NCBI GenBank assembly: GCA_016906335.1
Contig: JADEYG010000001.1
Location: 1,697,952-1,761,951 of the forward strand
Length of the DNA stretch: 64,000 bases
Source of the DNA: Novakomyces olei
Lineage: Eukaryota; Ascomycota; Novakomycetes; Novakomycetales; Novakomycetaceae
Direction: 5' to 3'
Numbering within the stretch: position 1 is the stretch's first letter; every line of letters begins with the position of its first letter. The notes beneath the pieces are model-generated. The model was not told the DNA's origin. It saw only the letters and a program-made list of their open reading frames with translations, and did not search any database. A program made the translations under genes and the position numbers. Shown here one piece after another: positions 1 to 64,000 of the stretch.

Positions 1-1432
1 TCTAAAGTTTAAATCCCTGCTGGACTCTGGCGAGTTGGAGCCAGAGTATATGAGGAAACAGCCGCTCGAGGCTTCGTCTTACAGCTGGATGTTTAATGCT
101 ACTCGCCTCCCACGCGGCCAAGAGGATTTTAGTGAAAAGTTTGATCCGGCTACGAACCGTCACTTGCTCGTTATTAGGAAAAACAAGTTTTTCGCAGTAC
201 CGCACGCTCACCCGGACGGATCAGATTTCAGCGTACCGGAACTCGAGACCCAGTTCCGCCGTGTTTTAGAGCTGGCCGGCAATGAGAAGGGCCCTGCCGT
301 TGGCAGTCTGACTAGTCAGCAAAGGGATGATTGGACAGAGTCACGCAAATGGCTTTTGCGTGATAATGAAGCAGCATTGGACAAGATTGATGCCGCCTCA
401 TTTGTCGTTTGCCTTGATGATACGAGCCCTGTGACTCTGGAGCAGCGTGCTCGTACTTACTGGCACGGAGATGGCTGTAATCGTTGGTACGATAAACCAG
501 TACAGTTTATTGTCGGGGAAAATGGGGCTTCTGGATTTCTTGGAGAGCATTCAATGATGGACGGGACCCCAACCCACCGATTAAACGACTGGATCTGTCG
601 TGAAATTGCCGCTGGTAATATTACCTATGAGGCAGGTGAACCTGTCGCCGACTCTTTGCCTGGTCCGGAACCGTTGCCGTTTGAACTTGACTTGAAATTG
701 GAAAAGGCTATTGAATATGCACAAAAGGAGTTTTCTCAACTCGTGCGCTCACACGATGTTCGGGTACAAGCTTACCAGCGATACGGTAAAGGTTTAATTA
801 AACAGTTCAAGTGCTCACCGGACGCGTACGTACAGTTGTTGATTCAATTGGCCTATCATAAAATGTACAAAGTTAATCGGCCGACGTACGAGTCAGCCGC
901 CACTCGTGCCTTCAAACAGGGCCGTACTGAAACATGCAGAGTCGTTACTAGTGAAACTAAGGATTTTTGTGAAGCGATGGCTTTGCCACAGAGAGATGTG
1001 CCGGAATGTCTGCGGCTGGCACGAGCTGCAATTGCTCGTCATGTTGAAAATATTTCACTGGCTTCTGTGGGCCAAGGCGTCGACCGGCACCTGCTGGGCC
1101 TCAAACTGGCCGGGAGTGATCCTGCTCATCCACATGCTATTTTTAAAGATCCTGCATTTGCCTGTTCCGGACACTGGTTCCTATCAACGAGCCAATTGTC
1201 CTCCGAGTACTTTAATGGGTATGGGTGGGGTGAAGTCTGCCCCGATGGCTATGGAATTGCCTACATGGTGAACGAGGACTGGCTTAATTTCAATATTGCT
1301 TGCCGCAATGATTACTATAAGGGCGAGCCGGGTACTGATCCAACTAATGCCGATGACATGTGGTACTGGCTGCGTGAAGCAGGCGACGACTTGCGTGATT
1401 TGTTTAGCCGTGAAGCCCGACCAAAACTGTAG
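1..1432 (+). CDS. Carnitine O-acetyltransferase, 5' end outside window
   Basis: C-terminal part of a choline/carnitine acyltransferase, which moves acetyl groups between CoA and carnitine for export from peroxisomes or shuttling to mitochondria. The frame is open from base 2, before the first in-window Met at 35, so the start lies upstream. The active-site motif EHSMMDGTPT, with the catalytic His at about 548, is intact. Also visible are the family blocks SWMFNATR, NRPTYESAATRAF and, near the end, FLSTSQLSSEYFNGYGWG. The protein ends in PKL, close to a PTS1 peroxisomal signal (SKL/AKL type) but with Pro in the first position, so peroxisomal import is possible, not certain. It could be the Cat2, Yat1 or Yat2 type; the missing N-terminus would decide. 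Confidence 0.9.
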   Translation, partial: LKFKSLLDSGELEPEYMRKQPLEASSYSWMFNATRLPRGQEDFSEKFDPATNRHLLVIRKNKFFAVPHAHPDGSDFSVPELETQFRRVLELAGNEKGPAVGSLTSQQRDDWTESRKWLLRDNEAALDKIDAASFVVCLDDTSPVTLEQRARTYWHGDGCNRWYDKPVQFIVGENGASGFLGEHSMMDGTPTHRLNDWICREIAAGNITYEAGEPVADSLPGPEPLPFELDLKLEKAIEYAQKEFSQLVRSHDVRVQAYQRYGKGLIKQFKCSPDAYVQLLIQLAYHKMYKVNRPTYESAATRAFKQGRTETCRVVTSETKDFCEAMALPQRDVPECLRLARAAIARHVENISLASVGQGVDRHLLGLKLAGSDPAHPHAIFKDPAFACSGHWFLSTSQLSSEYFNGYGWGEVCPDGYGIAYMVNEDWLNFNIACRNDYYKGEPGTDPTNADDMWYWLREAGDDLRDLFSREARPKL

Positions 1433-1938
1433 CGTTAACGAATTGAATAAACTTGGTCTTTTTATGTGAAAATTTATCTATTAGTTGCTCAATAAGGGTG
1501 TATACGCGTGGAACGACGTGAATCGACTAGTAGACTGGTAATGATACAGAGTTACAATCCTGGTAGAGCTGTTGTTGCAGAGTGCAAAGTTGTCGACTGG
1601 GATTTTACGGCCCTTTGACCATAATTCCAAAAGAATGATTATTCACATATATCCATCTTTAACCCTAACCCTATGTAAACCTATTCCTCTAGTTGAGGTA
1701 TATTCTGGAGAAAGCCAGCTGTGTAGGAGGGTGAATTCCTATAATATCTGTTGGCATCTTTTCCCGTTACGAGCAATCGCGACACAATTCAAGTAATATT
1801 GTGGTGAGTATCGTGCTATCGATATCCCACGCAACAGAGTAAGGTCTTGCGTGCTCCCGCGTAATCATATTTAGCTCTTGGAGTTTGCGATCAAATAAAC
1901 TAGGACGCAAATACAATATCCGTCGTATTGCAATAAAT
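1433..1938. other. Intergenic with a short telomere-like tract
   Basis: No gene seen. It holds a C-strand telomeric tract (AACCCTAACCCT) at about 1660-1673 and a TCCCACGC motif at 1825-1832, 107 bases before the likely start of the next gene. Confidence 0.5.
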
Positions 1939-3817
1939 ATGGTTGATCCTGGCAACACCCGTCCCTTTTTCCTCAATGCATTTTTAATGCCGAGCGTGTC
2001 GCATTTGTCGCACGGACAATGGAGAGACCCCAATGACCAATTGGCAGATGAATACAGTTCCGTGGAGTTTTGGGTGAAAACTGCCAAATTGCTAGATGAA
2101 AGTGGGGGAATTTTGGCACTGTTCTTGGCAGACCAGTTTGGTACAAACGATAGCTATGGTGGCAGTTCAGACGTTGCGTTCAGTGCTCCTGGGCAAGTGC
2201 CAATTATCGATTCTGCATGCGTACGTAACTCTTTTTTGAATTCAGAGATTGGTTTTTATCTTTTGGATGTGCTCAATTTTCAACGGCTTTTTATATTTCT
2301 AGATGTATCTGTTCCATTAATTTGTCTATTTTACTTTCTTTAATTGTTTCATGATCAATTCGATCTGTTTGCTCAATTTACCTATAGATTGTATCAGCAA
2401 TGGCGGCGGCCACTAAGAATCTTGGTTTTGCTATTACTCAGTCCACAACATATGAAGTTTACCCTTATATCTTCAGCAAAAAGCTTTCAACTCTGGACCA
2501 TCTGACCAAAGGACGTTTTGGTTGGAATGTCGTTACCTCTCATTCACGCATGGCTGCCAGAGGTGTCGGCCTTGACGACGTTATCGACCATGATACTCGT
2601 TACGAACGGGCCGACGATTATCTTGATGCCGTCTACAAGTAAGAAGAAAATTTCATTTTTCGGCTCTAAATATTCAATTTTTGTATTTTATCATGACTGT
2701 TTCACGTTGCATTAACTAATACTTACAGACTGTTGGAAGGTTCCTGGGCCGACGATGCCCTTGTTAAAAATAAAAAGACAGGGCTTTATGCCGACCCATC
2801 AAAGATCAGACAGATTAAACATAGCGGCCCATACTACAAAGTAGATGCTCGTCATATTGTGCATCCCTCCCCGCAGCGTGTTCCTTTCCTGTTTCAAGCC
2901 GGAACTTCAAGGTAAATTGAAAAAAGGAAAAATAAATTAATGCATAATACAAAAACCAAAAAGGCTATGAGTCGCAAAATAGAAAAATGTCTTAAAATGA
3001 CACTTAATTTATACTAATGCTTAGCGCTGGGTCTGCTTTTGGTGCCAAGCATGCAGAAGGGATCTTCATATCCCAACTTTACACGTCCGTAGCGGCCCCC
3101 AAAGTTAAGAGACTGCGAGACCTGGCTGAACAAGCAGGTCGTGATCGTCAGAGTCTTAAAGTTGTTACAACGATTACGCCATTTATCGGCCGTACAGAGG
3201 AGGAGGCCCGTGCGAAACATGCGCGAGCTAAACAATATGCTTCTATCGATGGCTCTCTTTCGACTTTTGGTGGATTTTTGGGTATCGATTTAAGCCATTT
3301 CCCGCTGGATGAACCTCTGCCTCTGCCTGATCATAAAATCCGTTACCTGCAATCTGCTCTAGATAATCTTAAAGCAGATGTGGAAGAAAATAAAAGCGGA
3401 TGGACTAAACGTCGATTGGCAGAAAGTCTACTTTTTGGAGCCAATGGACCAGAAATTGTCGGCACGGCAGAGCAGGTCGCCGATACATTGGAAAATTGGG
3501 TTAATGAGGCGGACGTTGATGGATTTAATTTGGGTACTGTAACGAGTCCTAATTCGTTTAAAGATATTGTAGAATTGCTTGTACCCGAGCTGAGAAAAAG
3601 AGGAGTTTTGATTGAAAACGAGCCGAATACGACTCTGCGTGAAAAATATCTGGGCCGTGGACAAGCTCGTTTGCGGGACGATCATTACGGTCATCAGTTT
3701 TTCTATTCTGAACAAAAGAAAATAGAAGAAAACGGGGGAAAAACAAAGGAAGCGGACACAACTAAGAGAAAGGAAAGAAATGAGCATAAGCGTGCTCATA
3801 GTGCTGTTGAGGCATAG
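1939..3817 (+). CDS. NtaA/DszA-type FMN-dependent monooxygenase (luciferase-like), 4 exons
   Basis: Predicted exons 1939-2220, 2388-2638, 2729-2911 and 3025-3817 (502 aa). The introns are GTACGT..TATAG, GTAAGA..TTACAG (TAACTAAT branch) and GTAAAT..CTTAG (TACTAAT branch). All phases close and the joined protein aligns block by block with the intronless paralogue at 13499-14956: NAFLMPSVSHLSHGQWRDP, then STLDHLTKGRFGWNVVTS, DARYxRADDY-like, LLEGSW, HPSPQRVPFLFQAGTS and GAKHAEG. The family (nitrilotriacetate monooxygenase A, SnaA, DszA) oxidises C-N or C-S bonds with reduced FMN from a partner reductase; no such reductase is visible here. Start 1939 is chosen because family proteins begin just before the NAF motif; 1885 is an upstream in-frame alternative. 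The C-terminal 60 residues are Lys/Glu-rich. The substrate cannot be read from sequence. Confidence 0.85.
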
Positions 3818-4548
3818 AATCTTGCTATTGTTGTGGCTCAGGTACAGTAATTAGGTCTATTTCGAGTATGTTTTAGTTTTTAAGAAAGTGTTTAGTACAA
3901 GGGATTTTGAATTAAAAATCTTTGTTTGTACTATTGGTTTCAGCCAATGTACGCCTATTTGAAAGTCGATCATAAAACAAAGCTCTTTCACCGGACAGAG
4001 ACTCAATAGATTTTGCTTATTACACAGCACGTCAAATCATTTGTGACTAAATCTGAAAACAATCTTTATTAGTTATTAGATATTAGATATATTATTAATA
4101 ATTCGCGACAGTATATGACGGGGATAGACCCGAAATGTCGAACCCAACCAAATGAGCAGTAATTTTGAAGAAAGAAGGCAGTCTGAAACTCGCGCGACCA
4201 GATATCTTAAAAGCCACCCCATAGTCATTTGCATTAGGCGTGAAAACCACGATTACGTTTTTGTAATCACGCGAGAAGGTGGATATGGAAAAGCAACGAG
4301 TAACATCAAAAGAACAATCGTTACTTGTTTTGGTACTGTTTTCCATTTATGATGAATATTATTGATGAATAGAATACAATACAGTAAATCCTAAGCGAGC
4401 ACGCAAGTATGAACTGCCCGCATATAACGTGGGCAGTAATGGCGCAAGAATGAAGTTAAATAATGCATTTTAAATCCCACGTATAAACTCGACATATATC
4501 AGCCGTCTGATAATTGTATTTTGCTCCCTCCGAAAACTTTGCACGACA
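3818..4548. other. Intergenic, AT-rich
   Basis: No gene with coding character seen. Two ACGTGGG/TCCCACGT motifs (4427-4433 and 4475-4482) lie 67-122 bases before the next start. Confidence 0.4.
4427..4482. promoter_or_regulatory. Pair of ACGTGGG motifs upstream of the BVMO gene
   Basis: ACGTGGG at 4427-4433 and its reverse complement in TCCCACGT at 4475-4482 form an inverted pair 41 bases apart. The same core lies upstream of several other genes here. It resembles the bHLH-type CACGTGGG core (Pho4/Cbf1 class), but the factor is unknown. Confidence 0.4.
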
Positions 4549-6419
4549 ATGACAGTCAGCCATGGAGTGAGCGGCGTTAATGGCCATGCTAATGGCCACA
4601 CTAATGATGAGGCTAGACTGCATTTTAGTTTGGAAGATCATGCTATTGATGACCATCCGCCTCTGAAGGTACGGTGCATGAAGATTGAGCGAAATAATTT
4701 GTTATTAACAAATAATTCAAACAGGTAGTAGTTGTTGGTGCAGGCCTGGCAGGAATAACGGCCGGGATTTTGATACCTCAAAAGGTGCCAAAATTGAATC
4801 TCGTTATCTTTGAAAAAAATTCGGGAGTGGTATGAATATAAACGAAAATTGAGCTTAATTTACTAACATGTCAGGCCGGAGTTTGGCGTGAAAACGTTTA
4901 TCCAGGAGTACGCTGTGACGTACCAGCACACGCGTATCAGTCAACATTTAGTCCCAATTTGGACTGGTCCGAGCCTTATGCGCAAGGAAAAGAGATTCGT
5001 GAATACTGGGAGGGTCTAGTAAAGAAATTCAATGTGGACAAATATCTTAGATTAGAAAGTCGTGTGAAAGAGGCAGTTTGGGACGAAGAGGCCGGTAAAT
5101 GGCATCTTACTGTTGAAGAAGTAGTTACAGGTCGAACATACACAGAGGACACTGATGTACTTATTTCCTCGACTGGCCAATTTAACGATTGGCGTCTTCC
5201 GGATTATCCTGGAATCGATACTTTCGAAGGACATTTGCGCCATTCTTCCAACTGGGATCCCACGTTTGAACCAGATGGTAAAAAAATTGCTGTTATCGGC
5301 AACGGTGCAAGTGGGATACAAGTTTTGCCTCAGCTACAAAAAAAGGCCGGACACTTGTACCATTTTGCACGTAATCCGACGTGGGTAGCTGGAAGTTTTG
5401 GTGGAGAAGAGCGACGGCTTGAACCGTTTACTCAAGAGGAGCTCACACAAATTAAAGATCCTGAGTTTTATTACAAATTTCGTAAAGAACTGGAAGGCCG
5501 ATTCTGGACAAATTTCCCAAATGTCTTCAAAGACTCCGAGGGCAACAAAGCACTTCGTGAAGAGATTTTGAAAACCATGCGCATTCAAGCGGAAAACGAT
5601 GAGGAGCTTTTGAGTCTGCTTACACCCTCTTTTTCACCTATTTGCCGTCGTCTTACACCCGGACCCGGTTATATTAATGCTATTCGCCAAAATAATGTTG
5701 ACTATATCCGTCCAAGAATAGCCCGCTTTACCCGGAATTCTATCGTTACTGAAGACGGTGGCGAATATAAGGTAGATGCTGTAATTTGCTCTACAGGCTC
5801 AAGCCCATCTTTTGCGCCCTACTTTAAATTGGTTGTTGACGGGATTGATTATGCCAACAAGTGGCGAACTCAAGGTCCTACGGATGCTTACTTGGGCATA
5901 GGGTACTCCAAAGTACCAAATTATTTCACAATTGGTGGTCCTTATTCCACTGGATACTCGGGAACGGTTCCATTCTCCGTGGAGAACGCTACTACCTACA
6001 TTAGTCGTGTACTGAGAAAGATTTCGCTGCAGGGAATAAAAAAGATAATCATAAAGGACGAGGCGGCTCGTGATTTCCAGGCCTATGCCAAAGAATTTTA
6101 CAAGAAGACAGTATGGCAAGAAAACTGCAGTAGCTGGTATAAAGGTGGGAAACATGATGGGCATATTTATGGAGTGTTTCCCGGATCTGCAAGACATGCG
6201 GCAATTGTGCGAAGCGATCCTCGCTGGGAAGATTTCAGTTATATTTATAAAAACCCAACTAATCGGTTTGCTTGGCTTGGCAACGGATGGACTACAGTAG
6301 AGGAAAAGCTGATAAATGGTGAAGATTATCGTAATCTTGATATGACACCCTATCTCAAGCGTCCTGATGAGCTTGTTGATCTTCGAAATCATTTAGAGTC
6401 GTGGTCTCTGTGGCTATAG
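4549..6419 (+). CDS. Baeyer-Villiger flavin monooxygenase, 3 exons
   Basis: Exons 4549-4668, 4725-4829 and 4875-6419, all phase 0, give 589 aa. The second intron has a textbook TACTAAC branch point 7 bases before its AG. FAD Rossmann motif GAGLAG at residues 45-50, then EKN and the YPGVRCDVPAHAYQ block. The Baeyer-Villiger fingerprint FxGxxxHxxxW(P/D) is matched exactly by FEGHLRHSSNWD at about 192-203. NADPH Rossmann motif GNGASG at about 217-222. It should insert oxygen next to a ketone carbonyl to give an ester or lactone using NADPH and O2; the closest known group is the cyclohexanone/4-hydroxyacetophenone monooxygenase type. The first 40 residues are a polar His/Asn-rich leader. It sits 0.7 kb after the FMN monooxygenase on the same strand. 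Confidence 0.93.
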
Positions 6420-6806
6420 ACTCACTATTTTACTACTTTAGATAGCTCGAAAGTTGGAAATCATAATAATTACGATTATTAGAGTCATCATCAGTGTCAA
6501 AAGCGTAAACTTTCGTAAATCCAATACAATAAGCTTATCCTAACGACTTTGGAAAACGCTAGTTTCATGATAGTAGTAGTATTCAAAACAAACTAGGATT
6601 GGTGATGAAGCAAATCAAAAACGGAGCCACATAATATAATATTGTTTCTATATTATTTCAAATCTATTTATGGTTATGAGTTGTTGTACTCATATCGACA
6701 TTGGCACCATCAACGTCTACTATTGTGTCTTTTTTGATGCAATACAAATTATTGATCATAAAACTCGTTCAAGATTAGCGCACTTTTGAAAATCCCAATC
6801 TGGAAT
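6420..6806. other. Intergenic between convergent genes
   Basis: AT-rich space between the 3' ends of the BVMO gene (+) and the MDR gene (-). No feature seen. Confidence 0.4.
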
Positions 6807-8023
6807 TCATATAATCTGTACCACATACTTTGCGCCACGCTGACCACCTGTCTCGTTCTTCTGCAATCGCCGTAATCCCTCTTCAACCCAGTCTAATCCC
6901 GGAAGTACTTTAATTTGCGGGAACTTCAATAACCCTTTCCCTGCTAAAGAAGTCAAAGCCTTTTGATATTTAGAATTTTCTTCGTGCAATATAAACCATT
7001 TCATCTGCACGTCATGTACAGTAACACTAGTAGTCACAGAAATATCTTTGGGTAGAGGACTTGCCAATGACGCAAAATCCCCGCCACCAGACTCAGCCAA
7101 AGCTTGTAAACCACTTTTTGCCGTGTTTTCATTAGCTAAATCCACAGCATACTCAATGACGAGTCCCAAATTTAAAATTTTGGTCTTAATTTCATCGTTG
7201 CTCAACCCATCCCTTACAATGAAATGCTGAGCACCGAGAGATTCGATAAGCGAAGCTGAGGATTGTGAGCAAATAGTCACTACTACTAGACCGCTGAGGC
7301 TGGCCAGCTGAATCAAGTACTGGCCCGTAACTGTTGCACCACCCCAGATAAGAATAGCTTTTCTTGCACTCAATACACTGCTGCCAGATTCTGGGATGGG
7401 GACGTTGAACCAATGCCAAAGCGTCATTGCTGCTGTAAGCCCACATACTCCGAGCGTTGATGCTTCATAGGCTGAAATTGCATTCGGTACGTGGTCTACT
7501 GTATGTGCAGGCACAGTCACGTACGACTGAAAGCATCCTGCACGACGGTCTCGGTAATATGTAGAAGTCCAGACTAAATCACCGATATTAAGTCCTTTGA
7601 CATCTCCGCCTACGCGCACAACACGGCCAGTAAGCTCACGTCCAATAACCTGCATATTAGTAAATTATAGGGCAATAACAGAAACAGAAAAGAAAGAATT
7701 GACAAGTATACCCATGGTCTTTCAGGTAAACAAAATCCGTACTCCACACTTTTCCAGTCTATCGGGTTTAATCCTGCTACGTAGGCCTCAATAATCACTT
7801 CATTGGCTGAAGTAGACGAAGAAACAGGGAAAGATTCCGTATACTCGTATGTTTTGCCCTCGCGAACTAGAAATGCTTTGCCATGACTGGGAAGCTTTGG
7901 AAGAGGGTCGCTCCTGCTCCCTTCTACTTTTAAAGCACGCTTCAAAGCATGGCTATGATAGTTGTAGGGCTCTTGTCGGTAGCTGGCCACCTGAAGTTGA
8001 CCTATGCTTCGTGCAACGGGCAT
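6807..8023 (-). CDS. MDR-superfamily NAD(P)H-dependent reductase/dehydrogenase, 2 exons
   Basis: On the minus strand, exon 1 is 8023-7712 and exon 2 is 7649-6807, with an intron GTATAC..TTACTAATATGCAG and phase 0 (384 aa). The N-terminal GroES-like domain has ANEVIIEAYVAGLNPIDWK, then IGRELTGRVV. The Rossmann domain has the GGATVTG nucleotide-binding loop within AILIWGGATVTGQYLIQLA. The usual zinc ligands of alcohol dehydrogenases are not apparent, so it fits the zinc-free enoyl-reductase/quinone-oxidoreductase type (fungal CipB and trans-enoyl-reductase relatives). It may reduce or oxidise intermediates made by the adjacent monooxygenases, which is inference from position only. A CACGTGGGA motif lies 99 bases upstream of the start. 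Confidence 0.85.
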
Positions 8024-8942
8024 TATATTTGGTTACGGGCAAAGTACCGCAGATGAAATTTCATCTATAATTTAAACCTTCTAAATAATGAATATCAAGG
8101 TTGCCCACATATGCCACGCAACACGTGGGAGATGGCGTGTAATATCGTAATATGACTTGATATTACAAGCTCGTATTACGAATACGGTACTCGGTTAGAA
8201 AAGAACAATAGTTGATACACACGTAGCACGCATATTTAATAGTAGTAAAAGTGTGCATTTCATAATATGTGATAAAACTAAAGTTGCCCTTGGAGTGTTG
8301 CAAAATCAATCGAATTGAGTGCTAAAAATACAAGTAGACGGAAGTCGCAAGAAGTACTGTATTATTGAATAGTAAATGTTAATAAAAAGTACCAGTATGA
8401 TATACAGCTTAAATAAATTTGTTCCGGATATGTAATAATTGAAGAAAGCCCAAGGTTCAACATTTGACTCAAATTCATGACTTTTGGGAGTGATATCATA
8501 CATTTCTAAGCTTTTAGGCAAGAGCCGGCAAAGGGGACTTTTAGGCACCCAGTAAAAGACAATCCTGTTAACAGACGAACTTTTAGCAAGGCTTTGCATC
8601 TATAGCTGATTGTCATTAGATTGGTGTATGTGGTGCAGGACCGAAATTTCTGCGTTTACTTATGCAAACGTTCGTCATTTGACGTTTTGCATATGGGTCT
8701 GCTACATTTAAAACTTTTTCAAGAGCCCCAATTCATGGTGGACGTGTCCAAAATTTTAGCAATAGACAAGTGTCTTCTTTTGAGTACAAAGCCATGTTAG
8801 CTAAAGGTCAGCCTCTAATGATCAGCCTCTAACTGGCAGAACTGCAATGAATGCTTTCATATAAACGTCAACACTATAAGCCGACCGTTTTACACCCTTG
8901 TATAGTCCTGTCCTAAGTAGCAGCCTTACATGCAAGCGCTGC
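8024..8942. other. Intergenic, 0.9 kb
   Basis: No gene supported. It holds CACGTGGGA at 8122-8130, upstream of the MDR gene. The rest is AT-rich, with short ORFs lacking recognisable domains. Confidence 0.4.
8122..8130. promoter_or_regulatory. CACGTGGGA motif upstream of the MDR gene
   Basis: Contains the palindromic CACGTG E-box followed by GGGA, 99 bases from the MDR start. It is one of the repeated TCCCACG-core sites of this window. Confidence 0.4.
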
Positions 8943-10259
8943 TTAAACAGAAATACCGCGGCTCACTAAAACGTCTGTAAATGCCTTTGCCACAGTCACA
9001 ACTATTGTCTCAAGCTCCTCTTCCGTAATGATAAACGGTGGCATGAACATTATTGAGTCGTTCACGAAAACGGGATAGACGGCAACACCTTTGTCAAATG
9101 ACTTTTGAATAATCTCCTTGTTGACACGTGGCTCAAAGCTGCGTTTGCTCTCACGGTCTTCAACAAACTCCACCACTTGGAATAGGCCAAGACCCCTGAT
9201 TTCACCAACGTGCTTAGATGCCCCAAAGTGTAATTTAAGAAGCCTAGTGAGTTCTCGTGATCGATCGCGTACAGCCTGGCGCAAGTCGTTCTTGATTATG
9301 TATTTTTGAGCCGCAAGGGCAGCAGCGACACCAAGGGCATGGCCTTGAAAGGTATGGCCATGAATAAAAGAAGCAGCCCGATCATGACTGAGCATCGCGT
9401 CATGTATTTTTGGGCTAAGCAACACGCCTGAAACAGGCTGATAACCCGCACTCAGACCTTTGGCAATAGTTTGGACATCTGGTGCAGGTGCCTCAAGCGT
9501 CTGCCAAGCGTGAAAGTCCCCTGTTCTATTCATACCGCACATGACCTCATCGTAAACAAGAACTGCACCATATTTATCACACATTTTACGTAGTTCCCAG
9601 AGCAGCTCGGGCTCGTTTGGTATACAGCCAAGGGTACCCCCGGATACTGTTTCGGACAAAACAGCAGCCACATTTCCCGGTCCAAGCTCCTGGAACATGG
9701 CCTCGTACTCGTCTAGGATATCACGTGTAGTTTTCCCGTCTCGATATGGATAGTAGCGGGAGACGTGGTGAAACGCGGGCGAGCATAAAGCTTCGAATGG
9801 ATGGCGCCGACCATAGTTGTACCCTGCCGAAAGTGCGCCAAGCGTATTTCCATGGTAAGCGTCGTAGCGACAAATGTACTTTGTGCGCTCAGGTTGCCCG
9901 ATAGACAAAAAGTACTGCCGAACGACCTTTATGGCGGATTCAATAGCCTCTGATCCAGAGGTGAGGTACATGACGTGGCTAAAGGCTCCGTCACTCTCGT
10001 TCATAATAAGAGTGGCCAACTCCTCTGCCGGCTGAGACGTGAAGGAGCCGAGATGCGCGTAGCACACCTGCTGCGCCTGTGAGATAATAGCATTTATCAC
10101 TTCCTTGTTGCTGTGTCCAAGACACGAGACTGCCGCTCCGCAGCAGCCGTCAAGAATCTTGCGGCCATCACTCAAGTGCAAGTAAACACCGTCTCCCCGC
10201 GTTACCACAGGGTACTCTTTGCCCAGAGTTTTGTGGAATACATTCGTCGTTTTCGTCAT
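8943..10259 (-). CDS. Class III PLP-dependent aminotransferase
   Basis: 438 aa from the first ATG at 10259; the frame continues three codons upstream to a TTG. Intronless. Fold-type I class III features are in order: LDGCCGAAVSCLGH, the YLTSGSEAIESA phosphate-binding block, YHGNTLGA, the cofactor Asp in VYDEVMCGMNRTGDFHAWQ (Asp about 237), and the PLP Lys in IAKGLSAGYQPVSG (about Lys267). The family moves an omega-amino group (GABA, beta-alanine, ornithine, taurine or diamines) to a keto acid. The MCGMNRTG variant is typical of the poorly characterised fungal/bacterial branch near taurine-pyruvate and DAPA aminotransferases. Coding sequence is visibly more GC-rich than its flanks. Together with the monooxygenases it may process an amine-containing substrate. 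Confidence 0.9.
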   Translation of the reverse strand: MTKTTNVFHKTLGKEYPVVTRGDGVYLHLSDGRKILDGCCGAAVSCLGHSNKEVINAIISQAQQVCYAHLGSFTSQPAEELATLIMNESDGAFSHVMYLTSGSEAIESAIKVVRQYFLSIGQPERTKYICRYDAYHGNTLGALSAGYNYGRRHPFEALCSPAFHHVSRYYPYRDGKTTRDILDEYEAMFQELGPGNVAAVLSETVSGGTLGCIPNEPELLWELRKMCDKYGAVLVYDEVMCGMNRTGDFHAWQTLEAPAPDVQTIAKGLSAGYQPVSGVLLSPKIHDAMLSHDRAASFIHGHTFQGHALGVAAALAAQKYIIKNDLRQAVRDRSRELTRLLKLHFGASKHVGEIRGLGLFQVVEFVEDRESKRSFEPRVNKEIIQKSFDKGVAVYPVFVNDSIMFMPPFIITEEELETIVVTVAKAFTDVLVSRGISV

Positions 10260-11113
10260 ATCGCCCAAGTCTGTCTTGAATCCAGAACTATCAGCTGCTA
10301 CCTTTGTTATTATATATATTCATTGAGGCCGCGTCCTACGTCAAAAGCAATGTCATTGATAAGGCACGTCGGCAATTTACCGCTTCGCCCACATTTCCCA
10401 GCCTGGCAATGAGCCATTGATTACAGTGTCGTTCTGTCTTCTGGCAGTGCCAGAAAGTTTCAGGTATAGCATTGGCAAATGTATTGAAGGAGAGACTAAA
10501 CAACATAAATCCCTGTTTATTCTGATCAAGTTAGCGCGAACAGCTTTTGGTCATTGTGGCAGGCCATCGTACAATTAAATATATCGCGTTTCTGTTTGAG
10601 GTCCCAAAACGGCATTTTACCGCATTTCAAATGTGCCCACTTACTTAAATTATAGGCAAGTCATATTGAGCTGATACGGCGCAAAAGTTGGACACAGTGA
10701 CATACATTGGTGCAAAGACGAACATATACAGAGGCAGACAGATACAGAAGTAACAAATAAAGAGACAGCGGCAGAAAATGTCCAATTACAGTGGTATGGA
10801 ATTGCGCAGATTCTTTGCAGTGCCAAGTATATTGATCATAGTTATTTTATTGTTCTCTTGCAAAACCCTTACTGAGACATTGGACTCTAATCGTATTCAA
10901 TTGTGCGGCTCTATTTATATATTCAGCTATGGACGGTTGGGCAATAGCATTGCAGATAAAGTCAGCGTTATTAATGTAAAGGGCGCGCGCTTTTTATGAA
11001 ATATAGCCCGGCTGCAGAGATATTTTGGGACTCTGATTTGATTTATTTTTGTACGCACAGTTTATTATTACCATCATGCTTTAATACAACTAAAATTCAC
11101 TTTTATCCCAGTG
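10260..11113. other. Intergenic, 0.85 kb
   Basis: No supported gene. A 73-codon ORF at 10778-10999 is hydrophobic but has no family features. A purine-rich stretch (AGACAGATACAGAAG type) lies near 10735-10780. Confidence 0.35.
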
Positions 11114-12951
11114 CTACTTGTTGAATGGTAGCCCGGTGAGCCCTAAACTGCTATTTTCGACAGAAATATCGTCTCCAGAGTAAACTTTACCCACTTTCTC
11201 AGCCTGTAGACGTTGCTTGTGCACGCCGACAATATCAGACTCACGTCTCCAAGTAAGAAACCATGTTATCGCGGAAAATAACAAACTGATTAAAATGAAT
11301 ATGAGGCAAAGCACAAAAGATGTTCGGTAACCGTTGTAAGCCCACTTTTGCTTGAAAAGCTGTGGGCCGACCGCTCCACCAATTTGGCCAATTGATGATT
11401 GAAAGGCTAAACCAAACGCCGCTCCCGTTGCATTATTCAGACTGCCTGAACGCCAGGCCCAGAAGGGAATAAAAAACGCAGAATAAAACATGGTGGCAAT
11501 GACACACGCAGCATAAACTCCACCGCTTGATCTGGTTGCCACAAAAGTAGCGAATCCCCCAGTCGCAATAACGGTATCTAGCATTAGTTTCAGGTCTGGA
11601 TACAAATAAAATGGTTCTCTTACAAAGAATACACATCGGAGCACGCCCGATCCAGCCGCGGCCTAAAACAATTCCAGAAATAATGATGAGCACAACCGAA
11701 CCTAAAGAAGGTGGCTGTTTGTTAATAATTAACTGTCTTTGTTTGCTGCTCAAACTTACAATATTCAAAAGTTGGTTGCGTGGTAGCCCAGCAAATCCAA
11801 GATCCGTTGTGATTGTTGGAAGGTACCACGATAGCGAATAGCCAGCCAAGTTTTGAAATACTTGCGCAATCATAAAAGAGTATGTGCAAGGGTTCTTAAG
11901 TACGCGCATAATTTCCCCTCCGTCCAAATTCTTATCAGAATTTCGAGGTGCATTTGCGGAAAGACGAACGGAAAGAAACTTTTGTTCACGTTCCGTCAGC
12001 CATTTTTTCGATCTTTCTGATTCCGGCCAGTCCGGTAAAACGAACCAAATGAAAGCCCCATAAATTATTGTTGCAACTCCTTCCAAAATAAAAAGCCATC
12101 GCCAGGCACTAAGACCACGGACACCGTTCATGTACGATATACCATACGCAAGTAAACTACCAAAGATACCGCTGCAATTTTGCAGGCCGAAAAGCCATGC
12201 AATAGGCTTTCCCATCTCATCTGATCTGTACCAACCACATAATTGGGCGGCAATGCCTTTTACATTAAGATGTATAATAATTATAAAACAGGGAAATTTT
12301 TACCTGGAAACATACTCGCCTCAGCCAGCCCCAAGAAGAATCGCGCAGCATAAAATCCTGTTTTTTAGTCAGATCAAATTAACAGTAAAGTCGAGCTATA
12401 TACCCTCTTTATTCTTTAAGGCTCCATGGCACGCCAATACAAAACCCCATGTTATAACAATTCGAGTTTGCCATACCCGAGGAGTGATACGTTTCAATAA
12501 TAAATTAAAGGGAGCTTCAAAAACAATGTAGGAAATCTAAAATATTGTCAGCATCTTTAATGAATTTTGAGTTTGCCTACATAGTAAATTGTTTGCACCC
12601 AATTGTATTGATCAGATGTCATATTGAGCTCAATCATAATGTTATCGGGCTGCTTCGCCTGAAGAACCCTATAAAGTCGGTCAGTTCGCCATTATGATCA
12701 AGAAAGAAATAAAATTCGAGTAAATATAAAGCGGAAAGATGAACGCACCTTGCGTTTGCAGCATTTGTATAATCAATGTTTTTAATACAATACAAAACAC
12801 CAATAAGAAGGAGAAATCGTCGGTCGACTTTGCGAATAATTCTTTTTTCTTCTTCCGCCGAAAACTGCGACAAAAAATCAACGTCACTTTGCTCAGAATT
12901 CTCATCGTTTGCGGCAACAGCGGCGACTTCATTTTTTTCAATATCGGCCAT
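11114..12951 (-). CDS. MFS transporter, Dal5/allantoate permease (ACS) family, 7 exons
   Basis: Minus-strand exons are 12951-12749, 12668-12581, 12536-12404, 12357-12304, 12256-11760, 11714-11624 and 11577-11114. The introns are 44-80 bases, all GT..AG, and phases close to give 509 aa. The intron at 11759-11715 is 45 bases with no in-frame stop, so it reads through as coding; family alignment (LLNI|PPSLG) supports its removal. The protein has an acidic N-tail, then DRRFLLLIGVLYCIKNIDYTN, LGLAEASMFPG, a WRWLFILEG block and the late GLAFQSSIGQIGGAVGPQLF block typical of anion:cation symporters for allantoate, ureidosuccinate, nicotinate or sulfonates. An ACGTGGGA motif lies 102 bases upstream. 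It likely imports the substrate of the neighbouring oxidases (inference). Confidence 0.88.
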
Positions 12952-13498
12952 GGTCGCAGGCGTTTGTATTCTTGCGTTCTTTTATCAGGGACTGGACGTG
13001 GATTAAAGTTCTTATATTCTGCATATTCTCCTCTACATAGAATATATATGATACGTGGGATGCCTACCTACCCACTCGCCTTTGCGTTATTCGTTTCATA
13101 ACATAAGTTTCCCAATACGGTAATAACGATAGAGCAAGAATGACGTTCTCAGTACCTGTTTGCGCGGGATTGCGTTATTGCGTTATTGCTCAAAGCCCCG
13201 AATGCACAGCCCACGCTTGCCAGCAAAGAAGAAACAAGGTCTTGTTTTCAGTGGGATGCTGCTGTTACAATCAAAGTCAAAAAGAAAATTTTCAAAGGCT
13301 TATTCCGCTTTGTTTACTTAACAAAGCTTTGGTAAATTGTAGTAATATTAGACTATTGATAGTAGACTCAATTACTTCCATTGAGCTTTGGCTACGAAGG
13401 TTAGTAGCTAGACGAGCAAATTATGCAACAAATTGTTTCCATCCAAACGTGCCTATGTCAGCTAGGAGTTATATCCCCTACAGCTTTCAAATTCATTC
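12952..13498. other. Intergenic, promoter region of the MFS gene
   Basis: Holds the ACGTGGGA motif at 13053-13060. Short ORFs here have no domain signature. Confidence 0.35.
13053..13060. promoter_or_regulatory. ACGTGGGA motif upstream of the Dal5-type MFS gene
   Basis: Located 102 bases before the MFS start and preceded by an AT-rich TATATATG stretch. It matches the recurring core upstream of the BVMO, MDR and adenosine deaminase genes. Confidence 0.4.
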
Positions 13499-14956
13499 TC
13501 AATTTTTAGCCTCTGAAGGCGGCGTCCAGCGCGACCAATTATAAGTCCGACCTGGATGATCCTCTCGCAATTCCGGTCCAAAAGAACCCTCTGACAGATT
13601 CTCGCGCAGTGTCCATGAAGGCTTATCTGACTCTGTTTCATACTCTGTGCGGAAGAGTCCGCGGCTCTGCAATTCGGGAATCACCAAATCTACCAAATCC
13701 TTAAAAGATGCCCAGCGTTCAATATAGCCAACATTGAACCCGTCCACATCAGCCTCCCTTACCCAATGCTCTAGTCCATCGGCAATCTGACTTGGCGTGC
13801 CTACCAGCAAAGGAGCATTACCGCCTAGAGCAATCTTTTGTCCTACAGTTACAGGGGTCCATTTATGATTTTCGCCAGCGGCCGTATTCCAATTGTCAAC
13901 AAGGCTTTGCATAGCATTACTTTTCGTTAGTCGTACTTCATCGTCTCGACCAATAGTTGCCAGGTCGAGTCCAGTCCACCCACCAAACAGAGTCAATGCA
14001 CCTTCTACTGACGTGTACTTCTTGTACTCTTCCAGCTTTGCTTTTGCTGCGCCCTCTGTTTCTGCGGTCACAATTGTTATACCAGCAATGACTTTAATAG
14101 ATCGCGGATCGCGACCTTTCTCGGCAGCCTTTTGTCTTATCAACTTCACTCTTGGTCCCAGAATTGACGGTAAATGCCCCGACATGAAAACAGCTTCCGC
14201 GTGCTTGGCAGCAAATTCAATTCCGGCCGAAGAGGTACCGGCCTGGAAAATTACAGGGGACCGTTGTGGCGAAGGGTCTACCGGGTGAGGACCCTCAACA
14301 CTGAAGTGGTCACCTTTATGGAAAATCTTTCGCACATGTGAAGCATCATACAATCTGCCACTAGAAATTTCCCTTAATGTCGAGTTTTCCGTCCAAGAGC
14401 CCTCCCATAATTTAAAACAGACTTCCATATACTCATCGGCTCGGGCGTAACGTGCATCATGGTCAAGCTGCTCCTTTCTTCCGCACTGTCTCGCCATGCT
14501 GTCGAGGAAAGAAGTTACAACATTCCATCCCACGCGTCCATGAGTGATATGATCAAGAGTGGAAAACTTTCGAGCCAAAAGGTAAGGTTCCTCGTAAGTG
14601 GCGGTAGATGTTACGCCAAAGCCAAGGCGACGTGTTACCGCCGACATTGCCGGGATGAGGTAAGACCCGTCTAACTGGGGGAATTGTACAGCGTATTCAA
14701 TAGGCAAAGTAGAGTTTGATGGGCCTTGATACACATCATACAGGGCAAGAGTATCAGCGAGGAAAAGAGCGTGCACTTTTCCACGCTCCAACAATTTAGC
14801 CAACTCTATCCAGTCCTCTATTTTGGCATAGTTTTCGCTTGTATCAGTGGGATTTCTCCACTGACCTGGAGCCAGATGCGAAACAGCACCCATAGCAAAG
14901 GCGTTGATGATCATGTGCTGCTTTTTGGTGCGCTTAGTGCCGTTTAACTCTGCCAT
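13499..14956 (-). CDS. NtaA/DszA-type FMN-dependent monooxygenase, intronless paralogue
   Basis: 485 aa, one exon, ATG at 14956. Luciferase-like TIM barrel of the nitrilotriacetate monooxygenase A group: MIINAFAMGAVSHLAPGQWR at the N-terminus, LFLADTLALYDVY, then STLDHITHGRVGWNVVTS, DHDARYARADEYMEV, LWEGSW, DPSPQRSPVIFQAGTSSAG and AKHAEAVFMSG. It uses FMNH2 from an unlinked reductase. It is clearly related to the gene at 1939-3817 but has no introns, and its codon use looks less AT-biased, so the pair is old or of different origin. The neighbouring MFS gene is on the same strand just downstream, which suggests shared function. Substrate unknown: aminopolycarboxylates, sulfones and sulfonates are all used within this family. 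Confidence 0.92.
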   Translation of the reverse strand: MAELNGTKRTKKQHMIINAFAMGAVSHLAPGQWRNPTDTSENYAKIEDWIELAKLLERGKVHALFLADTLALYDVYQGPSNSTLPIEYAVQFPQLDGSYLIPAMSAVTRRLGFGVTSTATYEEPYLLARKFSTLDHITHGRVGWNVVTSFLDSMARQCGRKEQLDHDARYARADEYMEVCFKLWEGSWTENSTLREISSGRLYDASHVRKIFHKGDHFSVEGPHPVDPSPQRSPVIFQAGTSSAGIEFAAKHAEAVFMSGHLPSILGPRVKLIRQKAAEKGRDPRSIKVIAGITIVTAETEGAAKAKLEEYKKYTSVEGALTLFGGWTGLDLATIGRDDEVRLTKSNAMQSLVDNWNTAAGENHKWTPVTVGQKIALGGNAPLLVGTPSQIADGLEHWVREADVDGFNVGYIERWASFKDLVDLVIPELQSRGLFRTEYETESDKPSWTLRENLSEGSFGPELREDHPGRTYNWSRWTPPSEAKN

Positions 14957-15561
14957 TGCCGATTGAATTGCTCGTAATAGGGAAAAAAGACTGTATTTGA
15001 GTGGTTCTCGTTAGGTGGGAGGGCTAATTCTCCATATAATGCAATGCTGAAATGTGGGTAGCCGATTGCGCAACGAGTATATCTGCTGCGTAAAAGATCA
15101 GATAAAATGGGTTAAAATTACATACTGATAAAATGTAATTCAGCTCTCTAACAAATACGCCAACTAGTGAAAATCATACTGCATTCAAATAATTAAATAT
15201 CTAACACTAGTTTCGACCATCTACCATAAGGTAGATGAGCCGCATTGTGGGTCAGTCGTACCGATCAAAGTTCAGAATAATGTTCTGGTCAATCTGGACG
15301 AAGGTGGAATGTCTCAACAGAATCTGCTGTGGAGCTGCGTTGAATCACAGACGCTTAAACATATAGTACATAAAATAGACTGGACATAAAACGTAAAAGA
15401 ATCACGTTACAATTCTGTGCTGTATGAATTATTAATAATAAACTTTAATTTGCTTTATAATTATGTAATTGCACGTGTCAGTAATATCGCACTTGGCAAT
15501 GCCATCATAGGATCGCGACAAAAGCGCCGGTCGGTTGCGAGCTGAGCTCCAGTCGGAAATC
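14957..15561. other. Divergent intergenic region
   Basis: Between the FMN monooxygenase (-) and the SYLF gene (+). AT-rich, no gene or strong motif seen. Confidence 0.35.
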
Positions 15562-17465
15562 ATGTCGGACAAGTCTGTGTGGTCGCGGGCAAAGACGACG
15601 TCGAAAACGGGATTCGATAAAGTATGGGCTTTGGCTGACAAGCTGGGAGCTCCGGTGAACCGGCTTTCAAATAAACTTGGCTCAGAGGCCTTTTGGCCCA
15701 CTTCGCTCGACAAGGAAAGCGACAAAGCTGCCCGGATTCTACGAAGTTTTTGCAGTAAGTTGATTGCTAACAGGCTTCTGATCTGCTATGCCTCCAAACT
15801 AACTTTGGCTTTAGAGGACGGTTACTTTGAAGAAGAAGAAATTTCTACCAACGATGGTCCTAAACAAAAGCAGCGAGTCTTAAAGAAGATTCCTCAGAAA
15901 GTACGTTTGAGAAGATTTTCCCTCTGTCTAGATTACAAGCTTCTTACATACTTTAGGTCATAAAAAATGCGGTTGGGCTTGCAATTTTTACGACGATGCG
16001 GACGGGGCTTTGGGTTTCCGGATCCGGCGGAAGTGGAGTTGTCGTTGCACGACTCGCAGACGGTACGTGGTCACCCCCCTCAGGTATAATGTTGCACACG
16101 GCCGGGATTGGCTTCCTTGTTGGCGTTGATATATACGACTGTGTAGTTGTTATAAACACGCGAAAGGCCCTTGAAGGGTTTACTAAAGTACGGTGTACTG
16201 TTGGTGGTGAAATTAGTGCGGTCGCTGGCCCAGCTGGAGTAGGTGGTATTCTTGACACGGAGATTCATGCCCGTCAAGCGCCGCTGTTTACGTACATGAA
16301 ATCTCGTGGCTTTTACGCTGGTGCTCAGATCGATGGAACAATTATCATTGAACGAACAGATGAGAACGCTCGGTTTTACGGGACTGACGTTTCCTGCCGG
16401 GATATACTTTCCGGGAAAGTACGGCACCCTCCTTTTGAAACCAAAAAGTTGATTGAAACTGTGAAAGCTGCAGAGGGTGATAAAAATATAGATCTTTCTC
16501 TGATCCCGGATGAGCCTCCTCCTGCTGATTTTGAAGTGGAGAAAAGAGGGCATTTGTTTGGGGTTCCAGATGATGATGATCCCGACCCGTTTGGCAAACA
16601 TGCTCTAGAACAAGCGGGAACAGAAATAAGGGTCTCTGGGACAAGAGAGATTCCTTCAGATGACGAGTTTGAGTTTCATCCGGCTCCTTCCAGTCCGGTC
16701 TATAAGCCAGATTCGAGAAAGAGCCATGACCACGAATCTAGTTCAAGCCGGCAGAGCTTCCAGGGACATACTAGGAGTTCTGAAGGGTCTCCTTCAGTCG
16801 GTGGTCTTCGTAAACATGCTGTCCCTCCTCCCTTACCTGCCCGGTCTCTGTTTCCGCACTCAAATAATGCCGGACACGAGTCATCTGCTGCAGAAGACGC
16901 TTCTCAAAGTGGTGCAGACGGCTTAGAGTCTCCTAAAGAACTGGAGGAAGAAACCGCTGTAGTGAAGCCAGCGTTAGTCGAGACAAAGAACAAGCCACCG
17001 GCTTTACCGGAGCGTAAATCAAGAGAAGAGCCTTTGCCATCCGATCGCGAAATTGATCAGTATCAAAGCTTATCTGCCGAACATAATCCGGAACACGCGT
17101 CACTTTCTGACCAAGATTCAAGTGCCGCCTACGAAAGTATCGATGAACAGGATGAATCCTTGGAGCCGGAACCGTCAAACGAGGAAAATGGTGAAAACAA
17201 AAGTACGCATGAACCTGAATTTCAGGCGGTGCCTGGAAATGAGGATGGGTCAAGTCAATCTCGGAAGAGTGACAACCAAGACAGCTTGGCTACCGCTGAC
17301 CCACTACCTGTTACTGGTGAGGAACAAATCAGCATAGAGGACAATTCAGGGGAAGGCTATGATATGGAGCGAGTATCTTTGGACGATCCAACGCCAAACG
17401 ATACAAACGTGGCGGCTTTAGAAGAAAAAGAAACAACTGGCAAACAAGATGTGGACTTGACATGA
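15562..17465 (+). CDS. SYLF-domain (Ysc84/SH3YL1-like) protein, 3 exons
   Basis: Exons 15562-15754, 15815-15900 and 15957-17465 (595 aa). Start 15562 is the first ATG; the frame extends upstream only to a TTG. Residues about 50-290 form a very well conserved SYLF (DUF500) domain: SDKAARILRSFC, GPKQKQRVLKKIPQKVIKNA, GLAIFTTMRTGLWVSG, WSPPSGIMLHTAG, FLVGVDIYDCVVVINT, then RQAPLFTYMKSRGFYAG and IIERTDENARFYG. The domain binds phosphoinositides and actin in the Ysc84 family and acts at endocytic sites. The C-terminal half is predicted disordered, acidic and Ser/Glu-rich, with proline motifs (PPPLPARS and PPALPERK) that are plausible SH3 ligands; no SH3 domain of its own is seen. This is a housekeeping-type gene. 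Confidence 0.93.
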
Positions 17466-18002
17466 TTCTGCTTGCCTGATAGCGCTTGTTTGTACAACTT
17501 TTTCCCATTGTAGTATGCTCAGCTACTTATCAAAACACCTATTTTAATTTTGTTCGATTTTGTTTAGTTAGTATTGCCTATGTAGCGCGTTTTGAACTTG
17601 AGAAGATGGGGATTATGAATTCGTAACAACAGCTGTATTAGTGATTGCAAAATAATTTAGCCTGCTTGCTTCCTGGGCGGGAAGCGCGTTGCTTTATACG
17701 AAACTGTATCAGCGAGGAAAGACATGTGATTTGTCTCCGTAAAGGAATATACAACATGATATGACCTACAATGCAATTAGCGCTTGCGGATAATAATTGA
17801 TTTCATTGTGTTTGTGTCGTGCCAACTTGCAATTAAGTCAAGTAAACTAGAAAGAGGGTAAAGTTGGTCATTAAATGGCATTGAACAAAACTGCTCTGTC
17901 ACTACTGTCGTCATTATAGCACTCAAAATTTTACAACCAGTACAATCGAGACACATATGGCATTATAAAATATTCTCTCTCCAACTAGAAACAAAACGCA
18001 CA
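17466..18002. other. Intergenic between convergent genes
   Basis: AT-rich 3' flanks of the SYLF (+) and pyruvate decarboxylase (-) genes. No feature seen. Confidence 0.35.
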
Positions 18003-19685
18003 TTAATTTTTTGGCGCCCGGGCATTAGCAGCGGCGACGTAGTGTCCCCAAGTAATCAGCTCTCCACTGCAATCGTCCTGGTCAATGACGCACTCAATCA
18101 GGGTTGGCCCATCTTTGTGGGTGTGTGCTTTCTTTATGGCCTCGATCAATTCGCCAGAGGTAGTAGCACGGTACCCGTGAGCATTGTTGTGATGATCCCC
18201 ATCAAGAGCCCTTACAAAAGCGCCATAGTCCCAGTTTTGGATGCGATTGTAAGGTCCGTCATGGATCTCCACTTCAATAGTGTAGCCTCGGTTATTGATC
18301 AAAAAGATCAAGATCGGCAATTTGTGTCGAACCATCTGGGAAACTTCTTGCGCAGTTACTTGGAAAGATCCGTCACCAATCATAACGACAATATGACGAT
18401 CCCGTTCAGCGACAGCGTAGCCCATAGCGGCAGGAATAGACCATCCAATGTGGCCCCATTGCATTTCAATCTCAAACTTGGCTCCGTGTGGAAGCGTCAT
18501 TTGCTCACCATTGAACCAAGAATCGCCGGTATCAACAAACAGCGTTGTGTCCGACGTCAAGACCTGCTGTATCTGACGGGAAACCTCTTTGCGGGACAAA
18601 CTTTCCGTGGGACCCACTTTATGGAAAGTGGGTGGGTCATTACGGATACGATTGTACTCGACAAGAGTGGTATCGTTACGCTCTACTTTTGTCGCGAGCG
18701 CCACCAACAAATCTCCGAGCCGAATGCGTCCAAAATAGGCACCGGAAAACGCCACGTGGTCCAGCTGTGCTACCATAATCGGACTGCTTGGGCGGGCTGT
18801 CCATCCCACGGTAGTGTAATCGGTAAACATAGTGCCCACGCAGATAATGGCATCGGCCCAATTAATAATCGTATCTGCCCCGCAAGTACTCGCCTGACCC
18901 CAGTAGATGCCGGCGAATTGCGGGTGGTCTTCCGGGAAGAAGCCCTTGGCGGAAGGCTGTACCGTCACGGCACAGCCAATGGCCTCGGCAAACTGAAGCA
19001 ACTGCCGCTGAGCACTGGCCGCCCGTACTTTGGGGCCCACCAAGATTGCCGGCTTGGCTTTCCCACGCAAGTAATCGGCGGCAGTTTCTACAGCGTGGGC
19101 AAGCACGGACTCGTCATTGGGCTGAACGTTCCCCAGAGTGCTCAATGGCCCGGGGCGCACGCAAGGTGCACCCGACAAGTTTGTGGGGACTTCGATATAC
19201 GCAGGTTTCCGTGTGATAAGCGCGGTGCGAATAGCGCGGTCGATAAGCCGTGGAGCATCGTACGCGCGTGGGATAGCAACGGCACATGACGTAATGTGCT
19301 TGGCCATTTCGAGCTGATAAGAATAGTTGTTGGTAGCAAGAGTGTGGTGCAAAAGGTTAAACTCGCCAGCGTCGTTTGTATTGGGGGCGCCGCTGATAAG
19401 AATGAGCGGCAGATTTTCACTATAAGCGCTTCCGGTGCCGTTGAAAGCGGAAAAGGCGCCCACGCTAAAAGTGACCACGCACGCAGAAACGCCCTTGGCA
19501 CGGGCATAGCCTTCAGCGGCCATTGAGCAGTTTAGCTCATTGGCGCAATTAACCTCTGACAGGTCCGGGTTGTTTTGCAGTTTGTCCAAAAGCACCAGAT
19601 TATAGTCGCCAGGCACGACAAAGTAGTTCTTGACTCCGACTTGAGCCAGTCGCTCAGCGAGATAATCACCCACTGTGTATGTCAT
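18003..19685 (-). CDS. Pyruvate decarboxylase, Zymomonas/plant type
   Basis: 560 aa, one exon. Thiamine diphosphate enzyme converting pyruvate to acetaldehyde and CO2 (alcoholic fermentation). Catalytic residues fall where the bacterial enzyme has them: Asp27 in GDYN, Glu50 in CANELNC, the pair His113-His114 in LLHHTL, and Glu471 in GYTIE. The ThDP motif is GDGS at 437-440 through NN at 464-465, and the EMQWGHIGWSIPAA block is intact. The overall sequence reads much closer to the Zymomonas/plant branch than to the Saccharomyces PDC1 branch. Intronless and visibly more GC-rich than its flanks, so bacterial origin or an ancient second PDC lineage are both possible. A 2-hydroxyacid or indolepyruvate substrate is less likely given the match. 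Confidence 0.93.
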   Translation of the reverse strand: MTYTVGDYLAERLAQVGVKNYFVVPGDYNLVLLDKLQNNPDLSEVNCANELNCSMAAEGYARAKGVSACVVTFSVGAFSAFNGTGSAYSENLPLILISGAPNTNDAGEFNLLHHTLATNNYSYQLEMAKHITSCAVAIPRAYDAPRLIDRAIRTALITRKPAYIEVPTNLSGAPCVRPGPLSTLGNVQPNDESVLAHAVETAADYLRGKAKPAILVGPKVRAASAQRQLLQFAEAIGCAVTVQPSAKGFFPEDHPQFAGIYWGQASTCGADTIINWADAIICVGTMFTDYTTVGWTARPSSPIMVAQLDHVAFSGAYFGRIRLGDLLVALATKVERNDTTLVEYNRIRNDPPTFHKVGPTESLSRKEVSRQIQQVLTSDTTLFVDTGDSWFNGEQMTLPHGAKFEIEMQWGHIGWSIPAAMGYAVAERDRHIVVMIGDGSFQVTAQEVSQMVRHKLPILIFLINNRGYTIEVEIHDGPYNRIQNWDYGAFVRALDGDHHNNAHGYRATTSGELIEAIKKAHTHKDGPTLIECVIDQDDCSGELITWGHYVAAANARAPKN

Positions 19686-19727
19686 GCTGCTCTAAACAAT
19701 TTTGGTATTGCCCACAATGACAAAGAA

Positions 19728-19964
19728 TTATATACTCCAAAACGTGGCGTGACAAAGGTAATAAGCGACACGTCGTTCGCCGCCCGGCTCGCTTTCGGGC
19801 TTGCGTGGGTCGATAGCCGGGTAGTCAGGGTTTTCTTTTTCTCTCGGAGACAGGTGTGCCCGAACGAATTTGCCAATCGTACGTTGTAGATCTGTTTCAC
19901 GTGATCGTGATGGTGAGACAATGGGTTCGGCGTCTATTCTATCGAATTCTGTCACGCTCGCCAT
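19728..19964 (-). other. Short ORF of unknown nature (78 aa), possible gene remnant
   Basis: An ATG-initiated ORF just upstream of, and on the same strand as, the decarboxylase gene. Its first 65 codons are rich in charged residues (Asp, Glu, Arg, Pro) and look coding, including LSPREKENPDYPAIDPRKPE. It then runs into an unlikely tail at the position of a possible GTGTCG donor. No family recognised. It may be a first exon that has lost its partner, or chance. Confidence 0.25.
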
Positions 19965-21057
19965 GAGCGCTCTTTACTGTGCGGCTCACCTGTATTTGAT
20001 TGGCCAAAGATTGATTGGCTAACATTTAATTGACTTTTTGGCCCTGTTTGATTGGCTTGTTTCCAGTCTACCGCTGGCCGCCGTATTGCCACGAACTTGA
20101 GTCTTATTACTTGGCATTTTGGGGCAGCAGTTTATGCGCAGACTGTTAAAACTGTCGTTCATAAAAGCTTTGTTGTCGCATGCGCACCAATTTCTTCTAG
20201 CCTGGTCTTATACATAGTAACTTGATGCGTACTTATAGGCAATTGATGATTTTGTGAAGCATATAAGGCAGGTAGCAAAGAGCGGTCATCTCTCAACAAT
20301 ATGTGTACTTCAGACTGTCAGATTTAAATACTACAATGATAAATAGGCTGTAGACTGCCATGTTTTGTTCAGTCTACGCCGGGCATAATTTGTTCCTGTA
20401 ATTGCAGGAACTAGGATTAGTGAATTATCACAAGTCTTAATTTTTAACCAGTTGTCGAATTATTAATATCTGTTAGAAATTTATATTTCAGCAAAGTTCC
20501 TTATGTAGAATGATTGAATTAGCAACAAACAATAGCTTCAGCTGAACCCCCCAAAGAGTTCTGGGAGTTCGCTTGGTCTATAAATATAACTATGAGTTGT
20601 AGAGTGAGATCCGGTAGTAAACTAAAGTCAAACAACTGACGGGCGCGTTGGATGTGTCTGAATATGGAAAAGATAAGCAAAACTAGTATTAGGGGACAAA
20701 AGACTCATATTTCAACAATATCATTTTCAACTTCGAACGGTGATATAAGCTATCTGCTAAAGTAACGAATGGTAAAGGTCCCACGGACTCAGAGGCTGCG
20801 CTGTTCCACGCCGTCTCCACACACGGCAATTTGCACGCATGAAGCCCGGGGGAAAAGGAAAATACATATATATAAACGTGCTGTCTGCGTGGCTCTGTAA
20901 ATAAAACGATAGCGAGCCATATGCGTAGTAGCAGCGCAGTACTTGCGTGGCTGGAAATGTGACTCTAGGGTTTACGTGAGTTTTGTGTCAAGAGGTCGGT
21001 ATTGCAACTTGCAGTGCAGACATGATATACAAATAAAAGCGCTTCTGCAAAACCACC
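19965..21057. other. Intergenic, 1.1 kb
   Basis: No gene seen. It holds an AT-rich TATATATATAAACG stretch near 20867-20880 and nothing else that stands out. Confidence 0.35.
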
Positions 21058-22926
21058 CTAGTTCTTCTCCGTAGGGGAAGCCCGCTCAACGTCAACATGG
21101 CCGTTTTCCTTGCTGTAGGTATTCACGTTCTCGCCTTGTTCATAGGAGGAGGAAAGCTCCAAGCCTTCCGTCCGCTCATACCCAAAAGTTGTATGATCAA
21201 CCAGGCTAGCCCTGTCCGGGAAGAAATGGCTGAGGGCGCCGTACACGAGAATACTGCTGACAAAGCCGTAGAGCCAGTCAAAAGAGTACAAGTTATTAGC
21301 GCCCGCAGAGATGTTGACCTTGCCCGGAGTGATACTGTACGCTAGTCCCGGCAAATTAGGGGCAATTGCAATGACAAAAGCAACGACGGCGCGCCAGTTA
21401 AAGCCGTAATAGTAGCGGTAGCGGCCGTGCGGGTCGTAGAGAGCGGGAACGTCAAAGTGGCGGCGTTTGACAAAATGGTAATCAACGGCCATAATGCCGC
21501 TAAAAGGCGCAAGAAAGACGGCGTAGCCGCCCATAAAGGAGAGGAAAGTTTGGGCCGAGTTGAGGATTTCCCAGGGCACGATAACCCAGCCGCCGACGAT
21601 AGCGGCAATTATACAGCCGCGAGTAATATTAATGTACTTGGGGCAGAGGACGGTGAGATCGTTGGCAGCAGAGATGGAGTTGGCCGTGATATTGGTTCCG
21701 ACTTGGGCGATGTACCAAGATAGGCCGGCAAAGAACATGGCAGCGCGGCCGCCGTGGGATCCCTGCCACTGGGAAATGATGTCGAGCGGGTTCCACATAT
21801 AACTCCCATAAACGACTCTCGAGGCGGAGGTGGTGACGATGCCGAGGACTCCGCAGACGGTAAAGATGAAGGGCAGAAAAGGCAGCTGAACATACTGGCC
21901 ACGTGAGGTTTTAGCGTAGCGTGAAAAGTCTGGAATATTGCAGGCAAGAGTGGCCCAAGAGCCGGTTACGGAGGACATACAGGAGAGCCATTTCCAGGCG
22001 TAATCGCTGCCATGGACTTCGCGCGGGAGGCTGAAGAGCTCACCGCCACCGCCGGCCTTGTGGACGATCCAGCCCATCGTGGCAATGGCCGTTACGGGAG
22101 CGGCTACGAGTTTAACGAGGAAGAGCCAGCGCAGACGCGTTGGTGGGATAAGGAGAAGCGGGAGCTGAATGAGCCAGAACAAAAAGTAGGAGCACATGCC
22201 CATAGTAGTGATCCCGGCGCTGTCGGAGAGCCGATTGGGGATTCTGCTGTAGGAAGGCCAAATGGCAGAGAGCATGACTGTGATGCACACAGCGCCATTG
22301 GCGCTCTGGATACCGAGCCAAAACATGGCGAGAATGGCACGGGAAAAGATGCAAAAGTAGGCAAAGTAGTAGCCAAAGCTGGAGCGTGTGATGACGGCGA
22401 AGGGGATGTCTGGACAAGTCAGCAAGTGAAAATGAAATGAAATGAAGAGGAATGAAAAGGAAAGGAAGAGGAAAGGAAATTAAAAGGAAAGGAAATGAAA
22501 TGAAAGAAAATGAAATGAAATCAAAATGAAATGAAATCAAAATCAAAATCAAAAGAAAAGGTTAAGTGGGTACGTACGCATTTTAGCGCCTATGGCGCCG
22601 TTGAGGACCATAGGAATGGCGACGCAAAAGGTGCCGACGACCATAATGGGGATAGCGTCGCGCCAGATGAGGCCGACAGATACGATAGAGGAGGCAGTTT
22701 CCCAGGTGCCGAGATTGATGGTGTCCGTGGCCCAGTAGGCCATCCAGGTGACGAGCGTCCACGTCTGGTCCTTCTCGGGCGTAGGGTCCATGTCCGGGTT
22801 GGTCCACACATCATCGGGCGCGACGGCCGACTTTTGCTTAGGCAGCTCCCAAGCCTTCATGGAGGTGAGGCGAGCCTTGACGGTCTCACCGCTCGGCAGA
22901 TAACGGGTAGGGGACATTTGCGACAT
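21058..22926 (-). CDS. NCS1-family permease (allantoin/uracil/thiamine type), 2 exons
   Basis: Exon 1 is 22926-22578 and exon 2 is 22409-21058 (566 aa). The intron runs GTACGT..TTGTCCAG; its removal rebuilds the family block GAIGAKM|HIPFAVITRSSFG. The N-tail is followed by a TWTLVTWMAYWATDTINLGTWETASS segment and about 12 hydrophobic stretches. Also visible are PDFSRYAKTSRGQY and AAMFFAGLSWYIAQVGTNITANSISAAND, the latter typical of Fur4/Dal4 permeases for uracil, allantoin, uridine or thiamine. Substrate cannot be assigned from sequence alone. The coding strand is GC-rich compared with its surroundings. The intron carries a long pyrimidine tract (purine-rich on +), and a 9-base repeat sits directly before the start. 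Confidence 0.9.
22427..22561. repeat. Purine/pyrimidine microsatellite inside the NCS1 intron
   Basis: The + strand is an almost pure A/G tract built from AAATG, AAAGG and AAATC pentamers, so the transcribed RNA has a tract of more than 100 bases rich in UUUC/UUUCA. It fills most of the 168-base intron, which is long for this window. Confidence 0.8.
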
Positions 22927-22932
22927 GTAGGG

Positions 22933-23028
22933 CAATTTGGACAATTGGACAATTGGACAATTGTTCAATTGGACAATTGAACAATCCGACAATTCCACAA
23001 TTTGAACAATTCCACAATTCCACAATTC
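22933..23028. repeat. 9-base tandem repeat (GGACAATTG / CACAATTCC) in the NCS1 promoter
   Basis: About ten degenerate copies with core ACAATT in two flavours (GGACAATT and CCACAATT) and one inverted copy, so local hairpins are possible. It begins 7 bases upstream of the NCS1 start codon and replaces any normal promoter-proximal sequence. Confidence 0.75.
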
Positions 23029-24567
23029 GAAGCTTGGGACGGATGGGCAGTTTTGTACTGACGTGTACGCTTGTAAGGATGCACTGATAAGGCCAAAAGT
23101 AGGCAATAAGAGCGACTGGTGACAGAGATATCAGGGGCTGAATATAGGTCTGGGCCTTTAGCGGCGTGGGCGCAGGCGAGTAGCGATAGCTCGATTAGGC
23201 AGAGATAAGGTCACGTGGATTCCCGATGGGGGAAAGTGCAAGCGACTGGAACGGGCGAATGAAATGGTTGGTGAACAGGCCAGGAGGGAATCCCACGCAA
23301 GCCGGAAGAGAGGGAGAAACCCACACAAGATGGAAGCAAGGTAAGAAGGAACTGGATGTGGGTTGGCTGTACCGCGTTGCTGCAGCGGTAGTGGCGAACA
23401 GCCGCATTGCCTCGTCCACGTGAGCGAACAAGTAGTCTACCGGTCGACAAGTATTCTGTAAGGAGAAAGTAGCTTTGCCGGTATTTTGCGTAATGTTGGA
23501 GGGTCCGAGTAGTGTTGCGTAGTGGTATATGTGCAATGTATACTGAAAGGGCCTAAGCTCAATATCATGTTATGATAATCTAACATTGGGCTAACCCACG
23601 GTTTATCTCCTTGTAGCGACTTAAACCACTAATTTAAAGGGATTATTACCGAAACTTGGTGCTTTGAAAACATCACTGCTTCAGGACGCCGTTATCTATA
23701 GTTTCGCCTGTATTGCGATAGCGCGCTGCTACCTTGTTTCATTTCTACAGGGACTGGATACTTAGGTTACTTAAATCAAACATTGGTTTGGGTCCTAGCA
23801 TTTACGAGTAGTATGTTTGCCGTCCACACTTGCTTGGGCTATAAAACTTGCATAGGATGAAAAGTAATGCTTGATACAGTAATTGACTCAAACAATGACG
23901 AACACTAAGATAGCCGCCCGCAGCTATCTATTGACGACTACGACACGTAGTAAAAGAATAAAAGACAAGAAATTTGAGCTTTAATAGCAAATACGAGACA
24001 ATAGATAATAATAGTTCTAGTTTCAACCTTTTTCTTGCAAGGCGGAACATCTCTCTTGTATACGATTGTTGTCCTTGTCCCCTTTGTCGAGTGATACTTC
24101 CCATGATGGGGTACAAGGGCAATAAGATTACTTGTTTATTACATATGGAAGGTTTTGTTTTCGATAAGATAAATGTTGAACTGTATTTCTGGGGAAAGTC
24201 AAGATTGACGTCTTTGGTGGTCTGAAAGTTGCGCCGAAGGAGGTTCTGCACAAGAGGCGCAGGCCACTTTTCAGCGCCTCGGTATTGACGGCAATGGCTC
24301 GTATAGCCACACTCGTTCGCCACAATAGAGCAAGCACTGTCAAAGCTGGAGTGTTTTATTGTCGACAAGATTGCACTTCAGCTCAGTCACTACCAGTGTT
24401 GGGTGTGTGTCGCTGAGTTGGACGACTCATTGTCCCGGAGGCGACTACGGATGCCGGTCGACACAGCAGCAATTTGTTAGTAGTAAGTGTTATATGGGCA
24501 TGCGTATTGTTGGAACTACACCCTACAACAGCCTACACGAACATAAAAATCAAAATCACGTTCATAT
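23029..24567. other. Intergenic, 1.5 kb
   Basis: No gene supported. ORFs at 23195-23536 and 23928-24368 lack domain features. TCCCACGC occurs at 23291-23298, 365 bases before the NCS1 start. Confidence 0.35.
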
Positions 24568-25554
24568 TTAAGCATTGCCAGATCCTGGACCTGTCCCTGG
24601 GCGATATGAACTAATCTTATATCTGTCTATGAGATCTGTCTCAGGATCCCACCCTAACACTGAAACCGGATTCGGTCTTGTTGCGGCAACTTGATTGCCT
24701 TCAATTGTGTCACCATCGAGCGGGTCAATTTCGATATTCTGTTTTCCGTGAACATCAAAGACAATATTTCCCACGAACTTGTTTCCACGGCCTTGCTTTG
24801 TGTGATCGACTGGGTCATCTTCAGATATAATACCACTTCCTGGTGCACTAATCACCAAATTTCCTTGGACCGTGTCGCCCGATGCCCCCATGATGGCGAT
24901 GCCTCTTCCGTAAGCGTTTTCAAGAGCAAAATTCTTCTCAAAAATGTTTCCCTTATCGGCCGTAGGGTCCGTTTGATAAGAATCATCGGAAAAAGAGTCA
25001 TCGCCTGCTTGGTACACTTGATTAAATTCCACAACGTTGTTCTTGGACTGGTTCATAATTGCAATGCCATCAGCATTTGAGCCTTGAACCAAATTATGAA
25101 TAATTTGGCTGCACTCGGAATTATCTACTCTGATCCCGTTTGAACCAGCACCTAAAGTACAAACATGACTCACTGTTGCGCCAGAAGCGTTTTGGACCAA
25201 GATAGCAGCTGCCTCAGGCATGTTGCTTCGTGTTGGAGAGGACGCTTTAATTACAAGTTGCTGTAGAACTGATTTAGAGCCCGACAGTCGTAAAGCACTT
25301 TGATTTGGATTTGTTGCAACCATCAAAGTGGCATATCCTGCTCCAAACACGGTAGCATTTTCCATATTAATAGATCCAGAGTGATTGTAAGTTCCCTCTG
25401 GAATATACAGCGGACGCCTTTGGCCCGCTGCATTTTGAATTGCGCTCTGTAGCGCCGCGGTATGATCTTCTAGATTCCCTGCATTGTATGAAAGAGCATT
25501 GGAAAACTGATTAGCACTGAGAGGCTTCTTTGACGGTCCAACTCTGCTTGCCAT
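24568..25554 (-). CDS. Right-handed parallel beta-helix protein
   Basis: 328 aa from the ATG at 25554; the frame extends to a TTG at 25590. Intronless. Residues about 45-290 show the repeating pattern of PbH1 coils: SGSINMENATVFGAGYATL, GSNGIRVDNSECSQIIHN, GSNADGIAIMNQSKNNVVEFN, AYGRGIAIMGASGDTVQGN, GSGIISEDDP and FVGNIVFDVHGKQNIEID. The fold is that of pectate lyases, polygalacturonases and alginate epimerases, but no catalytic motif of a named lyase family is clear. An Asp-rich stretch (AGDDSFSDDSYQTDP) could bind metal or sugar. No signal peptide is seen, odd for a polysaccharide enzyme. A TATA-like AATATATAAG lies about 70 bases upstream. Confidence 0.75.
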   Translation of the reverse strand: MASRVGPSKKPLSANQFSNALSYNAGNLEDHTAALQSAIQNAAGQRRPLYIPEGTYNHSGSINMENATVFGAGYATLMVATNPNQSALRLSGSKSVLQQLVIKASSPTRSNMPEAAAILVQNASGATVSHVCTLGAGSNGIRVDNSECSQIIHNLVQGSNADGIAIMNQSKNNVVEFNQVYQAGDDSFSDDSYQTDPTADKGNIFEKNFALENAYGRGIAIMGASGDTVQGNLVISAPGSGIISEDDPVDHTKQGRGNKFVGNIVFDVHGKQNIEIDPLDGDTIEGNQVAATRPNPVSVLGWDPETDLIDRYKISSYRPGTGPGSGNA

Positions 25555-26454
25555 TTTCGAGTCCAGAATTGACAAGATAGGTGCTTTCAAGTAAAAGCGC
25601 TTTGCTACGCTACGTCAAGGCTTATATATTCTTAAACATGCTCATCAATGTTATCACAATCCAATACACATCCGCACCATAGACAATTTCGGGGATGAGA
25701 TTTCCAGTTCATATCTGATTCTCGTAGAGCCCATGCAGGTCGTTCAAACAAAAGTGTGCGCATTACAACGTGAAGCGAAGCAATTCGGCACTATCGGCGT
25801 TTCCTTGTGCGGTTATAAGCAGGTCGTAGTCCTCTATCTCTGCAAAAAAGTTCAAGTTCTAAAGAAACAGAGATACGGTTAGTCACGTGTTGGTCTCAAT
25901 ATGGCGGAACAGGACTTGACGTCGCATGATAAGAGCCATATTCTGACGAGTTTATCAATTAGTGCTTTCATTTGCCGAGCCTCGGCCGATAAATGATGAT
26001 CTATTTTTCAAGCACGTCTAAATTCTTTCCTTATTTAGATGTACAATCAGGAATATTGCACTGGATACGACAGAGGCCGCACTCGATATCGGTTTCCTGT
26101 CACCCACCGGTCGCCTAGCAGCGCCCGCTGAAGTGAATTATTATATCAAATTATACCAATTCAGAAGATCTGCAAAACACCATTTAGTGAATTTGAGCCT
26201 GTACTGTAAGCGCGTGCCATATCGACGTGATCTGTAGGCAAATTGGTGAAAGCGCAGTCTTTATTACCAATTATAGTAGTCAGTCGACGGCAGAATGCGG
26301 GTCTCAACGCAAAGCACGTGGAAAAATTGCATCTGCTTTAGTGATTTACGAGCTTTGCAAAGACTTTACGTATTAGACCGCGCAAGTGTTTTCGAATATC
26401 GGCCGCGTTTATATAAGGACAGCGGCTTTGAAATCAAAAAAGTATCTCAACATT
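25555..26454. other. Divergent promoter region, 0.9 kb
   Basis: Lies between the beta-helix gene (-) and the thaumatin-like gene (+). It holds TATA-like sequences near 25620-25632 (for the minus gene) and at 26408-26417 (TTTATATAAG, about 40 bases before the plus gene). No gene seen. Confidence 0.45.
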
Positions 26455-27024
26455 ATGGGCGACGCACCGGTAACAATAATCATAACAAACAAATTTCCCT
26501 ACACAATCAAAGTGGGAGAGTTTGTGAGTCAAAACGCTAATCCCGTCAATACAGTCAATATTCCGCCAGGACAGGAGAGATACCTTGGATACTGGTTCCA
26601 GCAGAGCGGATATGTCGCAGTGGCAGATGCAAACGGAAATTTTCAATGGAACGCTAGTCGTCTCGAGTATAATGCAAACGGCCAAGGCCTGACGTCAATT
26701 GATGTGAGCTACATTGATGGAAGAAACTGCGCAATGTCCATAGATGATGGGCAGGGAAAGCGTAAAGGTGATCATAGTTGCATTGCAAATCAGGCACCAG
26801 GTGATTCTGTTTTGCACGACAGCGGAGGTCGTCCTACAATTGCGGGATGGTACGATGGAAATTCAAGCGCTGGAAAAGATGGTGAGGCATACATGAGAAG
26901 AGTGTTGCCAGCTGGATCAGCCTATCTTAGACCAAATGACGACACTCTACCTTTTTCGCAAAACCCTATGACTATGTCGATGGATCCCAGCAAGCATTAT
27001 TATGTTGATTTTGGGCCCGCGTAA
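26455..27024 (+). CDS. Thaumatin-like-fold protein, leaderless
   Basis: 189 aa from the first ATG at 26455. The N-terminus VTIIITNKFPYTIKVGEF and the centre SRLEYNANGQGLTSIDVSYIDGRNCAMSI resemble the beta-strand order of thaumatin-like proteins (a fungal-type LDYYDISLVDGFNLPMSI block). Thaumatin-like proteins bind or hydrolyse beta-1,3-glucan. Only three cysteines are visible, far fewer than the 16 of plant members, and there is no signal peptide, so it would fold in the cytosol or leave by an unconventional route. A good TATA box (TTTATATAAG) lies upstream. The assignment rests on pattern recognition and is moderate. Confidence 0.55.
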   Translation: MGDAPVTIIITNKFPYTIKVGEFVSQNANPVNTVNIPPGQERYLGYWFQQSGYVAVADANGNFQWNASRLEYNANGQGLTSIDVSYIDGRNCAMSIDDGQGKRKGDHSCIANQAPGDSVLHDSGGRPTIAGWYDGNSSAGKDGEAYMRRVLPAGSAYLRPNDDTLPFSQNPMTMSMDPSKHYYVDFGPA

Positions 27025-27318
27025 AGTCAAACTATTCGTACTGCTTAATTAATTTTATTGTTTCTAGTTTAGTGGACCACTGTGGCATCGCAGTTCTAAA
27101 GAATGAACGACTAGACAATACCTTTTTAAAACCAGTCCAGCATACAACATAAGCACATTTAATAAGTCATTTCCTGACTTCATCGCACTACGCATGTGTT
27201 ATGGAATATATATCTGAAAATATGAACTCAAAAAATCATTGACTCCAAACTTCAAGTAAAAACGCGCATCTGGGGCATACAAGCCATATGATATTCTCAT
27301 GTCCACTCTGGTACAAAG
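27025..27318. other. Short intergenic
   Basis: Convergent 3' flanks of the thaumatin-like and GH128 genes. Nothing else seen. Confidence 0.35.
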
Positions 27319-28134
27319 CTATATATTGATGTAGGTGTCGCCGAGAGATGTATTGACCCCCGGACCAGCGAGTAGCGACGTGAAATGAGGATCTGGGCTG
27401 AGTTTACCCGTGAACCAGGCATATCGGGCAACATCATTTCTGTCTTCACAAATCGAAACCATTTCTCTCATTTGACCAATTTGCTTTGCTTCGCTTGTAA
27501 TTTGCGCACCGTCATTCTGGCTATGCCAGTTTGCAAATTCAGTGACCCAGAAGGCTTTTCCATACTTTTTGAGCCTATCTAACTGTGCGCTGAGCCCATA
27601 GTCATACCAATGGAACCCTAAATAGTCAATTTGAGGATGCCTGCCACCATGAGCTGAAGAATAGGCTTGAATGAAAGCATCAAGCCACTTAATGGGGTCT
27701 TCATAGCCTTTCATGGTCCCCCATGTAATCTGAGGACCAACAATTTTAACGTTGGCGCGTGCAGCCACATCTTCATATCTAGGCCAGAAGCTGGCAGCGC
27801 TTTGAGGGGTGGCATTCGATTGACCAGTCAAGTTTGGCTCGTTCAAGACCAAAATGTACTTTGTAGAAGGATTGTCTCGTAGTAGACCCAAAACAGCATC
27901 TTCGTCAAAATTATTATCCCACAACATAGGAATAAAGTCCACATCTTCAGAAGCTGAAAGCGCCATAGATACACCTTCATCGGGTGACAGTCCCCAGTTG
28001 TAATACCAAGATATTCCAGGCGACAGAGCATTGAGGTCGCCGCCAAATTTCAGGTTATACGCGAGACCCTTTTTAGGGCTTTTGTGTGGCATAGTCAAGA
28101 GGTCAGTAGCACCAGATTTCAGTTTAATTGCCAT
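27319..28134 (-). CDS. GH128-type glycosyl hydrolase (Asl1-like, endo-beta-1,3-glucanase family)
   Basis: 271 aa, intronless. The TIM-barrel blocks of GH128 are present: KKGLAYN, ISWYYNWG, DFIPMLWDN, then the acid/base Glu in VLNEPN (Glu99), IDYLGFHWYDYG, and the nucleophile Glu in FWVTEFANW (Glu199). The family cleaves beta-1,3-glucan. Length matches a bare catalytic domain. No signal peptide is visible, the start being MAIKLKSGATDLLTM, unlike the wall-located Asl1 of fission yeast. A TATA-like TATATAAAAG sits about 20 bases upstream. It is grouped with the beta-helix and thaumatin-like genes, all leaderless. Confidence 0.85.
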   Translation of the reverse strand: MAIKLKSGATDLLTMPHKSPKKGLAYNLKFGGDLNALSPGISWYYNWGLSPDEGVSMALSASEDVDFIPMLWDNNFDEDAVLGLLRDNPSTKYILVLNEPNLTGQSNATPQSAASFWPRYEDVAARANVKIVGPQITWGTMKGYEDPIKWLDAFIQAYSSAHGGRHPQIDYLGFHWYDYGLSAQLDRLKKYGKAFWVTEFANWHSQNDGAQITSEAKQIGQMREMVSICEDRNDVARYAWFTGKLSPDPHFTSLLAGPGVNTSLGDTYINI

Positions 28135-28559
28135 TTTGTAGTCTATACCTTTTATATAGTTATTCGCAGCCTAGGAGGAGAATGCGTGCTGTCGTGCGTT
28201 ATCAACCAGCTCGTAGATCAAAGAGGCGCCTTTTCAGGGTATTTTGGAAACGATAAAACTGATACAAACTGCGCGTGAGATAAGCAGGCTACAGCCTCGG
28301 TAAATATAATTTAATCAGGACCAATTCAGACCGCTGATCCATCATCCAGTTTTCGTCCTGTACTAAATACAGAAATTTTGAACGAAGGACCGAAGCAGCC
28401 ATTGTCCTAGAATCTTGGTTAATCAATGGGAGTTTGGTTTCACAATTTTGCATCCGCCTTATCTATTCTCGTCCTACTCCCTATCCCGCACCATATATTC
28501 ATCTACCTACTCGTAACTGGAAACGGCAAACTTGGTCACCGAGCTTTGATTTTTATCAG
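28135..28559. other. Intergenic upstream of the GH128 gene
   Basis: No gene seen; it leads into the decayed nitronate monooxygenase. Confidence 0.3.
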
Positions 28560-29325
28560 CCATTTCCAAATTGAAGGGATTATTAGCTTTGTTTACGATA
28601 TTTGGAACGCCTACTGCTGGAGCCCTCGGAGGTCGAGGGCTTGGAGCCAGCACACTTGAGCAAGCCAGGGCCATGATCCAATAGACCCGTGCGCTTACAC
28701 CACACGTGATTCATGCAAATGTATTTCGCCATAAACGCTAGCGCTGCCCGCGGATGACGAGATTGCCAGCGAAGTGCTATTCGTTTTTCAACCGAGTCTA
28801 TGAGACTCGGCCCTTTAAATCCCACGAAACTGCTCCGGGATATACGAGTTTCCGTGACAGCCAAGCAATGTTACAGGTCCTCCTGCAAACCCAGCCCACG
28901 CAGCACCATCTTACCATAATTGCAGTGGGCAGTATCATGGACGGCCAAAGAATTAAAGCTGTATTGGAATTAGGCGCTAGCGGTGCTCAATTAGGAACCG
29001 CTTTTGTGCTGTGTCCCGAGTCTGCTGCTGACGTGGGATATCGGCAATTGCTGCAAAGCCCACGAGCTATACCACCCGGCTGACGGGTACTATTTCGGTC
29101 AAACCGGCACGAGCAATTGTTGACAATTTTATAAGGCAACCCGAGGTATTAGAGATTAAAACGCCGGTGATCTCTCGGGCGTATTCTGCATAAAAGGCGC
29201 TTTATGCGGCTGCTAAAGCTCGAGAAAGTTATGAGTATGGGGCTTATCGGGCGGGACAGTCGACTCCTTCAGCCCGCACTCTACATGCTGCTGAACTCGT
29301 TGCAAAATTGCATTCTGAACTTGCA
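28560..29325 (+). pseudogene. Decayed nitronate monooxygenase (2-nitropropane dioxygenase)
   Basis: Fragments in order match the NMO TIM barrel. PTAGALGGRGLGASTLEQARAMI ends in a TAG near 28683. A TRALTPHVIHANVF piece ends in a stop. After missing sequence comes TIIAVGSIMDGQRIKAVLELG with GASGAQLGTAFVLCPESA (28900-29030), the FMN phosphate-binding region. Near 29055 the frame shifts and continues as TTRLTGTISVKPARAIVDNF, then meets an in-frame TAA at about 29190 before KALYAAAKAR and the C-terminal AAELVAKLHSELA. At least two stops, one frameshift and one deletion make it non-functional. NMOs oxidise nitronates, so this is one more oxidative nitrogen enzyme lost from this region. Confidence 0.8.
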
Positions 29326-29644
29326 CACACTTGACGATTTTTTCAATAATTTGTCATACAATCTTAACCTGCTAGCCATGGGCAAAAATTGTTGAATATT
29401 TACGAATGCCCTGGCATGCAATACAATCAGACTGGCCTCTGATTCAAGCTTTTAATGTGCTCTCTTTTGAATATCTATGTATATTCGTATATGATGAGCT
29501 CCGCCTATTATCACATGACCGTCTAAAAGGCAAAACCGCCCAACAAAACATACTCTACTTATTCATTAATTTCAACTTTGCAGTTAGAAACCGTGAGCTG
29601 ATCATTAAAAATAGAAAATTCGAGCCATTCCGGTAATATTGGAA
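29326..29644. other. Short intergenic
   Basis: AT-rich; nothing recognised. Confidence 0.3.
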
Positions 29645-30514
29645 TCATAATTCATCGCGGAATATGCGAGTAAGCAGAGGCATAATATAGTGTATGATGT
29701 ATAGTCCACCGTTCGGACTAGCCGTACCCACAAACTCCAATTGGTTCCTGGGTGGCAATTTTATGGCAGATTCCTGGGCGATTGATTCGCTGCCAGCAAA
29801 ACCGTTACCGTGGAGTACAAAAGCTAAATGAATAGAATCGTGGGTCTCAATGACACATTTTTGGCCTTCTGTTATGTGTATTATTTCAACGGCCAATTCA
29901 CGCTCCGAAAAAACGCCTAATGGCTTCCTAAAGGTCCCAGGAAACTCCGTTATCTCTTTCCATCCAAAAGCTTCTGGTCTCATAATAACGATAGCGTTAT
30001 ACCGCCCAAGAGGGTACGTCAGTTTGCGTTTATTATAATACTCCCAGAGAGCCTGATAACCGTCAAGACTTTCACCATTATCTCGCACATATTTTCCGGC
30101 CTCGAACTTCCCGTATTTTTGTAACTCTTCCTGGCCTTTTGAGAGCTGTTCATGAGCTAAGAAGCCCTGGCCGCTTGCGCCTCCAGTTTGCAGTACTAAG
30201 ACAATCCGTTCCCCGGGCCCGTCATCTTGAGGCCCATACTTTACACCCTCGGGATGGTAGCTTAACCAGCCCTGGCGCAACAAGCCATCAGGGCCAGGAA
30301 GCAGAGATATATCGCCCTTGTAAGCATACCGAAACTGATCAAAATTGTGGCTATGCGTTGGCGAATAAAACTCTTCCTGGCGAGCAAGAACGAACAGAAA
30401 GTTTTCTGGTGTCCCCTCGTCACCCTTAAACAACGTTTTGAAGGCTAAACCACTGCCTCGATGTTTAAGCCCAAAGCGCTCAAAGTCTATCCCTGCTCCG
30501 TGGACAATCTCCAT
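29645..30514 (-). CDS. Cupin-fold protein of unknown substrate
   Basis: 289 aa, intronless. The first cupin motif region is FYSPTHSHNFDQFRYAYKGDI (about residues 49-69), with H-x-H as possible metal ligands, followed by LLPGPDGLLRQGWLSYHPEG. A second cupin-like half has VEIIHITEGQKCVIETHDSIHLAFVLHGNG and KLPPRNQLEFVGTA. This looks like a bicupin with a degraded second metal site. Cupins of this size include dioxygenases, isomerases and storage-type proteins; function is not assigned. No signal peptide. Its neighbour upstream on the same strand is the AhpD-like gene. Confidence 0.7.
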   Translation of the reverse strand: MEIVHGAGIDFERFGLKHRGSGLAFKTLFKGDEGTPENFLFVLARQEEFYSPTHSHNFDQFRYAYKGDISLLPGPDGLLRQGWLSYHPEGVKYGPQDDGPGERIVLVLQTGGASGQGFLAHEQLSKGQEELQKYGKFEAGKYVRDNGESLDGYQALWEYYNKRKLTYPLGRYNAIVIMRPEAFGWKEITEFPGTFRKPLGVFSERELAVEIIHITEGQKCVIETHDSIHLAFVLHGNGFAGSESIAQESAIKLPPRNQLEFVGTASPNGGLYIIHYIMPLLTRIFRDEL

Positions 30515-31190
30515 TCAGGGCAAGAATAAGAGGACAAAAATACTAAAGGAGCGGCATGTAAGCTTCATTCAGATTCGAGACACGGACAAAGATCCATTGT
30601 TTGCTCATTGCCTATTTTATCACTTTAGCTTTAGTGCGATCTTCCGGGAAGGGAGAAGAGGCGCTATATATATATTACGTAATTCTTATGCGGGCTTTAT
30701 TCTTGCCGTCGGCCCTTTAAGATGCTTATCTTAGAAACCCTAACCCTAAGCGTGATGACACTTGAATAAACGCCGACCCCAGCAAATCTCCGCGAGAAAA
30801 TTCACGAGACAGTGGAAGATTGCTTAAATGGAATATTACCATAACATTAAAGCTTTAAATTTACGGTTACTTGAACGGTTTATCTATTTCAACGTCCCCA
30901 TATTTCTTCTCCCTTTATTGTTGTTCGAACTGGAACAAAATTATGTTCCTACGAAAAGACGTGCTGGGCCAAAGCCGCGCGCAGATAGAGCGCCGACGGT
31001 AATATGCATTTAGGATGAGCAACGCACTAGGGCACATGTTCCTGCGGGTTGAAGTGCCTAAAACATCGATTTTCAGTCTGTTACTACCGTACCCATACTA
31101 TTACCTGTTTCCAGGACTGGCATCGAAACAAATCAGCGTAACACTCTTTGTAGAGATTTAATTATATACTGTGTAATGGGCGAACTGAAT
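30515..31190. other. Intergenic with telomere-like tract
   Basis: AAACCCTAACCCTAAG at about 30735-30749 and a TATATATATATTACG stretch at about 30667-30680. No gene. Confidence 0.5.
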
Positions 31191-32003
31191 TCATACATCT
31201 TCATCAGTTATACCATCAACTCCGGGCCAGTCTTGCGTATCTTTATTAGCCCATTGCGCCACTAATTTAACAATCTCGGCAACCTTATCGATTTCCTCCA
31301 ACTTCATCCCAACTCTTTTCAAGCCACGAAGATGCCAAAGTGTAGGGTTATGCAAACCTTGGCACATAATGCCAGGCACAACGACAAGCTCGGTTTCCAA
31401 GCTGTTGAGTATCTGTAAGTCCGAGAGAAAAAGACCATAGATTACGTTTTTTTCCAACCAATCAAAACTGTCTGCATGACTACCAAATTGTTCAAAAATT
31501 GCTGGTAGAGTATGTTGGTATATTGACTGAAGGAACTTGGTCCCCCGCTCTTCTATCGCATCGTCTAATTTGTAGTCTTTCCTGTGCGATAAGCATTTCG
31601 TCTGGAGACCATTCAAATATTTAATTAGCAAAAAGCATAATTTCATACTGATGAAAGTCGGCTTCTACATCTTCAGCGCGTTCGACTTTTGCCAGCGAAG
31701 CGACTGCCTCTATCACCAACGGAATGCCGACAATGGTCCATATTTTGAAAAATAGTTCACGAAAGCGTCGAGAGAGCCGCCGTCGTTCTTCCGTATTTTG
31801 GAATTCCGTTTGCTTCGTTAAATATTGGTATAAGTCGGCAATATTTGCGGACCGCGAACAAGCAATTAATGAGACTGCCTGAATTTAATTAATACAATAA
31901 ATGCCGGCTTGACATGAACTTACGACAGAATAAACCAAGCATCAGAGGCTATTGACTCCGGCGAATGCGCTTTAAGCTGGTCAAAAAGATCGGTCAAAGA
32001 CAT
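31191..32003 (-). pseudogene. AhpD/carboxymuconolactone-decarboxylase-like gene with a frame that does not close
   Basis: Three exon-like blocks on the minus strand: 32003-31924 (MSLTDLFDQLKAHSPESIAS), 31878-31649 (AVSLIACSRSANIADLYQYL, then FKIWTIVGIPLVIEAVASL) and 31581-31191 (YGLFLSDLQILNSLETELVV with GIMCQGLHNPTLWHLRGLKR). This order fits fungal AhpD-like proteins related to carboxymuconolactone decarboxylase. Between blocks 1 and 2 the only good donor (GTAAGT) and acceptor (TTCAG) leave the phase wrong and give a stop within four codons. Between blocks 2 and 3 the acceptor that keeps frame (CGCACAG) is not the one nearest the branch point. Either the gene is recently broken or splicing is unusual. 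The conserved protein otherwise looks intact. Confidence 0.6.
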
Positions 32004-32720
32004 AATGAAACTTGATAATTGTCTATTCTGGACTTTGCGTATGTTTCACACCTTTTGTAAACGTTTTATGGATCCTGAAATATAAAATGGACTAAAATTT
32101 AATATATTGTACACATCCTCTTCAAACATTTTTAGCCGAGATGCTGCTGTTGGCGATCCAGAGATTCTAAAAATAGGAAAAATACACTGATTCAACGAGC
32201 TTAATCCTTTCCACTGCGCAGAGATTATGTTACTGAAGTGAAACGCAACTAAATGCCTCGGAATAACATGAATTATTCCGCGACTTTAATCATTTGTTAG
32301 GGTCAGCTTTTTTGAGATCATATACTACTATATGACGGTAACATAAACCTTCAAATTGCATATAGCTTAATCACATTCTCTCAATTTTTAATTTACTCTG
32401 TTTCGCCTAAATTGGGTCCAGCGCCATGATAAGCATGATGCACCAACACCAACGGTCGTCGTGCATAATGCCCGCAGCATCGATAAAAATACTTTAATTA
32501 CTTATATGTCGGACAAAATCTATATTTCTACAAATATTAGTCCAAAGGATTAGGGTTTATGTCCGCTACTAGCTCTGCTTAAAATGAATCCTACATTTTT
32601 AACCAAAACCTTAAGAGTCTATCACGACCAAAATTCAGTTTTTGCACACGAAAACTTGTAACGTGGGATGCATTTAATATTTATATAGCTTGGATACCCA
32701 TTTCCCCCCAAAACGAAATT
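32004..32720. other. Divergent promoter region, 0.7 kb
   Basis: Upstream of the adenosine deaminase gene it holds ACGTGGGA at 32661-32668 and a TATA-like ATATTTATATAG near 32677-32689. No gene seen. Confidence 0.45.
32661..32668. promoter_or_regulatory. ACGTGGGA motif upstream of the adenosine deaminase gene
   Basis: Lies 53 bases before the ATG and just before a TATA-like sequence. Same core as the sites upstream of the monooxygenase-block genes. Confidence 0.4.
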
Positions 32721-33770
32721 ATGACTGTCGCCGAAATAGAGCGCCTTGAGCGTATTTGTCATGCGATACCAAAAGTGGAACTTCATTGCCATTTGTTGGG
32801 AACGTTGCGCCGAACAACTTTTCGATCTTTAAATAGAAAAGCCGGAAATCCTCTTAGTGATACCGAGATTGATCAGTTTTACACTAGAGACGAAAAGCCA
32901 ATTGGGGTTTTAAGGATTTTGCGAGCACTGGAATCAGATTTGATAACAGACCCATCAGATCTTTGCAGAATAACTGAAGAATACCTCGAGGACGCTCAGG
33001 CACATAATGTGTTCTATACAGAGTTTTTTTGGAATCCAACTGGTTCAGTACGCGCGGGTTGGTTTTCATATGATCAAGGTCAAAAAGCCATCACTGACGC
33101 TATTCGCAAAAGCAAAACCAGAATCGGAATTTCTGGCCGATTAATACCTGCCATTGATCGGGAGGCCGATCCAGAGGAGGCAATAAAACTTGTTAACTGG
33201 ATGATACAATACCGGGATCCTCTAGTCATTGGATTAGGCATTGATTACAATGAGGTTAATCATCCACCTGATCTTTTTGTGGAAGCTTACAAACGTGCGC
33301 GAACTGCAGGCTTTTTTACTACAGCTCATGCAGGAGAGTTTGGTTCTCCCTGGACAAACATTGAAACAGCTCTCACTCAACTTGAAGTAAGCAGAGTCGA
33401 TCATGGGTATACTGTAATTGATAACCCAGACCTTGTCCAGCACTGTTTGGATAATGATATTATATTCACAGTGGTTCCAACTAATTCGTTTTACCTTCGA
33501 ACATTAGATCCTTCTGTTTGGGCACAACGACATCCTATTCGTGAGATGGTTCGTCTCGGTCTAAGAGTACATCCAAACACAGATGATCCGACTTATCATC
33601 GGACAACGCCAACAAAGTCGTGGCTTATGATGCTTACTGAGTTCAATTGCTCTGTCGCTGATCTCAAGCAATTTTGTTTAAACGGAATCGACGGCGCTTG
33701 GGTACCTTTGCGAACAAAAAATATTTGGCAACAACAATGCTTGAAATTTTTTGATGATTTAGAGATATAA
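32721..33770 (+). CDS. Adenosine/adenine deaminase family protein
   Basis: 349 aa, intronless. Metal-dependent amidohydrolase TIM barrel removing the 6-amino group from a purine. All active-site blocks are present: ELHCHLLGTL (His22, His24), TTAHAGEFG (His and general-acid Glu), RVDHGYTVIDNP (His) and HPNTDDPTYH (Asp pair). The RVDHGY variant and the short N-terminus suit either adenosine deaminase or the adenine deaminase (Aah1) branch; the substrate is not certain. Next gene: a minus-strand Dal5-type transporter. A TATA box and an ACGTGGGA site are upstream. Confidence 0.9.
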   Translation: MTVAEIERLERICHAIPKVELHCHLLGTLRRTTFRSLNRKAGNPLSDTEIDQFYTRDEKPIGVLRILRALESDLITDPSDLCRITEEYLEDAQAHNVFYTEFFWNPTGSVRAGWFSYDQGQKAITDAIRKSKTRIGISGRLIPAIDREADPEEAIKLVNWMIQYRDPLVIGLGIDYNEVNHPPDLFVEAYKRARTAGFFTTAHAGEFGSPWTNIETALTQLEVSRVDHGYTVIDNPDLVQHCLDNDIIFTVVPTNSFYLRTLDPSVWAQRHPIREMVRLGLRVHPNTDDPTYHRTTPTKSWLMMLTEFNCSVADLKQFCLNGIDGAWVPLRTKNIWQQQCLKFFDDLEI

Positions 33771-33942
33771 TCCCATCGGGCAGAAGCCGTCTCGTGCATT
33801 TAGTATATATTGATTAAAGCGCAGTGGGAAAAATTGTACGGATTTGTTTACATACGTGTCTTATTATATATATATTTCATTTACACAACAGAAATTCAGC
33901 TTCAATTAATCGCCACAAGAAATGAAATTAGATTGTTGCCCA

Positions 33943-35463
33943 CTAGAGCTTGTACCTGAACTCTGGGTCTTGCTTGTCTGTCAAGTCAGAAGCGTTCGGA
34001 GGCAGAGAGCTAGATGATGCAACCTTTCTCCGATTTTCCCACATCAGATAACATCTCAGAACCGCACCAAAGAGAATAGTTAAACAAAAACAAATAATCA
34101 TAGCCTTGAAAGAGGTCTCATAGCGTGGAGCTTCAGAATTTCTGAAAAGCTGAGGCGCACCAATATTGCAAGCACTAGACTGTTAGAAATACGCGATATA
34201 TATAAAAAGACAAATGATTTGAACTTCTAAACAAAATGTAAATTTCAGAACAGCTTACCAGTATATTATAAACATCAATGCCGTGGCAGAGTTTCGCTTC
34301 GTGGCACCAATAAAGTTCCCTCCGAGAATAGCAAGTACACTGGGAAACGTTGCTGGCTGCACCTGCAAGAGATAGTATCCAAACAGTCGCAGTCCTTTAG
34401 CATGAGACGGAACTCTATAAATTATGATTGCCCCGGCAATAGGCAAGATTACAGAGGCAATAATGACAAGACATCGCATATTTTTCCATTTACTGGCAAC
34501 AAATCCCGCGCTAACAATTGCAATCCATGTAATAACAGAAGCAGGAACCATCAGCAATGTAGTCTCAATTGATGTATAGCCAAAGCCATCAACAATGATA
34601 AAACCATATGATAGAATAGCGCCATTAGGCAAGATGGAAAGAACAGTGATGCCAGCGAGCAGCCAAAACTGGATATCAGTAACGCATTCCAACAGCTGAG
34701 ACCAGTTCCATTCGCTTTTAATGGGCTCCTTTACTTGAACACGAGCATGAATTTCCTTCTCTTCCGCCGTTAAAAAGCGAGCTGTTTGTGGGCTGTCCGG
34801 AAGCAAAAAAAAGATCAAAATTCCCCAGGCTACAGTAACGCAGCCTTCCACAATAAAAATGTACCTCCAAGACGAGGTGCCACCATTAATATGACCTAAT
34901 CCAAAGGCAACAAAACTGGATACGATCCCGCCAAAATCGTTTCCTGCCCACCAAATACCCGTGCGCAAAGGTTGCTGGCGAGAAGACCACCATGTAGATG
35001 AAATAAGAACGAATATAGGACTAATTCCGGATTCCAAAAGTCCCGAGAAGAATCGAGCGGCTAACAGTCCGGAGTAAGAATGGCAGGCGGAGGTTGCCGC
35101 TAAGACTACACCCCACAAAACCAAAAGTGTACCTGTTAACTTTCCAATAGGCAAGACTTGCACGAGACGAGCAATTGGCATATTTCCCAGTAAAAATCCA
35201 AAGTAAAAAATTGCCGATACCCAGGAATAAGCTTGCCCGTGTAGATTATTGTCAGTGCGCAAGTCAAAAACTGCCGCCGCACTGAGCGAAAGTTTGTCCA
35301 TAAATTGTAACGAATAGGTGAGGAAAAGAAGTGGTAATAAGTTAAGGTCAATTTTTCTTGTTATAATCTTCCATTTCTGAGCATCAACTGATGAAACGTC
35401 GCCTTCAACCTCGTTCTCGCGCAGTTTGTCGTCGACTACGATATCAATCGATTTAGTCGTCAT
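33943..35463 (-). CDS. MFS transporter, Dal5/allantoate permease (ACS) family, 2 exons
   Basis: Exon 1 is 35463-34259 and exon 2 is 34174-33943, with the intron GTAAGC..TCTAACAGTCTAG (478 aa). The frame is open to 35505, but the ATG at 35463 gives the expected cytoplasmic acidic N-tail (MTTKSIDIVVDD) before the first membrane segment LLPLLFLTYSLQFMDKLSLS. Family blocks are RFFSGLLESGISPIFVLISS, GIWWAGNDFGGIVSSF, SWRYIFIVEGCVT and the C-terminal CACNIGAPQLFRNSEAPRYE. About 12 membrane segments. Likely an organic anion importer (allantoate, nicotinate, ureidosuccinate class). An ACGTGGG motif lies about 240 bases upstream. It is distinct from the seven-exon relative at 11-13 kb. Confidence 0.9.
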
Positions 35464-35876
35464 TTTGAGACAGAACACCAAGAGGGTAACGAGCCGAAAA
35501 ATCAATGAATGATCAAAAATAAAGTAAACACTAGAAGTCCTTGACTATCCTCCGTCTCAAATCCTAAATCGATCCCGGCAATTTGTTGTTCGACAGACTT
35601 TAAAATAATCATGGCATGATAAGCCAATTTATATGTGTTATGGTCATCTTTATTTATTAGACGGAAAATATCTTATCGCTCGGAAAATTATTGGATTTAC
35701 CGAAACGTGGGCTATTTATCCGGAAGTTATCCAAAAACTTAACCCTGGCCCTGCCTGATAAGTCAAGGTTCTATGCCTACAAAGTTTAGGACACATAGGA
35801 AAAAGGCACATAAACTAATTATACAATAGAGCTGAAGTGTATACCAATGCTATAGACAATTCTTAGATAAATATGT
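35464..35876. other. Intergenic with ACGTGGG motif
   Basis: ACGTGGG at 35705-35711. Otherwise AT-rich, no gene. Confidence 0.4.
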
Positions 35877-37393
35877 TTAAGAAACAAGGCCAGGATACTT
35901 TGCACGCAGGGAATCTATGATCAAATTATCCGCTGGAATCGAGCTTCTAATGCCGTCCCAGAGCTCTTGGGCCAACACGCCCAATGTGTGGCTAGCATGC
36001 GTAGTGTTATCACTTACTGTGTTGAAATAGTGGCAGACCTTCCGTATTCGATCGTCTAAATTGAAATTTTTGCAGATCTGATGAGAGTGATAGTTCATCC
36101 GAATATGCATGAGAACACAGAGCGCATAAAACAAGATGATGAAATAATTTCTGGTGAATGCGAGTTGGTAACGCTGTCGGTTAGGAAAATCCTGCATGGC
36201 TAGAGCGATGAGACGCACTGCATGAGTGCACACAAAGTTCAGGTCCCGTTTAATATCAGTGAAACAATTGCGAAAGGGTCGAAAAAGTAAAAGCTGTGAT
36301 AAATAATATGGTATTTCCACCATAAAGCCCATTTGCTGGGCAAAGAGGTACTGCCATTCTTCACGCCACTGTTCCAAATCATTGTAATGCAAGCAATCGA
36401 AATTTTTTGCACTTAAATGCCGAAATAAAATGCTGTACAATGCCACTTCTGCAATAGTTCGGCCGTCTCGCGCAGTCGACAGAACGGAATTAAAAATACA
36501 CAATCCGTAGTTTAAGTCATCATCAGGAATATTGCAAGGTCTACCAGATGTCACTGAAGCCCTAATGTGTACAAGAACAAGTCTGTTCCAAGCACGAAAC
36601 CGTTTCACAGCAACGCTCTGTTCCGGGATAGAAAGTGAAAATATATCGACGACATTGCGTTCGCGAAGCCAATCGTTAGAAATACAGCAGTTTATGCCGT
36701 GGGCACTAATTAGCCATGAATCGATATTGACAGTGGGCATCTCGTATGGGCAAGATGAGAGAAGCACAAACATTAGCACTTGCTCAAATGACTGCTCCAA
36801 AGAAAAGACTGTTGCCCCCATCGACTCTATAATCTTTTTTTCCAAACGTTTGATATTGTCGCCGTCACGTATTTCCACGGGCAGGGATTGCATACCGATC
36901 CAGAGGCACAAATACAGGAGCAAGCTACTTGCTTCAAGTTCACGCCAAGTTACGCTGCTGATATCGCCCAGTAAATTTGAATTATACTCCTCAAAACTGA
37001 AGGTAAATAAAAACTTTTGTTAAAGCATAAATAATCCAAAGACAAACCTCTGCAAAGCATGAGCAATCAGGCTTTTGGAAAGACTCAAACCTGGAGCGAA
37101 GCCGATTTCCCGGATGCTCGATGATTTGTTTACCATAATAGACGAGGTGTTTAAATCCACAGCTGTACTATCTGTTAGACCATCCAACTATACTGAACCT
37201 ACCCTTGTCCCTGATTGAAAGGCAAATTCAAGAACGAGCACGCAATTTCCTTTGTAGCGCACCTCCGGCATGTCATTTTAGTGGATTCCTCCATCCAAAG
37301 CCATTCACATTTTACTTTTGAGGCCTGACAAGCTTGGCATGCCGTGTTTGGTCGTCTTTTAAGTTTCGACTTTGAGATGCGTGAGCCAAACAT
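35877..37393 (-). CDS. Zn2Cys6 transcription factor, 3 exons
   Basis: Exons 37393-37203, 37167-37048 and 36996-35877 (476 aa). Start at the first ATG, 37393; the frame runs upstream only to a TTG. The binuclear zinc cluster is near the N-terminus: CQACQASKVKC, then CRRCATKEIAC (Cys 19, 22, 29, 42, 45, 52), preceded by a basic stretch KSKLKRRPN. The C-terminal regulatory part begins IREIGFAPGLSLSKSLIAHALQ and is mostly helical (SSLLLYLCLWIGMQSLP and similar). The first intron is short (35 bases) and its acceptor choice (ACAGATAG) is less certain than the others. It may regulate the transporter and deaminase genes on its downstream side, as adjacency often implies in fungi. Confidence 0.85.
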
Positions 37394-37751
37394 CTTTGGG
37401 CATTGTTGCGCTAAGCTGCAACTCAATCAACAAGCTTAACAGAATGCCTCGTAAAATAATACTAAAGCTCGACGTAATGCAAATTCAGTCGCGCGTACTT
37501 TAAATTTAGTGTTCAACATTCAGGGTTAGTTAGGGTTAGGTTATCGTTCTCCCTCGCAAGCCGATATAATATAAACAGCTATTGTAATAGCGTAATAGCA
37601 TTATAACACCAGTCAGGGTTAGTCAGGGTAAAGCCGAAAATGCGAAGGGCCGAAGTCCGAAACGTCGGTGAATTCGGTCCGATTTTACGTGTACACTATA
37701 TTATAGACGTGGAGGCACAAAAGTACCAAGTCAGTCAAGGACAATTTAATA
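37394..37751. other. Divergent promoter with two telomere-like tracts
   Basis: Between the Zn2Cys6 gene (-) and the SDR gene (+). It holds CAGGGTTAGTTAGGGTTAGG at 37521-37540 and AGTCAGGGTTAGTCAGGGTA at 37611-37630. The second matches the Yarrowia telomere unit GGGTTAGTCA, the first the unit at this chromosome end. Confidence 0.6.
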
Positions 37752-38711
37752 ATGGGTTTCGTGTATTCTCAGCTGTTTGTAACGCCGCCATATCCTACGA
37801 CCCTGTTTACAGGAAAGACCGTCATAGTCACCGGTTCAAATGTTGGTTTAGGAAAAGAAGCTGCACGCCATTTTGCGCGGCTGAAGGCATCTCGCGTGAT
37901 TCTGGCTGTTCGCAATCTGAGTGCAGGAGAGGCGGCCAAAAAAGACATTGAGCAGTCTACTGACTGTGGCAGTGATATTGTGCAAGTCTGGCATCTTGAT
38001 CTAGCCTCTTACGACTCTGTCAAGGCATTTGCGAAAAAGGTGCAAGACAAGCTTCCACGTCTGGATGCCGTGGTCGAGAACGCGGGAATTGCACCAACAA
38101 AATACGACGTAGCTGAAGGCCATGAGCGTACTATCACAGTGAACGTGATTAGTACATTCCTGTTGGCTTTACTATTGATTCCTAAGCTTAAAGCGACAGC
38201 GTCTCAGTTCAATACTTTGCCACACTTGACAATTGTGTCTAGCGAAGTTCATGGCTGGGCCAAATTCCCTGAGCGCTCGGCCAAGAACATTTTCGCTGCT
38301 CTTGACAATAGAGATGCAGATATGGGAGACCGGTATCAGTTGAGTAAATTGCTAGAAGTATTGGTTGTCCGGCAACTGACTCCCAAACTCGCCGGTACCG
38401 GAATTGTTTTGAACATGCTTAACCCTGGCTTATGCCACTCCCAACTCGCACGCGATTTCACCGGTGTCACTTTACATGTTTTAAAGTTTTTCTTGGCTCG
38501 GACAACTGAGGTTGGAAGCCGAACACTAGTTGCTGCCGCCTCGGCTGGGCAAGAATCGAATGGGAAATACATGTGTGATAGCGTGGTTAAAGACGATAGT
38601 CTTTCAAACTTTGTTACTAGTGACGAAGGTAAAGACGTCTCCGTAAAGGTGTGGGACGAATTGCTTGAAATCTTAGAAAAGATTCAGCCGGGGATCAGTG
38701 AGTCGTACTAG
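37752..38711 (+). CDS. Short-chain dehydrogenase/reductase (retinol dehydrogenase/WWOX-like)
   Basis: 319 aa, intronless. Classical SDR: cofactor loop TGSNVGLG at about residues 28-35, AVRNLSAGEAA after it (an Arg suggesting NADP preference), ENAGIAP (NAG motif), an active-site Ser in IVSSEVHGW and the catalytic pair in DRYQLSKL (YxxxK). NPGLCHSQL follows. The set matches the fungal retinol-dehydrogenase-like group with unknown substrates. It begins about 125 bases after an interstitial telomere-like tract. No membrane segment is obvious. Confidence 0.92.
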   Translation: MGFVYSQLFVTPPYPTTLFTGKTVIVTGSNVGLGKEAARHFARLKASRVILAVRNLSAGEAAKKDIEQSTDCGSDIVQVWHLDLASYDSVKAFAKKVQDKLPRLDAVVENAGIAPTKYDVAEGHERTITVNVISTFLLALLLIPKLKATASQFNTLPHLTIVSSEVHGWAKFPERSAKNIFAALDNRDADMGDRYQLSKLLEVLVVRQLTPKLAGTGIVLNMLNPGLCHSQLARDFTGVTLHVLKFFLARTTEVGSRTLVAAASAGQESNGKYMCDSVVKDDSLSNFVTSDEGKDVSVKVWDELLEILEKIQPGISESY

Positions 38712-38954
38712 ATATAAAGCTCGATGATTTATACATACATTCAGCGCTTTTGAATGTTGTAATTAGAGCTGGGATTAGAGTACAAGATTGTTAGAGCCTT
38801 TCCTTATTATACATACGATAATTATGTTTGAAAAGACCTTTTTAGTAGAAAAAAAAAATGTTGATATTGCCATTGCCAAAGTCAGTGTAACAGATACAAT
38901 CATCGGCCTCTATCGATTATACTTTTCTTATTGTCTATTTTTGAACACGTTTAC

Positions 38955-40991
38955 TTATAAGGACAAATTTGGCTGTGTGTTTATGACTCGGAGCAGTGTG
39001 CGCATGTGATGCTTGCCCCCTCGGTTTGCACGATTGTAAAAAGGCACAAAGCGTAAATCGAATTTAGACGACCAAGTTCGTGGCTGGGTGGAAAATGGCT
39101 TAACGTTATCGAGCCCGAAAATAGGATCAGGCTTGCTAGGTAGCAGACTCCGTCCGCCACCTATAGCTCTGATAAAAATTATTCCAGTTTCCTCATCACG
39201 CTCGGTCGCAAGCTCTGAAGCAATATCAAGACCCGTCAGCCGGTAATCTTGGTCAGCGTCATCAGTCGGATTATCAACGTCTTCGATGCAATACACGAGA
39301 GGCCCGTAAGCGATACCAACCACGTTTTGACCAGTTTCAGCAGGCGGGTAAATCAGTCGTGGTCGCAACTCTAGTTCAATCGTAATGCTGCCCTGGGCAT
39401 TGGCAATTTGCAGATAGCCACCATCGGGTAAAAGCGTTGCTTGAGACTCGGCGTTATCTATCTCCACACAAAACTTGTTTCGAGCCCACAGTGGGATTCT
39501 CACCCGTAGCTCAACGACACAATTTTCAACTTGCTGCTCAACATTGATCTCAACACGGCCCGAGTAAGGGTAATCCGATATGATGGATACATGCGCCAGA
39601 CGTGTCCGTATGTCCATACTCGCAAACGCGTGAATACGAACAATGCTATCATTTTCCTTTGTGTCCCAAAAGTATCCGGAAATAATGGCAAGGGTGCGCA
39701 GTAAATTGGGCGGGCAGCAGGCACACATGAACCAGGAATGCCGTTCACAGGGCTCTCCAGGCCCAGAAGCAAGAGGATTACAATAGCTGAAAGCTTGGCC
39801 AGAGCAATCATAACTGCCCAGCACTGTATTGTACAAGGCAAGTTCCAGTATATCTCCATACTCACAGTGCTCTTGAATTTGGAAAAGTCGCTGTGCCACC
39901 ATCAGTACACCAATACTAGCACAAGTCTCGGCGTAACATCCTCCTTCTGCGTTAGACTGGGGTAGGTAATAATCGAGGTGAAATCCCTCCCATTTCGATA
40001 TCGAGCCAATGCCGCCGGTAACATACATCTTCTTCCCCACCATATTTCCCCACAATCGGTCAAGTGCCGATTTGTACTTTGCAAACGATTTTGGTTCCAA
40101 CCGAACCATATCAGCAACAGCGGCTAGCAAGTATACTGCACGAACGGAGTGGCCCTCCACCGATTCCTGATCGAGTATGGGCTTATGTGCCTGCATGTAG
40201 AAATAGCTGCGTGGGCCGGGAAATTGGGAGGGCAGTAAACGTTCATGGTCCCCTCGAGCTTTAGCTTCATAATCGTAAAAGTTCATGCCTTGTGCATCCG
40301 TCTGACCGCGCTCCGTAATAAAATATTCCGCTAATTGGAGCTGCGATTGGTCGTGTGTGACCTCGTACAAACGTAAAAGAGCCAGCTCGATTTCTGGGTG
40401 GCCAGGGTAAGCGTGCAACTGATTCGGCTCTGGTCCAATTATCCTCTTTACCAGGTCGATGTATCGTAATACAGGGCTCATCAATTTGTCGTTCCCACAC
40501 CATAATTTATGGGCAATCGCAGCTTCAATGAGATGGCCCAGGTTGTAAAGCTCGTGCAAGTCACGGAAATTTGTCCAGCGCTCTTTTGGAGCGACTACAG
40601 TAAAATGGATGCTTATATAGCCATCAGCCTGCGGGGCTCTACCGATCATGCCTACCAGCTCATTGACCGCGTCCACAATATCCTCATCGGCCGCGCTTGT
40701 GTCGGAATCGTCCCGCAGAAAGTAGCATGCTGCCTCTACCCACTTGGCCACGTCAGAATCCCAAAAAAGATGCTTAGGGTTCGGTGGGTAAACCATAGGT
40801 TCGGCATAGTAATCGTTCCACTGCAAATTAAAAGCATCGTACCGGCCCGTGTCCCGTAAAGCCTTCAGCTGAACACGTAGCATTTTACACTGAGCCATGT
40901 CTCGCTGCTTCCACCAAAAGGAGCCGGGACGAAAATGTGCATTGACATAATTGACCTGAGCATAATTTGGTGAAGCATTGTGTACTGTCAT
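38955..40991 (-). CDS. GH127 beta-L-arabinofuranosidase-like protein
   Basis: 678 aa, intronless. DUF1680/GH127 (HypBA1 family): N-terminal FWWKQRDMAQCKML, DSDVAKWVEAACYFL, the NLGHLIEAAIAH block, then HAYPGHPEIELALLRLYE. Catalytic candidates are the Glu in CYAETCASIGVL and the zinc-bound Cys pair in WFMCACCPPNLLRTLA. The C-terminal beta domain follows (VVELRVRIPLWA). The family releases beta-L-arabinofuranose from plant glycoproteins. No signal peptide is visible, so it may act on imported oligosaccharides. Bacterial homologues are common and fungal ones rarer, so transfer is possible. It is followed by an amino acid permease on the opposite strand. Confidence 0.92.
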   Translation of the reverse strand: MTVHNASPNYAQVNYVNAHFRPGSFWWKQRDMAQCKMLRVQLKALRDTGRYDAFNLQWNDYYAEPMVYPPNPKHLFWDSDVAKWVEAACYFLRDDSDTSAADEDIVDAVNELVGMIGRAPQADGYISIHFTVVAPKERWTNFRDLHELYNLGHLIEAAIAHKLWCGNDKLMSPVLRYIDLVKRIIGPEPNQLHAYPGHPEIELALLRLYEVTHDQSQLQLAEYFITERGQTDAQGMNFYDYEAKARGDHERLLPSQFPGPRSYFYMQAHKPILDQESVEGHSVRAVYLLAAVADMVRLEPKSFAKYKSALDRLWGNMVGKKMYVTGGIGSISKWEGFHLDYYLPQSNAEGGCYAETCASIGVLMVAQRLFQIQEHCEYGDILELALYNTVLGSYDCSGQAFSYCNPLASGPGEPCERHSWFMCACCPPNLLRTLAIISGYFWDTKENDSIVRIHAFASMDIRTRLAHVSIISDYPYSGRVEINVEQQVENCVVELRVRIPLWARNKFCVEIDNAESQATLLPDGGYLQIANAQGSITIELELRPRLIYPPAETGQNVVGIAYGPLVYCIEDVDNPTDDADQDYRLTGLDIASELATERDEETGIIFIRAIGGGRSLLPSKPDPIFGLDNVKPFSTQPRTWSSKFDLRFVPFYNRANRGGKHHMRTLLRVINTQPNLSL

Positions 40992-41682
40992 GATCGAACT
41001 CGAATGTGTTATATCATGTTTTGGAGAGAGGTACTTGTGACACGGCCGTTAAAGACAAAGACAAATTGCCAATATTTCTGTCAAGTGCTCACATCAGACA
41101 AGACAGGGTTTGGCAGATTTCACAGAAAGAGATGTGTAATTTTTATTCAAACTCCATTGCGCTTTTTAATTCGACTCCGCGCCGAACTTGGTGGTACCCA
41201 AAGCGTGTTAGGACCACATATTTGTTCTTTTTGCGGTTAAGGATAAAGGCTTATCGGACAATATTACCACTAATCACAGTCAGCTTTCCTAATAGGGTTG
41301 GGATAGCAAAATAGCCGATTCGCTTATTCGCTCACTGATAAGATAAAGCGCTTTGCCCGGAATATTGCGTAGCAAGAAATTATCATACGTGGGGTTCACA
41401 CGCGGGAAATTCTTGTCCAAATAGAGTATTGTAATTGATAAGCAATAGCGGAACTTAATTCTGCGAATGGGCGACCTGCGTCATTGAGGCTATCTAGTTT
41501 TAGGCGGCTAGTAAATATATGACAGGGGTTTATAAATTGGCAGTGTCTTCACTTTTCGTCTAGCACGCCTTTACAATCAAACTCCAAGCTCAATTCATAC
41601 CCTATAATTGCACTTGTGCCGCTGCCTAAAAGACGCGTGTGTGTTGGTACTCTGTGTATATTCTTGTTTGCTACAATTGGTC
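40992..41682. other. Divergent promoter region
   Basis: Holds ACGTGGGG at 41387-41394 and a TATA-like GGTTTATAAATTGG near 41526-41539, about 145 bases before the permease ATG. No gene. Confidence 0.4.
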
Positions 41683-43308
41683 ATGAGCCAGAGCAGTAAT
41701 GAGAAAAAGTCCCCTGACGTCCTTCGACAGGACAGTCCGGGTGCGCTGGAAGAAGTCGGTTACACTGAGATTGTTCCTGATAACGAGCATGGTCTGGCAC
41801 GGACACTAACGGCGGGCAACCTGGTCATGATAAGCATCGGCTCCAGTATTGGCATGGGCCTATGGCTGGGTGCTGGCACTTCGCTGCATAATGGAGGCCC
41901 TGCTGGTATCTTTATTGGCTACTGTATTGCTTCGTCTATCGCCTGGACACTGAACCAAGCAATTGGTGAAATTGCAATCATGTACCCTTTGCCTTCGCCA
42001 TTTGCACAATGGTGCTGCAAGTTTCTGGACCCCGCGGTGGCCACAACTTTGGGATTTTGCTATTGGTTTTCGTTTTCAATTACACTGGCCAATGAGTTAC
42101 AGGGCTGTGCTACGGTCATGTCCTTTTGGACGGACAGAGTGCCGACTGCCGGCTGGCTCTCAATATTTCTGGTAGTTATGATTCTGTTTAACAGTTTTGG
42201 GGTCAGACTGTTTGGCGCGACGGAAATTGTCATGAGTTCTATTAAATTCCTCTGGATTTTTGTTGTTATCATTGCCTGTATTGTTGTGTCTGCGCGCGAC
42301 AATATTGGCTTTCGGTTCTGGAACCAGGACCCTTTCCCCAATGGATTTAAAGGATTTCTTTCCGTTATGTCTACCTGTATTTTCGCCATGGGTGGCAGTG
42401 AAATTACGGGTATTGCAGCCTCAGAGGCTCGGAATCCTTTACGCGCAGTGCCACCCGCGGTAAATTCCGTCTGGATTCGATTGGGTCTTTTCTACATACT
42501 TGGTGCTCTAATGGTCTCCATAACTGTCTCCCCCAACGACTCTAACTTGTTTGGCGGCTCTGGAATCAATGCCTCGCCGTTCGTTATAGCCTTTAGAAAT
42601 GGTGGAATACCTGGTCTAGCCCATGCAATGAATGCCATTATCCTGATCAGTGTGATATCCTCCGGTTCTGCGCAGGCTTATGGAGGTTCCAGGCAGCTCA
42701 TTGGATTAGCTAAACTCGGACTAGCTCCAAAAATCTTTGGATATACGGACAGAAAGGGTCGACCCTGGACAGGGATGCTGAGTGTGTTTATCCTGGGCGG
42801 AGGACTTTGCTACCTCAATGTCTCGGAAAGTGGCAGTAATGTTTTTACATGGTTCAGTAACTTGACATCACTGTGTACCCTGTTTGTCTGGTCCATGATC
42901 TTTTTGTGTCATATCCGTTTCCGCTGGGCCTGGCACAAGCAAAAACACAGCGCTCAAGAGCTTCCTTGGAAAACTTGGACCTGGCCTCTTGGGTCCTTTT
43001 ATGGACTAGGCTGGTGCATTCTCCTAGTAGTTATCGAGTTTTATTTGGCTGTCTGGCCACTTGGCGAAGCCTCCTCGGCTCGCAATTTTTTTGCCAATTA
43101 TGTTTCTATTGTGGCGATGCTGGTAGTTTACATTGGCGCAAAAATCTATTACCGTGGACCTTTTTACGTGAAGGCTAGTCGAGCAAACCTCGAGGCCGGA
43201 AGACGGATTTATACGGCAGATGAAAGCAAAGTATCGTCTTTTTCATTTTCCATGCGTGGAGTTGCAAAAGGCGTGACGGATTACATATTAGGTGAATCCC
43301 GAATTTAA
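41683..43308 (+). CDS. Amino acid permease (APC superfamily, YAT family)
   Basis: 541 aa from the first ATG at 41683; the upstream open frame begins at a TTG. Intronless. The N-tail is acidic, then RTLTAGNLVMISIGSSIGMG starts the first membrane segment, which is diagnostic of fungal amino acid permeases. Also seen are ANELQGCATVMSFWTD, FAMGGSEITGIAASEARNP (substrate-binding helix 6 region), and VISSGSAQAYGGSRQLIGLA. Twelve hydrophobic segments. Family members import amino acids at the plasma membrane. Specificity unknown. Confidence 0.92.
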   Translation: MSQSSNEKKSPDVLRQDSPGALEEVGYTEIVPDNEHGLARTLTAGNLVMISIGSSIGMGLWLGAGTSLHNGGPAGIFIGYCIASSIAWTLNQAIGEIAIMYPLPSPFAQWCCKFLDPAVATTLGFCYWFSFSITLANELQGCATVMSFWTDRVPTAGWLSIFLVVMILFNSFGVRLFGATEIVMSSIKFLWIFVVIIACIVVSARDNIGFRFWNQDPFPNGFKGFLSVMSTCIFAMGGSEITGIAASEARNPLRAVPPAVNSVWIRLGLFYILGALMVSITVSPNDSNLFGGSGINASPFVIAFRNGGIPGLAHAMNAIILISVISSGSAQAYGGSRQLIGLAKLGLAPKIFGYTDRKGRPWTGMLSVFILGGGLCYLNVSESGSNVFTWFSNLTSLCTLFVWSMIFLCHIRFRWAWHKQKHSAQELPWKTWTWPLGSFYGLGWCILLVVIEFYLAVWPLGEASSARNFFANYVSIVAMLVVYIGAKIYYRGPFYVKASRANLEAGRRIYTADESKVSSFSFSMRGVAKGVTDYILGESRI

Positions 43309-44940
43309 TACTTGGACAATCATTAATCTTGAAAATACGCAAGAGCATTTTAACTGGGGCACTGCTAAATTTTCTTTTTTTTGGTATTTGATTATTGCTG
43401 TTCTTTGGCGAAGTCAAATAGCTGTCTCTGAATTCATCATAAGTACATTGAACGAGAAGTATGTTCGTCGTTTCCTGTGATTTAGATTGTATTTGCAATA
43501 ATTAAAGCCCATGAGGTCATGAATTATTTTGTTTTTTTTTTTTTTACTTCTGTGCGTGGGATTGAAAAACTTTTGTTAAAACGTTAGTATAGTTTAGAGT
43601 TATACCAATAATTTATTATAATTTCTCGTGTAGATGGAATATACGATTTTTGTAAAGAAGCAGGCTGAAATGACTGACTATTATCTTTCGGCTGCTCTCG
43701 GCACTTTAGAGCAGCACGATAAGGCAATGATACAAGACACCTTTAGTTAGCATGTCGATTCCAATCAGGCCTTTCACGCCTATCAGTTGGATCCATAATA
43801 TAATATAACGCGCAAACGTCTTTGCAAGATTGATTTGGTAGGTACTTTCGACTATTTTTGTTCAACGTCCAAATATCTCGACTCCTTTCCAATGTACTTG
43901 TCAATCGCTTTGAGAACACCATGTACACAGTATTCTCCGTCGTCTACCCATATACGAAAATCATTTTTATCGAAATTAAATGCAAAATTTTACCAAGCGT
44001 CCGGAACATTGTGACATTGTATGTGTCGATATTAGAGGTGCCCTGGCTATACGAATTATGCGCTTGAAATGCGCCAGTAATACGATGGACTGCTCTGAAA
44101 TACTTTCTACTTAAACAAAGACCTTCAAGCAATGAGACGACATGCCCTTCTATTACAGCGATTCGCTCATTGCTAGAACAGACAGACACTAACTGTATCT
44201 TGACGTTTAACGCGAGCAGATTTTGAATTGTAAACTTGACCAACAGAAAAAAAAAAAACATTATTTTGTAAGCAGTAAGTAGAGCCTTAATATGATTTGC
44301 AATCAAAGAGCTCCTTGGATCATTTTATCGGTTGCCAAATATAGATGTGCCCGCGGGGAAGTTGGCTTCGCCGTCAATAAATCATTTTGTTCAAAGCACG
44401 GTATTCCACGCTGGGACAAATTCCTCATTAAAAACGTGATTTAGTATCGACCCAACATGGATAGTATCACTCGGCTAGCATTCCCTTTCCGTCGAGAGGG
44501 TTAGGGTTAGATGTAGGTTCAGGGATATAATTGGGCAATTCTTCCCGAAATCATGGATTAATCATTGATGTGGTGAGCATTGAAACAAGTAATCGTATAG
44601 CGTTCAATTCCCCCACCCTCGACATGTTTGGGTTGGTTATATTATTTGTAGAAGAGCGCTTCGCTGCTATTTTAAACTTTGCCCGTTTTGCGTGCAAATG
44701 CCAACTTTGCCGTAATTAAAACGCAGCGCTCGCTCTAATCGCTTCCATCGGTTTGCTATAGCTTCGTCCTTTTGTCTAAGCTTCGTCCGTTTGGCTATAG
44801 CTTCGTCTTTTAGCTATAACTTTGTCTTATTTAAAGCTTCGTCTTTTATCTAAAGCTTCGTCTTTTAGATAAAGCTTCGTCTTTTAGCTAAAGCTTTCGA
44901 TTAAATCAAGAGGCAGTATAAGTACGGCGCAACAGCAGTT
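43309..44940. other. Intergenic, 1.6 kb
   Basis: No gene supported. It holds a poly-T run at about 43531-43545, a telomere-like AGAGGGTTAGGGTTAG at about 44495-44510, and the tandem repeat at 44755-44899. Confidence 0.5.
44755..44899. repeat. 18-20-base tandem repeat (AAGCTTCGTCTTTTAGCT) upstream of the But2 gene
   Basis: About seven degenerate copies with core AGCTTCGTC followed by a T-rich spacer and a TAGCTA/TCTAA junction. It ends about 40 bases before the secreted protein's ATG, so it occupies the core promoter. Confidence 0.8.
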
Positions 44941-45828
44941 ATGATTTCAGTCGCGTTTAGTATAGTGTTTACCCTTTGCGCGGTGCTGCTGCCTGCGCAG
45001 CTGCAGCCCGCGGCAGCCTTCCCGCTAACGCGCCGCAGCACCGGGTGCCATCTGCAGGGTTTTGGCGATGGCCTTCCTTTTTACATTATTGACGGGTACC
45101 TGTCGGAGCCGGGAGGCCGCTACTGCTCCGTCACGGACTACCACCAAGTCCAGTGTGACCCGGGCAACCCTCGTGCAGCGTGGGATGACAAGTTTGGTGT
45201 TAGCAATGGGTATCTTACCCACGATGGCATTCAAGATTTTTGGACGTGTGAGGGAGGTTCGCTCTACACTTTTCAGGTACAGCCGTCGTGCACGCGTACA
45301 CAGATTCCTGTTTCGTGCGACCATCCGACACTGTCGCCCCCGCCCTCGCCGCCGAGCTCTACGTGTGACACGTCGGGAGGAAAGCCGACGATTTTACCGA
45401 GCGTCTACGTCACCGTGTCAAGCGAGCTCCCCAATGAGTCGTTCGACTTTGGAAATGGCGGCGAAGTGTGGGGCGAGCGCGGCTTCCAGTTGGTGCTCCA
45501 GTTTGACGTTCCTTTTGGCACGAACGGAAACTGCGTCCTCAAGGGACTGTTTCCCTCTAGTGGAAGCTATAGTCTGACGTCTGCGGATATTATCGTTCAG
45601 GATCTCGTCGCCAGCGTCGGCGCTGGCAGTACTTACTCCTCTCTTCCTGCCCAGGGCGCTTACTATGGGAGCATGTCCGTCACTGACAATAGTTTCCCGG
45701 TATCACGGCCGTTTAGCTGCAACGCGGGTGGACAAAAGAACATCATGCTGTCTTGCAAGCTGGGTAGCTGCTATCTTGATTTCACCGAAAGCAGCACCGT
45801 TGGATTTGTCTTGGTTGGATCCTGCTAG
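44941..45828 (+). CDS. Secreted But2-domain protein
   Basis: 295 aa. The N-terminus is a clear signal peptide: MISVAFSIVFTLCAVLLPAQ, then Ala-rich to about residue 26, followed by FPLTRR, where LTRR could be a Kex2-like site. The first part has paired cysteines (GCHLQGFGDG, YCSVTDYHQVQC, FWTCEGGS, SC). A Pro/Ser linker (LSPPPSPPSS) follows, then a C-terminal beta-rich domain with QLVLQFDVPFGTNGNCVLKGLFP and a Cys-bearing end (SCKLGSCYLDFTESSTVGFV). The C-terminal part resembles the But2 domain (PF09792) of fungal extracellular and wall proteins. The gene is GC-rich in an AT-rich setting. It is probably a surface or secreted protein; the role is unknown. Confidence 0.75.
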   Translation: MISVAFSIVFTLCAVLLPAQLQPAAAFPLTRRSTGCHLQGFGDGLPFYIIDGYLSEPGGRYCSVTDYHQVQCDPGNPRAAWDDKFGVSNGYLTHDGIQDFWTCEGGSLYTFQVQPSCTRTQIPVSCDHPTLSPPPSPPSSTCDTSGGKPTILPSVYVTVSSELPNESFDFGNGGEVWGERGFQLVLQFDVPFGTNGNCVLKGLFPSSGSYSLTSADIIVQDLVASVGAGSTYSSLPAQGAYYGSMSVTDNSFPVSRPFSCNAGGQKNIMLSCKLGSCYLDFTESSTVGFVLVGSC

Positions 45829-46564
45829 CAGCGTCGACTGCCAGGGTGTCTACCCAAAGTTTCGTTTCTGGGTTACGAGTATACCGTGGTACATACACCG
45901 TTGGCCGAAAAGTAGTGCAGATTAATTGGACGATTGCGAAAAATTCGACGATTGTAAATAATTGAAACATTAAATAACTGGAAAATTCAATAATTTAAAT
46001 TGGGTAAACATATAGCAAATGCCTAGATATTTTCACTGATAAACCAGTGATTGTGCAAAAGCATTGAATTCTTCTACCGCTGCAGCTTTTTTCTACTTCC
46101 TAACGACGCAACCTTGTTTCTCTCAGGAGCACTCTCACCTGTCTTTTTCATCTGACACGCATTACAATTCCCGCTGTCAGCTCTTACTTCCAGACTCCTT
46201 ATTCTTCCAATCTCATGAGAATAGACCATAAGCATTTTAATGCCTGAAAGTCAGTCTGTATGACGCAGTTGGGGGATTCCGCTTGATGCATCAGCGACAG
46301 AAGCTGGTATCAAATATATATAAACTACTATTATTAGTTATATTTATTAATTATATTTACTAATTATATTTGTAGAATTAAACAGTGGATAATAAAGTAA
46401 TTATTAATTTACTATTGAGACAGATTGTTATATTTAGGTAGCCTATTCGAAGCAGGTTTACCAAACTAACCCTATCAAACCCTAATAAACCCTAAACCTA
46501 GTATAAATTTGGGTTCCATTATAGCAACAATAATATTTGAAACGTACAGGGTTTGAACCAAAGC
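45829..46564. other. Intergenic with degenerate telomere-like tract
   Basis: CTAACCCTATCAAACCCTAA and following TAAACCCTAAACC at about 46466-46499, 65 bases before the HNH start. An AATTATATTTA-type AT repeat lies at about 46330-46380. Confidence 0.55.
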
Positions 46565-47395
46565 ATGGCGGCGCATAGTCTGGACTACACGACGAGTGCA
46601 ATGAAATGGGGCCCTCCGATAGCGAGAGTGGTTGACTCGGAAGGCGTCCAGTTCGTGACTGTTCCTTTGAGCTTGGTGGAGAAGGCGGGCAGCGAGGGGG
46701 TCAAGACAGTGCAGTACTTGACGTATGTGGTAGAATGCGCGATTGAGAACGATGCAAGGGATATTGAACTGCAAAGGAAGGGCGAGATTTGCGCGGCCAC
46801 CGACCAATTGCTTTTGGGAGATTATGTACTGACCCATCCAACTGCGGACAAAGTCAGGTTTCGTCGCGGTCCACAGGGCAAATCATTGTCGCGAAACTTT
46901 ACTCCCTCAGGTTCGCAGTCTACTGTGAGCCGATCGTCTCGGAGCTCCGCTCGGCAAACCGATTTCCGCGTCGACACGCTCAGCCGCGATTCTGGTTCTT
47001 GCTTGCTAACAAACGAGCGCAATCGCTCCATGCTTGTTGCATGCCACATCGTGCCGTACAGTCTTGGACAGTCCTTTCTCGACCAAGTCACAAACTTGGC
47101 CAACACTGGCCTACAGATTGGGCTATACGACCTTCGTAACGGCCTTACACTGAACAGGGGCCTACATTATGTTTTTGATCGCTACGAAATTGGCATCTGG
47201 ACGGAAAACGGGCAATATTATGTACATTCTTTTCTTGGCGATGAAAGATTTCACGGCAAACAAATATACTGGCCCTCTTTTGTACCCGAAAGTGAGAAGC
47301 CTTTACCGATATTACTGCAATGGCACTATCGACAATGTGTTCTGGCGCGGTATCGAGGGTTCAAGGTGTCGATGATTTCATACGACACTCACTAG
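46565..47395 (+). CDS. HNH nuclease-domain protein (HNH_2 type), copy 1
   Basis: 276 aa from the first ATG. The N-terminal domain of about 110 residues begins TSAMKWGPP; a GPQGKS motif and a Ser-rich linker STVSRSSRSS follow. The HNH domain has RDSGSCLLTNERNRSMLVACHIVPYS (His161), RNGLTLNRGLHYVFDRY (Asn192, His201). The His-Asn-His metal triad is complete, so it could cut DNA. A conserved tail LQWHYRQCVLARYRGF ends the protein. It shares every block with the gene at 55703. The pair resembles fungal multi-copy HNH_2 proteins, often found in variable regions. No signal peptide. Telomere-like repeats lie in its promoter. Confidence 0.85.
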   Translation: MAAHSLDYTTSAMKWGPPIARVVDSEGVQFVTVPLSLVEKAGSEGVKTVQYLTYVVECAIENDARDIELQRKGEICAATDQLLLGDYVLTHPTADKVRFRRGPQGKSLSRNFTPSGSQSTVSRSSRSSARQTDFRVDTLSRDSGSCLLTNERNRSMLVACHIVPYSLGQSFLDQVTNLANTGLQIGLYDLRNGLTLNRGLHYVFDRYEIGIWTENGQYYVHSFLGDERFHGKQIYWPSFVPESEKPLPILLQWHYRQCVLARYRGFKVSMISYDTH

Positions 47396-48601
47396 AGATA
47401 CAACTGCTATGCACAGCAGTGTACAGATTGTTTTTTAGCGCATTGCGCATTGGTGACTGGCTGACAAAAAAAGTAAATTTTGTCACAAAGTCAGAGTTGG
47501 CAGCGGCCTCGTCTACGCCAGCAACGAAACACTTCGAAAAGTACTGCTTGGCCTTTGATCTATTTAGCAGAAGCTAGATTGAAATTGCTATGAGGAAACA
47601 TGTATGTTCTGAGCACATTCAGCCTGTAACGACACGATGACGCTACGCTGATAATGATTTGAGTCTGTCGGTCCGCAAAAGAGGGAACAATTATCTTGAA
47701 ACCTGCATGACCGCTCATATTAGTCTGGCAATTATACATGCTAGCTATAGTAACATAAATTATGTCTTCCCACCTGTATTGATGCAGTTCAATGTAGAGG
47801 AAACAAAAAATAGGTAGGTGAGATGTAGTTCTTATCACGCGGTTCCAATATCTATTAATGAGCTAATTTACATTCATGAATTAATGCCCAGTAGTCTATT
47901 TATATGATAGGTGATAGGACCCTATCCTGATAATCCAAAGGCAGATTATCATAAGCTAGCGTTTGGACTATAACCCTTGACCCTGCAATACAACTAAAGC
48001 ATTACTAACTTGTACTCACTAAAGGTACCCTTTTTACCTTTTTGGGTATTATCTTGGGTCCCTTGACCTTCTGCCCCTGTAAAGCTGGCCTTCAAGGAGC
48101 CATCCTTTGTCTCGTCAGTAGCCTGTAAATTAGAGGCTTGTTCTTCAACCCGTGTTCTTCAACAGAACTTATTTGTTTAATTAACTGTTTTTATCCCGTT
48201 GAAACTATCTTACGTTGTCTAAGTACACGACAAGGTTACAAGCAAGCGCGAACTGGTATTAATAATTAATTCAATAACTTTGACCGCTAACATATATTTA
48301 TCGCTATATTGTATGTTGTATAATATGTTGAGCAATTGGAACACGAGAATAAAGTGAATTAGCTGCCCAAGATTAAAAGATTCTATGGACCGTGTTTATA
48401 CAAAATAAATAGACACTTAAACCATCATATGAAGGATCACACCAACATAGATGAGATCGATCAATATCAAAAGTAGTTCAGCATAATGTAAGTAAGCTTT
48501 CTTGTGCGTCCCCTTTCTCGTACCAATAAATAAGACGCGTTCCCGGGTGCGCCCACGGATAGGCTTATCGCTGGTGAGCGCCCAAATTTACTTGTTTGTC
48601 C
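47396..48601. other. Intergenic, 1.2 kb
   Basis: AT-rich; nothing recognised. Confidence 0.35.
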
Positions 48602-49759
48602 ATGCGGACACTATTACGGAGACAGGTATGGGCCCAATCCATCGGCATTCCGAGCCCGAAACTTGGGGTTGAGCCGCTCCGAGAGCCTCTAGATAAATTA
48701 TGGTTGAGCCCAGTTAGAACCCGTGCTGATCTTGGAACCCGTCCCTATTCCCTATCAGCACGCAAGACAACGATGCTTCCGCAAAGTATAACGTTGGAAG
48801 AGCACTTTATGTCGCGTGCAGCCTCGTCTTCCGCTCGTGCTCAAGAAGATCCCCTTAACAAGTTCCCTCCTCAATTCAAAGAAAAGCTGGCTGATCTTCA
48901 CGAGCATCGGCTCCAAGAGATGGATGACAATGGTGTCGCTATTCAAGTGGTATCGCACAGTCCAAGTTCGCATCTCTCCGCCGAGGAGATAAGGCAGAGT
49001 AATGACGAACTTTTTTCTGCTGTCTGTGCCAATCCCACGAGACTGGCTGGATTTGCCAACCTGTATATGCTGGACCCCGCTGTTGCAACTAACGAACTCG
49101 GTCGATGTGTGAATGACCTGGGATTTGTCGGTGCGCTGGTGGACAACCATGCTGAAGGCAATTTCTACGATGGGGCCAACTATAGGCAGCTTTGGGCAAA
49201 GGCTCAAGAGCTAGACGTTCCCATCTACTTGCATCCTACTTGGCCCAGTGAGGATATGAAGACTGCAATGTATTCTGGCGGCAATTTAGAGTCCAACCCT
49301 CTCGCAGCCATGGCTATTGGTGCGTTTGGGTTTGGGTGGCACGCGAGTACTGCCACGACTGTTCTTCGTCTCATAGCCGCTAGAGTCTTTGACGAGTACC
49401 CTAGACTCAAGATTATTATCGGCCATTTTGGAGAATTGCTTCCGTACATGTTCTCCCGGATTGATCGGACAGTTGGCCGTATGTTTGGCGTAGACCGTGG
49501 GTTTACTCAAATCATGCACAATAATGTATGGATCACTACGTCGGGAATGTTTGATACGAATCCTCTGCGATGCTTGCTTGGATGCATGCCTTTGGACAGA
49601 GTCCTCTTCAGCGTAGATTATCCTTTCAGCGACAATGGCATGGGAAAGAACTTTTTGCAGTCTATTCAAAGCGAACGAGTGCTAAACGATGATGAACTTC
49701 AGCGCTTTGCGTATCAAAATGCTATGAATCTTTTGTTCAGGGGGAAGGCTCTAAAATAG
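48602..49759 (+). CDS. Amidohydrolase-2 family decarboxylase (ACMSD/gamma-resorcylate type)
   Basis: 385 aa from the ATG at 48602, or 329 aa from the ATG at 48773. The first 57 residues (MRTLLRRQVWAQ and on, Arg-rich with no acidic residue before the twenties) could be a mitochondrial presequence. The catalytic part begins SITLEEHF (metal ExH), then VVSHSPSSHLS, GFANLYMLDP, YLHPTWP (metal His), LKIIIGHFGELLPYMFSRID (His) and LFSVDYPFSDN (Asp). This order fits gamma-resorcylate/2,3-dihydroxybenzoate decarboxylases, which remove CO2 from aromatic acids. One exon. It is another catabolic enzyme placed inside the distal, nuclease-rich part of the arm. Confidence 0.88.
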   Translation: MRTLLRRQVWAQSIGIPSPKLGVEPLREPLDKLWLSPVRTRADLGTRPYSLSARKTTMLPQSITLEEHFMSRAASSSARAQEDPLNKFPPQFKEKLADLHEHRLQEMDDNGVAIQVVSHSPSSHLSAEEIRQSNDELFSAVCANPTRLAGFANLYMLDPAVATNELGRCVNDLGFVGALVDNHAEGNFYDGANYRQLWAKAQELDVPIYLHPTWPSEDMKTAMYSGGNLESNPLAAMAIGAFGFGWHASTATTVLRLIAARVFDEYPRLKIIIGHFGELLPYMFSRIDRTVGRMFGVDRGFTQIMHNNVWITTSGMFDTNPLRCLLGCMPLDRVLFSVDYPFSDNGMGKNFLQSIQSERVLNDDELQRFAYQNAMNLLFRGKALK

Positions 49760-50700
49760 TTTGGAGTATTGCATCATAAGCATTTCACTGGGCTCAACGC
49801 CGGCTTGCATATCGGTGTCTGCGGGCTGTCCGAAGACGATCTATACGCTTGTGAATCGTCCGTATGCCGCAGCCAAGCAACACCGTACACATGCCAGTAC
49901 GTTCTTTGCTTCTCCATATCTGCTATGTTTAAATAATTCGTATAGAACTAAAATATGGTATTTACGTCCAGAAATTTACCCGTGGAGGATTCGTTGGCTG
50001 AATTAGTATAGTTTATTTTGACCTGGCGAAGTCGCTAACGCCATTTACAAATAATGGTTTTCGAATATTGAAATAATTTCGCGTAGGCAAGCAACTTTTA
50101 ACTACTCAGATTTCTCTTTCTGGCATGAGCGTGCCTGTATTTCGCTGCAGTACAGAAAACGAGTACTTAAACTGTAAAATTTAGTATACTTTAAATTCCC
50201 ATTATTCTCCCTTCTTTTCGATTCTTGTAGTTCTCTGTACAGTTGATTGGCTTAATGGTGCATTTAGATATTTAGCAAACGAAAGCCAAGATTAGGTCAA
50301 ATAATATAGCAGAATATGCTTAGACCCACTATCATCTAGAGCATTTGCGGTATTTGTAGTAATCAGAAAATTCGTTTTATGCGAAAGAAAAAAAAGAGAA
50401 AGCCTCAAACCTCGAGTCCGGGATTTCCAAAAGGCTATAATACACGGCCTTCTGAACTTAATACCGGAGACTATTCAGTTTCAATTCTCCTGTTTCTTTG
50501 CAGGTACAATCATTGCTCTGATCCATTTTTCCATATTGCTTTTTATATCACTTTATTTTGTTACAACGTATATGATCTGTTATAATACAAGCAAGTATTA
50601 AGGAAGCTCTATTTACGCGTCGGAGGCATTCTTCAACTTTTGGTTTCGATCATACAGTTCTATATGTGGCAATACTTACTTTTTAGAAGAAGCAAAGCTT
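49760..50700. other. Intergenic, 0.9 kb
   Basis: No gene seen. AT-rich with a poly-purine stretch near 50382-50402. Confidence 0.35.
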
Positions 50701-53117
50701 ATGTCCGATATGGTTCGGGCTGTTCCACCAGATACGCAGGTATCTGTCATTGAGCGGCATCCTCTGTCTGACCAGTTGGACATTTTGAGAAGCAGAATTA
50801 AATGTAAACTGCCGACTTTATATTCACGAGCAAGGCGTGTTAAACGCAACGGTATTCTTGTCGAGTCAGATATGCGCCAAGTCTTAGAGTTTGTGCGCTC
50901 AGCAATTGAGGTTGATGGTAAAAGCCTGTGCATTCAAGATAGTATTTTACCACTAATACAATAAAAAAGACTCAAAACAGATTATTCATGATTTGCTTGA
51001 TACAATATCAAAAGCAGATCAGCAAGTGGTTCACAACGAAGGTGCAATATGCTCTGAGCTTGCATCACTCGCTTCATTATGGGTGCGAGAGACTCACACT
51101 CTGGCTTACCTTTTTCCTCAGGTTGCACGGCTTATTGCAGCAGTAGTAGCAAAATTACCAGATAAAGACATTTGGACTTTTGTGCTCGAGCTATTAGTCT
51201 CGCACCAAGAGAAGACTGCTCAGATATTGTCTCTGGCCCAACCGGAAGAGATGTTGTGGCCAAGAACCCCTGCGAAGCGAGTCAAGTTGTCAAATACTCA
51301 GATTACTCCTTTGAGATACAGTAGTGCATCATCTACGAGTGTTCGTTTCTCAGTCGACCAGAATTTACGCCTGGAATTTAGAGGGAGACTGTTCAGGAAT
51401 ATGCCAGGATTTTTTGAAGCCTATTTTGCAAAGCCAAAGTGGAAACATAAAGCCGATGGTTTGCAAGGCCGACTGCCTGACTGGCCTAGCAATACGTCAG
51501 AGAGTCAGCTTTTGGCATGGTTCGATAAGTTCAATGAGGTGGCAAAATTGCCAAGCTTATTTTATTTCTCTGGTAATTCAGCCCTGATTTCGGAGCTTGA
51601 TACCCGACGGAAATGCGATGTTTTTGTGCAGTTTAGCGGTACAGCACAGACTTCGGGATCTTACCGATGGGAAGACGTCCTTGTCGTGGGAGAGCTCAAA
51701 AATACTTATTACAATAGCAATTTATCTGCGGAATCGGTTGTGCAATTGATGGGGTATGTAAGAGAGGTGTTTGCAACACAGCCCACTCGGCGTTTTGTGC
51801 ATGCGTTCCTGATCAACAAAAATATAATGTGGTGCTTTCTATTTGACAGAGGAGGAGGTATAATTAGCGAGCCGGTTGACAGCCGAATGGAGCGCAGCAA
51901 GTTTATCCAAATTCTTGTTTCGTATTGCAGTATGGACCCTAAGGAGTGGGGTTATGATCCGACAGTCCGGACATCAAGAGGGATTTACGTATCGCCGCAA
52001 AGGGCACAGGGTTTAAGGCCATTTGTTAGTGTGGGTGGAACTCGCTATTATATCGAGCGGGACCCTATCTACATTGTTGCAGCAATTGCGAGCAGAGGAA
52101 CATTGGTGAGACGGGCAAGGGGTCCGAATGGGAAAGTGTATATAATCAAGGACATATGGAGATCCTGGTACCGTGAATCAGAGGGTGCGTTGCTTAAATG
52201 TGCGGAGCAGCGAGGAGCAAAAGGGATGCCAAAGTGTGTCTGTTATGAGGACGTGCAAGTTGATGGCATCGTAGACAGAATTGTGGAAAACGTTAGAACG
52301 GGCCTTAGTCATACGGGTTTGAAACCATTCAAGTTCGATCTGAAAGTGCAAATGGATGAAAGCACAGTCGATAATGAGGGGAATGAAGCAGATGACCCCG
52401 GCTGGGATCGGGTTCATACGCGGATCGTATTAGAAACTGAGGGAAGAAATATTTACAGGCACCGCAGTGAGCAAGAGCTTTTAGAGGCGTTCCGCGATGC
52501 GATAAAAGGTATGTATAAAAGCAAAATGACAAGCGACATTAACATACATAGTGCACAAATCGCTATACATGGATGGGAGAATTCTCCATAGGGATATTTC
52601 AATAAATAACATAATGATCCGCCACGAAGTGGAAGAAGGATTAAAAGGTTTTCTAATAGATTTGGACCTAGCGAAGGACTTGACGAAACAAACAGATAAC
52701 CCTGCTGATCGACACCGGACCGGGACGAGAATGTTTATGGCAATAGAGCTTCTGATGGAGCCAGTATATCACACGTACCGACATGATCTAGAATCATTTT
52801 TGTACGTGCTTATATGGATTTGCGTGAACTACACATGTGATGGTCAGAAAAGAAAGCCGCGGCCTACAATTCTCGATGGATGGTCAGATAAGGTGGCGAA
52901 ATATGTAAAGTTTTCGCAGATGACAATTCCAAAAGAATTTGATAAACTAATGGCGGTGTTTGAAGGATATAAACAGCTACATAAAGTCGCCGCCGGCATG
53001 CGGATGATTTTATTTCCTATCAAAAATGGCCCTTTTCTAGGCACTGATTCAGAGAATGAAGATGCCGTGTATGCCGACATATTGAAAGTATGCGATAGTG
53101 CACTTGGACAGTTCTGA
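50701..53117 (+). CDS. FunK1-type protein kinase with PD-(D/E)xK-like domain, copy 1, 3 exons
   Basis: Exons 50701-50917, 50970-52508 and 52552-53117 (773 aa); introns GTAAAA..AATAAAAAAG and GTATGT..ACATAG. Residues about 285-320 read CDVFVQFS, then WEDVLVVGELKNT: Asp and then GExK, as in the PD-(D/E)xK nuclease core (about Asp289, Glu314, Lys316). The kinase part follows: VYIIKDIWRSW (Lys about 466), ILHRDISINNIMI (HRD about 598-600), LIDLDLA (DLD in place of DFG, about 622-624), RTGTRMFMAIELL and HDLESFLYVLIWI. These last motifs are diagnostic of the fungal-type FunK1 kinases (PF17667). All key kinase residues are present. The intron placed between exons 2 and 3 restores GVHKSLYMDGRILHRD. 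Targets are unknown. Confidence 0.87.
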
Positions 53118-53392
53118 GAGGCGCGGAAAATAACAGTAAATCAATGCCTATCTATGTCGAAATTTTCAAGAAAATAGATCACGAAAGTACGGGAATGGGA
53201 GCTGAACTTGCTCTATATAGCATAGCAAAATATCTTAGCAATGAATCATTAATAACCGTGAGTCTGAATATAGGAATTCTACGCCTAACGGCTTTTATTT
53301 GCGGGTTAGTGCTGTGATAAAGGGACGGAAAGCCGTGAAGGGGCCCGTACGGCTGGCCATTCTCCAGAAAGTATAGATCTAGCTCTGACTCG

Positions 53393-53845
53393 CCTATACA
53401 TATTCCAGCGCGCATTACGCCGCAAAATCAATAATTTGTTATGTGATTATTATAGCATTGAAAATTGGACAGGGTTTTCGGTTTGATTTTGCGGCGTAAT
53501 GCGGTCCAAAAAATAAATTAATGTATGAGGGGGGGGTCATGCTAATTACCTTAACATACGCGCGAATTACGGCGTAATGTAAATAAGAAATGCAGTAGAA
53601 ATTTGGAGGGAGGGTTTTCAGAGACGGATTTTACTGCATAATGCGCCGTTAATGTATGGGAAAAAGCGCGGGTATGTTAAGGTAATTCACAGTGGAGGCT
53701 ATACATATTCCAGCGCGCATTACGCCTAGATATATTCAAGACGGAATTATGGCGAAATTCCATTTTTATGTAATGTGATTCTTATTATGTATAATTCTAG
53801 TCAGGGTTTTCGCTTTTCCTTTACGCCATAATTCCATTTCGAAAA
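53393..53845. repeat. Paired-hairpin subtelomeric repeat, locus 1
   Basis: Hairpin 1: arms 53411-53430 and 53484-53503, a perfect 20-base inverted repeat with a 53-base loop. Hairpin 2: arms 53544-53563 and 53666-53687 with a two-base bulge. The phrase CTATACATATTCCAGCGCGC recurs before hairpin 1 (about 53395) and at 53699. A further hairpin has 12-base arms 53743-53754 and 53824-53835, inside a 120-base block (53726-53845) that is repeated at 62163-62282. No ORF of note. Looks like a MITE or foldback element. Confidence 0.8.
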
Positions 53846-55421
53846 CTTTTACCTCTTTGCGGTCACAAAATGTACCAATCTTTGTCATACGGCTGGGCCA
53901 GCACAATGCTAGGTCTGATTGCGCTTATTCTTTCGGCTACGCCTTATGCATTTGCAATTTTTTTAAGGAGGCATGATGCAACATTGGTCGAAAATGGTAT
54001 TTGAAGGAGCAATTCGGGTTCCTCAGCTAGAAATGCTAGTGGGGTTACAGAGAAAGCTAATCAAACCATTTTACAGGTATGAACACTAGATACAGAAAAT
54101 ACTGGCGCAGCGAGCCCAATTATCCCGAATTCTGATAGACGTTGATCAAAGCTTGGCTCCCGGAAACTACCAGCATTATTCTGACGGGGGCACGCTTAAA
54201 TGAATACGTCTTTTAGAATATTAATTATATGCTGGCGCTAATGCAATAGTTCATGTCTTTCCTTTCTCATCTGCGCTGTAAGCTGCCCTTGAGAGACGTC
54301 ATGAGTCTGAAGGCCACACTCATGTGAAAACATGTTGGCTTCTGCCATCACTAGTTGCCATATGGTCATGATAAAGAAGCGGGAATAGGCGCTACTATTC
54401 TGCATAAGAGTCACTACGAATGGCATCAGGGATTACAACGGGCAAGCTTGTAGGCGGGATCATACTGGCGCGATTGTTTGGCTGTGAGCATTGACTAGAT
54501 AGATCAAAGATGGACTGCATCTTTGATCATGCTTGATTGCCCTTGGCTTTTTGCTTGTCCCGACCTCCTAAAATAACTTCAGACCAGGAAAAGAATCACA
54601 AGGTATTCGGTTTCTGCCGCCCTTATTCGCTCCGTCTACCTTCGGATAAAGCTTCCGAGCTCGTAAATACTCAGACAATTCGTTGTGAGTAGTCACTTAT
54701 TACCCTCGAGGGCCATGAAAGCATTATTTAATCGATTCCTGTGGGTCACATATTTTCGTTTTGCTTGCCTGGTAGAACCGCTGAACAAGTAGACAAAAGC
54801 GGAAATATAGCAAGAACGAGAGACGGGGAAGCGGGTAAAAACCCAATTTGTCAATTACTCCTTTTATGTAACCGGAAGTTGGTCAGACTGCCCAAACTAT
54901 ATCACTCTGGAAGGATTTTGTCAAAGTTAGATGTGTAGACGAAGAAATGTATAAGATGCTCCTGAGGACGCGATTATGCTCCTCGATTCGTGTCATTGCT
55001 GCTGTTCTATGTGTCTTGCAACGACGACTATTCATTCTCAAGTTCGATCTGTGTAGACAAGCGTTGACTTAATTGGTATGGCCTGTCAAGCCATCGCTCG
55101 GTGCTATGATTTTTTTTGGTAGCATAGAGCCAAGGAAAGGTTGAGTAAAGAAGGTAAAAATAATTTAGACCTCTATTTCCATCGTCCATGTAGAAAAAAT
55201 TATCTCCAATTCACCGTTTCGTCTACTTTTGAGGCTCAAGGGTTGGCTTGTCCCAGCGGGACGGTGTTACACTCAGCAATAAGATTTTCCAGCTTCTCCC
55301 TAATACTTCGCACCACAAACTCAATTGACGCTCTTTCTATTCATCGATATTTCGTCGGGTCGGCTACCTTTTAACGTGAACTTTTCCAGTTTAATATATG
55401 GGCAATGTACTAGTGCGTTCT

Positions 55422-55440
55422 GACATTTCGCCGAAATATC
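55422..55440. promoter_or_regulatory. 19-base palindrome, upstream of HNH copy 2
   Basis: GACATTTCGCCGAAATATC, one of three near-identical palindromes (others at 55500 and 62020) with a GACATTTCG half-site. Confidence 0.45.
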
Positions 55441-55499
55441 AGTTATAGGGTTTTCTTGATTTTTAGACTGCAATTATTATACAAAACAATATACTAACT

Positions 55500-55536
55500 G
55501 ACATTTCGTCGAAATGTCGCTAGTAATAATAACTAG
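55500..55536 (+). promoter_or_regulatory. Palindrome plus CTAGTAATAATA element upstream of HNH copy 2
   Basis: A perfect GACATTTCG-T-CGAAATGTC palindrome followed by CTAGTAATAATAACTAG. About 36 bases match, in the same orientation relative to the gene, the sequence just before the FunK1 copy 2 gene (62003-62038, read on minus). It lies about 170 bases before the HNH ATG. Confidence 0.55.
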
Positions 55537-55702
55537 GATCCTACGTTTAGTGCAGCGTCACGTCCTAAGGATCAAAAGTAATAATGCTGGATCTTATTTA
55601 GAGCCAATATGTTAAAATATTTACAAAAATCAATATGCGATTATGAAATTTTGACCTTGGCTTCACCCTCGACGAACCCTGGCAAAACTGTGGACTCTGG
55701 GG

Positions 55703-56497
55703 ATGAAGAGCAATACAAGCGAGCTAAGTGCGATAAGCTGGGGCGCTGAGGGGATTGCAACCCTTGTTTCAAAAGATGGAGCCACAATAGCGGCGGTTCC
55801 GATTCAGTTCACAAATGCAGACCCTCATCCCGTCAACACAGCAGCTTACCTGTACGATGTTGCGCGGCGGTTGATATCCAACTTTAAAGTGGAGGATATC
55901 ATTCAGCGGGGTGGGAGCACCGTTAACCCGCAAGATCCGCTTACTTCTGGCATATACGCGGTGGATATGCTATTAGACAATATTGAACATCGTCCCGGTC
56001 CACAAGGGAAGTCGTACCACAAACGATTTTCTGATGCGGATAGTTCATCAACTGTCAGCCGGTCGTCGCGTTCGTCTCAAGCGCAGACGTACTTTCGCGA
56101 GGATCTTCTTTTGCGTGATGGACGTTGCGTCTTCACAGAAGCCAGAGGGCGTACCGCTGTTGTTGCGTGCCACATTGTTCCCTACAGTCTCGGCGACACG
56201 TACCTTTCGGAAATACTGGGAAACCAACAGTTCTCTGGTATTTACTCTTCTTCGAACGGACTGCTCATGAGGAGGGATATCCATTTCTGTTACGACAGAT
56301 ATCTCCTAGGGTTCTATCGGATTGCGCCAAATGTATACGTTATTCATTCCTTTGGGACGGGCTACCGTGAACTTCACGGAAAAATCGTGGATTTTAACAT
56401 CGAGCCCGGCGATCCTTCTATACCACCTAATGAAACACTCATGGCTTGGCACTATTCTCAATGTCTTATGGCAAGGATGCGTCCGTTTGTGGTTTAA
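55703..56497 (+). CDS. HNH nuclease-domain protein (HNH_2 type), copy 2
   Basis: 264 aa, one exon. Same layout as the gene at 46565: an N-terminal domain with SAISWGAEG, RPGPQGKS, the Ser linker STVSRSSRSS, then RDGRCVFTEARGRTAVVACHIVPYS (His157), SSNGLLMRRDIHFCYDRY (Asn185, His194) and MAWHYSQCLMARMR at the end. The triad is complete. The two copies are strongly diverged outside these blocks, so the duplication is not recent and both stayed under constraint. It shares an upstream element with FunK1 copy 2. Likely a DNA-cutting or effector-type nuclease; the partner is unknown. Confidence 0.87.
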   Translation: MKSNTSELSAISWGAEGIATLVSKDGATIAAVPIQFTNADPHPVNTAAYLYDVARRLISNFKVEDIIQRGGSTVNPQDPLTSGIYAVDMLLDNIEHRPGPQGKSYHKRFSDADSSSTVSRSSRSSQAQTYFREDLLLRDGRCVFTEARGRTAVVACHIVPYSLGDTYLSEILGNQQFSGIYSSSNGLLMRRDIHFCYDRYLLGFYRIAPNVYVIHSFGTGYRELHGKIVDFNIEPGDPSIPPNETLMAWHYSQCLMARMRPFVV

Positions 56498-56570
56498 TGA
56501 GCGGGTGCGATTCGTGCTTCGACCCTGTTGGACAATTCAACAGTATATTCTCATCCCAGGGCTCACTATT

Positions 56571-57620
56571 ATGAGGAAGCTTTATGTTTTTAATGAAGCC
56601 TGGGTTTATGGGTATTCTACCCTATGTCTTATAATCGAAGACTGTGTAATCTTCTAGGGTTTCAAATGACCCTGCGGTGGGCTCTTTGGCCAAATTTTCG
56701 CCAATTTTTGATGCAGGTTTGTCGCTGCGCAGATTAAAAAGGCATGCCGACAAGCTGCTTATCCGGCTGCAAGTTCGGCATGTATGTCCTACTGAAAGAG
56801 CCATTCATGTGGGCTGCTGGGGTACTGAGCTTCTTATTGGTGACGGGCACGATTGCCTCACAACTACTCTGCTGCTCCCGCTTGTGTCAAAGGACTCAGA
56901 CATCAGCGCGCGCAGGTCGCCGCCCTCCCTGTATGCCAACAGCAGCTTTTATGCCGATGTGCTGTTTTGTGCAGTAATGCGATCAGTGCCGGAACCACAT
57001 CAACGCTCGCCGTAAAGTCATAATATCAGATGCGATTCTGCAGCGCCCTGCACGACCCATACTTTCATACTCTGCGCGTGGACTCTGTTACGCGAGCAAT
57101 CAGCGTAGACAGCGAAGCAGTAGCGCTTTTCATTGGTGTAAATTTAACATTCTCCCAGATAGCAGATGATTTATGGGATTTTGGTACAGTGCGTAATGGA
57201 AACACTGCACAAAGTCCCGTAAAGCCTACACCTGCCCTTGAACTTGATGATGAGTTGGATCCTACAGTGCTGCAACACCTGCAGATTTCCGAGAATACCA
57301 CAATCAAGCCTGCACGCACCGAGCCGCCAAAAGCTACCGACGCTTTAAATAGGACAATGACGGTTACTGGCTTGAATAAGGGAAAAGATACCAATGAAAG
57401 TAAACCTAAAGTTGCTGAACAGACAAGTGACGACTGGCTATCGCTGTCAGAATCAACTTTTCATTTAGATAAGCGCGACCGTCTGCTCGAGACACTAAAG
57501 CGCCTGCGGCAAAGTGAGGACGCAAAAGTTTTGCACGCTGCTCAATTGCTTGCTGATGCCATAACTGCAAGTGAAAAGGAGTGCCCCGATATTTTAACGC
57601 GTTTGCTCCACGATGTATAG
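56571..57620 (+). CDS. Hypothetical three-exon protein
   Basis: Predicted exons 56571-56611, 56658-56973 and 57030-57620 (315 aa); introns GTATTC..CTTCTAG and GTAATG..ATATCAG, with phases that close. The first half looks folded (CPTERAIHVGCWGTELLIGD and ADVLFCAMRFCSALHDPYFH, then VDSEAVALFIGVNLTF). It is followed by a disordered Thr/Pro/Lys-rich segment and a charged helical C-terminus (DKRDRLLETLKRLRQSEDAK). I do not recognise the family. The first exon is the least sure part. It lies between the HNH and FunK1 genes. Confidence 0.5.
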
Positions 57621-59240
57621 AGAGGTTCAACATTCAGGTTAGATTGTGGCCTTTTTATCGAGATTTATGTTCCATTCGCCTGTGATTATTTGTAGTTTGT
57701 TCAAGAGTGGATTGTAGAACGTGGAGGTTTTGACGAGATCAATTTGGCCGTTTGCACGCCGTCTCACCGTATTAGTTGAAATCTTTATGGCCAAACTGTA
57801 ATAGATTACATAACGTATCGAAATGTGCAAGCTCAATCGTGCAGTCATCGAAGCGATTACTAAACAAGCGCAACAAGTGTCTCATGAGCACCTTGCATTA
57901 TTTACAACACGGACAACAAAAGATTTCGTCTCTTGATTTTGGTAGGCAAAGTAACGATGCCGTCTCACGCGCGCAACCTTCATGGATAAACTGTAAAACT
58001 CGTGCATAAACGAAAATATTAATAGTTTAAAAAGATGCATTCTATCGTGTTCATTGCAGACTGTCGGAAATAATCAAAATAATACTTAGGATTGATCTAC
58101 GTTTAGTGATTTAAATAGAAAACTATATAAGTACAGGTAGCACCTAGATTCAAATTTAGATGGCATTCAAGCTAATTCACTGCTTATAAAACACAACTTT
58201 CCAACACAAACTAATAGGATGCAACACGCTTTAAATACGTGCAAATAACTGCATGGCCTCTACTCGAAACTGTAATTTGAATGTCAAATAATCCATTCAT
58301 GCACACATGCTGTAATTAATTACCAAGCCCATGCTAACAAGCAATTCATATTTACGCGTGACAGGCAACCTTGCTTCCATTAATTTTGGATACCACAGGT
58401 TTGTTTGTGGAAGAGCGTTTTTATGAGAGGAATTCTGGTCTACAGCCATGCTTTCAGCTGCTGTGCCCGATGAGCAGCTTTTTGTTATTGAGCAACATGG
58501 TTTGGTCGAATTGTTGGAGAGTCGGAATAGCCATAATTTAATCCTTCATATTGACTCAAAGCACTTGGGATGTAAGTGCATACATCACATGGCGGCTGTT
58601 TCCTGTATCAAGGTTCCAGGCACCAATGTTTTGCCTCGCGCTATGCGCATAAGAATCGGGTATGAGATAAAAGTTGCCTTCCTTGTCCCAGCCTCATAAA
58701 TCAGCCAGTCCACCTGAACAGTGGCAGGTCAAAACGATGGACGGAAGCCGGCACTCGAACGCAACCCACTCATACTTATTTCTTTCGGCTAAAGCCACAT
58801 TCCAGCCAACACGCCATTCCAACAAATAATACTGTATCAGTCACGACTTCCCCTTACTTTCGACATATTTCTTGCCAGCTATCGTCGCCATGTCACCGCC
58901 ACTGCCACAGCTATTTCTATATTACTCCAGCGCTCATACAGTCCCTTCGCCACTGGTGCTGCCATGCGACGGAGTTGGAATCGCCAGCAATAACTGGAAT
59001 TGTGGAGGCAGGAACTCCGTCAAAAAATATTACTTGATTTCTGTCCGTTCAATACGCGAGGCTCTTGAATGCTCATGATGGGTTGTATCGCTATTGGTGA
59101 ACTAATGGAATCAAAATAAAAACGCCAACAATATGCTAAACAAAATGCAATTTAAATATGCTCAATAATATGGCATAACTATGCCAGACTTTAAAGCCTG
59201 GACGAAAATGAAAGGGTATTATACATCACTGGCCCCCGGC
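57621..59240. other. Intergenic with a probable FunK1 remnant
   Basis: Mostly AT-rich. The one recognisable part is the remnant at 58448-58699. Confidence 0.4.
58448..58699 (+). pseudogene. Possible remnant of a FunK1-type gene 5' end
   Basis: The 83-codon ORF begins MLSAAVPDEQLFVIEQHGL, which parallels the first exon of the kinase at 50701 (MVRAVPPDTQVSVIERHPL). Similarity then fades and no kinase or nuclease part follows before the next gene. It reads as the surviving 5' end of a third copy. The match is short, so this is tentative. Confidence 0.4.
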
Positions 59241-62002
59241 CTACTTGACCCTTCTTGCCTTTTTCTTCGGGACTCCCTGGCCTTCATGAATTTCTTCGTC
59301 CTCCTGACCACCCTGATTCCCATGGTCTCTACGATTTTCATATTCTCTCTGGAATTTATAGCTGCCATAGGCTTCGTGGCCTCTCTGTCCCCATGGATCT
59401 CGTAACCTCAGTGACCTCCGTGGCCCTTCTGGCTTCCCTGCCTCCTGGCCTCCCTGGCTGACCTGATTGACCTGGCCTCCCTGGAGTTCACCGCCTCCTT
59501 GGACCCCCTTTCGTTGCAGATTTTCCAGCCGCTCCACTTCGCTGCTCAATATATTGAGAATTTTGTCATACAATTCTTCACCTTGTTCGATACGTACGCC
59601 TCTTGAATCTTTCATGAACAATGCAATGCGAAGCTTTTCCATGCATCCCATCAAAGGCTTATGGTCATTAGTGAAATTTTCCGACATTTCGCGCATAAAA
59701 ATATCGGGATTCTCAACGATTTTTGATTTATACGCCGAGACCTTTGACATACTGGCATAGTTCCAATCATCATACGGAGAATTCTGATTAATAGGCTGTC
59801 CATTTTGGAAATAGTGAGTCAAAATCCAGTAAGCCACCCAAAAGTGCGACTCAATGTCGTGCATCATGGTATGATCTTCTCCGTCTAGTAAAGGTATCGC
59901 CATAAACGGCCTCGTTCCTGTTCTCTCCATCGCGCCTGACAGACCAGCTTGGCTGATCCTGATCGCAAACTCAAGATCAATAAGAAATGCCCGCCGAGAC
60001 CCTGGATTTTCAGACCCCTCATTCATCATCAAGTTCCCGATCGAAATGTCCCGGTGCAGAATATCATTCTTCACAAGCGACCGGTGGCCCTCAAGACATC
60101 CCATTATCCCTTTCAGTAGCTCTATGTGTGAACTTGCCTTGTACAATGGCTTCCCGTAGTCCAACACAACAACTCGTCGATGGACTCGGTTTTTGATTTT
60201 CGCATCCAAAGAATCAATCTGCTTTGCTGGCGACGACTCTCCGGACCTCTCCTCCGCATTCTCCTCTATATTCCATAATGGAGATTTCGCTGACCGAGTA
60301 CTGCTTCGCCGCATGTCAAGTGCTGAAGTGCCCGATCCGGTCGATCCTCTCGACCATCTTGCTCCAAGATCCGGAATTGCCTTTTTTAGAGCTCCGGTCA
60401 TGTCTAATCCATTCCGCACATTGCTCATAAGATCGTCTTCCTTGCCATCAATGTGAACCACCTCATGGTGATAATATCGCGAAATATTCTCGACACCACG
60501 AGTACCCGCTAGCTTAAGCAGCTCCCCTTCTTCCCTTCGCTCCGGCTCCTGCCACGAGTCTTTGATCACTCTGACTGCGCTCTTATCCCCTTCTCGGTGC
60601 GCCAGCCATACCGTCGTGCCTCTGCACGCAATTCCGCTCGAAGTCTTCAACACTTTGTCAATTATAAGTCGCTCACGCGTCCGCCCTAGTTTAATATCGA
60701 TATATCTATCTTTCTCTCTACTGACAATTGTCGGATCGTAACCCAGCTCTTTCTCTCCCATCGTAAGGAAAAACAGCATCACGTAGACTATCAGGCCTGT
60801 TGCTTTGTTGATGTCGAATGCTTTTGATGCTATCGCCCCACATCGATCATATTTCCACACCCTCATCGACGAGTCGCAAAGCGTAAATCCCAAAACATAT
60901 CGACGGTTATCCTGCGCTCGAAATATTTCCTTTATATACTTTGCAAGGCCAAGCCATGCTTGTGCAGGGCTATCGGCCTTACGACTGCTTTTTAGCTCTC
61001 CCACAACCAAGACGTTGTTCCATTGTTTATCAGCATTTCGCTTTATGAAGAAAATGTCAGGTTTGCGTGCGAACTTTCCAGGGAGAGGTTTATTCGCCGC
61101 AGACATTGTAGTTCGCCGCACCTCTGTGCCTTTAATTCGCTTGTAAATGTTGCTTATTTGCGTTACAAAACTCTTGAGCCAATCTAGCACCGCTGCCTCC
61201 TTCGCTGATTTGGGCCAATCCTTCAATTTACCGTTTTTGAAGAGTAAGTTTTCTTGGTTTGCCTCTTTAACCACTCTCGCCGATAGTTTATTGAGCGATT
61301 TTTTCTGAGTGGACAAAATATCCTCCACCTCAAAGTTGATATAGAAAAATTTAAGTTCAGCTTTGATTTGCTCTTCGACCTCTATTAATCGTTCGCTAGA
61401 ATTGTACGCAATAGAATTAATATTGAGTGGCGTCCCAGGAGCTTGTTTTGGTGGCTCTTCCTTCGTTTGGCTTTGAGCTTGCCTTAATCGCTCGACCTTC
61501 CTTTGGCTTTCCGCTACAACATCGTTCAGTTTCTCCCAAATCTCTAAGTCGTTATCATGTTTAAATGCAGCCGTCAGGACTGGGGCAATGTCATGATAGT
61601 AAAGCCGGATATCAGAGGCAATGTCGTTAACTAGTTCACTTATAGCAGGTTGAACATCCTCCGCCACAGCACTCAACTGCGGAAGCAAGATTCTAGCCAG
61701 CCTAAAATAGTCTATAGATGTTAGGCATAAAGAAAAATCGACGAGACCCAATCGTTACCTTTTTCATGGAGCAAAAGGGCATTATACTGTCCTGAAGGGT
61801 CTCTATAGCCTGCTTTGTCAATCCGACGTAAACTTTCGTAAAAGTAATATAAATGCGGTGTAAAGGGATTATCGTTAAGCATTCGTCGAATTCCATCGTT
61901 TATCTCGACCGCACCGGGCTCTGGCCTTAAAGGTTCCGCCATCGCCGCTGCGGTCAAGGTGGGAACGCGACTCGAGCCAATGAATGCATGTTGGATATAC
62001 AC
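59241..62002 (-). CDS. FunK1-type protein kinase with PD-(D/E)xK-like domain, copy 2, 2 exons
   Basis: Exon 1 is 62002-61759 and exon 2 is 61711-59241, with intron GTAACG..CCTAACATCTATAG (904 aa). An in-frame ATG at 61942 (MAEPLRPE) would give 884 aa and may be the true start. Middle region: KPDIFFIKR, then WNNVLVVGELKSSRKAD (Asp and GExK as in PD-(D/E)xK nucleases). Kinase region: VRVIKDSWQEPERREEG, DILHRDISIGNLMM, FLIDLEFAIR (DLE in place of DFG), RTGTRPFMAIPLL and HDIESHFWVAYWI. The insert between VIKD and HRD is long and Ser/Arg-rich. The C-terminal 90 residues are Gly/Gln/Glu repeats ending in a basic, nuclear-signal-like KKKARRVK. It is larger than copy 1 and very divergent from it. Confidence 0.88.
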
Positions 62003-62038
62003 TAGCTATTATTAGTAGTGACATTTCGACGAAAAGTC
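62003..62038 (-). promoter_or_regulatory. Palindrome element just upstream of FunK1 copy 2
   Basis: GACATTTCGACGAAAAGTC at 62020-62038 with CTAGCTATTATTAGTAGT beside it. Read toward the gene it is the same element as at 55500-55536 upstream of HNH copy 2. Confidence 0.55.
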
Positions 62039-62114
62039 GTATTATTGCATAGAATGCTTCTTGTTTTGTGAAAAGATATATTAAAGATTATTTCTGCCAG
62101 CATTTATAACAGTT

Positions 62115-62150
62115 AGTGTTAGGGTTATGTAACTAACCCTAACCCTAACT
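62115..62150. repeat. Head-to-head interstitial telomeric repeats
   Basis: GTTAGTGTTAGGGTTATG followed directly by AACTAACCCTAACCCTAACT: G-strand then C-strand telomeric sequence, an inverted junction of about 36 bases. Confidence 0.75.
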
Positions 62151-62162
62151 TATTCTGGCTTA

Positions 62163-62460
62163 CTAGATATATTCAAACCGGAATTATGGCGAAATTCCAT
62201 TTTTATGTAATGTGATTCTTATTATGTATAATTCTAGTCAGGGTTTTCGCTTTTCCTTTACGCCATAATTCCATTTCGAAAAATAATTAATGTATGAGGG
62301 GGGGGTCATGCCAATTTCCTTAGCATTCCCGCGAATTATGGCGTAATTCTAATAAGAATGGTAGGAGAAACGTGGAGGCAGGGTTTTTTAGGGAGAATTT
62401 TCCGACTAAATTCCAAATTATAATATGGGAAATTGCGCGGGAATGCTAAGGAAATTGGCA
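62163..62460. repeat. Paired-hairpin subtelomeric repeat, locus 2
   Basis: 62163-62282 is about 118/120 identical by eye to 53726-53845, including 12-base hairpin arms (62180-62191 and 62261-62272). A TGTATGAGGGGGGG segment follows, then hairpin 2 with perfect 25-base arms at 62309-62333 and 62436-62460. The order hairpin 1, G-run, hairpin 2 is the same as at locus 1. Confidence 0.85.
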
Positions 62461-62879
62461 TAAACGGGGGTAAGAACGACGTAAGAGCAAAAATAGTTTC
62501 CGCCTTAATTCCAAAACATTGGCAAACGATATTGCGGCGAGGGTAGGGTTGCTGAATTTATAAAATATAATTATTATACAAGATGGTCTACACATATTAT
62601 AGCTATCTGATAATATAATAAAAATATTATAGAGAGAGCCCCATAGTAATAAAGTATAATAAGAAAAACGTCAGAAAAATAAGAAAAATTAAGAGTGTGT
62701 AGTCCATGTGTAGAGGTGACAAAACGTCGAATGAACAAGTGTTTTTACAAAAAGTGTATGGTTGGATAGAGGGGTGCAGTAGGAGTGTAAATATATACTT
62801 GTTTACAAGATTGGATTAGTAATTATGGAGATATATGGGTTTAAAGATTTATAAAAAGCTCATGACGGCGCAGGATGCA

Positions 62880-63545
62880 TTTTATGTGGCATTATAATAA
62901 TGTATAGTAGAATAATTTATTGTAAAGCAATGTATGTATAATAATGTATAGTATAATAATGTATGGTAATTTAATGTATAGGAATAATGTATGTATAATA
63001 ATGTATGGTATAATAATGTATGGTATAATAATGTATTGTAAAGTAATGTATGTATAATAATGTATGGAGGAATAATGTATGGAGGAATAATGTATGTATA
63101 ATAATGTGTGGTATAATAATATATAGTAAAATAATGTATTGTAAAGTAATGTATGTATAATAATATATGGTAGAATAATGTATGGAGGAATAATGTATGG
63201 TAAAGTAATGTATGTATAATAATGTATGGTAGAATAATATATGGCATTATAATGTATGGTATAATAATATATGGCATTATAATGTATGGTATTATAATAT
63301 ATGGTAGAATAATGTATGGTAGAATAATGTATGGAGGAATAATGTATGGAGGAATAATGTATGGATGAATAATGTATGGATGAATAATGTATAGAGGAAT
63401 AATGTATGGTAAATTAATGTATGGGCATTAATGTATGGAGGAATAATGTATGGATGAATAATGTATGGATGAATAATGTATAGAGGAATAATGTATGGTA
63501 AATTAATGTATGGGCATTAATGTATGGGGGCATAATGTATGAGAT
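62880..63545. repeat. Subtelomeric satellite, core AATAATGTATGG
   Basis: More than 40 degenerate units of about 12-17 bases, alternating AATAATGTATGG with spacers such as TAGAAT, AGGAAT, ATGAAT, TAAATT and GCATT. The longest ORF, on the minus strand (62882-63277), is only this repeat translated (Tyr/Ile/His-rich) and is not a gene. Higher-order units are visible: a block around 63355-63430 recurs at about 63445-63520. Confidence 0.92.
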
Positions 63546-63550
63546 TTGTT

Positions 63551-63633
63551 CAGTTAGGGTTAGGGGTAATTATTGGGATAATGTATGTGGTATTATAATG
63601 TATGAGGAAGTTGTTTTATTAGGGTTAGGGTTG
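63551..63633. repeat. Two short telomeric tracts at the satellite edge
   Basis: GTTAGGGTTAGGGG at about 63552-63567 and TTAGGGTTAGGGTTG at about 63618-63632, between satellite units and unique sequence. Confidence 0.75.
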
Positions 63634-63880
63634 TTTATCAGGGAGTGGAGTAGAGAAATTTGTTGAGATTGTTGGATAAAGAAAAGGATGGAGAGAGTTG
63701 GAGTTGAGATGGGAAATAGAAGTAGAAAATGGGAATAGATTTATGTAGATTTTGGCAAAAAAAGGTTGAAAAAGGAGAGTAATTGAAAGAAAGATTGTGA
63801 TAATATTGTATAGTATGATATAGAGTTGTATGTTAGATTATAAAGGGATCAAGCAGGGTTAAGGATATAAAAGATAAAAA

Positions 63881-64000
63881 AGGGTTAGTTAGGGTTAGTT
63901 AGGGTTAGTTAGGGTTAGTTAGGGTTAGTTAGGGTTAGTTAGGGTTAGTTAGGGTTAGGGTTAGTTAGGTTAGGGTTAGTTAGGGTTAGTTAGGGTTAGT
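63881..64000 (+). repeat. Telomere, 10-base unit GGGTTAGTTA
   Basis: A continuous array of AGGGTTAGTT units to the end of the window, with rare variant units lacking the TTA spacer (TTAGGGTTAGGG near 63951-63962). The G-rich strand runs 5' to 3' toward the end, as at a right chromosome end. Confidence 0.96.

Follow-up and report, generated by a model that had tools for sequence, protein, structure and literature searches.

At its right telomeric end, contig C1 of the 14.3-Mb assembly of Novakomyces olei carries genes for FunK1-type kinases and HNH nucleases, and one gene of each kind is preceded by a short palindromic element. By its protein relatives the assembly is ascomycete-like: the named relatives of its pyruvate decarboxylase come mainly from filamentous ascomycetes, with 70% identity at best. 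The arrangement raises the question of whether the element is a switch that binds these genes into one module, as a sequence-only reading had proposed, or whether genes and element have become neighbours in another way. The analysis of this end (the window, 64 kb long) favours, with a probability of about 0.55, a subtelomeric mosaic in which two nuclease-type conflict families are amplified and shuffled, accompanied by a separate subtelomeric repeat.

The chromosome end and its genes

The terminal part of the window and its four genes of interest are organized as follows.

46541..47395, + strand: HNH_2 gene b, a 284-aa open frame (PF13391, E 9e-9, 35.5 bits, cut-off 21)
50701..53117, + strand: FunK1 gene a; putative first exon at about 50701-50960, nuclease-motif exon 50957-52508, intron 52509-52551 (43 nt), kinase exon to 53117
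55655..56497, + strand: HNH_2 gene a, whose conserved frame has its first ATG at 55703 (PF13391, E 2.5e-12, 46.9 bits, cut-off 21)
58522..59026, no strand assigned: 3' module after FunK1 b, with an 88% match at C12:1347977-1348481
59241..61942, - strand: FunK1 gene b, 884 aa, with a 47-nt intron and its ATG at 61942; nuclease motif and kinase
62163..63600, no strand assigned: X-like telomere-adjacent conserved block with a 15-bp minisatellite
63881..64000, + strand: telomere array of the 10-bp unit TTAGGGTTAG, with similar arrays at other contig ends
TATCCAAC: border of gene units

Among the 70 longest matches listed, the X-like block is 89-93% identical to the end blocks of C1-left, C3, C4, C7, C8, C14 and C15. 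The two FunK1 and two HNH_2 genes announced by the sequence-only reading are borne out by their Pfam matches, and the catalytic residues are present in all four: H/N/H in the HNH genes, nuclease and kinase residues in the FunK1 genes. The kinase remnant that it also listed was not found: tblastn with four window proteins and 11 others, together with a genome search with PF17667, returned only two FunK1 loci in the window. The PADLOC library of bacterial defence systems gave weak HNH and kinase matches only (best E 8.6e-5).

FunK1 proteins

Both FunK1 genes match PF17667 (Pkinase_fungal, cut-off 24.1 bits) far above threshold: FunK1 a through its two exon frames (E 5.5e-62 and 2.1e-38; 210 and 132 bits), FunK1 b over 59241-61754 on the - strand (E 2.2e-126, 422 bits). 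As far as it has been delimited, the spliced frame of FunK1 a is open over a GT-AG intron and ends in a single terminal stop; its motifs CDVF (220), GELK (245) and QLMGY (263) lie in exon A and the HRD in exon B. FunK1 b is likewise open across its short GT-AG intron, and stop-free copies that are 97-100% identical occur on C7, C4 and C2. Its C-terminus reads PKKKARRVK, which we take to resemble a nuclear-localisation signal.

In the alignment, a nuclease motif (D233...E253-x-K255) precedes the kinase residues (398-593). The nuclease D, E and K are retained in 29/30, 30/30 and 29/30 aligned proteins, which come from many species, implying that the domain is under constraint; the kinase K/D/D residues are kept in all 30. 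So is S571, a serine that replaces the active-site lysine (HRDIS), a feature described for FunK1 kinases (PMC3203195). From the motif and the predicted topology, a FunK1 protein would combine a putative PD-(D/E)XK-type nuclease with a kinase in a single chain. The structure model is weak overall (pLDDT 60) with a helical N-end, a PDB profile search with the nuclease piece returned no match at E up to 10, and the lists from fold searches were filled by kinases. Judged from sequence, the presence of such a motif and a kinase in one FunK1 protein appears to be new here.

In several fungi the FunK1 kinases have undergone expansion, and what they do is said to be poorly understood (PMC3203195, PMC6001611). 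The present genes share with that family their Pfam membership and a lineage-specific expansion in non-syntenic or accessory regions; they differ by the conserved nuclease motif in front, whereas the parts of these two papers that deal with the family describe a kinase only. In Paracoccidioides, the account of these kinases gives none as predicted to be secreted (PMC3203195). The conserved nuclease motif suggests nuclease-kinase conflict proteins rather than signalling kinases.

The closest described parallel is SPOK of Podospora (PMC6660238, PMC12693581). As reported in part of these sources, it comprises an N-terminal part, a PD-(D/E)XK-type motif and a kinase, with one gene making one protein and copies lying in variable regions; the likeness is one of described features, not of aligned sequences. 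The cysteine cluster C-x3-C-x13-C before the kinase occurs in 0/30 FunK1 rows and not in FunK1 a either, and therefore FunK1 is not filed as SPOK; the QxxxY motif was seen in FunK1 a only, among the FunK1 proteins inspected. On the SPOK analogy, harm would come from the nuclease, with the kinase restraining it. Taken further, FunK1 might be a second large one-protein poison-antidote family, part of a subtelomeric arsenal that exchanges modules with ubiquitin-like-HNH nucleases while the palindromic repeat helps to move or control the genes; this extended version is a speculation with long odds. Were a SPOK-like reading true, the lineage-specific bursts of FunK1 would be explained as those of selfish or conflict genes. 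In the literature searched, most subscription papers lying outside its scope, FunK1 was not found linked to HNH or subtelomeres, Spok or Crinkler.

HNH proteins

The catalytic H173, N201 and H210 are kept in 10/10 aligned HNH proteins, and HNH_2 was the only family above chance in a Pfam search of this set. The structure model of HNH a (pLDDT 78.6) gives fold matches to a ubiquitin-like N-domain and to an HNH domain, the former predicted from 10 sequences, its Z falling in what the tool regards as middling. The protein is thus predicted to join a ubiquitin-like N-domain to an HNH nuclease domain, an arrangement that, as modelled, would be new here for the HNH protein.

Crinkler-type proteins are reported to unite a ubiquitin-like N-domain and HNH in one protein, as in AeCRN13/BdCRN13, and to include a REase-kinase type as well; headers that do not carry the LxLFLAK motif exist among them (from part of PMC5289972). 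The present families may resemble them in the predicted ubiquitin-like header with HNH, in nuclease-kinase as a separate widespread arrangement, and in forming expanded mosaic families. They differ in that LxLFLAK occurs in 0/10 HNH and 0/30 FunK1 rows, and in the N-end of FunK1, which is helical and not ubiquitin-like. The comparison with Crinkler-type effectors, drawn earlier, is retained in part: the predicted ubiquitin-like domain with HNH and the nuclease and kinase motifs of FunK1 speak for it, but since LxLFLAK is absent both families are said to work like Crinkler proteins and are not filed as members. The predicted header would tie an ascomycete-like subtelomere to the Crinkler kind.

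The palindromic element

The element of about 36 bp turns out to be the end of a subtelomeric repeat of about 300 bp that bears four 19-bp palindromes. Two copies lie in the window.

55338..55536, + strand: repeat copy E1, with palindromes at 55422-55440 and 55500-55518, a degraded one at about 55346, and the terminus GCTAGTAATAATAACTAG at 55519-55536
62002..62038, - strand: repeat terminus E2, with a palindrome at 62020-62038; also on C7, C8 and C2 right

The segments 55500-55536 and 62002-62038 form an inverted pair (37 nt, 89% identity), and about 4 nt separate the end of E2 from the FunK1 b unit at its 5' border. At up to 3 mismatches the window holds 3 palindromes against 0.06 expected, a number reached in 0/100 shuffles, the pattern having been derived from the same sequence on which it was scored. 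Genome-wide, at up to 2 mismatches, the palindrome occurs at 32 places, 30 of them within 65 kb of a contig end, and a reversed-pattern control gives no match. The element is thus real and precedes both HNH a and FunK1 b, oriented alike relative to each, as first described, but it comprises three palindromes in the window instead of two (the third at 55422) and is not gene-specific.

X/STR-type elements and RecQ-like telomere-linked helicases are features of subtelomeres in other fungi. The present repeat is similar in setting, being a short palindromic repeat that has a telomere-adjacent block and genes for RecQ-like helicases as neighbours, the palindrome having been searched in this genome only. 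Four copies of the element are found 3' of a RecQ-like helicase gene, and another occurrence marks a head-to-head junction of X blocks on C7.

Is the element a shared switch?

On the sequence-only reading, the element would be a promoter or operator shared by HNH and FunK1 genes, regulating them as one effector or conflict module. The case for this rests on the orientation that it shares upstream of HNH a and of FunK1 b and on its placement: of eight independent element groups, collapsed by hand, three have an HNH start on the same strand no more than 600 bp downstream and one is within 150 bp of a FunK1 start, where random subtelomeric placement would give about 0.05 and 0.005, in a permutation that omitted the C7 internal pair, the lone palindrome at C7:38953 and small contigs, counted the C2-right copy with E2, used estimated 5' ends for the C3 and C1-left HNH genes and held one C15 entry bearing a C14 coordinate. 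For HNH a, the distance of 120 was counted from E1 to where the matched frame begins, and the first ATG is 166 nt past the element.

The gene borders tell otherwise. In a comparison of five copies of FunK1 b at their 5' borders, the sequence shared by the near-identical C2 and C4 copies ends about 55 nt before the ATG, and the element is absent from their 5' flank. The palindrome, at up to 5 mismatches, is also missing from the 0.8-1.1 kb upstream of HNH b (45500-46600), FunK1 a and the C2-left HNH, and the genome search did not detect the element near most other HNH loci. Conversely, no HNH or FunK1 match is found downstream of the element over 1.5 kb at C2-left or 6.5 kb at C4-left, and the copies 3' of the RecQ-like helicase gene fit such an operator poorly. 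HNH and FunK1 occur together at 6/18 ends, which is not significant given their subtelomeric location (Fisher p 0.16). Co-regulation by a shared upstream element is hence unsupported, because the C2 and C4 FunK1 copies and most HNH loci are devoid of it, and a common operator is very improbable. A dedicated co-regulatory switch was rejected on the genome-wide search and the FunK1 b borders, with the permutation partly contradicting this for HNH. With its enrichment upstream of HNH, in 3/8 groups, the element may have some regulatory or mobility role.

Mobility offers another explanation: the element could be one end of a short mobile DNA that either has HNH genes as cargo or lands close to the 5' ends of genes, and HNH may even act on the palindrome. 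The terminus GCTAGTAATAATAGCTA recurs with different flanks, inverted ends lie about 1.46 kb apart on C7, and the three HNH neighbours share the element's orientation. This explanation is nevertheless unlikely: the C7 pair looks less like a clean insertion than like two X blocks joined head to head, with their minisatellites inverted, no target duplication was identified and no transposase noticed in the sequence examined, and frames of at least 90 aa only cross the element edge, at C1, C2 and C15. The element would most likely be a protein-binding boundary or the remnant of a mobile sequence.

A probable subtelomeric mosaic of conflict families

Leaving aside rows on the short contigs C8 and C14, 24/27 HNH loci and 10/10 FunK1 loci are subtelomeric, the latter after four PF17667 rows of 27-37 bits (C7:1472588, C2:3102, C12:516356, C12:207478) were dropped, which match the kinase end of the model only and were taken as other kinases. 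Recent and decayed copies lie side by side, and the 3' module of the FunK1 b locus is shared with the C12 HNH locus (HNH at C12:1348612-1349382, - strand). The proposal of nuclease/kinase families of conflict type, concentrated at chromosome ends, is supported by this distribution.

Alternatively, these could be host genes of an ordinary sort that drift in subtelomeres, FunK1 as a signalling kinase bearing an accessory domain and HNH as a restriction-like nuclease. FunK1 relatives are found in many filamentous ascomycetes, judged from names, and a possible link of FunK1 with multicellularity has been put forward (in part of PMC6001611). Such an origin is doubtful in view of the retention of the nuclease D/E/K across many species and of the strong subtelomeric clustering of recent beside decayed copies.

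Under the mosaic reading, the Crinkler-like HNH and nuclease-kinase FunK1 genes would spread by chromosome-end exchange and by swaps of sharply bordered modules, a route suggested by the identities and borders observed. The element would adjoin them because genes and element share one small compartment and are duplicated jointly, and not as a dedicated switch.

Two further features of the window extend to other chromosome ends or contigs.

56650..57620, + strand: remnant of an ORF family (351 aa), with a 198-aa C-terminal piece at 57024-57620 and a probable part before it at 56650-57015
58054..58217, no strand assigned: interspersed repeat of about 160 bp, with 18 further places on C1, C2, C3, C4, C5, C7, C8, C9 and C15

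The ORF at 57024 was assigned to no family by NCBIfam and gave a chance-level Pfam match only (E 0.19). Stop-free 351-aa frames of its family are present on C5 and C3, and relatives lie at other ends.

Setting and gene content

The window (C1:1697952-1761951) forms the right terminus of a contig of 1.76 Mb; the assembly comprises 14.3 Mb in 15 contigs. It terminates in a telomere array (63881-64000) whose unit, TTAGGGTTAG, shows occasional variants and recurs at other contig ends; the common telomere unit is 6 bp, as compared to 10 bp in the N. olei assembly. The telomere-adjacent block preceding the array matches counterparts at other ends with 89-93% identity, among the matches listed. A Pfam search of the window identifies two HNH_2 and two FunK1 genes, listed here with the other features discussed.

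46541..47395 (+), nuclease gene HNH b
50701..53117 (+), kinase gene FunK1 a
55500-55536 (+) and 62002-62038 (-), the element (palindrome plus terminus)
55655..56497 (+), nuclease gene HNH a
56650-57620, remains of a 351-aa ORF family
59241..61942 (-), kinase gene FunK1 b
C15:2722-5328 (region noted to 6853), RecQ-like telomere-linked helicase gene

The two FunK1 frames are open across short GT-AG introns, giving 705 aa for FunK1 a (from 50957, probably with an additional first exon) and 884 aa for FunK1 b. All 10 aligned HNH proteins keep the catalytic residues unchanged, and fold predictions cover the HNH protein as well as the kinase. The sequence-only reading was largely right about these genes, their motifs and the 37-nt inverted element pair, which exceeds chance expectation. 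Its kinase remnant was not found: a translated search of the window recovered only the four loci, two of HNH and two of FunK1, with no further kinase fragment. Two small inverted-repeat elements with a AGGGTTTTC core (53394-53845 and 62163-62456) have similar layouts and different end sequences.

Two families in a common compartment

On the nine long contigs, the terminal 65 kb, which make up 8% of their length, hold 24 of 27 HNH loci (remnants counted) and all 10 FunK1 loci; these counts omit rows on the short C8 and C14 and four PF17667 rows of 27-37 bits. Stop-free frames over at least 200 query residues are found in 18 of 32 HNH match rows. FunK1 b copies on C1, C7, C4 and C2 are stop-free, as is a second FunK1 group with 809-aa frames (C3, C7-left, C5). 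Among 18 ends, six carry both families, four HNH only, two FunK1 only and six neither (Fisher p 0.16; 0.22 omitting C7-right). The families therefore occupy a common compartment, and the co-occurrence anticipated earlier is not evident beyond that. Contig C8 (29.7 kb) is 99.5% identical over its right 11.8 kb to the C7 right end, with broken HNH and FunK1 frames, and is likely an allelic or error-prone duplicate.

New structural predictions lend partial support to the earlier assignment to a conflict or effector family; the regulatory link proposed with it is not supported. HNH and FunK1 may act as harmful nucleases in genome or mating conflict. A stretch of the FunK1 N-region could be a true PD-(D/E)XK fold, and the kinase would then restrain the nuclease of the same protein. 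Families of this kind are known; FunK1 as a nuclease-kinase is the part worth pursuing.

Shuffled modules

With 56480-59300 as DNA query, matches break at sharp borders. In the window and on C3, C4 and C7-left, 1.6-2.8 kb separate the 351-aa-ORF segment from a FunK1 gene; on C5 the distance is some 20 kb, and the C7 interior holds a piece of the segment without an adjoining FunK1 gene. Positions 58054-58217 hold a ~160-bp interspersed repeat found by DNA search at 18 further genome places. The 505-bp segment following FunK1 b (58522-59026) has an 88% match on C12, where it likewise comes after a gene, here an HNH gene, and is oriented to it in the same way; this is direct evidence of a part common to an HNH and a FunK1 locus.

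The palindromic element

The element had been proposed as a shared switch controlling HNH and FunK1 genes. In a permutation of its placement within the terminal 65 kb (4000 trials), three of eight independent groups of copies have a same-strand HNH gene starting no more than 600 bp downstream (expected 0.05; no trial reached three) and one of eight lies within 150 bp of FunK1 (expected 0.005), with groups, windows and some 5' ends hand-picked and post hoc. This excess favors a switch, but the 5' borders do not. In the five FunK1 b copies (C1, C7, C8, C4, C2), common sequence starts at TATCCAACATGC, ~55 nt ahead of the ATG. Upstream of it, an ATT microsatellite is present on C4 and unrelated DNA on C2; the element, ending ~4 nt from the border, is confined to C1, C7 and C8, which derive from a single segment by duplication (98-99% identity over 9.6-11.8 kb). 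Likewise, no palindrome with up to 5 mismatches precedes HNH b or the C2-left HNH within 0.8-1.1 kb. Element-like places near HNH starts are confined to three cases: the C1/C7/C8 copy; the C15/C14 copy, where the element is ~72% identical and lies some 240 bp off; and a remnant on C3, at ~550 bp from an estimated 5' end. Descent by segment duplication yields the identical pattern; since it does so and the groups were chosen post hoc, the proximity is read as association, and control is not supported.

The element is the end of a ~300-bp repeat with terminus GCTAGTAATAATAGCTA, of which a full copy (C1:18533-18832) contains four palindromes spaced 62-82 bp and has longer relatives at 72-98% identity (18 rows). 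Copies at C15-left, C14, C15-right and C4-right adjoin the 3' side of the helicase gene; the gene at C15-left has its 3' portion, if not more, duplicated at the other three ends. The repeat might be bound by a telomere-region protein or be a mobile remnant. The palindrome occurs at 32 genome places with up to 2 mismatches (reversed-pattern control 0) and at 43 with up to 3 (control 5); of the 32, all but two fall in the outermost 65 kb of a contig. The two exceptions, at 1.835 Mb on C7, resemble a relic end, since two telomere-adjacent blocks meet there head to head. This junction (C7:1835011-1838029, in the largest contig, 2.62 Mb), with its minisatellites inverted, reflects either an ancient fusion between chromosome ends or an assembly error.
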